Under the pieces are notes generated by a model. That model did not search any database. It was not told the origin of the DNA and saw nothing but the letters and a program-made list of their open reading frames with translations. A stretch of DNA of 36,390 bases from Pseudalkalibacillus berkeleyi (lineage in GTDB: Bacteria > Bacillota > Bacilli > Bacillales > Fictibacillaceae), in assembly GCF_021608225.1 (NCBI RefSeq), contig NZ_JAKIJS010000007.1:1-36390 (forward strand). The letters are read 5' to 3'. Below are positions 1-36,390 of the stretch, one piece after another; within the stretch, counting starts at the first letter, position 1; each line of letters starts with the position of its first letter. The position numbers were made by a program, and so were the translations under genes.

Positions 1-191
1 TTTGACTTGCTCATAATTTTAAATCGAAATTGATTCAGGGTTCTTTATAAAAAGACCCGTGTTTCACGCTTGGCTTTTGTTCAGTTTTCAAAGAGCTGTT
101 TGCCCGGTTATGGGCGACTTCGATCACTTGTGTAAATCGCTGTGTTTTATCGAAGTTTGTTATGTTTTGATGTCTTGTTGCGACTTCTAAT

Positions 192-220
192 ATACTATCA
201 TCATTTGTTTATCTTGTCAA
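192..220 (-). promoter_or_regulatory. rRNA operon promoter P2
   Basis: On the minus strand TTGACA (215-220) is separated by exactly 17 bases from TAGTAT (192-197). It is followed by a leader that contains the boxA-like stretch GCTCTTTGAAAACTGAACA (about 79-97) and ends in GAGCAAGTCAAA at the window edge. That arrangement is typical of Bacillus rrn leaders, so the 16S gene should begin just outside the window. An A/T-rich UP-like block (TTTTTCTTTGAAAAAAGG) lies directly upstream of the -35 box. Confidence 0.85.
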
Positions 221-290
221 AGCCTTTTTTCAAAGAAAAAGAATGATAGATTGTGACGTCTGTGCGCCTTTCAAAAGAGCAACAGAAATA

Positions 291-319
291 ACTATATCAT
301 GGGGGAGTTCACGACGCAA
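291..319 (-). promoter_or_regulatory. rRNA operon promoter P1
   Basis: TTGCGT (314-319) and TATAGT (291-296) on the minus strand are 17 bases apart. The same UP-like block found in front of P2 (TTTTTCTTTGAAAAAAG) precedes this -35 box too, so the two promoters look like a duplicated promoter module about 99 bp apart. Tandem P1/P2 promoters are usual for Bacillus rRNA operons. Confidence 0.7.
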
Positions 320-330
320 GGCTTTTTTCA

Positions 331-364
331 AAGAAAAAAAGAGCTTCTGTTATTCAGCTCTTTT
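331..364 (-). terminator. terminator after bofA
   Basis: Minus-strand hairpin with arms AAAAGAGCT and AGCTCTTTT around a 10-base loop, running into a T-rich tail. It ends the bofA transcript just before the rrn P1 promoter. Confidence 0.7.
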
Positions 365-371
365 CATAGTT

Positions 372-635
372 CTATAGAACAAACTTTTGAATCGCTACGA
401 GAGCTAGCAATCCAGGAATTCCGAGGAAACCGGACACAGATGCGGTCGCTAGATTAATCGGAATGTGTAGATTAATAGCTGTGCCGAATGCGTTGAGGAA
501 GAATAATAGCAACGCTCCGATCACGAGTTTCACAGCAGCTTGTCCGACCCAACGGAGAGGTTTCAGTGGTGCACCGATGACCAAGAGGAGTATGACCAAT
601 CCACATACGATTGCAAATACCCAGAACGGATCCAT
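372..635 (-). CDS. bofA: BofA, inhibitor of pro-sigma-K processing
   Basis: This 87-residue membrane protein matches BofA in length and along its whole sequence. In B. subtilis, BofA sits in the outer forespore membrane with SpoIVFA and SpoIVFB and blocks cleavage of pro-sigma-K until a forespore signal arrives. Two hydrophobic segments lie at about residues 4-22 and 34-56, and the C-terminal region keeps the GFLGIPG motif. The residues reported as important in B. subtilis BofA, Asn48, Asn61 and Thr64, are at the same positions here. A strong AGGGGG ribosome site precedes the ATG. It is the last gene before the rrn promoters, as in B. subtilis. A terminator separates it from yaaL and a perfect inverted repeat lies just upstream, so it probably has its own promoter. 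Confidence 0.95.
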   Translation of the reverse strand: MDPFWVFAIVCGLVILLLVIGAPLKPLRWVGQAAVKLVIGALLLFFLNAFGTAINLHIPINLATASVSGFLGIPGLLALVAIQKFVL

Positions 636-653
636 AACGCTATCCCCCTAACA

Positions 654-688
654 GTTTGTCTCAACTCTATTCATATGTAGAGACAAAC
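654..688 (-). repeat. 9-bp inverted repeat in front of bofA
   Basis: Perfect arms GTTTGTCTC (654-662) and GAGACAAAC (680-688) with a 17-base spacer fill the short gap between the yaaL terminator and the bofA ribosome site. It could be an operator or an RNA hairpin. I saw no convincing sigma-A promoter; a sigma-E-like match is too weak to call. Confidence 0.45.
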
Positions 689-725
689 AAAAAAAGAACG
701 AGAAGTTTCAGAAACTCCTCGTTCT
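689..725 (-). terminator. terminator overlapping the yaaL stop codon
   Basis: Minus-strand hairpin of AGAACGAGGAGTTTC with GAAACTTCTCGTTCT, followed by a run of T. The 5' arm is inside the last codons of yaaL and the stop codon lies in the tight loop. Confidence 0.8.
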
Positions 726-929
726 AATTTTGCGTACTTTCGCCTCTTTTAACAGAAAGAAGTATTTAGCCTTTGCCAATTTGACTTCATATAGTACCTG
801 CTCTGAGGGTTCAACGCTATTTTCAATTAGTTCTTTTTTGGTTAGCCATTCGGATCTAACGGATTCAATGGCATTTAATAATCGTTCATTTGCTTCCTTC
901 CGAAGCCGACCTTTACGACGAAAAAACAC
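708..929 (-). CDS. yaaL: YaaL family small protein (DUF2508)
   Basis: This 73-residue basic, helical protein has the length, the charge pattern and the position between recR and bofA of B. subtilis YaaL (DUF2508). Its function is unknown. The N-terminus is strongly basic (FFRRKGRLRKE), with no membrane segment or signal peptide. The start is GTG, with a GGAGG site further upstream than usual. It follows recR by 22 bases and is probably co-transcribed with it. Its 3' end carries the transcription terminator. Confidence 0.85.
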   Translation of the reverse strand: MFFRRKGRLRKEANERLLNAIESVRSEWLTKKELIENSVEPSEQVLYEVKLAKAKYFFLLKEAKVRKIRTRSF

Positions 930-951
930 GACTTACCCCGCCTCCGTGGAG

Positions 952-1548
952 CTAAATTTCTCGGCGCCCTTCAAGAGCACGAGATAATGTGACCTCATCG
1001 GCATACTCTAGATCTCCACCAACAGGAAGACCGTGCGCGATTCGAGTGATCTTGATGCCAGTTGGTTTTACTAAACGACTGATGTACATCGCGGTTGCCT
1101 CCCCTTCTATGTTAGGGTCAGTTGCCATGATTAACTCTTGAACGGTATCATCTTGAAGACGTTTGATAAGCTCTGCAACTTTAATGTCTTCTGGTCCAAT
1201 TCCTTCAACAGGAGAAATTGCGCCGTGAAGCACATGATAGAGTCCGCGGTATTCTTTCATCTTCTCCATCGCAATAACATCTTTAGAGTCGTGTACAACG
1301 CAAATCATCGTTTTGTCTCGACTTGTGTCCTCACAAATCATACAAGGGTCACGGTCTGTTATGTGATGACAATTTGAACAATAGGTGAGATCTCTTTTTG
1401 CATTGACCAAAGCCTTACCGAATTCAAATACATCGTCTTCTTTCATTTCTAGAACAAAGAATGCCAGTCGGACGGCCGTTTTCGGTCCGATTCCCGGCAA
1501 TTTCATAAAGCTATCGATCAACTTCGAAATCGGTTCAGGATAATGCAC
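952..1548 (-). CDS. recR: recombination mediator RecR
   Basis: RecR (198 residues, the usual length) works with RecO and RecF to load RecA onto gapped DNA covered by single-strand-binding protein. Visible in order: an N-terminal helix-hairpin-helix ([14 protein letters not shown], about 18-31), a four-cysteine zinc motif ([16 protein letters not shown], about 57-72), a Toprim domain beginning [15 protein letters not shown], and the C-terminal [18 protein letters not shown] Walker-like region. The start is GTG with AGGAGG eight bases upstream. It lies between yaaK and yaaL, as in B. subtilis. The 150-base gap to yaaK can form AGTCAAT/ATTGACT and AGGTG/CACCT hairpins, which could attenuate read-through. 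Confidence 0.97.
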
Positions 1549-1699
1549 CGTAATTCCTCCTATAGAAGAGATATGACAAAAGGTGCTTACGACACCTGAA
1601 TCATCAATCCCTCTAAGCAGGTTAAGTCAATTCAGTTGAACGATTGACTCTTGCTGCTCATACTTCTTCGTTATTTGTGCGCTTTATTTAATTGATCTT

Positions 1700-2014
1700 T
1701 TAGAACATGCCTGGTAAATTCATGCCTTTTGTGAATTGACCCATGTCTTGATTCACAAGATCATCCACTTTTTTCAGTGCGTCATTTGTCGCTGCAAGAA
1801 CTAAGTCTTGTAGCATATCGATATCATCTGGGTCTACAGCTTCTTCTTTAATTACGATATCCGTAACTTCTTTATGGCCGTTTACTGTAACGGTAACCAT
1901 ACCTCCACCGGCTGTACCTTCTACCGATTTGTCCTTAAGCTCCTCTTGAGCCTTCATCATTTGCTTTTGCATTTTCTGCATTTGTTTCATCATGTTATTC
2001 ATATTACCTTTCAT
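1700..2014 (-). CDS. yaaK: YbaB/EbfC family nucleoid-associated protein
   Basis: A 104-residue YbaB/EbfC family protein. Family members form dimers shaped like tweezers, bind DNA and coat the nucleoid; some influence recombination. The Met/Lys/Gln-rich N-terminal helix ([18 protein letters not shown]), the core [18 protein letters not shown] and the acidic [20 protein letters not shown] segment are all standard. AAAGGAGGAAT precedes the ATG. It lies 26 bases after dnaX, and the dnaX-ybaB-recR cluster is conserved in most bacteria. Confidence 0.95.
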
Positions 2015-2040
2015 GGTAATTCCTCCTTTAATTAATTAAA

Positions 2041-3789
2041 TTAATCTTCTACTTCCACGTATTCAGAACCGAAAAGCTTAACCGCTTCTTCTACTATCGG
2101 ATCCTCTTCTTTTTTCGAGTTGGATTCCGGTTTGTCCTCTATCGAATCAGTAGATGGTTCCTCTTCTTCTATTATATCGGTTGAATCAGACTGTCTTTGT
2201 TCTTCTATAAAAGATTGTTTGACCTTTTCCCAGTCTTCTTCAAGAATAGTCATCATCGTCATTTGTTGTCCTAGCGTTTCTTGAACGACGGACTCGACAC
2301 ATTCCCGAATATTCTCTTTAACTGCCATTTGACTATGGAGTTCATGCTGGAAAGCGAGTAGAAAGGCGTTATCTGAGCTCGCAACAGGTGTCGCATTAAT
2401 CATCCAAGCATGTGCATTGACCATCCTTGATTTGATCCGTTCCATAATATCGCCCCACTTGCTCCGTAGAAGCTGTAGGTCTTTTTTGGAAGCACCCTTA
2501 AGCATTTCCTTTATACGACCTGTAGAAGCCTTGGATTTTGGCGTTTTCGATTGGAACGTTCGTTTTGGTTTCGCTGGCTCTTGAGCTGCATCAGACGAGG
2601 CTGCCGGAACACCTTGCTCTTTAAGTTTTGTTAGTTCTTTTTCTAATTGTTCAATCCGATTTATTAATGGCTGTACGTCTGTTTGTCCGGATGGTTTAGG
2701 TGCACTTTCCTCCTGACAGAGCTTTACGATTGCCAATTCTAAATGGATTCTAGGGTGATTGGTCCATTTCATTTCTTGCTGGGCTTTATTCAAGATATCG
2801 ATAACCTGGTAAATCCAATCACCTTGTATTTTTTTAGCGAGCATCTCAAACTCTTGATCGACTTGAGCGCGATCAAGCACTTCTTCGAGATTTGGAGCCG
2901 CCTGATAAAGAAGCATATCACGGTAATAAAAGATCAAATCGTTAATAAAGCGAATCGGATCCTTTCCTTTATCCATCAACTGATCAATTTGCCTTAAAGC
3001 ATCAACGACCTGATGTTCTTGAAATGATCGGGTCATTTCAGATAAAAAGGTTTGCGAAACAGATCCTGTGACAGCAAGCACATCTTCAGTCGTGACGGTG
3101 TCCTCACTATATGAAACGGCTTGATCGAGAATGCTTAATGCATCTCGCATACCGCCTTCTGCTGCTCGGGCAACGAGTTGGAGCGCTTCTTCCTCAACTG
3201 GTACGTTTTGAGATGCAATCACCGTCTGCATTCTTTTAACGATGGCATGACTTGTGATTCTTCTGAAATCGAACCTTTGACATCTAGAGATAATTGTTAA
3301 CGGAATCTTATGCGGCTCTGTCGTTGCAAGTATGAAGATGACATGTGCTGGTGGTTCTTCTAATGTTTTCAATAGAGCATTAAATGCGCCAATTGAAAGC
3401 ATATGTACTTCATCGATAATGTACACTTTGTATTGAACGGAGCTCGGTGCATACTTCACTTTATCTCGGATATCACGAATTTCATCAACACCGTTATTAG
3501 AAGCCGCGTCAATTTCAATTACATCCGAGTTCGAACCTTTCGTTATACCAAGGCAAGCTTCGCATTCATTACAAGGCTCTGCTACTGGTGCTTTTGCGCA
3601 GTTTACAGCCTTCGCTATAATTTTAGCTGCACTTGTTTTACCAGTACCTCTTGGACCGCTGAACAGGTAGGCATGGGATAGCTTTTGTTGTAAAAGTGCA
3701 TTTTGCAGCGTTTTCGTTATATGCTCTTGCCCGACCATATCTTCAAATTGTTGAGGTCGATATAGCCGGTATAATGCTTGATATGCCAT
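2041..3789 (-). CDS. dnaX: DNA polymerase III subunits gamma/tau
   Basis: Clamp-loader ATPase that loads the beta clamp and links the replisome. From the first possible start, Walker A is GPRGTGKT (47-54), zinc-binding cysteines are at about 66, 75, 78 and 81, Walker B is IIDEVH (about 126-131), and the SRC arginine-finger motif is at about 170-172. The C-terminal half is tau-specific and ends in an acidic tail rich in Glu, Asp and Ser. A GTG two codons upstream lies only two bases from AAGGAGGG, whereas the ATG at 3789 is eight bases away, so I use the ATG (582 residues). A -35/-10 pair at 3966-3994 gives a leader of about 165 bases. I did not see a clear slippery sequence for gamma production. 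Confidence 0.96.
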   Translation of the reverse strand: MAYQALYRLYRPQQFEDMVGQEHITKTLQNALLQQKLSHAYLFSGPRGTGKTSAAKIIAKAVNCAKAPVAEPCNECEACLGITKGSNSDVIEIDAASNNGVDEIRDIRDKVKYAPSSVQYKVYIIDEVHMLSIGAFNALLKTLEEPPAHVIFILATTEPHKIPLTIISRCQRFDFRRITSHAIVKRMQTVIASQNVPVEEEALQLVARAAEGGMRDALSILDQAVSYSEDTVTTEDVLAVTGSVSQTFLSEMTRSFQEHQVVDALRQIDQLMDKGKDPIRFINDLIFYYRDMLLYQAAPNLEEVLDRAQVDQEFEMLAKKIQGDWIYQVIDILNKAQQEMKWTNHPRIHLELAIVKLCQEESAPKPSGQTDVQPLINRIEQLEKELTKLKEQGVPAASSDAAQEPAKPKRTFQSKTPKSKASTGRIKEMLKGASKKDLQLLRSKWGDIMERIKSRMVNAHAWMINATPVASSDNAFLLAFQHELHSQMAVKENIRECVESVVQETLGQQMTMMTILEEDWEKVKQSFIEEQRQSDSTDIIEEEEPSTDSIEDKPESNSKKEEDPIVEEAVKLFGSEYVEVED

Positions 3790-3816
3790 CCGCACACCCT
3801 CCTTTTATTTTTTAAG

Positions 3817-3863
3817 AAAAGCGCAAGCGCCGGGTTAGTCACTTGCAAGTGACTGGGCGCTGA
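3817..3863 (-). repeat. palindromic repeat in the dnaX leader
   Basis: A perfect 18-bp palindrome, AGTCACTTGCAAGTGACT (3837-3854), is nested inside arms AGCGCC (3826-3831) and GGCGCT (3856-3861), next to GAAAAGCGCAAGCGCC. In the dnaX transcript it can fold into a long hairpin about 25 bases before the ribosome site. The GCGCAAGCGCC module resembles interspersed repeats I recall from other Bacillus genomes; that is memory, not a search. Confidence 0.6.
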
Positions 3864-3965
3864 AACTAAATTTCATACTTCGTCAGTTAACTTTTCAACA
3901 GCGTCAAATTACAACGATGCTGAGAAGTTATGGTGTTTCTAAATTAGAACATTTTCATCCTTTTT

Positions 3966-3994
3966 ATTATACCGATTCCACCGTTTATTTTCAA
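3966..3994 (-). promoter_or_regulatory. dnaX promoter (sigma-A type)
   Basis: Minus-strand TTGAAA (3989-3994), a 17-base spacer and a perfect TATAAT (3966-3971). Transcription should start near 3959 and cover dnaX-yaaK and perhaps recR-yaaL. Confidence 0.8.
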
Positions 3995-4160
3995 AGTAGA
4001 ATAAATAGAAAAGCGAAATCAGTTAAATCCACGCTAAAAACGTTTAAAACACCTGATTATGAGCACTTTTACTACTGAAATGGTCAAAAACAGGTTATTT
4101 CAGCTTTAATAGTAGGATTGATCTCTTAAATAAAGGATCTTGAGCTGGACAGATCATCAG

Positions 4161-4275
4161 TTATCTAGAAAATCGGGGAATTATCTAGAAAAAAATGAAA
4201 TTATCCAGAAAAATGCCGATTTATCTAAAAAAATCTTAATTTATCTAGAAAAACACTACCATTATCTAAAAAACG
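4161..4275. repeat. 20-bp tandem array, core TTATCTAGAAAA
   Basis: Six copies begin at 4161, 4181, 4201, 4221, 4241 and 4262. The first 12 bases (TTATCTAGAAAA with one or two changes) are kept, while the next 8 differ in every copy. The rest of 3995-4322 is A/T-rich and I see no gene in it. Confidence 0.85.
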
Positions 4276-4322
4276 CCTCATTCATGCGATAAGATGAACA
4301 CTGATCCCCTTTATATAGAAAA

Positions 4323-4345
4323 AACTCATCCGTTAAGGATGAGTT
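4323..4345 (-). terminator. terminator of the SRP RNA gene
   Basis: Minus-strand hairpin AACTCATCC-TTAAC-GGATGAGTT followed by TTTTTTC, about 15 bases after the mature RNA end. Confidence 0.85.
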
Positions 4346-4359
4346 CTTAGCTTATGTAT

Positions 4360-4633
4360 TAACGCCGTGCACCTTTCTTCGATAAAACCTCCATAAGCGT
4401 TACGCTCGCAGTTAGCTCGATCCAGGCAACCCCGCGGCACACGGAGGAACCCACTTACTGCTGCTTCCTTCCGGACCTGACAGGGTTCATGGGGCTCCGT
4501 TGCGCAGGACCCGGATGTCAACACCACTTACGAACGGCAGGCCTTACGTCAGCTAACCTTAGAAAGGAATTCAGTCTCGCTACAGCGGATTGCGAGTACA
4601 GGACACCGCTACCTTCCCACCTAGCACGGCAAA
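4360..4633 (-). ncRNA. scr: signal recognition particle RNA, large Bacillus type (scRNA)
   Basis: The RNA moiety of the signal recognition particle, which targets nascent membrane and secreted proteins together with Ffh. The conserved helix-8 region reads GTCAGGTCCGGAAGGAAGCA followed by GCAGTAAGTGGG. The 5' end (TTTGCCGTGCTAGG) pairs with the 3' end (GGTGCACGGC), so both Alu-domain ends can be placed. The length of about 274 bases matches the roughly 271-base B. subtilis scRNA rather than the short 4.5S type. A promoter lies 40 bases upstream, leaving a 5' extension that would be trimmed. Its position between tadA and dnaX is the B. subtilis position. Confidence 0.96.
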
Positions 4634-4672
4634 TTTGATAACATTTTTAAGCGCTATAATTGCGCATTTCTT

Positions 4673-4701
4673 AGTATACGCTCCCTTGTCCGTAAAATCA
4701 A
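4673..4701 (-). promoter_or_regulatory. SRP RNA promoter
   Basis: Minus-strand TTGATT (4696-4701), a 17-base spacer, TATACT (4673-4678). The start should be near 4665, about 30 bases before the mature 5' end, which fits a processed precursor. Confidence 0.8.
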
Positions 4702-4794
4702 CTGTAAAATTTCGGAACATCCTTTATATGAACCTTCGTACTACGTTACCGTATCTAAAGGGATATCAGGAGCAGAAAACAACTATAACACGCT

Positions 4795-5376
<582 letters not shown>

Positions 5377-5389
5377 CTATACCTACTCA

Positions 5390-6328
5390 CTAATTAGCAA
5401 GATCACCTTTATGAAAAGACGAATACGGTTCAACTGGAAGGAGTGTTACTCCCTTTTCTTCAATAGATAGTTGTTGTACTTCCATGTCAGGAAAGCTATT
5501 CGTAAGGTTCACCAATAGCCGATCTGACATGTGGTGTTCAACGAAACAAGCAATCGTTGGACCTGCTCCACTTAAGGCTACTCCAAATGCCCCATGATTG
5601 TCAGCGATTTCCTCAACTTTTTCGTAATGCGGGATAATGGGCTTCCGGTAAGGTTGATGATACAAGTCGTGACGCATCATTCTGCCAACAACCGGCCAAT
5701 CCTTTTGACAAAGAGCCGCAATCAGCAAATTCGAACGGGTTCCCGCATCTACAGCCTCAGAAAAACGCAACCATTCAGGAAGAATCTCACGAGACACCTC
5801 TGTTTTTAATTCTTCGGTCGGCGTAACAACGATTACTCGGAAATCGAGATCCGGTATAGATTGTAATTCCACATTGTCTTTCATCATAGAGGTAACGACA
5901 AGCCCACCGTACAAAGATGCACCTACATTATCTGCGTGACCTTCAAACTTTGCGGCTAACTCTAATTTCTTTTTACGAGATAATCCTAGTTTCCCAACTA
6001 AATTAGCAAGCTCAATGCCAGCAACAATGGCAGCCGCACTTGAACCTAATCCACTCGCTGCAGGGATTTCACTTTCTACTTCAATTAAGTGAGGGTGTAA
6101 ATCATAATCAAAAAGTTGAGCCGTCCTAAGCGCGGTTTTTACAATAAGGTTGCGTTCATCCGTAGGAAAACAAAATTGAAAGGGTGCAAGTGTATTTACC
6201 TTCCAATTACAACTTGGATAAACTTTGATTGTTAAATAACGGTCTAATGCAATTCCGATTGAATCAAATCCAGGGCCGAGGTTTGCGGTACTTGCTGGAA
6301 CTCGTATCTGCCAGGCGTAATGTTTCAT
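5390..6328 (-). CDS. thrB: homoserine kinase
   Basis: Phosphorylates homoserine with ATP, the fourth step of threonine synthesis from aspartate. It is a GHMP-family kinase of 312 residues with the N-terminal [16 protein letters not shown] motif, the ATP-binding [12 protein letters not shown] motif near residue 90, and the C-terminal [14 protein letters not shown] motif. The ATG overlaps the thrC stop codon (ATGA), showing translational coupling. It is the last gene of hom-thrC-thrB, the same order as in B. subtilis. Confidence 0.96.
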
Positions 6329-7389
6329 ACACCAATCGCCCCTTTAATGTAATGAGATACAATCTCATATTCGTTCGGTAATGTCTTTGATTGGAATGAA
6401 CTTGCTGATATGGCCGTGTCCGGATCCTTTAGTCCATTACCTGTTAAGACCATAACAATCCGTTGGCCACGCATTAATTGACTATTTGCTTTCAACTTTT
6501 TTAATCCAGCTAACGAGGCACAGGAAGCCGGTTCTGCAAATACTCCTTCTTTTTTTGCCAAGTCCTCATAAGCTTGAATGATTTCCTCGTCATTTACTTC
6601 ATCTATACGTCCAGAGGATTGTTGGACAGCCTCTACGGCAAGATTCCAACTGGCTGGATTACCGATTCGAATGGCTGTTGCGATCGTTTCTGGTTGATGA
6701 AAAATCCGATCATGGACAATGGCAGCGGCTCCTTCAGCTTCAAATCCATACATCTGGGGGAGTATTGTGTTTTGCGCTTTATGGAACTCTTTAAATCCTC
6801 TCCAGTAAGCAGAGATATTTCCTGCATTCCCAACTGGTATAGCAAGTAGATCAGGTGCATCTCCAAGTTGGTTGCATATTTCAAACGCCCCTGTCTTTTG
6901 TCCCTCAATTCGAAATGGATTTACAGAATTAACGAGCGTGACCGATTCTTGTTCACTTATTTCACGGACGATCTTTAACGCCTCATCGAAGTTCCCTTCT
7001 ATTGAGACAATTTCTGCTCCATACATGACCGCTTGTGCTAACTTTCCTTTCGCAATTTTGCCATCTGGTATGACAACGATACATTTCATGCCTGCTCTCG
7101 CTGCATAAGCTGCTGCTGAAGCAGACGTGTTCCCTGTTGACGCACATATGACGACATTGCTACCCGCTTCCTTCGCCTTCGCAACAGCTAGAACCATCCC
7201 TCGATCTTTAAACGATCCTGTCGGGTTGGCCCCTTCAATCTTTGCATACAACTCAACATCTAGTTCTTTTGAGAGTGATGGGAGTTGTACAAGGGGCGTG
7301 TTTCCTTCATTTAAACTTAATGGAGGTGTTCGCTCAGATACAGGTAAATAGGACTGGAATTCTGATAGTAAGCCGCCCCATTGATTCAT
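6325..7389 (-). CDS. thrC: threonine synthase
   Basis: PLP enzyme that turns O-phosphohomoserine into threonine. The lysine that binds PLP lies in [10 protein letters not shown] near residue 62, and the phosphate-binding loop [12 protein letters not shown] near residue 190. It is the short Bacillus-type enzyme (354 residues). A TTG one codon upstream is possible, but GGAGGT is spaced eight bases from the ATG at 7389, which overlaps the hom stop by one base (TGATG). Expression is therefore coupled to hom and thrB. Confidence 0.96.
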
Positions 7390-8684
7390 CAACTTTTACC
7401 TCCCTCCACACGGTATGTGCTTTTAATCCCGTGAACAGCTGTAAGGTCATTTAATTCGGAAAGAATCTTCTCGAAATTCTCTAAAGAAACCTGATGAGTA
7501 ATAAGGACAATTTCTGCACGTTTTTCTGAAGGAAGTGGATTTTGTAGAACTTTTTCAAAGCTTGCACCGTTCTTTGAAAAAGTTGAAGTAATACTTGAAA
7601 GAACACCCACCTCGTCTTCAACATGTAATCTTAGAAAATGTTTTGAATAAATCTCTTCTTTACCTTTCAGTTGCTTGGGAAACTCTGGAATAACTGAACT
7701 ATTCCCATTCACACCAAGTCTCATGTTTCTCATTACGCCAACCATGTCTGAAACGACGGCTGTCGCAGTTGGAAGGCTGCCTGCGCCAGGTCCGTAAAAC
7801 ATCGTTTCCCCCACTGCTTCTCCATACACATATACAGCATTATATTCATCATCTACAGAAGACAACGGATGTGTGTTGACGAGTAAAGTCGGCTCAACGT
7901 TCACTTCAACTTTTGTCCCTTGTCGATGAGCATTACCGATTAACTTCATTGTGTACCCGAATTGCTCTGCATATTGAAGGTCTTCTTCAGTAACTTCTGT
8001 TATGCCCTCCACCTGGACATCATCTAAATCAATGTTCATTGAAAAACCAAGTGTAGATAGAATCGCCATTTTACGAGCGGAATCCAGTCCACCCACGTCA
8101 GCAGTCGGGTCTGCTTCAGCAAAACCGAGTTGCTGCGCTTCAGACAGGACATCGTCATATGAACGTCCTTCCTTCGACATTTTCGTCAAAATAAAATTCG
8201 TAGTCCCGTTTACGATTCCCATGATTTTTGTTATGCGATCAGAAGCTAAACCATCTTTCAGCCCGCGTAGGATTGGTATCCCTCCCGCTACACTTGCTTC
8301 ATAGAATAGATCGCATTGATTCTTCTCGGCAATAGACAAGAGTTCGGGTCCATGAACAGCCATCAAATCCTTGTTTGCTGTTACGACATGCTTCTTTTGC
8401 TCGAGAGCTTGTACGAGGTATCCTCTCGTTTCTTCGACACTCCCCATTACTTCTACGACAATATCAATCTCTGGATCTAACAGTACATCATTAGGATTTT
8501 GTGTTAGTAGTGAGAGGTCTACCTCGACATCCCTTGTTTTGTTTACTTCTTTTACGAGAGCCTTTTTGATTTCAACTGGACAACCGATCTGATGAAAGAG
8601 TTTGTCCTGATGATTTTCAATTACCTTAACAACCCCTGAACCTACTGTACCTAATCCTAGTATACCGACTGAAATGGATTCCAT
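7389..8684 (-). CDS. hom: homoserine dehydrogenase
   Basis: Reduces aspartate semialdehyde to homoserine, the branch point to threonine and methionine. Features in order: an N-terminal Rossmann motif [13 protein letters not shown], the catalytic domain with VTANKDLMA and [18 protein letters not shown], and a C-terminal ACT domain (about 350-431) expected to bind threonine for feedback inhibition. The length of 431 residues is standard. A promoter lies 55 bases upstream and no T-box or leader peptide is visible. It heads the hom-thrC-thrB operon, which in B. subtilis is not located between tadA and dck. Confidence 0.96.
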
Positions 8685-8737
8685 TTAACCATCCTCCTGT
8701 TCTTCTGTAATGGACATTTGTTTGTGTATTACGGACA

Positions 8738-8765
8738 TTATAAGGAAGGTGTACAGCCATTACAA
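8738..8765 (-). promoter_or_regulatory. hom-thrCB promoter
   Basis: A perfect TATAAT on the minus strand (8738-8743) is preceded by a TTGTA(A/T) -35-like box at 16-17 bases. The leader to the hom ATG is only about 45 bases. Confidence 0.65.
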
Positions 8766-8830
8766 TAGGTTATTTTGCAGTTTTTCTATGTAAGAGCTTA
8801 CATTGCTTCTATGCCAGCAAAAAAAAATTA

Positions 8831-8894
8831 AAAAAGACCCTGAATGCCTCGTCATCCTCCAAAATTCATGGATTGAGACGTTTTATTCAAGGTC
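8831..8894 (-). terminator. terminator of the sigma/permease operon
   Basis: Minus-strand arms GACCTTGAAT (8885-8894) and ATTCAGGGTC (8836-8845), partly self-pairing loop, then TTTTTTAATTTTTTTTT. It closes the operon 12072-8905. Confidence 0.8.
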
Positions 8895-8904
8895 GACCAC
8901 TGCT

Positions 8905-9951
8905 TTATTCTTTATGATTTAATCGGAGTTCTCTTCTTTGGTTGGTGTGATTTTTTAGAGGCGTAAATTGTTTTTCTGGTGATGGATTTTTACTATAGTT
9001 GGGTGCAGAAGATTCATCAGTACTGAATTTCACGCGCCAATTTTCTGTGACAGACTTCATGCCTTCAAGCATAAAATTCATCGATAAAATCGTTAAAGCA
9101 AAGAAAACAATCGGAACAAGAACAATCCACGGATAGACAGTGATATAACGGACACCATTTCCGATCAAACCGGACCACTCATATGACATAGATTGAGGTG
9201 GATCCGGCCAGTTCGGATCAAAGCTTATATTTGTACCACCAAAGAATACTTTGAAGAAACCTAAATGCGCCAATACTAGCATCGTTTGAACGAGCTGCTG
9301 CATGAATATAATCCAAAGCTGTGGTTGAATATGGGGTCTCACGTGTTTCCATAAAATATGAAGTCTACTCCCACCTACAACCTTTGCACCATCAATAAAT
9401 TCATGGTTATAGATTCTACCTAATTCATTTCCAATCAATATGGACGTTGTCGGAACAGCTAAGAATGCCAGGATGACAACTTCAATGCCTACCCGCTCCC
9501 AAAATGTATACGCAAAGCCATTGAAATTTTCTACTAAGAACGGCGTCAATATGAACAAAGCTAATAAAGTAACTGGAACATAGTTGAAAACATCAACAAA
9601 CCAAGTTATATAGCGTCTAAATCGATAAAGATATGCGCCATAAAGTATGCCGAATACCAATGAAGTAAGTAAGCGAATCGTTGCAATTATTATGGCAAAT
9701 CCAATCGTATACTTTGCACCAATTGATATCATATGCGTAAAGTGAAAACCTAAGTTATTCGTACCTAGAGGGATGTCTAAACTAGGTGATAAAGGAGCTG
9801 CTTCAATTGCTCTCCCTTTTTCATAAAGGACTTGTGTTTGAGCTACATGGTTATCCCAAACAAATGTATGTAGGAAACTAGTAGCGATCAAAGTGAAGAG
9901 AAATAGAAAGCCAATTAGAAAGTATGTATTCTTAAATAATCTCAAAATCAC
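8905..9951 (-). CDS. Opp/Dpp-type ABC transporter permease (C subunit)
   Basis: A 348-residue inner-membrane permease of the OppC/DppC type. A first membrane segment lies near residues 10-29 and a periplasmic-side loop follows. The core has the cytoplasmic EAA-like loop (ELGRIYNHEFIDGAKVVGGS near residue 175) that docks to an ATPase. A polar tail of about 50 residues follows the last membrane segment. The start is GTG, directly after the stop of the upstream permease (TAAGTG), so the two are translationally coupled. No ATP-binding subunit or solute-binding protein is encoded nearby, so the substrate is unknown and the ATPase must come from elsewhere, or the pair does something else. Confidence 0.8.
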   Translation of the reverse strand: MILRLFKNTYFLIGFLFLFTLIATSFLHTFVWDNHVAQTQVLYEKGRAIEAAPLSPSLDIPLGTNNLGFHFTHMISIGAKYTIGFAIIIATIRLLTSLVFGILYGAYLYRFRRYITWFVDVFNYVPVTLLALFILTPFLVENFNGFAYTFWERVGIEVVILAFLAVPTTSILIGNELGRIYNHEFIDGAKVVGGSRLHILWKHVRPHIQPQLWIIFMQQLVQTMLVLAHLGFFKVFFGGTNISFDPNWPDPPQSMSYEWSGLIGNGVRYITVYPWIVLVPIVFFALTILSMNFMLEGMKSVTENWRVKFSTDESSAPNYSKNPSPEKQFTPLKNHTNQRRELRLNHKE

Positions 9952-10821
9952 TTACATCACGACCTTTTCATTCGTAAATCTCTCAAGCAGCCATTGCCCA
10001 AGTGCAAAGAACAGAAAGATCGGGATGAAAATCGCAAGTAAGCTTAAGGCAAACACCGTCGGCTCTAGGTATTCTAATAAAAAGCTCATAATGCCATTAA
10101 TATTAAATATGTATTCGAGGATGAGTAAATTAGATAACATAAACCAAATGACGGTTTTGGAATAGTTCAACAAACTGCCAAGTGCATTCCTTAGTACGTG
10201 GTAGATCAGAATCATTGTTGGGTAGACACCTTTGCTTTTTGCTAAATCTACATATTGTTTCTCCAGTTCAATCTCCGTTATGGAAACCATGACTTTATAA
10301 TATTGGATCATTGGCAGTATAGATAAACAAACCATAGGAAGTAAATAGATTGGTTCTCCAGGCAATGAAGCGACCTCAAAGAATAGCAGCCCAGTTTGTT
10401 TATAAAGCCACACAATGGCGAGCTGACAAATGAGAATAATTAAAAGATCCGGTATAGATTCCAGGATGAAAGTGAAAACCTTAACCTTTCCTCTCCACTT
10501 CTCCTGTATAAGCATCGTTACAAATGTGAAGAATCCTGCAGTTACAAGTGCAAGTAAGAGCGCACCGATTAAAATGATGAGAGAATAAGAAACGATTCCA
10601 GATAATTGAGGCAATAATGCTCTCGTTGCCCCGCCCGTACTGTAAGTAATCTCTTGAATATTCAACAACCCTTGAAAGACTTCCTTTATACTCGCAATGT
10701 AACCAGACCAGTTGAGCGTAAATGAACCGTCTGAAGGTAATAAGTTTGGCAAACCAGCCATCATTATGATTCCGACTACAATACACCCAAACCTTAGCAA
10801 TTGATTGATTAAAAAACTCAT
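9952..10821 (-). CDS. Opp/Dpp-type ABC transporter permease (B subunit)
   Basis: A 289-residue polytopic membrane protein with the OppB/DppB layout: an N-terminal membrane segment (about 8-28), an external loop, then membrane segments from about residue 77 on. The EAA-like loop, from ITEIELEKQYVDLAKSKG to YHVLRNA (about 181-212), contacts the ATPase. Hydrophobicity and order match a B subunit paired with the following C subunit. It starts 23 bases after the anti-sigma gene and belongs to the four-gene operon headed by the ECF sigma factor. Substrate not inferable. Confidence 0.78.
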   Translation of the reverse strand: MSFLINQLLRFGCIVVGIIMMAGLPNLLPSDGSFTLNWSGYIASIKEVFQGLLNIQEITYSTGGATRALLPQLSGIVSYSLIILIGALLLALVTAGFFTFVTMLIQEKWRGKVKVFTFILESIPDLLIILICQLAIVWLYKQTGLLFFEVASLPGEPIYLLPMVCLSILPMIQYYKVMVSITEIELEKQYVDLAKSKGVYPTMILIYHVLRNALGSLLNYSKTVIWFMLSNLLILEYIFNINGIMSFLLEYLEPTVFALSLLAIFIPIFLFFALGQWLLERFTNEKVVM

Positions 10822-10844
10822 ACACGCCCCCTAGACCTACCTAA

Positions 10845-11498
10845 TTAATGTAACCCCTTCTCTTTATCCAACCATGTAATTTTGTTCTGATCGTTTTGTT
10901 TCAACCCCCGGACAAATGCCGAATCATTTTGCTCCTTCCAGACACCTTTCTTGTCATGCTGTTTCCGTACATTAATTTCTACTGTATAACCGATCCAAGG
11001 CTGACCGATCTCTTCCACTGCTTCGATACCGGTATATAGCTCAGTTCCTTTGTGGAACATTTCTTCTACTGAGGAGCGAACTTCAGCTTTACTAGCGTGT
11101 GAAGCAATCTCTATATTTAATGAAACAAATTTCTCTCGTTTTGTAACATTCACATACTCTATGAAGCCATTTTCTTGTATGGCGATATGTGCGACACGAT
11201 TAATCAGTGGTAGACTCGTAACAACTTGATCCGATGTAAGCAACGCACCATCAATAAATTTCTCCCCTTTTTGCGGAGGCTCTAAAATATAGGTGACTGA
11301 GAACAGAAGGAAGCATAAGCAAACGGCCAAACTTAATAACGGCTTGATCCTCCCCATATATTTTTCAAGGAACATTGGGGGATTCGGTTGTTCGCGGATT
11401 TGTTTCATAACAGCCTGTTTTCTTGCATCTGTAAATCGCTTTTTTTGATAAACTGCCTTATCCATTATTTGATCTAGTTGCTTCAACTTATCATCCAT
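10845..11498 (-). CDS. probable membrane-bound anti-sigma factor
   Basis: I call this an anti-sigma factor from context and topology. It overlaps the sigma gene by eight bases (ATGGATGA), has a basic cytoplasmic N-terminus of about 52 residues, one membrane segment (about 53-72, PLLSLAVCLCFLLFSVTYIL) and an external domain of about 145 residues. No zinc-binding HxxxCxxC motif is present, so it is not a ZAS-type anti-sigma factor. The external domain (EMFHKGTELYTGIEAVEEIG and following) could sense an envelope signal. Similar proteins in Bacillus carry uncharacterised DUF domains; I cannot assign one with confidence. Confidence 0.7.
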   Translation of the reverse strand: MDDKLKQLDQIMDKAVYQKKRFTDARKQAVMKQIREQPNPPMFLEKYMGRIKPLLSLAVCLCFLLFSVTYILEPPQKGEKFIDGALLTSDQVVTSLPLINRVAHIAIQENGFIEYVNVTKREKFVSLNIEIASHASKAEVRSSVEEMFHKGTELYTGIEAVEEIGQPWIGYTVEINVRKQHDKKGVWKEQNDSAFVRGLKQNDQNKITWLDKEKGLH

Positions 11499-12072
11499 TA
11501 GGTTCTGCCCCTTTCTCGAGTTGAGTTCGCAAAAGCTTCCTTGCTTGGAATAACCTAGACTTCAAAGTGGACGGCTTAATCTTGAACAACTCACTAATTT
11601 CTGCGAGGCTTAATTCTTCCTGATAGTACAAAATAATAAGTTCACGGTATTTAACAGGCAGCGAAAGGATCGATTCTGCTAATTCATTGTATTCATCCTC
11701 CACAATTAATCGGAGCTCTGGGGTGTGCTCGTTACTTTCTTGTTTAAAAAAAGTAACTGGATTGGCAAACCATACATTTCTGTGGGACCAGCTCTTTAAA
11801 TGATCTTTGCAGCGATTAACCGTAATCCGGTATAACCAATTCTTCAATGAACCCTCGCCACGAAACGTTTCAAGCTTTGAATAACAAGTAATGAATACAT
11901 CTTGAACGATATCCTCTGCTTTGCCCCAGTCTTTCACATATGTATAAGCGAGACGAGTCAATCTCTCAGCGAAACAATCCACGACCTCTTCCATGATCTC
12001 TTCTTTATATAAACGTAAGTTTTCAATACTGAATGAATGCTTTTCTTGAAAAACTTCTCGAAAGTTTTCCAT
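11491..12072 (-). CDS. ECF-type RNA polymerase sigma factor
   Basis: A 193-residue sigma-70 family factor of the extracytoplasmic-function type with only regions 2 and 4. Region 2 is at about 33-95 (LAYTYVKDWGKAEDIVQDVF, then FRGEGSLKNWLYRITVNRCKD). Region 4 is at about 135-190, with the helix-turn-helix LSLAEISELFKIKPSTLKSR. AGGGGG precedes the ATG. It heads an operon with its likely anti-sigma factor and two permeases. A CCAACC-N15-CGTC motif directly upstream suggests autoregulation; the same motif lies before the lipoprotein gene at 12301-12873. I cannot assign it to a named B. subtilis sigma factor. Confidence 0.93.
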   Translation of the reverse strand: MENFREVFQEKHSFSIENLRLYKEEIMEEVVDCFAERLTRLAYTYVKDWGKAEDIVQDVFITCYSKLETFRGEGSLKNWLYRITVNRCKDHLKSWSHRNVWFANPVTFFKQESNEHTPELRLIVEDEYNELAESILSLPVKYRELIILYYQEELSLAEISELFKIKPSTLKSRLFQARKLLRTQLEKGAEPNG

Positions 12073-12106
12073 ACGTACAACCCCCTAAAAGACCCTTCTC
12101 TATATA

Positions 12107-12131
12107 GACGAACAAATGTTAATTCGGTTGG
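12107..12131 (-). promoter_or_regulatory. ECF-like promoter of the sigma operon
   Basis: Minus strand: CCAACC (12126-12131), 15 bases, CGTC (12107-12110), then TATATA. CGTC is a typical ECF -10 element; the -35 box contains the usual AAC but is otherwise unlike TGAAAC. The leader to the ATG would be about 26 bases. Confidence 0.6.
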
Positions 12132-12240
12132 TTATTGTTTGAACATTTTTACATTTTAAACAAATTATATGTTTAATTTCAGAGTTTGGGAAGAGACCCT
12201 GGCCAAAGTTCGCCTAAATTTGGATATTACATTTAGACAT

Positions 12241-12290
12241 AAAAAAAAGCCGAACCCTACATCTCTTCTAAAAAAGATGTAAGGTTCGAC
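12241..12290 (-). terminator. terminator after lipoprotein gene 12301-12873
   Basis: Long minus-strand hairpin with arms GTCGAACCTTACATCT and AGATGTAGGGTTCGGC followed by eight T. It insulates the sigma promoter from the gene upstream. Confidence 0.9.
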
Positions 12291-12300
12291 CTCATTACGA

Positions 12301-12873
12301 TTAGGATAATTCAGCTGAAAAGCTTGGTGCAGTTAAACCAAGATCTTCAAATGCTTTCCCCATTTTTTCTTCAAAACTTGCAAACAATTCATCCGCTTCT
12401 GCTTGAGCATCCTCAGATGCTTCAATTGTAAGACTCTCTGCTCGTTTTTCGTAAGAAGCAGCAGCGTCCTCTAGAGCCGTTTTCATTTCTTCTTCATATT
12501 TTGAAAGTTCACTTGGAATTGAAATGGAACGAATAGCTTCTGCCGCTTTAGGGCCTTCTTCTTCAGCAGCTTTTTTCAAAGCTTCTAACTCTTCAGTTGT
12601 CGGCTTCTCCTCCGCTTCTTCATCAAGATAAGTCTCTTTTGAAGCTTGGAATTCATTAAAAGGACCTTGATGTGCTTGAAGGACATCTACAACCTCGCTT
12701 TGGAAGTTCAATAAAGCTACTTTTAGTTCTTCTTCGCTTGTTTCATTTTCTGTTCCAGTCTCTTCAGTATTTGTTTCTTCAGACTTTTTGTCCTCTGTTC
12801 CTTCTGAATCTTGGCTACAAGCTGCAGTAATAGCAAGAAGGAATACAGCTGCAATCATTAATAATTTCTTCAT
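12301..12873 (-). CDS. acidic lipoprotein, paralogue of 13070-13621
   Basis: A 190-residue lipoprotein of unknown function. The signal peptide ends in the lipobox ITAAC (Cys at about residue 19). A Glu/Thr-rich linker (about 25-48) is followed by a helical, very acidic domain with FQSEVVDVLQ, EEGPKAAEAIRS and ALEDAAASYEKR. It is clearly homologous to the next gene, so the two are a tandem duplication. An ECF-like motif (CCAACC-N16-CGTC) lies about 85 bases upstream, the same as that of the neighbouring sigma operon, so it is a probable member of that regulon. It should be anchored on the outer face of the cell membrane. Confidence 0.85.
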   Translation of the reverse strand: MKKLLMIAAVFLLAITAACSQDSEGTEDKKSEETNTEETGTENETSEEELKVALLNFQSEVVDVLQAHQGPFNEFQASKETYLDEEAEEKPTTEELEALKKAAEEEGPKAAEAIRSISIPSELSKYEEEMKTALEDAAASYEKRAESLTIEASEDAQAEADELFASFEEKMGKAFEDLGLTAPSFSAELS

Positions 12874-12956
12874 GGTTTAAAGCTCCCCTTTTAATTGTTT
12901 ATTTAGCACAACGGTTCCGACACGTTTATAGACAGAAATCGTTGTCCGTATATAGA

Positions 12957-12982
12957 GACGAAACACACCCCACCTTGGTTGG
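12957..12982 (-). promoter_or_regulatory. ECF-like promoter of lipoprotein gene 12301-12873
   Basis: Minus strand: CCAACC (12977-12982), 16 bases, CGTC (12957-12960), then TCTATATA. It differs from the sigma operon promoter only by one base of spacing and the identity of the spacer. The leader would be about 75 bases. Confidence 0.55.
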
Positions 12983-13027
12983 ACATAAATGGATATTTTT
13001 AAATAAATTTTTTTGTAGTAAATATAA

Positions 13028-13061
13028 TAAAAAAGTGCCTCAGATTTTCTCTGGGCACTTA
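13028..13061 (-). terminator. terminator after lipoprotein gene 13070-13621
   Basis: Minus-strand hairpin AAGTGCCCAGA/TCTGAGGCACTT with a short A-rich loop, followed by TTTTTTATT. Confidence 0.88.
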
Positions 13062-13069
13062 CATTAAAT

Positions 13070-13621
13070 CTATTCTAATTCTTTTTGGATATTTGGTGGT
13101 AGTAAATCTGAAGCTTCGAAGATTTTACCGAGCTTTTCTTCAAAGTTTGCAAATAGTTGATCTGCTTCACTTTCCGTTTCTTTCTTTTCAAGTGTCAGCT
13201 CTTCTACTCGTTTTTCATAGGATGCGGCAGCATCTTCTAAAGCTGCCTTGAGATCTTCTTCATATTGAGCCAGTTCAACAGGAATCTCCATTGATCTAAT
13301 GTCTTCTGCTGCCTTTGGTCCTGCAGATTTTGCTTCTTCCATCAGTGCTTCTGCATCCTCTTTCGTAGGCATGTTTTCAGCTGTTGTTTCAGGATCATTC
13401 ATTTTCGCCTTGATCGCTTCAAATTCAGTAAAAGGTTTGTGGCTGTCTTGTAACACATCTACCATTTCTGATTGAAAGTCCATTAAAGCAGACTTCACTT
13501 CAATCGGATCTATTTTCTCTTCTTTATCTTCTTTCGTCCCTGTAGCAGAATCTTGGCTTCCGCAAGCAGCTAAAGTTAATACGAGCACTGCCAACATAAG
13601 TGTTGTTAGGATTTTTTTCAT
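13070..13621 (-). CDS. acidic lipoprotein, paralogue of 12301-12873
   Basis: A 183-residue lipoprotein with the lipobox LTLAAC (Cys at about 20), a short charged linker, and a helical domain that shares FQSE-VDVLQ, GPKAAE-IRS, ALEDAAASYEKR and FEEK-GK-FE with its neighbour. Function unknown. Unlike its paralogue it has no ECF-like motif; a weak sigma-A-type promoter (TTTACA-N16-TACACT) lies about 45 bases upstream. The two copies are thus probably regulated differently. AGGGGG-like sequence precedes the ATG. Confidence 0.85.
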   Translation of the reverse strand: MKKILTTLMLAVLVLTLAACGSQDSATGTKEDKEEKIDPIEVKSALMDFQSEMVDVLQDSHKPFTEFEAIKAKMNDPETTAENMPTKEDAEALMEEAKSAGPKAAEDIRSMEIPVELAQYEEDLKAALEDAAASYEKRVEELTLEKKETESEADQLFANFEEKLGKIFEASDLLPPNIQKELE

Positions 13622-13660
13622 ATGTTTCTCCCCCTTGTGTATGTTCTCCTAAGCTTTGTT

Positions 13661-13688
13661 AGTGTACCAAGGATTTCAAATATGTAAA
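13661..13688 (-). promoter_or_regulatory. possible sigma-A promoter of lipoprotein gene 13070-13621
   Basis: TTTACA (13683-13688), 16 bases, TACACT (13661-13666) on the minus strand. Both boxes are imperfect. Confidence 0.4.
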
Positions 13689-13717
13689 TTATTTTATTTT
13701 TCTAAATTATCAATATT

Positions 13718-13744
13718 TGAAACGGATCTATAGGTTGGTACGTC
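13718..13744 (+). promoter_or_regulatory. ECF-type promoter of lipoprotein gene 13767-14222
   Basis: TGAAAC (13718-13723), exactly 17 bases, CGTC (13741-13744). These are the consensus -35 and -10 elements of Bacillus ECF sigma factors of the SigM/SigW kind. The start codon is only 23 bases downstream, and AAAGGAGGG lies between. Confidence 0.65.
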
Positions 13745-13766
13745 ATTAGAAAAAAGGAGGGAAAGT

Positions 13767-14222
13767 ATGTTTCGATTGTTGAGCGTATTTGTTTTATCCT
13801 TATCGATTTTGATGTTAGCTGGATGTGGTTCTGTTGCAAATGGAAGTGGTGAGTCTAAGGAACAAAAGCCTCCGAAGGCAACCATCACAATTGAAGATAA
13901 AGAAGTTTCATATAAAGAAGGATCTTATTGCTGGAGCACATCATATAAAGGTGTATGTGCAGATACTGGTGGCGCAGAAGAACTAACTGAAGATACTCCC
14001 CCTTTAGTCGTATCGAAAAGTGGAAACATGCAGATTTCCTATGAACAGGATCCGAGTAGTCTTCACGTCATGGTGCTAAAAGATGGTGCTGAGCATCAAA
14101 CCTTTAAAGACCAATATGAATTGAAAATACCAGAAGAGCCTGGAACGTATGTATATGGCGTGTTTGCGAAATGGGAGAACCAAGGTGACTCGTTCATCGC
14201 TTATAAAATTAAAGTTAAATAA
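13767..14222 (+). CDS. small lipoprotein of unknown function
   Basis: A 151-residue lipoprotein: signal peptide, lipobox MLAGC (Cys at about 20), polar linker, then a compact domain beginning KATITIEDKEVSYKEGSYCW. Two further cysteines (SYCW and GVCAD) are placed for a disulphide outside the cell. The C-terminal half looks like beta strands. I do not recognise the family. It runs against its neighbours and has its own ECF-type promoter (TGAAAC-N17-CGTC), which suggests an envelope-stress role. A strong terminator follows. Confidence 0.85.
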   Translation: MFRLLSVFVLSLSILMLAGCGSVANGSGESKEQKPPKATITIEDKEVSYKEGSYCWSTSYKGVCADTGGAEELTEDTPPLVVSKSGNMQISYEQDPSSLHVMVLKDGAEHQTFKDQYELKIPEEPGTYVYGVFAKWENQGDSFIAYKIKVK

Positions 14223-14286
14223 GAATGTTCCATGTGAAACATAGAAAAGCTTAATCGCCCTTTCAATGCTCACTAAATCTTAAACG

Positions 14287-14331
14287 ACCAAACGCCCACA
14301 TCTAGATGATGGGGCGTTTGTTTGGTTTTTT
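14287..14331 (+). terminator. terminator between convergent genes
   Basis: ACCAAACGCCC and GGGGCGTTTG pair around a loop, followed by GTTTGGTTTTTT. The T run serves the plus-strand lipoprotein gene; the stop codon of the minus-strand gene at 14302 lies in the loop. Confidence 0.75.
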
Positions 14332-14889
14332 ACTGTCTATCGTTCTCTTCTTGCTCGTCTTCTTCGTCACGTCTAATGATATTGTGATGACTCCGATGAT
14401 TTCATCATTCTTATCTGTAATCGGTTCACCGTAAATATCGTATGTGCTTTCACCTAATGTTGTAGGAAAGTTAATTTTCTTTCTCATCTTCATGCCTGTA
14501 TCAATTATTTCTTGTTTAAATGCCATTAGTTCTTTCGTGCCTTTATTATTCGCAATCTCATCATCACGTTTACCTAATAAATTTGCAGATTCAAAATCCG
14601 GATGTGGATTAAACACCCACATGTATTCCAACTGTAAATTACAATAGGCAATCACCATTTGAGAATTCCTAAGTAATAAAAGAAATGAAGGTTCCTCATA
14701 TTGATCGTTAAAGAAAGTTGAAGGGTTCACACCAAGAGCTGTTGCGATTTTTTTCGCAACTTCCATACTTGGATTCCTCGTCCCTTTCTCGATTTGTGCA
14801 TAGTAGGATCGATCAATAAAACATTGCATTGCTACTTGTTCTTGTGTATAACCTTTTTGTTTTCTTGCTTGTATGAGCCATTCTCTCAT
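14302..14889 (-). CDS. XRE-family regulator fused to a PAS domain
   Basis: A 195-residue protein with an N-terminal XRE helix-turn-helix (about 3-60: ARKQKGYTQEQVAMQCFIDR, then IEKGTRNPSMEVAKKIATAL). A PAS-like domain follows (about 70-180): YMWVFNPHPDFESANLLGK and FPTTLGESTYDIYGEPI, ending GVITISLDVT. That PAS type is common in histidine kinases, where it binds small ligands or cofactors. A basic tail ends the protein. This suggests a one-component sensor-repressor. It is transcribed away from a small unknown gene at 15007, and the shared intergenic region holds a palindrome that could be its operator. Ligand unknown. Confidence 0.85.
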   Translation of the reverse strand: MREWLIQARKQKGYTQEQVAMQCFIDRSYYAQIEKGTRNPSMEVAKKIATALGVNPSTFFNDQYEEPSFLLLLRNSQMVIAYCNLQLEYMWVFNPHPDFESANLLGKRDDEIANNKGTKELMAFKQEIIDTGMKMRKKINFPTTLGESTYDIYGEPITDKNDEIIGVITISLDVTKKTSKKRTIDSKKPNKRPII

Positions 14890-14936
14890 TTAAGACCCCT
14901 CCATATGTTGCAAACAGCCACTTTGATTATTATCAG

Positions 14937-14954
14937 AATTATAAGAATATAATT
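14937..14954. promoter_or_regulatory. palindrome between divergent genes, possible operator
   Basis: AATTATA-AGAA-TATAATT, perfect 7-bp arms, midway between the XRE-PAS gene and the divergent ORF. It could be the binding site of the regulator. A/T-rich palindromes also arise by chance, so this is tentative. Confidence 0.35.
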
Positions 14955-15006
14955 ACAACGACTACTATTTGATTTAATGTTAAAAATTACATTTGAAGGG
15001 ATGTGC

Positions 15007-15357
15007 ATGATGCCAATTACAACTCGACCTTTAAACAGTAAACCACTCTACCTGCCCTTTGCTTGGTTACAATTAGTATTAGAACAAAACACATCAAGCA
15101 CCTACTTGTTAACCAAAGATTCAACAGACTTTTGGAAGGAAAACTACGAACGTATCAACACATACATATTAAGAAATATTCAAACTTGCCAAACATTGCA
15201 TTTATTAAAATCAAAAGTTCTCTTGTATGAACGCAATCATATTGTACTATCCGTTTGTAATGAACAAATCATGATCGTTTTCCATCTACATTATTGTGAC
15301 AATGATTGGTATATCGACATCATGTCAATGAAAAATGAATTTCACCCTTTGCACTAG
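15007..15357 (+). CDS. hypothetical protein
   Basis: A 116-residue protein of unknown function with no signal peptide or clear membrane segment. It has aromatic- and leucine-rich stretches (PLYLPFAWLQLVLEQN) and a C-terminal half that alternates hydrophobic and polar residues (IVLSVCNEQIMIVFHLHYCD). Several ATGs lie in frame. The one at 15007 is six bases after GAAGGG and is the most likely start; the reading frame can be extended to 14977. It is divergent from the XRE-PAS regulator and followed by a strong terminator, which supports a real gene. Confidence 0.6.
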   Translation: MMPITTRPLNSKPLYLPFAWLQLVLEQNTSSTYLLTKDSTDFWKENYERINTYILRNIQTCQTLHLLKSKVLLYERNHIVLSVCNEQIMIVFHLHYCDNDWYIDIMSMKNEFHPLH

Positions 15358-15469
15358 TTGCAAGTCGATTTATTCATAACCATTCCCATGAAATGTAATC
15401 TTTCATTTAGTCTCTCAGAGACGTAAATGATTTATGTATAAAACAATTGTAGCAAGAAAGAACCAAAGT

Positions 15470-15505
15470 ACATGTGGCTTTTAGCCACATGTATGTGTTT
15501 TTTTA
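15470..15505 (+). terminator. terminator after the 15007-15357 gene
   Basis: Perfect 10-bp arms ACATGTGGCT and AGCCACATGT with a 3-base loop, then a T-rich tail (GTTTTTTT). Confidence 0.8.
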
Positions 15506-15580
15506 TTGTTCACAACACTATATATACCAAGTGTTATACCCACACCTTAACAATTACCTCATTTTACCAAATTCAATTAT

Positions 15581-15610
15581 TGTATAAAAATTTCCACTCT
15601 ATTCATACTA
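15581..15610 (+). promoter_or_regulatory. sigma-G-type promoter of the spore protein gene
   Basis: TGTATA (15581-15586), 17 bases, CATACTA (15604-15610). This fits the forespore sigma-G consensus (TGMATA and CATNNTA), and the gene behind it encodes a spore protein expected to be under sigma-G. Confidence 0.8.
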
Positions 15611-15662
15611 ACGACAAGTGGTGAATACCTCCACTGATTCCACATGAATAGAGGTGACTGAC

Positions 15663-15860
15663 ATGGCTCAAAATCAACAACAATTGGCAGTACCAGGTGC
15701 ACAAGCGGCAATTAACGCTATGAAGACTGAAATCGCTTCAGAATTCGGAGTACAACTTGGACCAGACACTAGCTCTCGCCAAAACGGTTCTGTAGGCGGA
15801 GAAATCACTAAGCGTCTTGTACAACAAGCTCAAGCACAACTTGGTGGTGGCCGTTACTAA
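15663..15860 (+). CDS. alpha/beta-type small acid-soluble spore protein
   Basis: DNA-coating spore protein (65 residues) that protects spore DNA from UV and heat and is degraded at germination. Hallmarks: the germination protease site region [14 protein letters not shown], and the C-terminal DNA-binding signature [20 protein letters not shown] three codons upstream is open, but GAGGTG overlaps it and is well placed for the ATG at 15663. It has a sigma-G-type promoter and its own terminator. Family sspA/B/C/D; I cannot tell which. Confidence 0.97.
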
Positions 15861-15901
15861 TTACTAGCATACTTAATGCTAAACCTCTTCTTGACCAAAA
15901 G

Positions 15902-15936
15902 GATCTTCGCTAACGATTAGCGAGGATCTTTTTTAT
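15902..15936 (+). terminator. terminator of the spore protein gene
   Basis: Arms GATCTTCGCTA and TAGCGAGGATC (one G-T pair) with a short loop, then TTTTTTATT. Confidence 0.9.
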
Positions 15937-15973
15937 TATCCTTGTAATCTTTTTGTAACAAAAGAAATGTTTT

Positions 15974-16000
15974 TGAAACCTTTTAAGGTGCTTATTCGTC
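15974..16000 (+). promoter_or_regulatory. ECF-type promoter of the secreted protein gene
   Basis: TGAAAC (15974-15979), 17 bases, CGTC (15997-16000), then TAATAA. It has the same elements and the same spacing as the promoter at 13718-13744. Confidence 0.65.
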
Positions 16001-16039
16001 TAATAAGTAGAGTAAGCAATTTTTTAGGGGGTTTTTTTG

Positions 16040-16621
16040 TTGAAAACATTCACGATAGCCTTAGCACTTATCTTATCATTCGGATTCATTTTTAGCCCAG
16101 AGATCGTCACTGAAAGTAAGGCAGCTCAAGGGAGTAACGATAAAACTGAATACATGCATACTCAAGAAGATACTGAAAATAAAATACAAACTGAACAACC
16201 AAATACACAAACGAACACGACTGTGTCCCGTCAAGTGAAGGATAACAATGAAATGAGTAAGACAGAGGAACAGATGAACTACATACGTGAACGTATCAGT
16301 ATTGCGCAAACGAAATCTGAGGTCGAAGCCATAATGGGTACGGAATATAGGGAGCACCTTAATGCAATGGAAGGCACAACAATGTGGACATATGATCTTC
16401 TCACAGCGAAAGGTTATCAGTTCACAGGAGAAATGGATGAGGTAGATATTCAAGGCTTACTGAACGGAGATGTAAATATCGCTTTGTCTATTAACTGGAA
16501 TGAACAGACTGGGAAATCTGACTTTGTATCCGTCCATTACACGAATGGAAAAGAAAACACACTTTGTAACTATCGAATTTTTGAAGATGGATCATCGAAA
16601 GACAGCTGTTACCAATACTAG
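16040..16621 (+). CDS. secreted protein of unknown function
   Basis: About 193 residues starting at TTG; a second TTG lies one codon earlier, and AGGGGG is best spaced for the one at 16040. The N-terminal hydrophobic segment followed by SKAAQG looks like a signal peptide without a lipobox. A Thr/Gln/Asn-rich linker (about 35-75) leads to a C-terminal domain with RISIAQTKSEVEAIMG, TTMWTYDLL and IALSINW. This layout is reminiscent of SmpA/OmlA-like domains (an 'I..GxTKxEVxxxxG' start), but that is a resemblance only. An ECF-type promoter (TGAAAC-N17-CGTC) suggests expression under envelope stress. Two cysteines near the C-terminus may form a disulphide. Confidence 0.75.
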   Translation: MKTFTIALALILSFGFIFSPEIVTESKAAQGSNDKTEYMHTQEDTENKIQTEQPNTQTNTTVSRQVKDNNEMSKTEEQMNYIRERISIAQTKSEVEAIMGTEYREHLNAMEGTTMWTYDLLTAKGYQFTGEMDEVDIQGLLNGDVNIALSINWNEQTGKSDFVSVHYTNGKENTLCNYRIFEDGSSKDSCYQY

Positions 16622-16630
16622 GTACTCTTG

Positions 16631-16660
16631 AAAGACCCTCTTTCACATATGAGGGTCTTT
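16631..16660. terminator. bidirectional terminator
   Basis: AAAGACCCTC and GAGGGTCTTT pair perfectly around a 10-base loop, with T-rich sequence on the plus side. It lies between two convergent genes, and the stop of the minus-strand gene is in the loop. Confidence 0.85.
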
Positions 16661-16900
16661 CTTTATATATTTTCTTGGAAGTTTAAAGTATAACGCCAAT
16701 CCAATGGCAATGATCCAGAAAAGGATCCGGATTACACTTCGATGCTGATACAAGAACGTGATTAATGGAGGGTGATGTTCTGGGGAGACCAATCTACTAC
16801 CATGATCAAAGAAAATTAAATTTGTGCTGATATCAAAGAATGTATAAATGAAATCTGCCAAAATAACGAATAAAAAACAACTCAAAAAAACTTTCCCCAT
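16643..16900 (-). CDS. small membrane protein
   Basis: An 85-residue protein with two hydrophobic segments (about 3-22 and 57-76) and a basic C-terminus (KLPRKYIKKD). A GGGGGG ribosome site stands eight bases before the ATG, and the gene ends in a bidirectional terminator; both support a real gene. Function unknown. It could be a paralogue of small DUF membrane proteins seen in Bacillus, but I cannot place it. Confidence 0.6.
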   Translation of the reverse strand: MGKVFLSCFLFVILADFIYTFFDISTNLIFFDHGSRLVSPEHHPPLITFLYQHRSVIRILFWIIAIGLALYFKLPRKYIKKDPHM

Positions 16901-16952
16901 TACTACATCCCCCCAAATGAATTCTACAATAAATTTCCATTTAAATGTAATA

Positions 16953-16973
16953 AAAAAGACCCAAAAACGGGTC
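16953..16973 (-). terminator. terminator of tRNA-Arg
   Basis: Minus-strand GACCC-GTTTTT-GGGTC followed by TTTTTTATT, 13 bases after the tRNA. Confidence 0.85.
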
Positions 16974-16985
16974 GTATACCTCTAA

Positions 16986-17061
16986 TGGCGGCCCCGGCAG
17001 GAATCGAACCTGCGACGCACGGTTTAGGAAACCGACGCTCTATCCACTGAGCTACGGGGCC
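16986..17061 (-). tRNA. tRNA-Arg (anticodon CCT)
   Basis: A 76-base cloverleaf: acceptor GGCCCCG/CGGGGCC, D-arm GCTC/GAGC, anticodon loop TTCCTAA with anticodon CCT (reads AGG), and T-arm GCAGG-TTCGAAT-CCTGC. The terminal CCA is encoded. It stands alone with its own terminator. Confidence 0.97.
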
Positions 17062-17099
17062 GTTTTTTTGAATGCACTCTTTATTATAATGATTTAGAG

Positions 17100-17429
17100 G
17101 CATTCCGTAAATATATTGGAACAAATCGTCTCAGCCACTTATGAAACGTACATTGTTTACATATACATGGACATATACCGTGCAAATACCTTTAACATCG
17201 GTAACATATGGAAGAATTTTCTCACCATTTGCAATACCGAAAACCTTACTTGCTTCATATGATATATAGAAAACTGGTATTCGCTAACTCAATTCGTTTA
17301 TTCTTTAGTGAAAATGAATATATTCTATACATTTCCATGAGTAAATAACCGATATTAAAGGAAAAGATAGGTATAAAATCGAATATGTAATTATGCGTAT
17401 ACTAGTCATTCTCGAGAGGGGTTGGATCC
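17100..17429. other. gene-free region upstream of phoH
   Basis: About 330 A/T-rich bases. I found no ORF with a ribosome site, no hairpin-terminator and no convincing promoter, although several imperfect -10-like sequences occur. It should contain the promoters of tRNA-Arg (minus) and phoH (plus). Confidence 0.5.
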
Positions 17430-18827
17430 TTGAACAAGATCTATATCTTGGACACAAATGTTATTTTACATGACCCTGCTTCAATTTTTAAATATGCAGG
17501 GAACGATGTTGTCATCCCAGCTGTAGTCGTTGAAGAAATCGATTCAAAAAAGCGATTGCAAGATGAAGTTGGTCGAAATGCTCGGGAGTTTGGCCGACAG
17601 TATAAGACTTTGCGCGAAAAATACAAAGATCGCCTACATGAACCTTTTCCACTTGATCATGGTGGAACACTTGTGATTGAACTAAATCATCGCTCTTTTG
17701 AAAACATCAAGGGCATTTTTAATGAAGATTCCAATGACAATCGTATTTTGGCTGTCGCGGTGAATATCGCAATTGAGCAACCAAAAAGAGATGTCGTCTT
17801 GGTTTCAAATGATATTTTGTTGATTGCGAAAGCTGATGCTTTGAAAAAATCTTTGAATACATTAAACTTCAAAGCACAATTATATGAGAACGATCGTCTC
17901 GTTGAAAGCTCCCTCACCATTCACAAAGGCTACCACGAAATTATGGTATCCCCTGAGTTAATTAATGCATTTCATGCCAGTCATGAACTCCCTCTTTCTA
18001 AGCTTACCGAATATCTGCAAACCGATGTCTTTCCACAGGATTTCCTACTCATGAAAAGTAATACAGGGACAAACCAATCCGCTTTAGGACGGGTCCTCAT
18101 GAAAACAAATAGGCTTGTATGTAGACCATTATTCCATACGGATGATGATTCTTTCATATGGGGTTTACGTCCAAAAAATGTTGAGCAACGTATGTTCTTA
18201 GAAATGTTGCTTGATCCTAAAGTTGAAATGGTATGTGCGATCGGTAAAGCTGGTACAGGGAAAACATTACTCGCATTAGCTGCTGCTCTTCACGAGACTC
18301 AAGATATGAAGCATTACACGAAAATTACCGTTGCCCGTCCAATCGTTCCAATGGGAAAAGACATCGGATATTTACCTGGGGAAAAGGATGAAAAGCTCCG
18401 CCCTTGGATGCAGCCAATCTTTGACAACTTGGAACAGCTTTTCAATATTGATCCTGATTCTAATAAGAAAAATGATAAAAATGGCGGTATGCCTAAGATT
18501 GAGAAAGAAATTGAACAATTGAATATGGAAATTGAAGCACTCACCTATATTAGAGGACGGAGCATTCCGAATCAGTTTATCATCATTGATGAAGCACAAA
18601 ACCTGACGAAGCATGAAGTGAAAACAATTGTCAGTCGTGCTGGAAAAGGAACGAAAATCGTACTGGTCGGGGACCCTGACCAAATCGACCATCCTTACCT
18701 CGATTCAGTGAATAATGGACTGACTTACACAATTGAGCGATTAAAGTCTGAAGAAGAAATTGGCATTATCCGACTTTCACGCACAGAACGCTCTAATCTA
18801 GCTGAAAAAGCTGCTCGATATCTGTAA
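17430..18827 (+). CDS. ylaK: PIN domain-PhoH ATPase (YlaK type)
   Basis: A 465-residue two-domain protein. The N-terminal PIN nuclease domain (about 1-150) begins YILDTNVILHDP and keeps further acidic residues (VVEEIDSKKR, DNRILAVA, VLVSNDILLIAKAD). The C-terminal PhoH domain has Walker A GKAGTGKT (about 273-280) and Walker B FIIIDEAQN (about 385). Related PIN-PhoH (PhoH2/YlaK) proteins are RNA helicase-nucleases, and B. subtilis YlaK has this architecture. The start is TTG; GAGAGGGG upstream is spaced somewhat wide. It is single-gene, head-on to replication if the origin lies to the right, and followed by a long structured inverted repeat. Confidence 0.93.
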   Translation: MNKIYILDTNVILHDPASIFKYAGNDVVIPAVVVEEIDSKKRLQDEVGRNAREFGRQYKTLREKYKDRLHEPFPLDHGGTLVIELNHRSFENIKGIFNEDSNDNRILAVAVNIAIEQPKRDVVLVSNDILLIAKADALKKSLNTLNFKAQLYENDRLVESSLTIHKGYHEIMVSPELINAFHASHELPLSKLTEYLQTDVFPQDFLLMKSNTGTNQSALGRVLMKTNRLVCRPLFHTDDDSFIWGLRPKNVEQRMFLEMLLDPKVEMVCAIGKAGTGKTLLALAAALHETQDMKHYTKITVARPIVPMGKDIGYLPGEKDEKLRPWMQPIFDNLEQLFNIDPDSNKKNDKNGGMPKIEKEIEQLNMEIEALTYIRGRSIPNQFIIIDEAQNLTKHEVKTIVSRAGKGTKIVLVGDPDQIDHPYLDSVNNGLTYTIERLKSEEEIGIIRLSRTERSNLAEKAARYL

Positions 18828-18841
18828 ATTATTTCGATGTT

Positions 18842-18930
18842 AAAGTGCCTGATATGCCTCTATGAAAGGATTTTTATCTCCTAGCCATAGACGAGAGACG
18901 AACGTTTTTCTTGAAAATATCGGGCACTTT
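18842..18930 (+). repeat. long structured inverted repeat after phoH
   Basis: AAAGTGCCTGATAT (18842-18855) pairs with ATATCGGGCACTTT (18917-18930) over 14 bp with one wobble. The 61-base interior can form a second stem TCTATG/CATAGA enclosing AGGA/TCCT. The T tail is short (CACTTTATTT), so it may be a terminator, an mRNA 3'-end stabiliser or a small mobile repeat. Confidence 0.55.
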
Positions 18931-18957
18931 ATTTACGCTCGTTTTTCTATTTGAACC

Positions 18958-18986
18958 TGTCGATATATGTCACCATGTGGTACAAT
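18958..18986 (+). promoter_or_regulatory. dgk-dck promoter
   Basis: TGTCGA (weak -35), 17 bases, TACAAT (18981-18986) with an extended TGG in front. A good ribosome site (AGGAGG) and the dgk ATG follow 36 bases later. Confidence 0.5.
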
Positions 18987-19021
18987 GATATTTGTCTATT
19001 TCGTACATAGGAGGCACTTTT

Positions 19022-19663
19022 ATGGATAAAACTCCCTTCATCGCGGTGGAAGGTCCTATCGGTGTCGGTAAAACATCTTTAGCCAAAGCGATTAGTGATC
19101 GATTCAATTATCATCTGCTTAAAGAAATTGTCGAAGAGAATCCTTTTCTCGGAAAATTCTATGATGATATTGAGGAATGGAGCTTTCAAACCGAAATGTT
19201 CTTTCTTTGCAATCGTTTCAAGCAGCTAGAAGATATCGATCGATTATTCTTAGAACATAAATCCCCCGTTGTTTCGGACTATCATATTTTCAAGAACCGA
19301 ATCTTTGCTATGCGAACATTGAAAGACGTTCATTTTCAAAAGTATATGCAAATCTTCGAAATTCTCACAAAGGACATGCCCTCTCCTAACATGGTGATTT
19401 ACATGAAAGCGAGTTTGGATACATTGTTGAATCGTATTTCGCTAAGAGGAAGAGACATCGAAAAGAATATTGACCCGAGTTATTTAGAGCAACTATCTAA
19501 AGACTATGACCTATTCATGTATCAATTTCAAAAGCATCATCCAGAAATTCCAGTGATGACAATTGATGGAGATCACATTGATTTTGTACAAAACCCAGAC
19601 CAATTAGAGGAAATCTTAAGAACAGTCCAAGAGACTTTTCACAAAAAGGAAGTGAAGCAATGA
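19022..19663 (+). CDS. dgk: deoxyguanosine kinase
   Basis: Salvage kinase phosphorylating deoxyguanosine with ATP; it matches B. subtilis YaaG/Dgk. The P-loop GPIGVGKTSLAKAI is at about 10-23, WSFQTEMFFL follows, and the lid-type arginines lie in NRISLRGRDIEKNI. The reading frame is open ten codons further up, but AGGAGG is correctly spaced only for the ATG at 19022 (213 residues). It overlaps the next kinase gene by four bases (ATGA). Confidence 0.93.
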   Translation: MDKTPFIAVEGPIGVGKTSLAKAISDRFNYHLLKEIVEENPFLGKFYDDIEEWSFQTEMFFLCNRFKQLEDIDRLFLEHKSPVVSDYHIFKNRIFAMRTLKDVHFQKYMQIFEILTKDMPSPNMVIYMKASLDTLLNRISLRGRDIEKNIDPSYLEQLSKDYDLFMYQFQKHHPEIPVMTIDGDHIDFVQNPDQLEEILRTVQETFHKKEVKQ

Positions 19664-20331
19664 GCATCCATGAGAAATACAACATTCCAAAAAACGCTGT
19701 CATAACGGTTGCCGGAACAGTAGGTGTCGGTAAATCCACAATGACAAAGGCGATTGCTAATAAGCTCTCATTCGAAACCTCAATGGAAAAAGTCGATACA
19801 AATCCTTACTTGGACAAGTTCTATCATGATTTCGAACGTTGGAGCTTTCATTTACAAATCTATTTCCTTGCAGAACGTTTTAAAGAACAAAAGCGTATGT
19901 TTGAGCAAGGTGGAGGGTTTGTACAAGATCGATCCATTTATGAAGATACAGGCATTTTTGCGAAAATGCATTATGATAAAGGGACGATGACAAATATTGA
20001 CTATGAAACCTATACAAGTCTTTTCGAGGCGATGGTCATGACACCGTTCTTCCCTCATCCAGATGTATTAATTTACATTGAAGGAAGTCTGCAGGACATC
20101 ATTGACCGTATTCAAGTTCGTGGACGTCCGATGGAACAGCAAACGCCTACTGCCTATTGGAAAGAAATGCACGGCCGCTATGAAAATTGGATTAACAACT
20201 TTACAACATGTCCAGTACTCAAGATCAACATTAATGATTACGACTTGATTCAAAATCCCGAATCAGTGGAACCAATTTTGAAAAAGATTGGTGAAACGAT
20301 CAACGGTAATCGAAACCTACAGCACGTGTAA
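19660..20331 (+). CDS. dck: deoxyadenosine/deoxycytidine kinase
   Basis: Second salvage kinase, 223 residues, matching B. subtilis YaaF/Dck. P-loop GTVGVGKSTMTKAI (about 19-32), WSFHLQIYFL, substrate-site QDRSIYED and lid RIQVRGRPMEQ are all present. It is clearly homologous to the dgk product encoded just upstream, and its start overlaps the dgk stop, so the pair is translationally coupled. A small palindromic element that can act as terminator follows. Confidence 0.93.
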   Translation: MSIHEKYNIPKNAVITVAGTVGVGKSTMTKAIANKLSFETSMEKVDTNPYLDKFYHDFERWSFHLQIYFLAERFKEQKRMFEQGGGFVQDRSIYEDTGIFAKMHYDKGTMTNIDYETYTSLFEAMVMTPFFPHPDVLIYIEGSLQDIIDRIQVRGRPMEQQTPTAYWKEMHGRYENWINNFTTCPVLKININDYDLIQNPESVEPILKKIGETINGNRNLQHV

Positions 20332-20352
20332 GAAAAACATAAATGCAAAAGT

Positions 20353-20464
20353 GGCTGTCTAAAAAGCCCCAAATTTAAACAAGAACAAGTATTGTCTTCC
20401 TTCTACTTGTTCTTGTTTTCTAATGAAATGATTTAGTCAAAAATGAGTTGCTTTCAGGACAGCC
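20353..20464. mobile_element. MITE-like 112-bp palindromic element
   Basis: Ends GGCTGTC (20353-20359) and GACAGCC (20458-20464) are inverted. In the centre AACAAGAACAAGTA (20378-20391) and TACTTGTTCTTGTT (20404-20417) form a perfect 14-bp stem with a 12-base loop. The right end runs into CTTTTTT on the plus strand, so it can terminate dck, and it separates that gene from the convergent aro operon. The GGCTGTCTAAAAAG end resembles ends of IS1182-like elements as I remember them; not checked. Confidence 0.6.
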
Positions 20465-20472
20465 CTTTTTTA

Positions 20473-21312
20473 TTATATACTTTTCTCTAGCAGAACCTCT
20501 TGTAGTCCCCACTTCTCTTTAAGTCGATCCATTTCTCCGGATAAATGCATTTCTTCATGCCAAAGCGCAATCCAATTTTGATAATCAAGATCTCCTCTAT
20601 GGACCATATAAACTTTCTCACTTTTTGCGAACTTTTCATTCACATATCCAGGATACAATCGATGGTCCAGATTGGAATGATAAACCGCTTCAATATGGTC
20701 TGTAATCATCACATCAACTTCTCCAGTAGCAACCATTTCGGGGATTGATAAATTTTGATCCACTACGATGACATTCGCATGCTTGATGTTCTTTCGGACA
20801 AAACGTTCATTCGTACCCCCAGGATTTAGACCAATACGAACGGAAGGTTGATCAATATCTGATACGCATTGATATTTAAGCTTGTCCTCACGGCGTACTA
20901 ACGGTGCTTTGCAGTCTCTGAAATAAGGTTGGGTCAGATGCGCGATTTTCTGCCGTTCAAGATTTCGACTTACCCCACCCATTGCAATATCAAAACGATC
21001 CGACGTGAGATCATCCATTAAACTCGACCATGTCGTTTGGACAAACTGTACTTTTACCCCAAGTTGATCTGCTAATAAATGGGCAACATCTATATCAAAG
21101 CCTTCGAACTGACTGGTATGCGGATTTAAATACGTAAATGGCTTGTAATCACCCGACGTTCCAACACGTATGATGCCTTTATCGAGAATTTCATCCAACC
21201 GTGAAGTGATCAACGATCCTGAGTCTGTCACAAGTGAAGGGGTGTTAAAAAAAGCCTCACTCCCTAATTGTCGAATATTCATGGTTTCACGTTCAGAAAG
21301 ATTTCTTTTCAT
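20473..21312 (-). CDS. pheC: cytosolic cyclohexadienyl dehydratase-like protein (PheC type)
   Basis: A 279-residue protein with the periplasmic-binding-protein fold (SBP family 3). The sequence follows PheC-type cyclohexadienyl dehydratases closely: DEILDKGIIRVGTSGDYKPF, YLNPHTSQFEGFDIDVAHLL, TTWSSLMDDLTSDRFDIAMG, GGVSRNLERQ and NPGGTNERF (about 163-171), the motif that I believe carries the catalytic Glu. Such enzymes convert prephenate or arogenate to phenylpyruvate or phenylalanine. There is no signal peptide and no lipobox; the first 35 residues are polar, so it should stay in the cytosol. GGAGGGG supports the start. It is the last gene of the aroC-hisC-tyrA operon under a Phe T-box, which argues for the enzyme and against an amino-acid-binding protein. 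Confidence 0.8.
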   Translation of the reverse strand: MKRNLSERETMNIRQLGSEAFFNTPSLVTDSGSLITSRLDEILDKGIIRVGTSGDYKPFTYLNPHTSQFEGFDIDVAHLLADQLGVKVQFVQTTWSSLMDDLTSDRFDIAMGGVSRNLERQKIAHLTQPYFRDCKAPLVRREDKLKYQCVSDIDQPSVRIGLNPGGTNERFVRKNIKHANVIVVDQNLSIPEMVATGEVDVMITDHIEAVYHSNLDHRLYPGYVNEKFAKSEKVYMVHRGDLDYQNWIALWHEEMHLSGEMDRLKEKWGLQEVLLEKSI

Positions 21313-21343
21313 ATTCTTCCCCTCCTAATGACGATGTTTATGG

Positions 21344-22438
21344 TTAAGCTTTGTACGTTTCGTATTGATGTTGCTCAATGATTTTCTTGGCTTTCTCACG
21401 GTCTTCGTCAGTTCGAAAACTAATTCTTAGAACTCCGTAGACATCCTCGCGTGCTTCAATGATCCGTATATTCGTAATGCTTATGTTTCCTTCAGCAAGT
21501 ATCGTTGTGATGTGTGAGATTACCCCAGCTTGGTCTAACACGTCAACATATAAATCGTAGAATGAACGAATCGCACCTTTTGATCCTTCTGGCATCGCAT
21601 CACGGTATTGTTTCGCTCCTGAAAAATAATCGTAGATACGATCTCGATCCCCTTTTGCGACAAGGTCTCTCACTTCATTCATCTCAATCATCCACTCATC
21701 CATCAGATAGAGAATATTTTCTTGATTATGTTGAATGATATCCCGCCACATTGACGGACTACTTGAAGCAATGCGTGTAATATCTTTAAATCCACCTGCA
21801 GCTAAGCGGTGAATCAAGTCATTTTTCTCTGCTTGGTCTTGGACTTGTCGAACAAGACTTGCCGCCATTACATGCGGAAAATGACTAATTACACCCGTAA
21901 CGAGATCATGCTCATCCGCTTCCATCATCTGAAAATTTGCTTTCGTTCCCTTTAACCAGCCTTTCAGTTCAACTACTTTTTCATTTGGCGTCTTTGGTAG
22001 TAAAGTGAATATATAAAAGGCATTTTCAAATAAATGACCCTTAGCACTACCGACACCTGATTTATGTGAGCCTGCCATCGGATGACCGCCGATAAAAGTA
22101 ACCCCTTTTTGCTGTAAAGGTTCTGCTTTTTTTAAGATATTGCCTTTCGTACTTCCAACGTCTGTTATGATGACATTCGGCTTCAATGTAAAGCTATTTA
22201 AGGCTTCTATTAATCGCAGTGTCTCCTCTACAGGTGTAGCAAATACGATTAAATCTGCCTGTTCCGCTTCTTCACGTAAATGGATAGAATAATCATCAAT
22301 CACTTGTAGTGTTTTTGCTAACTTGCACTCTTCCTCATTCAAGTCATATCCGATGATTGTGGCATCATGTTCTTTTTTGATCGCTAATGCAAGGGATCCG
22401 CCGATTAAACCAACCCCTATGAGTAACACACGTCTGTT
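21344..22438 (-). CDS. tyrA: prephenate dehydrogenase
   Basis: NAD-dependent enzyme of tyrosine synthesis, prephenate to 4-hydroxyphenylpyruvate. N-terminal Rossmann motif LLIGVGLIGGSLALAI, catalytic-domain motifs GGHPMAGSHKSG and ITDVGSTKG, and a C-terminal ACT domain (last 75 residues: GVISHITTILAEGNISITNIRI), as in Bacillus TyrA, where it gives tyrosine feedback. The longest frame starts at 22486 inside hisC. The GTG at 22438 follows AAGGAG at a good distance and gives 364 residues, so I use it. The SD sequence overlaps the hisC stop. Confidence 0.94.
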   Translation of the reverse strand, partial: NRRVLLIGVGLIGGSLALAIKKEHDATIIGYDLNEEECKLAKTLQVIDDYSIHLREEAEQADLIVFATPVEETLRLIEALNSFTLKPNVIITDVGSTKGNILKKAEPLQQKGVTFIGGHPMAGSHKSGVGSAKGHLFENAFYIFTLLPKTPNEKVVELKGWLKGTKANFQMMEADEHDLVTGVISHFPHVMAASLVRQVQDQAEKNDLIHRLAAGGFKDITRIASSSPSMWRDIIQHNQENILYLMDEWMIEMNEVRDLVAKGDRDRIYDYFSGAKQYRDAMPEGSKGAIRSFYDLYVDVLDQAGVISHITTILAEGNISITNIRIIEAREDVYGVLRISFRTDEDREKAKKIIEQHQYETYKA

Positions 22439-22454
22439 CACAGCCTCGTTCTCC

Positions 22455-23546
22455 TTATGAAGACAATTTAATGGTTCGATGATCAACCAAAATTTCTTTT
22501 AATAAAGCAATAACTTGTTCATTTTCTTCATATTTTCCAACTGTTATTCGAATGCCATCTTTAATTGGTCTGACAATATATCCTCTCTGTATGAGATATT
22601 GGAACACTTCATCAAGATCTTGCTCTGGTTCAATATAAATAAAATTTCCTTGAGAAGGATAATATGGGATTTGGTATGCATTACAAAACGTATAAAATTG
22701 CTTTAAACCCTCTTGGTTACGGTTCTTGCTTTCTTCAATAAATGCTTGATCATCCAGTGCTGCACGAGCAGCAACTTGGGCGAACTGTGAAGTATTGAAT
22801 GGAAGTCTACTAATGTTGAACTGACTGATCAGTGTTGTATCGCCAATCGCATAACCGATGCGAAAACCTGCAAGCCCATACCCTTTTGAAAAAGTCCGTA
22901 ACACGAGTAAGTTATTATATTCGTTGACTAGTTTCATTGCGTCTGGATAATCTTCAGCTGTTACGTATTCGAAATACGCTTCATCTAAGACGACAAGCGT
23001 TTCATCTGGAACAGATTCTAATAATCCTCTTATCTCCGTTTCTGTCACATACGTTCCTGTCGGATTATTCGGATTACAGATCCAAACGATGCTCGTCTTT
23101 TCGTCAACTTCATTTTGCATACTGAGAAGATCATGTCGACCGTCTTTTAAAGGCACCGCTCTAATTTCACTCTTTTCAATGACTGCATGATGACGGAACT
23201 GTGGAAATGTAAAAGACGCCATAACAACATTCGATTCCGGTGTCAGTAGTGATCGACTAATAATCTGGATCATTTCATCTAAACCACTACTAAATAGCAA
23301 TTGTTGTTCTTCAATGTTCAGTTGTTTTGCAAGCTTCTCTCTCAAGTCTTCTGCTCTACTATCTGGATAATGTGCAAAATGTGAGATTGAACGTAATGCT
23401 TCTGAAATCTGTTCTGAACAACCGAATGGGTTCTCGTTTGACGCCAAGTTCACAATTTCAGTAAGACCGAGTTCCTTTTTCACATTGTCAATGGACTTTC
23501 CAGGATCATACGCCTGTAGAGATAGCAGCTGCTCTTTCACTTTCAT
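22455..23546 (-). CDS. hisC: histidinol-phosphate / aromatic aminotransferase
   Basis: Class II-fold PLP aminotransferase, 363 residues. The PLP lysine lies in RTFSKGYGLAGFRIGYA (Lys at about 222), and NPNNPTGTYV and VLDEAYFEY are present. In B. subtilis the hisC gene sits next to tyrA in the aro/trp cluster, and its product serves both histidine synthesis and the final transamination to Tyr and Phe. Here it lies between aroC and tyrA, so its main job in this operon is likely the transamination of phenylpyruvate and hydroxyphenylpyruvate. GGAGGAG precedes the ATG. Confidence 0.93.
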   Translation of the reverse strand: MKVKEQLLSLQAYDPGKSIDNVKKELGLTEIVNLASNENPFGCSEQISEALRSISHFAHYPDSRAEDLREKLAKQLNIEEQQLLFSSGLDEMIQIISRSLLTPESNVVMASFTFPQFRHHAVIEKSEIRAVPLKDGRHDLLSMQNEVDEKTSIVWICNPNNPTGTYVTETEIRGLLESVPDETLVVLDEAYFEYVTAEDYPDAMKLVNEYNNLLVLRTFSKGYGLAGFRIGYAIGDTTLISQFNISRLPFNTSQFAQVAARAALDDQAFIEESKNRNQEGLKQFYTFCNAYQIPYYPSQGNFIYIEPEQDLDEVFQYLIQRGYIVRPIKDGIRITVGKYEENEQVIALLKEILVDHRTIKLSS

Positions 23547-23572
23547 TTGATCTCCTCCAATGCTCGTATTTT

Positions 23573-24739
23573 CTAAAAGTCTCTCGCGGATTCACGATGC
23601 CTTCTTACATTTTCTTTAATGACATTCATTTGATCATTTCCAAACTGGTTGACGATCGCACTAGCAAGTTCCCATGCAACAACTGCTTCTGCTACAACAC
23701 TCGCAGCCGGTACAGCACAGCTATCCGATCGTTCTATACTTGCTTTAAAGGGTTCCTTCGAATCTATGTCTACACTTTGTAGTGGTTTGTATAAGGTCGG
23801 GATTGGTTTCATTACGCCGCGAACAACGACAGGCATTCCTGTTGTCATTCCGCCTTCAAAACCACCTGCATTGTTTGTTCGGCGTGTATAACCATCTTGT
23901 TCGTTCCATAATATTTCATCATGGACTTCACTTCCTGGACGATGGGCGGCTTCAAAACCAACGCCAATTTCCGCACCTTTGAATGCATTGATGCTCATAA
24001 TGGCACCGGCTAACTTTGCATCAAGTTTGTTGTCATACTGTGTGTAACTGCCAACTCCTACGGGCATTCCTTCAACAATTACTTCTACGATTCCACCGAT
24101 TGAATCTCCCTGTTCTTTAGCATCATCAATGGCTTTCATCATTTTCTTTTCGGCTTCAGAATCTAAGCAACGTACTGGGGAATCCTCTGCTTTCTGTCGT
24201 AAAGTTTCTAATGACTCACTATGTGTGGTGTTCGCTTTCACACCACCAATCTCAATTACATGTCCTGCAACTTGGATGCCTAGTTCGCTAAGAATTTGTT
24301 TCGCAACTGCGCCTGCTGCTACTCTAACCGTTGTCTCTCTCGCCGAAGAACGTTCAAGTACGTTCCGCATATCCCGGTGTCCGTATTTAATTGCACCATT
24401 CAAATCTGCATGTCCCGGGCGAGGTCTTGTGATTTGACGCTTTACCTCTTCATCATCCGCAATCGGTTCAGCTCCCATTATTTTTCTCCAATGTTGGAAG
24501 TCACGATTTTCAACCGTCAATGTAATCGGTGATCCTAATGTCGATCCATGACGGACACCACTTAATATATTTACCTGATCTTTCTCAATCTGCATTCTTC
24601 GTCCTCTGCCATAGCCTTTTTGTCTACGAGCAAGCTCACCATTAATATGACTAGCTGCTAGTGTTAAACCAGCAGGAACACCTTCAATAATTGTTGTTAG
24701 TTGGGGACCGTGTGACTCCCCTGCCGTCAAGTACCTCAT
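23573..24739 (-). CDS. aroC: chorismate synthase
   Basis: FMN-dependent final step of the shikimate pathway, EPSP to chorismate (called aroF in B. subtilis). The 388-residue length and the signatures [65 protein letters not shown] and [16 protein letters not shown] are all standard. GAGGAGG precedes the ATG. It is the first gene of the T-box operon; aroB, aroH, the trp genes and aroE, which often lie between aroC and hisC or after tyrA in bacilli, are absent here. Confidence 0.96.
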
Positions 24740-24783
24740 CCAAATCCTCCTCGCATGAAATTAAGAAACCATTTCTATAAATA

Positions 24784-24976
24784 GAGCTCTGTTAAAATGA
24801 GTTGTTAATATTCGCTATTGGGTACTCGCTTTCCGCGGACGGTTCGGGAGCCTCACTTCCACAGGATGTGGTGGATCTTAGTCGAAGATCCTTATTAAGT
24901 GTGAAGAGTCTCCCCTGAACCGCTTTTTCCGCAGGAGTCTCCTACCCCATCGCTACATTCAACTTTTAAAGGGCTC
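24784..24976. mobile_element. 193-bp palindromic MITE-like element in the aroC leader
   Basis: The ends are imperfect inverted repeats: GAGCTCTGTTAAAA at 24784 and, read in reverse complement, GAGCCCTTTAAAAGTTGAAT at 24976. Inner arms extend this: CGCTATTGGGTA against CGATGGGGTA, TTCGGGAGCCTC against AGTCTCCCCTGAA, and CACTT against AAGTG. Two tight hairpins sit at the apex: CCAC-AGGAT-GTGG and GGATCTT-AGTCG-AAGATCC. No coding capacity. It resembles a family of dispersed Bacillaceae repeats with CGCTTTCCGCGG and CCGCAGGAGTCTC that I recall. It separates the T-box terminator from aroC. Confidence 0.75.
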
Positions 24977-24995
24977 CTTTAACAAAAACATAAAT

Positions 24996-25226
24996 AAAAA
25001 ACGCCCCTGCTATGATTAGCAGGGACGATATTTAATCGCGGTACCACCCTCGTTACGGAAATGTATCCGTCTCTCATTTCATTAACGGTATCGCACCGTC
25101 TTTCTCAGATTTACCAAGAAAGAAGCTCGAGGGTGAACTTCATGTCATTCTTTGTACTGATTTACACCAACCATCAGCTCTCTTTAACAGTGAGATTGAC
25201 ATTACTTTGTCCTGTCATTGCATATA
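24996..25226 (-). promoter_or_regulatory. T-box riboswitch, Phe specifier (TTC)
   Basis: Minus-strand T-box leader: stem I with the conserved loop GCTGATGGTTGGTG, the T-box sequence AGGGTGGTACCGCG (25037-25050), and a terminator of CGTCCCTGCTA/TAGCAGGGGCG with TTTTTTATTT (about 24996-25027). Aligning the specifier loop with the serS T-box in this window (TGAATCCATCC against TGAAGTTCACCC) places TTC (25135-25137) where the serine leader has TCC. TTC is a phenylalanine codon. Uncharged tRNA-Phe should allow read-through into aroC-hisC-tyrA-pheC. Confidence 0.88.
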
Positions 25227-25232
25227 ATTATT

Positions 25233-25261
25233 TTATTAATATCAATTTTTAACACGGTCAA
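25233..25261 (-). promoter_or_regulatory. promoter of the aro T-box operon
   Basis: TTGACC (25256-25261), 17 bases, TAATAA (25233-25238) on the minus strand, ending just before stem I of the T-box. The -10 box is poor. Confidence 0.45.
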
Positions 25262-25299
25262 TTGATTTTGTAAAGCACCAATATTTTATTTTTTATTGT

Positions 25300-25313
25300 T
25301 GAATACGCTTACA
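25300..25313. promoter_or_regulatory. cre-like site (possible CcpA operator)
   Basis: TGAATACGCTTACA differs from the cre consensus TGWAANCGNTNWCA at one position. It lies about 58 bases upstream of the aroA -35 box and about 40 upstream of the T-box promoter, so it could serve either. One-mismatch matches occur by chance. Confidence 0.3.
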
Positions 25314-25370
25314 TCTTTGTTCTGAATGCTTTTGCGGTTTAAAGCGAAAAATTTTCTGTGAATTAACCTG

Positions 25371-25399
25371 TTGACATATATAGGTTCGTTGCTTTAAAG
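25371..25399 (+). promoter_or_regulatory. aroA promoter
   Basis: Perfect TTGACA (25371-25376) with a poor -10 (TTAAAG at 17 bases or TAAAGT at 18). The leader is short and no T-box is visible on this strand. Confidence 0.5.
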
Positions 25400-25445
25400 T
25401 CTTAAACAATCTTAAAAATGATTTTTATAAAGGAGTGGAGTAATC

Positions 25446-26519
25446 GTGTCTAATGAATTAGATGTTTTGCGCGGAGAAATAGAAAAAGTGAACATGCAGA
25501 TCTTAGATCTACTTAACCAGCGAGGATCAATCGTGCAACAAATAGGTAAGGTAAAAGAAACGCAGGGCGTGAAACGTTTCGATCCAGTTCGTGAACGACA
25601 ACTGCTTGATTTAATAGCAGAAAATAACGAAGGTCCTTTCGAAACCTCCACGCTTCAACATATTTTCAAAACCATCTTCAAGGCAAGCTTAGAATTGCAA
25701 AAGGATGATAATCGTAAATCGCTTCTAGTATCAAGAAAACGGAAGCCTGAAAATACTGTCATCAATGTGAAAGGTGAATTGATCGGCGATGGAAATACTC
25801 ATTTCGTCATGGGACCATGCGCAGTTGAAAGCTATGAGCAAGTTCGTGAAGTTGCGAAATCTATGAAAGAACAAGGATTAACATTACTTCGTGGTGGGGC
25901 ATTTAAACCAAGGACTTCTCCATATGACTTCCAAGGTCTTGGATTTGAAGGCTTGCAAATTTTACGAAAAGTAGCGGACGAATTCAACCTCGCCGTTGTT
26001 AGTGAAATTCTGAATCCAAATGATCTTGAAAAAGCTCTTGATTACGTTGATGTCATTCAAATTGGTGCCCGTAATATGCAAAACTTTGACTTACTGAAAG
26101 CTGCAGGATCTGTCAATAAGCCTGTACTGTTGAAACGAGGAATGTCTGCGACCATTGAGGAATTCATGTATGCTGCAGAATACATTATCTCAAGTGGAAA
26201 CGACCAAGTTATTCTTTGTGAGCGAGGAATCCGTACGTACGAAAAGGCGACACGCAACACGTTAGACATTTCAGCTGTGCCTATTTTGAAAAAGGAAACG
26301 CATCTTCCTGTTATGGTAGATGTCACTCATTCAACTGGACGAAAAGATCTCCTAGTGCCTACTGCTCAAGCTGCAATTGCAATTGGTACAGATGGGATTA
26401 TGGCTGAAGTACATCCTGATCCAGCAGTCGCACTATCTGATTCAGCACAACAAATGGATATTGAAGAATTCAACGAATTTATGGATAAAGTACGACCAAA
26501 CCAATTCATCCATTCATAA
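25446..26519 (+). CDS. aroA: bifunctional chorismate mutase / DAHP synthase
   Basis: The first enzyme of the shikimate pathway fused to an AroQ-type chorismate mutase, as in B. subtilis AroA. Residues 1-85 are the helical mutase domain ([33 protein letters not shown]). Residues about 105-350 form a KDO8P-synthase-like DAHP synthase with [42 protein letters not shown] and metal-site [12 protein letters not shown]. In B. subtilis the mutase domain mediates feedback by prephenate and chorismate. The start is GTG after AAAGGAGTGG. It is divergent from the T-box operon, so entry (aroA) and exit (aroC-hisC-tyrA-pheC) of the pathway flank one regulatory region. A strong terminator follows. Confidence 0.96.
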
Positions 26520-26530
26520 ATCAATCATAT

Positions 26531-26582
26531 AAAAAGGAGTGACCGTGTAAGGCTTTAATGCCTTTATGGTCACTCCTTTTTT
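26531..26582 (+). terminator. terminator of aroA
   Basis: AAAAAGGAGTGACC and GGTCACTCCTTTTTT pair around an inner AAGGC/GCCTT stem. Confidence 0.9.
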
Positions 26583-26656
26583 GTACGTTTAGAAAGTATA
26601 AGGTCAACTAGGCAGCCTTCGCCACAAGCTTGGGCTTGCCAAGTTTTCTTTACGTA

Positions 26657-26687
26657 CAAAAAAATTCGTTACTCTCGTAACGAATTT
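26657..26687 (-). terminator. terminator of tRNA-Ser
   Basis: Minus-strand AAATTCGTTAC-GAGA-GTAACGAATTT followed by TTTTT. Confidence 0.88.
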
Positions 26688-26736
26688 AAAACTCACATAC
26701 AATCTCCGGTTGTAATATGCGCTGTGATTATAAAAA

Positions 26737-26829
26737 TGGAGGAGGTAGAGGGATTCGAACCCCCGCGGGCGGTTAAGCCCCTGGCGGTTTTCAAGACCGC
26801 TCCCTTCAGCCAGACTTGGGTATACCTCC
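26737..26829 (-). tRNA. tRNA-Ser (anticodon TGA)
   Basis: A 93-base class II tRNA: acceptor GGAGGTA/TACCTCC, anticodon loop CTTGAAA (anticodon TGA, reads UCA) between GCGGT and ACCGC, a long variable arm, T-arm GGGGG-TTCGAAT-CCCTC, encoded CCA. The base before CCA is T, where serine tRNAs usually have G. It follows serS, the place of trnSL-Ser1 in B. subtilis. Confidence 0.96.
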
Positions 26830-26950
26830 GTACTGACAAAAACCATTATAGCATCGACAAAAACCATTCGTCAACACATAATCGACATTTATTTTTTAAA
26901 ATCGACATTCCTTAAAAATAGCACTCAAATCATTCCTTTAAAAAGCAAAG

Positions 26951-26980
26951 GAGAGCTGACAGACTGTCTTGTCAGCTCTC
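26951..26980 (-). terminator. terminator of serS
   Basis: Minus-strand GAGAGCTGACA/TGTCAGCTCTC, an 11-bp perfect stem with an 8-base loop; the downstream T tract is interrupted (CTTTGCTTTTT). Confidence 0.7.
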
Positions 26981-26987
26981 AAATAAT

Positions 26988-28265
26988 CTACATTGAGATT
27001 ACGCTTTTGTTCCCCATATATGGACGTAACACTTCTGGTATAACAACACTACCGTCTTCCTGTTGGTAGTTTTCTAAAAGCGCAGCAACCGTTCGACCAA
27101 TCGCAAGTCCAGAACCGTTTAATGTGTGCACATGTTCAGGCTTGGCTTTCGCTTCACGACGGAATCGAATGTTGGCACGACGAGCTTGGAAATCCTCAAA
27201 ATTACTACAAGAAGAAATTTCACGGTACGTCTCATAGCTTGGAATCCATACTTCAATGTCATATTTCTTCGCAGCCGTGAAACCTAAATCACCAGTACAC
27301 ATGCTCATCACACGATATGGAAGCTTCAAGAGTTGTAACACTTTTTCAGCGTGGCCTGTTAGTGTTTCTAATCGTTCATAAGAATCTTCAGGCTTCACAA
27401 AGTGCACAAGCTCGACCTTGTTAAATTGGTGATGACGGATTAATCCTCGAGTATCACGCCCTGCAGACCCAGCTTCTGACCGGAAGCACGCACTGAACGC
27501 AACATAAGCCTTCGGAAGATCTTCAAGCTTCAAGATTTCATCACGATGCATATTCGTTACTGGAACCTCAGCAGTCGGAATAAGGAAGTAATCTTCTTCA
27601 CGAATTTTGAAAGCATCCTCTTCAAATTTAGGAAGCTGACCTGTTCCTGTCATGCTCTCGCGATTTACAAGATACGGTGGTAAAACTTCTGTATATCCGT
27701 GCTGATCTTCATGAAGATCCATCATAAAGTTAATCAACGCACGCTCTAGACGAGCTCCTAATCCCTTATAAAACGCGAAACGGCTACCTGTAACCTTTGC
27801 CGCTCTTTCGAAGTCCACAATATCGAGGTTAGTCGCAACATCCCAGTGAGGCTTAGGTTCAAAGTCAAACGCACGAATTTCTCCCCATTTTCTAGCTACA
27901 ACGTTATCCTCTTCGTCTCCGCCTATCGGAGCAGACTCATGAGGAATATTTGGTAACGTCAGCATAACGTTTTGTAGCTTCTCTTCTACTTGTCGAAGTT
28001 CCTCATCATAAGCTTTGATCTTCTCTCCAACCTCACGCATTTCAATAATTAAGTGGTCTGCATCTTTCTTTTCTCGTTTAAACTCAGCCACTTGCTTGGA
28101 CACGCTGTTTCGCTCACTTTTCAACACTTCTGTCTGGTTGATTAACTCACGACGCTTTTCGTCTAACTCTTTAAACTGATCCAAACCAGAAATATCTTCA
28201 CCACGCGTAGAAAGTTTCTCTTTCACCTCATCAAAATGCTCTCGAACAAATTTCAAATCTAACAT
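26988..28265 (-). CDS. serS: seryl-tRNA synthetase
   Basis: Class II synthetase charging tRNA-Ser, 425 residues. The N-terminal long coiled-coil arm (about 25-105, rich in K/E) contacts the variable arm of the tRNA. Motif 2 lies in [19 protein letters not shown] and motif 3 in [27 protein letters not shown] precedes the ATG. Expression is set by a Ser T-box about 440 bases upstream; the region between T-box terminator and ATG is filled by repeats. The neighbours tRNA-Ser and pdxT are the same as in B. subtilis. Confidence 0.97.
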
Positions 28266-28301
28266 ATCAATCTCCTCCTTAAATTAATCAGAATTATAGT
28301 A

Positions 28302-28700
28302 CGACACGTCCTGTGCGACGTAATTCGACGTTTATCATCAGTTTTCCTAGACGAATTAGATACGAGTATTTCAAGGCACGCCGTTTTTTTAAGACCGGAA
28401 CGTGTAAGTAATACTTGAGGATCTTAAAAAAAACAAGTAACACTCACTGCCTAATTACGTCACGTCCTGTGACAACGGCAGTACTTGCACGTCCTTTGCG
28501 TCGGAAAGACGAAGTAGATCATTCGTCTAAACCTAGGGTGATTAGAAACGAGAAGTACAAGGCACGATGGTTTTAAGGACCGGACACAATGAAATCGGCT
28601 AATAGCGTCACGTCCTGAGACAACGCCGATACTAGTACATCCTGTACTTCGGAGGACCGGTAAAACCGAGCAACGCAGTAATTCGACGTTAATAATCAGC
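28302..28700 (-). repeat. cluster of diverged repeats in the serS leader
   Basis: About 400 bases with no ORF that has coding character. On the minus strand, CTGATNATWAACGTCGAATTAC occurs twice (about 28318 and 28678), as do CGTGCCTTG...CTCGT.TCTAAT segments and CCGGTCCTTAAAA/CCGGTCTTAAAA. AGGAC or AGGAT occurs five times as the loop of a small hairpin, best in GTCAC-AGGAC-GTGAC and AGTAC-AGGAT-GTACT. The block is transcribed as part of the serS leader. Confidence 0.7.
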
Positions 28701-28701
28701 C

Positions 28702-28962
28702 TAGAAATAAAAAACTCTCGCCCCATCGCATAAATATTATACGAAGGGACGAGAGTTAACCCGCGTTGCCACCCTGGTTGTACCATTACAAAACATGATA
28801 CCACTCTGGTAATGTAACGGTTACTAACCGAAAATACTTACTGGAGCTAGGCTCGTTCAGTATTTTACTCAAGGATGGATTCACAAGGTTCTTACGTCGA
28901 TTTGCACCAACCATCGACTCTCTAAGGGTAAGAATACTTGTTACTAGTTCCTATCTACATTC
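28702..28962 (-). promoter_or_regulatory. T-box riboswitch, Ser specifier (TCC)
   Basis: Minus-strand leader of serS: stem I loop GTCGATGGTTGGTGC, specifier TCC (28877-28879) in GTGAATCCATCC, T-box sequence AGGGTGGCAACGCGG (28761-28775), and terminator AACTCTCG...CGAGAGTT with TTTTTTATT (28707-28757). TCC is a serine codon, which agrees with the gene. Confidence 0.93.
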
Positions 28963-28984
28963 GTTCTATGTTTGTGTTAGTAGT

Positions 28985-29013
28985 AATTTACACTATTTTG
29001 AAACGTTATGCAA
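28985..29013 (-). promoter_or_regulatory. serS leader promoter
   Basis: TTGCAT (29008-29013), 17 bases, TAAATT (28985-28990) on the minus strand. The -35 box lies inside the end of pdxT. Confidence 0.45.
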
Positions 29014-29595
29014 CTCGTTTTTGGTTTCTTCAACCATTTTGACAAAATATCCATGCATTCTATGGTCATCTGTCAATTCTGGATGAAACGCACAGCATAG
29101 GAAACGACCTTGCCTAGCTGCTACGATTTTGTCCTGGAACGTTGCCAACACTTCTGTATCTGGACTAACGGATTCAATATATGGTGCTCTTATGAATACA
29201 CCGATATAGGGATCACCTTCAAGTCCTTTGACATCCAGTGGGATTTCAAAGCTTTCACGTTGACGGCCAAAGCCATTTCGATGAACTTTGATATCCATAA
29301 CCTCTAAATGTCCGACATCTTGTCCGATAATATCCTTCGCCATCAAGATCAAGCCTGCACAAGTACCAAATACAGGTTTTCCTGATTTCGCAAATTCCTG
29401 TAAAGGTCCGAACATTTCATATTTATCGATTAAACGACGCATTGTTGTACTTTCTCCACCAGGGACGACAAGTGCATCAATGTCGTTCAAATCCTCTACA
29501 CGTTTTACAATTTTAACTTCTGCTCCTGAAGCTTCAAGCGAACGAGCATGTTCGCGGATTGCGCCTTGTAGGGCAAGAATTCCAACTGTGACCAT
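28993..29595 (-). CDS. pdxT: pyridoxal 5'-phosphate synthase glutaminase subunit
   Basis: Class I glutamine amidotransferase that feeds ammonia to PdxS. The motifs [22 protein letters not shown], nucleophile [11 protein letters not shown] and C-terminal FHPELTDD are present, giving the Cys-His-Glu triad. A longer frame begins at 29625 inside pdxS, but AAAGGAG is eight bases from the ATG at 29595 (200 residues), the usual start. It follows pdxS by about 23 bases in one operon. Confidence 0.96.
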
Positions 29596-29618
29596 CGTGA
29601 TGTCTCCTTTGTCTTTTC

Positions 29619-30503
29619 TTACCATCCGCGATCTTGCATACGCTCAGAAGGTTGTAGAGAAGAAATCTCGACACCTTTCATAGCCGTTCCAAGACCTTTA
29701 GACAATTTAGCGATTAATTCATAATCTTGATAATGAGTCGTTGCTTCAACGATCGCACGTGCAAATTTCTCAGGATTTTCAGATTTGAAGATTCCTGATC
29801 CAACGAATACACCGTCTGCTCCAAGCTCCATCATTAATGCAGCATCAGCTGGTGATGCTACTCCACCTGCAGCAAAGTTTACGACTGGCAAACGACCTTC
29901 TTTTTTGATTTGTAGAAGAATTTCATATGGTGCGCCAAGGTTCTTCGCTTCCGTCATCAATTCGTCTTCACTCATGCCCACAATCTTTTTCACTTGAGAT
30001 TGGATAAGACGCATGTGACGAACCGCTTCAACAATGTTACCTGTTCCTGGTTCACCTTTCGTACGAAGCATAGAAGCACCTTCACCAATACGGCGTGTCG
30101 CTTCTCCAAGATCACGTGCACCACATACAAATGGTACAGTGAAATCACGTTTATTTAAGTGAAACACTTCATCTGCAGGAGTCAATACTTCACTTTCATC
30201 GATGTAATCTGCACCAAGTGATTCAAGTATACGTGCTTCAACGATATGTCCGATACGCGCTTTCGCCATAACAGGAATTGAAACTGCTCCAATTACCTCT
30301 TCAACGATTGAAGGGTCAGCCATACGAGCGACTCCGCCCGCTGCACGGATATCTGCTGGGACACGTTCTAGTGCCATTACTGCAACCGCACCTGCTTCTT
30401 CAGCAATTTTTGCTTGTTCCGCATTTACAACGTCCATGATGACGCCGCCTTTTTGCATTTCTGCCATACCGCGTTTAACGCGATCAGTACCTGTTTGTAC
30501 CAT
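29619..30503 (-). CDS. pdxS: pyridoxal 5'-phosphate synthase lyase subunit
   Basis: Makes PLP from ribose 5-phosphate, glyceraldehyde 3-phosphate and ammonia in a 12+12 complex with PdxT. At 294 residues it is a (beta/alpha)8 barrel. [33 protein letters not shown] (with the catalytic Lys), [14 protein letters not shown] and [16 protein letters not shown] are typical. GGGGG precedes the ATG. The dacA-pdxS-pdxT-serS order is the B. subtilis order. Confidence 0.97.
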
Positions 30504-30640
30504 TTATAAATCCCCCTATCAGTAGGTGTTTTTTTAGTATGATTCTAAATCCTATCCTATTGTATCACTTTTCATAACACATGCCTATCCAGACACAAGC
30601 CTCAACTAAAAATACTAATGGTAAATTCTTCTCGTTTTTG

Positions 30641-30674
30641 AAAAAAGGAACTGAAGCATTTACTGCTCAGTCCC
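30641..30674 (-). terminator. terminator of dacA
   Basis: Minus-strand GGGACTGAGCA-GTAAA-TGCTTCAGTTCC followed by TTTTTTC. Confidence 0.88.
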
Positions 30675-30690
30675 TCCAATATGATATTTG

Positions 30691-32049
30691 TTAAAATAAG
30701 CCTTTAATCGAGTCAACGACGTTCGTCCAAATGTCTCCAAAGAATCCACCAATTCCGCGCATCATGAGCACGAACCAGTTCGCCTTTTCAACATCTGCTT
30801 GAGCGACGATCGGAGAGCTCGCTTTCTTACTTGCTTCTTCGGTAATATAACCAAAGTCGTCCTTACCGGAGTACTCAAGCTTCAGCGTTCCGACCTGATC
30901 TCCTTTTTTGACTGGTGCAGTCAGTTCACCTTTATCATTAAGAGCTTTCTTGCTCCAAACAGCTTTTGGCTTATATTTATCTTCCTCACCGTTTGCAATT
31001 ACGACAGAAAGAGCATCTGTAGATTGAACAGCTACCTTCTTCTCTTTACCTTTAATAACAGGTAAAGAAGATTTACCTTTTACTTCATAATCAGCTTTGA
31101 CGATTTCTTTTTTCGAGAAATTGTTGAAGCCATAATCTAAAAGTTTTCGAGTTTCTTCAAAACGTGCATTATATGAATCAGCTTTCATAACTACTGATAT
31201 CAATCTCACACCATTGCGTTGAGCCGTACCTGTAAATGAATAACCAGCTAAATCTGTTGATCCAGTCTTTAGTCCGTCTACTCCCTCATACGATAGTCCA
31301 TAACCTTGAGGGTTATCCGGTATCATCCAGTTCCAGTTAATCATATGGTTTTCGTCAGCAGTACCTTTTCTGAACATTTTATCAGGGATTTTCGCTGTAT
31401 CAAGGACTTCAGGATAATCCTTCAATAGATGGTACGCTAGTTTTGCAGTATCACGGGCTGACATCATATTCATGTCTTCAGCGCCACCTGCTGGGTGGTT
31501 GCCTTTTAAGTCACGGTTATTCAGCCCTGTACTATTTACAAAATTATATTTCTTCAAGCCAAGTTCTTTAGCTTTGTCATTCATCATTTTAACGAAATGC
31601 GTTTCAGATCCGGCAATCGTTTCAGCGATCGCCATTGTAGCTCCATTTGCAGAGTAAATAGCAGCAGCTTCGAACAGTTCTTTAATCGTATAATCAGGAT
31701 CAGCATCTTGTCTCAACCAAACATTGGATAGACTAGAATCCTGAGAAACTTTATGTACACGATCACTAATTTTCACAGGCGTATCCCAATTTATTTTTCC
31801 TTTATCGATTGCTTCAAGTACTAAGTATTCCGTCATCATCTTCGTCATACTTGCCGGTGGCAATAGTAAATCAGCATTCTTTTGGAATAAGATCTTACCC
31901 GTTTCTGCGTCCACTAGAATTGCAGATTCAGCCTCTAATTGCAAATTAGGAGCAGCATAACTTTTTGACGGTAACGATGTGACCATTCCTGTGACGAAAA
32001 GCGCCATCGTTAATAATAAAATTACAGTTTGTTTCATTCGGTTTACCAA
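30691..32049 (-). CDS. dacA: D-alanyl-D-alanine carboxypeptidase (PBP5 type)
   Basis: Removes the terminal D-Ala from peptidoglycan pentapeptides. Signal peptide at residues 1-32 (cut near SYAAP), transpeptidase-fold motifs SMTK (SxxK, about 67), SAN (about 127) and KTG (about 244), then a PBP5 C-terminal beta domain and a C-terminal amphipathic helix (WFVLMMRGIGGFFGDIW) for membrane attachment. The start is TTG, nine bases after GGAGGT; an ATG four codons later is the alternative. A small hairpin AACCCAT/ATGGGTT lies immediately before the ribosome site. 452 residues. Confidence 0.95.
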   Translation of the reverse strand: MVNRMKQTVILLLTMALFVTGMVTSLPSKSYAAPNLQLEAESAILVDAETGKILFQKNADLLLPPASMTKMMTEYLVLEAIDKGKINWDTPVKISDRVHKVSQDSSLSNVWLRQDADPDYTIKELFEAAAIYSANGATMAIAETIAGSETHFVKMMNDKAKELGLKKYNFVNSTGLNNRDLKGNHPAGGAEDMNMMSARDTAKLAYHLLKDYPEVLDTAKIPDKMFRKGTADENHMINWNWMIPDNPQGYGLSYEGVDGLKTGSTDLAGYSFTGTAQRNGVRLISVVMKADSYNARFEETRKLLDYGFNNFSKKEIVKADYEVKGKSSLPVIKGKEKKVAVQSTDALSVVIANGEEDKYKPKAVWSKKALNDKGELTAPVKKGDQVGTLKLEYSGKDDFGYITEEASKKASSPIVAQADVEKANWFVLMMRGIGGFFGDIWTNVVDSIKGLF

Positions 32050-32104
32050 CCTTATTGCACCTCCAACCCATATACAACATGGGTTATTGTACCATAATAA
32101 ATAT

Positions 32105-32135
32105 CAAAAAAATAGACAGTGGAAACCCCACTGTC
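32105..32135 (-). terminator. terminator of guaB
   Basis: Minus-strand GACAGTGG-GGTTT-CCACTGTC followed by TATTTTTTT. Confidence 0.85.
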
Positions 32136-32206
32136 CGAAAAATAATGAAAATAGTACAATCAGCGTATCTTTCTTTACAATTGTGTGACAAAGGTTATAT
32201 GTCAGA

Positions 32207-33694
<1,488 letters not shown>

Positions 33695-33702
33695 TTATTT
33701 GT

Positions 33703-33731
33703 AGAGTAACAATGGGGTAAACTACTGTCAA
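33703..33731 (-). promoter_or_regulatory. guaB promoter
   Basis: Perfect TTGACA (33726-33731), 17 bases, TACTCT (33703-33708) on the minus strand. Confidence 0.75.
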
Positions 33732-33787
33732 GAAAGCAGGAATAAGTCCGACTTTTCATAAAATTTGCTCTATATGGATGTGACAGT

Positions 33788-34750
33788 ATGAATGGGTCCT
33801 TTAATGAATGGAATAACCTTGATCAATTCCTAAGTACGAATACGACCCAACGGTATTTAAAGCGATGTTATGACCGGCTTGAATTGTCTTCTTCTAGTGA
33901 TGAGCTCAGCTTCAATAATAGCTACAGCTTCATCTACTACGCAACCCATGGAAAAAGACACTTCGATCTATGCACTCATGCACCTTTGGAGCTTCAACCT
34001 GTTCTTCAGTACTACGGTATGGTGCAGTTATTAAAATGCTGCCTTTTGACAGTGGATCCCTATTATCCGAGTTCTACCTCGTTACTTGCTCATGGCGTAA
34101 CGACTCGAAAAAGAAAGAAACAAAACTATCTATTCCTACATGATGAAATCAAAGTACAACGGAATGGCCTGTTTCCTTATTTCTCTGAGCAATTATTTGG
34201 GATTAAACAACTCGAGGGTGACAAGTTTAAAATGAAGGATTTACTTGTCCGTGTTCCTGAGTTAAACAACTTGTTCAATCAAATGACAGGGCAAAGTCCA
34301 TTAGCGAAAATCTATAAGGATGGCACTCATTTTAAAGTGAACGTTAGTATTCTCGATGCACTACATATGACAGAAGCAAGATTTGTTCAATTCCTAAAGC
34401 AAAGATTTTGTGATGAAGAAGTAGCGATTAGTTTTAACGACCCATTCATAATGATTGATTGTAAGAATCAACCTGACCAACTCTTTTATCAAACGCTAGA
34501 TGAAAACTGGTATTGTCCATTATCGAGAGAAGGATTTGAGCCTTTTCATGAAGTTATGGTCCATTACTTATTACTCTACAATTTGAGTATGATCTGTCGT
34601 TATGAAACAGAGTGGTGGGGCGAGCTATTTCATACATTCTCCAGTAATGACTTCCCATTTATATCAAGGTATTTAACGATATCCCGAAAGAAAGTCCCTT
34701 ATATGCTTATGCAGCACTTAGAGAATCAGAAAAAAGAGGATGGGACATAA
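33788..34750 (+). CDS. yaaC: YaaC family protein
   Basis: A 320-residue protein of the YaaC family, function unknown, recognised by its length, its sequence style and its place beside guaB at the end of an rRNA operon. It has no signal peptide or membrane segment. Motifs include YYATHGKRHFDLCTH, LLAHGVTTRKRKKQNY and EGFEPFHEVMVHYLLLYNL. The ribosome site is weak (GGATGTGA) and an ATG lies four bases further in another frame. It is divergent from guaB. Confidence 0.88.
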   Translation: MNGSFNEWNNLDQFLSTNTTQRYLKRCYDRLELSSSSDELSFNNSYSFIYYATHGKRHFDLCTHAPLELQPVLQYYGMVQLLKCCLLTVDPYYPSSTSLLAHGVTTRKRKKQNYLFLHDEIKVQRNGLFPYFSEQLFGIKQLEGDKFKMKDLLVRVPELNNLFNQMTGQSPLAKIYKDGTHFKVNVSILDALHMTEARFVQFLKQRFCDEEVAISFNDPFIMIDCKNQPDQLFYQTLDENWYCPLSREGFEPFHEVMVHYLLLYNLSMICRYETEWWGELFHTFSSNDFPFISRYLTISRKKVPYMLMQHLENQKKEDGT

Positions 34751-34767
34751 ACCTGTCTTCATCCTCT
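34730..34767. terminator. terminator between convergent genes
   Basis: AGAGGATG and CATCCTCT pair across 17 bases; on the minus strand the hairpin is followed by TTTTTTCTG. The yaaC stop lies in the structure. Confidence 0.65.
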
Positions 34768-34775
34768 CTTATTAT

Positions 34776-35558
34776 TCATTGTTCGGAAATTGCAGTTGTA
34801 GCATCTACTTTAATGAATTGAGTATCATCTTTAAACGTTTCCATGCTCCAGCCTCGGGCATAAGCCCAACCACCAATATGCGTAATCATATAGGCTCGAG
34901 CCATTCCATTATCCGAATTATAATTCTCCACGACCATAATAGAATCCTCGTTTATGACATATGCGAAAAGTGAATTAGCATCAAATAATTGAAGCTGATC
35001 CTCTGTAGCTTTATAGATATCACCTGGAAATGATTCTATAAACTCATCGGTCAACAGCTTACCTTGCTTTGTGCTCGTATCTGCCTGAATGAAGTTCACA
35101 CCTACGTCATCAAATACAACCATTAATTTTTCTCCATACGTAGCATCTTGGAATGTATAATCATAACGCTCATCCCCGTGAGGTTTTTCTTTAGGTGATC
35201 CAAGAACCTCAATCACTTGATCACTCGTATCTCCCATTGAAATTCCGTTTATATTGAAAGATTCTTGAGAAGGTGCAAGTTCAATCGTGATGGCTGAAGC
35301 TTTTTTATCTTCTTGAGCATTTTCATCTGATGTTGTGTCCTCTTCAGTGTCACTAGACTCATCCGTAGTATCTACGGATTCCTCACCAGTATCTGTGTCA
35401 TTCTGTTCATCCTCTAATAGATTTTCTTGGTTCTCATCTTCTGTACTTTCCTCTGTTTTAGGCAGGTCTTCCTCTGCCTGTTCTGTAGCAGAATTAGAAC
35501 TACAAGCAGTTAGTATTAGAAAAAAAGTAACAGCAAATAATAACGAGAGTTTCTTCAT
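34776..35558 (-). CDS. acidic lipoprotein with a C-terminal folded domain
   Basis: A 260-residue lipoprotein: signal peptide, lipobox ILTAC (Cys at about 19), then a linker of about 70 residues made almost only of Glu, Asp, Thr and Ser. The domain from about residue 90 starts FNINGISMGDTSDQVIEVLG and contains HGDERYDYTF. The 'GxSxxDVxxxLGxP' opening is like that of many Bacillus envelope proteins of unknown function. A highly acidic linker is common in salt- or alkali-tolerant bacilli. No operon partner. Its promoter region is bracketed by a 14-bp inverted repeat. Confidence 0.85.
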   Translation of the reverse strand: MKKLSLLFAVTFFLILTACSSNSATEQAEEDLPKTEESTEDENQENLLEDEQNDTDTGEESVDTTDESSDTEEDTTSDENAQEDKKASAITIELAPSQESFNINGISMGDTSDQVIEVLGSPKEKPHGDERYDYTFQDATYGEKLMVVFDDVGVNFIQADTSTKQGKLLTDEFIESFPGDIYKATEDQLQLFDANSLFAYVINEDSIMVVENYNSDNGMARAYMITHIGGWAYARGWSMETFKDDTQFIKVDATTAISEQ

Positions 35559-35566
35559 ATCCTTAC

Positions 35567-35637
35567 TCCTATTCTGAATTTGAATATTAAGCTCAATACA
35601 TACATTTTATATGAGTTCTAAGGAATTTAGAATAGGA
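35567..35637. repeat. 14-bp inverted repeat around the lipoprotein promoter region
   Basis: TCCTATTCTGAATT (35567-35580) and AATTTAGAATAGGA (35624-35637) are inverted with one wobble. In a transcript reading the minus strand, the proximal arm contains the AGGAG ribosome site of the lipoprotein gene. The region between holds a possible -10 (TAAAAT). Confidence 0.5.
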
Positions 35638-35699
35638 TGATTGTCTTGCATAAGTTTATTGAAAAATGATAGATGTTTCGCGATTTAAGGTGCGATTGA

Positions 35700-36000
35700 A
35701 TGCTCCGTAGAACGATTTCTCTTCTACCGAGCACTCATACGCCCTCTTTGAGTGCTTCGTAAGATGATTTCTCCGTTACCGAGCATTCATTCCTCCTCTT
35801 TGGGTGCTTCGTAGAATGATTTTCTTGCTGCCGAGCACTCATTCCTCCTCTTTGGGTGCTCCGTAGAATGATTTTCTTGTTGCCGAGCACTCATTGCACC
35901 TCTTTAGGTGCTTCGTAGAACGATTTCCCTCCTACCGAGCACTCATTCCACCTCTTTAGGTGCTTCGTAGAACGATTTTCCCTCTACCGAGCACTCACTC
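35700..36000. repeat. 52-bp tandem array
   Basis: Six copies begin at 35700, 35752, 35804, 35856, 35908 and 35960, exactly 52 bp apart. Each has GTGCTTCGTAGAACGATTT, a variable pyrimidine-rich stretch, and CCGAGCACTCATTC. GAGCAC and the next GTGCTC/GTGCTTC are inverted, so each junction can form a hairpin (best in AGCACTC...GAGTGCT). No coding character. Confidence 0.9.
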
Positions 36001-36079
36001 CACAACTTACTTCTAATATAGATGATTTTTGGCACAAAAATCTTTCCTTATACAAGCAATAATAATAGTTGGCTCATAT

Positions 36080-36195
36080 TTGTGGTACTTCCGCACTCGC
36101 TTGTGGAACTTTCGCTCCTACTTGGGGAACTTCCTCTTTCACTTGTGGAACTTCAGCTCTCGCTTGTGGAACTTTTGCTTCCACTTGGGGAATTC
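36080..36195. repeat. 21-bp tandem array, core CTTGTGGAACTT
   Basis: Six copies of TTGTGGAACTT or TTGGGGAACTT begin at 36080, 36101, 36122, 36143, 36164 and 36185, exactly 21 bp apart, with the last about 9 bases of each unit variable. It creates seven-residue periodic spurious reading frames. Confidence 0.9.
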
Positions 36196-36274
36196 AGTAA
36201 CTTCTTACTACATGGATCTTTCAAAACCTCAATTACTTTGTAGACTCAACTCCTTGCGGACTTCTTTAAACATA

Positions 36275-36301
36275 CAAAAAAGAGCAGTCTCTCGACTACT
36301 C
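36275..36301 (-). terminator. terminator of the rRNA operon
   Basis: Minus-strand GAGTAGTC-GAGA-GACTGCTC (one G-T pair) followed by TTTTTTG, just after the 5S gene. Confidence 0.85.
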
Positions 36302-36308
36302 TCGATAG

Positions 36309-36390
36309 TGCCCGGCGACGTTCTACTCTCACAGGGGGAAGCCCCCAATTACCATTGACGCGCGAGCTTAACTTCCGTGGTCGGCTTCGG
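36309..36390 (-). rRNA. 5S ribosomal RNA, 3' part
   Basis: Minus-strand sequence CCACGGAAGTTAAGC, GGGGGCTTCCCCCTGTGAGA and GTAGAACGTCGCCGGGCA is the 3' two thirds of a Bacillus 5S rRNA. The 5' part lies beyond the window. It is the end of the rrn operon that in B. subtilis lies between gyrA and yaaC/guaB. Confidence 0.95.

Follow-up and report, generated by a model that had tools for sequence, protein, structure and literature searches.

In a few bacilli, phenylalanine synthesis appears to depend on an enzyme that is exported in other bacteria. Here it is minus its export signal, sits in a tRNA-controlled aromatic operon and seems to replace pheA, which these genomes lack. The last gene of such an operon in Pseudalkalibacillus berkeleyi encodes a leaderless PheC, a cyclohexadienyl dehydratase (CDT) on a solute-binding-protein (SBP) family 3 fold. 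Judged from its sequence and relatives, this protein is very likely a cytosolic enzyme derived from an exported CDT of Bacillota, and the only prephenate (or arogenate) dehydratase of the cell. As the only dehydratase it would carry the PheA step of phenylalanine synthesis. We infer the activity of PheC, its cytosolic location, its essentiality and the order of events from the comparisons described below.

A T-box operon with pheC as its last aromatic gene

The window, the whole stretch of 36,390 nucleotides of P. berkeleyi DNA analysed here, contains four consecutive aromatic genes on the minus strand. These are aroC (chorismate synthase; 23573..24739; TIGR00033, 437.8 bits, cut-off 212.2), hisC (histidinol-phosphate aminotransferase; 22455..23546; TIGR01141, 329.2 bits, cut-off 276.55), tyrA (prephenate dehydrogenase with a Pfam ACT domain; 21344..22486; NF005107, 533.8 bits, cut-off 414) and pheC (20473..21312), which was assigned by sequence, tree, residues and structural model. 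The start of pheC lies 31 bp past tyrA, with AGGAGG ahead of its ATG. The hisC product presumably doubles as aromatic aminotransferase. A DAHP synthase gene with a chorismate mutase domain (DAHPS-CM; 25446..26519, plus strand; NF009239, 648.5 bits, cut-off 279; CM_2 domain) is divergently oriented and, from its domains, is the putative prephenate source of the pathway; the protein shows no leader by reading. EPSPS is also present in the genome, in addition to aroC, hisC, tyrA and DAHPS-CM. The neighbours on the other side of pheC are two genes that by eye resemble those of deoxynucleoside kinases.

The operon is preceded by a complete T-box leader RNA (25018..25227, minus strand; RF00230 positions 1-219 of 219; 159.4 bits, gathering score 93, E 2.1e-36). 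A terminator hairpin with a T run was found by pattern scan at 25002..25027 (minus strand), the number of terminator-like matches in the region (3) being not above that in shuffles (mean 3.6). The full-length match and the hairpin together give the T-box architecture of Stem I with specifier loop, antiterminator and terminator. The specifier codon, at 25135..25137 (minus strand), is TTC (Phe), as judged from an alignment of 13 leaders and from the register of a second T-box in the window, that of serS, which reads TCC. Phe fits the regulated pathway, and uncharged tRNA-Phe, read by this specifier, should switch the operon on. Both the gene order behind a T-box and the TTC specifier had been proposed in a sequence-only reading of this DNA, and both were confirmed.

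PheC retains the active site of a CDT

Pfam assigns the window PheC to SBP_bac_3 and detected neither a PF00800 domain nor an ACT domain in it (tyrA has one of the latter). No NCBIfam model scored above its cut-off, the best being a cystine-binding protein model (93.7 bits versus 312). Annotation by Pfam and NCBIfam therefore describes PheC only as a binding protein. A metabolic reconstruction table asks for PheA at this step (PMC9026213), so genomes with leaderless PheC and no PheA would score as phenylalanine auxotrophs.

Sequence search of the PDB ranked CDTs first (1e-72 to 6e-56), with CDT fusion enzymes next, together with AncCDT-1, the binding ancestor (9e-45); SAR11_1068 (5.6e-26) and other binding proteins (7e-23 or weaker) were more distant. 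PheC shares 42% identity with P. aeruginosa PheC (PaCDT; 5hpq, with further structures 3kbr and 6bqe), and 48-49% with the reconstructed ancestors AncCDT-3 and AncCDT-5 (5jos, 6wup), AncCDT-3 being the closest in sequence of all solved proteins. The nine active-site residues of CDTs, given as Tyr22, Trp60, Lys100, Asn128, Thr132, Asn133, Asn152, Thr169 and Glu173 (PMC10520331), align in PaCDT and in each of five leaderless PheCs, catalytic Glu included. The retention of NPGGTNERF and of the remaining CDT pattern, noted in the sequence-only reading, was confirmed. The glutamate of NPGGTNE is not the catalytic one, since PaCDT numbering places the latter in MITDxxEA; in the window PheC it is E208 of MITDHIEA (codon 20689..20691, minus strand), equivalent to Glu173 of PaCDT. 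Nor are exported NPGGTNQ forms inactive on this account: position 134 varies among 71 exported rows (E 50, Q 19, D 1, K 1), and the MITDxxEA glutamate is kept in exported forms too. Since 70 of the 71 exported rows keep all nine residues equally, these residues are no marker of a biosynthetic role.

The predicted model of PheC (pLDDT 87.8), computed as a single chain, PaCDT being a trimer, has the type II SBP fold of PaCDT (5hpq; rmsd 1.4, TM 0.94 normalised to the target and 0.80 to the query). It matched the non-enzymatic AncCDT-1 at TM 0.94 by target length as well, and open-form 5jos at only 0.60. As modelled, fold comparison alone does not separate a CDT from its binding ancestor.

PheC could accordingly be read as a leaderless binding protein for an amino acid or prephenate, acting as sensor or buffer and not as an enzyme, in a host auxotrophic for phenylalanine. 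This would agree with the SBP family 3 fold, with the equal fit of AncCDT-1 and PaCDT to the model, and with a sequence closest to that of the barely active AncCDT-3 (kcat/KM about 10^1 to 10^2; PMC7683729). Tyr177, said to misplace Glu173 (PMC7683729), is moreover kept in four of the five leaderless PheCs; the window PheC has His, and the alignment revealed no consistent change at this position across the clade. We nevertheless consider a mere binding protein improbable, since the nine residues are kept while three other matches in the same genome are without the catalytic Glu, the rest of the pathway (aroC, hisC, tyrA, DAHPS-CM and EPSPS) is retained, and each of the five leaderless genomes has pheC at the end of the aromatic genes of its T-box operon. 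Hallmarks of an ABC-transporter binding protein, namely a signal peptide or lipobox and a neighbouring permease or ATPase gene, were not found for the window PheC, which has no leader and is flanked by aromatic and kinase-like genes.

An enzymatic role of PheC also differs in setting from that of known CDTs. AncCDT-3 and AncCDT-5 are reconstructed and weakly active (PMC7683729), whereas the window PheC is extant and apparently the sole dehydratase. CDT-CM and CM-CDT fusions (8cq3, 8cq4, 8cq6) share the nine residues in their CDT domain, but they are exported, fused to CM and proposed for signalling (PMC10520331), while the window has a separate DAHPS-CM. Signalling has been suggested as the purpose of exported CDTs (PMC10520331). 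Six of seven fusion enzymes, as leaderless constructs, complement E. coli lacking CM and PDT (PMC10520331).

Leaderless PheC occurs mostly in genomes without pheA

PheA-type prephenate dehydratases (PF00800 and ACT) catalyze the same pathway step, have a fold unrelated to that of CDT and are ACT-regulated. A genome-wide search for PF00800, positive in 14 of 14 control genomes, found no match in the P. berkeleyi genome (99.97% complete). A functional pheA elsewhere in the genome would have spoken against PheC in this role, and none was found. PF00800 was not found in G002 either, a single 3.6-Mb contig. It is present in 30 of the 34 family genomes, and the four without it are each 99% or more complete. 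Sorted by PheC class, genomes without PF00800 are four of five with leaderless PheC, none of 12 with full-length exported PheC, the one with a fragment not among them, and none of 16 without PheC (Fisher p 1.1e-4 for leaderless against all other family genomes, uncorrected for kinship). TyrA and EPSPS are present in all five leaderless genomes. The usual site of pheA could be located by synteny: one pair of genes flanks it in both G003 and G007, and in G005 this pair lies 230 bp apart with no recognisable pheA remnant in between.

One leaderless genome, G006, has both PheC and PF00800, as would be expected if PheC were an active but accessory CDT and another dehydratase performed the PheA step. 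However, none of the other four leaderless genomes, all at least 99% complete, shows a PF00800 match, and we know of no third enzyme family for this step. A precedent for such coexistence is P. aeruginosa, where exported PheC accompanies a cytoplasmic PDT (PMC10520331); the window PheC differs in being leaderless, in an aromatic operon and in a genome without PF00800. We regard an accessory function as quite unlikely. The proposal that PheC takes the PheA role is instead favoured by the missing PF00800, the nine of nine residues, CDTs as nearest proteins, the co-occurrence pattern and the pheA-less site of G005.

Tenuibacillus multivorans (G450) and a Clostridiaceae MAG (G455), which also combine an exported PheC with the absence of PF00800, were rejected as further pheA replacements. 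PF02153 matched only below cut-off in the former and not at all in the latter; with no TyrA over cut-off, both look like auxotrophs or incomplete.

The leaderless clade branches among exported CDTs

No signal peptide, lipobox or hydrophobic N-terminal segment was found on reading the window PheC, in agreement with the sequence-only reading. Exported Bacillota CDTs have a hydrophobic N-terminus, often followed by a block of ~45 residues, stalk-like by eye and without a significant Pfam match; G006 PheC keeps part of this block. At the N-terminus the leaderless clade has a new tail containing a conserved FF, through which PheC might dock to another aromatic-pathway enzyme. In three of the five the C-terminal tail is longer and resembles that which tightens PaCDT.

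Non-classical export exists in bacilli, and the nearest relatives outside the leaderless clade look exported. PheC might in principle still leave the cell by a route without a classical signal and act outside. We hold this to be extremely improbable, since only two leaderless members are without a hydrophobic N-terminal stretch among the best 80 relatives from 84,980 species genomes, the protein core contains Cys in three of five leaderless PheCs versus one of 55 exported Bacillota forms, and the prephenate-making DAHPS-CM is itself leaderless by reading.

In a tree with three binding proteins of the same genome, on long branches, as outgroup, the five leaderless PheCs formed one clade (support 99/91, 98% of bootstraps) among exported Bacillota CDTs. 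The window PheC thus branches among CDT-like proteins; neither a position among plain amino-acid-binding proteins nor loss of the catalytic Glu, the outcomes named in advance as refuting a dehydratase, was observed. The sister lineages are exported stand-alone CDTs of Pseudalkalibacillus, Fictibacillus, Cytobacillus, Brevibacillus, Paenibacillus and Thermoactinomycetaceae, with ~50-62% identity and the same active site but without the aromatic genes of the window beside them at the six family loci inspected, five with a full-length gene and one with a fragment. The five leaderless genomes do not group together in trees of DAHPS and of TyrA, so that transfer or repeated loss is needed. A plasmid search with pheC returned 22 records, all below 60% identity. 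dN/dS was 0.165 between the window pheC and that of G014 and 0.061 between a pair of exported forms, dS being saturated or incomputable in the other six of eight pairs.

These data suggest that an exported CDT of Bacillota lost its signal peptide and that the leaderless gene was added to the 3′ end of a T-box aromatic operon already in place. pheA would then have become dispensable and been lost, probably at least twice. G006, leaderless with PF00800 and part of the N-terminal block, is a possible intermediate. A bolder view, which we find rather doubtful, is a natural replay of CDT evolution in which a feeble exported AncCDT-3-like protein became an essential cytosolic enzyme with the aid of its tails, pheA being lost at least twice and G006 a living intermediate. 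How a binding protein turns into a biosynthetic enzyme has been studied with reconstructed ancestors. Extant close relatives seem to represent consecutive stages of this path (exported beside pheA; leaderless with a partial N-terminal block and pheA; leaderless without pheA), so that relocalisation, operon capture and gene displacement can be tested directly. Among the literature matches listed, titles and abstract openings contained no account of leaderless PheC replacing PheA in bacilli; older CDT biochemistry could hold cytosolic cases.

PheC probably inherited the control of a pre-existing operon

The sequence-only reading had further proposed that the T-box supplies the control which PheA obtains through its ACT domain. 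The T-box and the ACT-less PheC stand, but all eight pheA-bearing relatives inspected have the T-box operon without pheC. Its specifiers across relatives are Tyr or Phe, Tyr in many, and the pheA-less G014 carries TAC (Tyr). For both reasons, transcriptional control is inherited by entry into a pre-existing operon and did not evolve to make up for the absent ACT domain. A switch of the specifier from Tyr to Phe along with pheC entry was also ruled out, as TTC occurs in G001 and G007, which have pheA and an operon without pheC, and TAC in G014. Finally, the B. cereus group has a tyrosine operon in which a T-box likewise precedes tyrosine biosynthesis genes (PMC2494555); the window operon differs from it by its TTC specifier and by pheC as last gene.

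A Phe T-box operon ending in pheC

The minus strand of the window carries a T-box leader (25018-25227) that matches RF00230 over the full model length (159.4 bits; gathering score 93) and has a hairpin and T run (25002-25027). Downstream lie aroC, hisC, tyrA and pheC, a gene for a solute-binding protein (SBP) family 3 protein of 279 residues that ends at 20473. In the register of the window serS T-box, which reads TCC, the specifier of the aroC T-box is TTC (Phe). This confirmed the sequence-only reading of a Phe T-box heading aroC-hisC-tyrA and an SBP-fold gene. The start of pheC lies 31 bp past tyrA with AGGAGG ahead of it. A DAHP synthase (DAHPS) with a chorismate mutase domain is encoded divergently from the operon at 25446-26519, so the source of prephenate lies beside it.

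A stretch of ∼186 nt (24790-24975), lying after the T-box terminator and before aroC, folds strongly (z -3.9). It resembles the inserted repeats that are frequent in bacilli; it is present once within the window, and exact matching found its 21-base core pattern in 0/162 loci compared. The second T-box (28742-28966) precedes serS and has a Ser specifier, and two Bacillaceae-1 RNAs lie at 28435-28500 and 28584-28648.

The window PheC is a probable cyclohexadienyl dehydratase

In a phmmer search of PDB chains, the best matches of the window PheC were cyclohexadienyl dehydratases (CDTs): AncCDT-3 (5jos, 1.2e-72), AncCDT-5 (6wup, 1.6e-70) and the Pseudomonas aeruginosa enzyme (5hpq, 6.1e-56). CDT fusion enzymes (∼1e-48) and the non-enzymatic ancestor AncCDT-1 (9.1e-45) followed, then SAR11_1068 (5kkw, 5.6e-26) and the remaining binding proteins (7e-23 or weaker). 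An AlphaFold2 model built from the window PheC and 41 relatives had a pLDDT of 87.8, with residues 1-25 and 277-279 below 50. Foldseek with this model also placed CDTs on top by E-value (5hpq, TM 0.94 by target length at an rmsd of 1.4). Since AncCDT-1 likewise reached 0.94 and the open form 5jos just 0.60, the fold by itself is not decisive.

The nine CDT active-site residues, as listed in PMC10520331, are retained in all five family proteins lacking a recognisable signal peptide (leaderless; from the window genome, G002, G005, G006 and G014) and in 70/71 rows with a hydrophobic N-terminus (exported). According to that paper, a Gln substitution at the catalytic Glu173 abolishes CDT activity; this residue corresponds to E208, and the Glu of NPGGTNE was thereby ruled out as the catalytic residue. 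The three other matches found in the window genome do not keep the catalytic Glu. The phmmer ranking, the nine residues and E208 bear out a CDT-type protein with its catalytic Glu intact. The novelty of the window PheC lies in its form; the type of enzyme is already known.

Catalytic strength is the main doubt about a biosynthetic role of the window PheC. Its nearest solved relative, AncCDT-3, is a weak enzyme, and Tyr177 is blamed for this in PMC7683729. Tyr177 is retained in 4/5 leaderless proteins and is His in the window PheC.

Leaderless PheC mostly coincides with absence of pheA

PheA-type prephenate dehydratase (PF00800) gave no match in a profile search of the window genome (99.97% complete, 8 contigs), and the identical search gave a match in 14/14 control genomes. 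Among 34 Fictibacillaceae genomes PF00800 is present in 30, and is missing from the window genome, G002 (a single contig), G005 and G014. A PheC relative (E ≤ 1e-40) occurs in 18/34: five are leaderless, 12 are full-length proteins whose N-terminus is hydrophobic, and one is truncated. PF00800 is lacking in 4/5 leaderless, 0/12 exported, 0/1 fragment and 0/16 PheC-free genomes (Fisher p 1.1e-4 versus all others, 0.0016 versus other PheC carriers, kinship ignored). All five leaderless genomes have TyrA (above cut-off) and EPSPS matches. In an order-wide sample of 397 genomes, containing part of the family, PF00800 occurs in 370 and PheC in 13; only the window genome and G002 among these 13 lack PF00800, the other 11 having it. 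The truncated pheC (G010), an exported form reduced to a 161-residue frame in a genome keeping PF00800, appears as if decaying.

A scan of 84,980 species genomes recovered 336 relatives. Among the best 80 of these, which do not include the window, G002 and G006 proteins, the hydrophobic stretch before the core is missing only in those of G005 and G014 (highest Kyte-Doolittle mean over 15 residues 0.33 and 0.97; next lowest 1.37). A PF00800 search covered 42 genomes, taken from 43 of these 80 loci, and 38 had a match. It was missing from these two leaderless genomes and from Tenuibacillus multivorans and a Clostridiaceae MAG, of which neither gave a TyrA match above cut-off.

In G003 and G007, pheA is flanked by DUF4145-like and SGNH-like genes, both named by eye. 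These neighbours lie 230 bp apart in G005, with no significant pheA trace between them by tblastn (best E 1.6). G002 has the DUF4145-like gene, with pheA and the SGNH-like gene absent nearby, and searches of the window genome, G006 and G014 gave no DUF4145-like gene. A clean pheA-less site is thus shown for G005 only. In G001, which has an intact pheA, a degraded PF00800 remnant interrupted by four stops directly follows the DAHPS-chorismate mutase gene (locus L006, 1501-1743).

Leaderless proteins form one group of probable exported ancestry

The PheC tree comprised 79 rows (17 family proteins, 59 others and 3 binding proteins of the window genome as outgroup), leaving out 23 near-duplicates, five order-sample loci (L043-L047) and the G010 fragment. 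The five leaderless proteins formed one group (99/91, 98% of bootstraps), including G006, which keeps PF00800. This group is nested in a Bacillota group (99/94) alongside Thermoactinomycetaceae and exported family forms, with a root that depends on the long outgroup branch. End branches are 0.22-0.56 for leaderless versus 0.006-0.07 for exported family rows. The five genomes do not group together in DAHPS or TyrA trees, in which G014 falls with Fictibacillus; at least two losses of pheA are therefore probable, together with transfer or repeated loss of pheC.

Core cysteines, which would fit a cytosolic location, occur in 3/5 leaderless versus 1/55 exported Bacillota proteins (p 0.001, kinship ignored). 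G006 PheC lacks a signal peptide by reading and retains a stretch aligning with the N-terminal block of exported forms. The leaderless N-termini (window 21205-21312) share FF ∼20 residues from the start and are otherwise divergent; 4/100,000 composition shuffles placed FF in all five, a figure that overstates the significance given their relatedness. C-terminal tails are 11, 11, 11, 7 and 6 residues in leaderless proteins, 1-6 in 67/71 exported rows and at least 69, from longer reading frames, in the other 4. Five exported forms (L037, L038, L039, L041, L042) carry a ∼45-residue block, WNGK...NGKxY, between hydrophobic stretch and enzyme; Pfam scans of four of them gave no significant match for this block.

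Taken together, PF00800 absence, co-occurrence, the active site and the leaderless clade uphold the earlier idea of PheC in the PheA role: most likely, a CDT of exported ancestry performs this step in the cytosol.

Probable entry of pheC into a pre-existing T-box operon

Each of the five leaderless genomes has pheC downstream of aromatic genes that are headed by a T-box: aroC-hisC-tyrA-pheC (window, G006), hisC-tyrA-pheC (G005, G002) or aroC-aroB-tyrA-EPSPS-pheC (G014). None of the window's aromatic genes adjoins exported pheC (five full-length loci and one fragment locus examined). All eight PF00800-bearing relatives examined have the T-box operon, aroC-(aroB)-(hisC)-tyrA-EPSPS, without pheC, indicating that pheC entered a pre-existing operon. 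In G001, G003 and G007, EPSPS has tyrA on one side and two deoxynucleoside kinase-like genes on the other, the position of pheC in the window. Entry in the Pseudalkalibacillus lineage would thus have been at the place of EPSPS, which is located elsewhere in genomes with pheC there.

The specifier readings depend on an alignment of 13 leaders, in which some TAC leaders have one extra base after the codon. TTC was found in the window, G005, G002, G006, G001 and G007, and TAC in G014, G003, G026, G028, G008, G010 and G024. On this reading, the Phe specifier neither arrived with pheC nor was required for the replacement.
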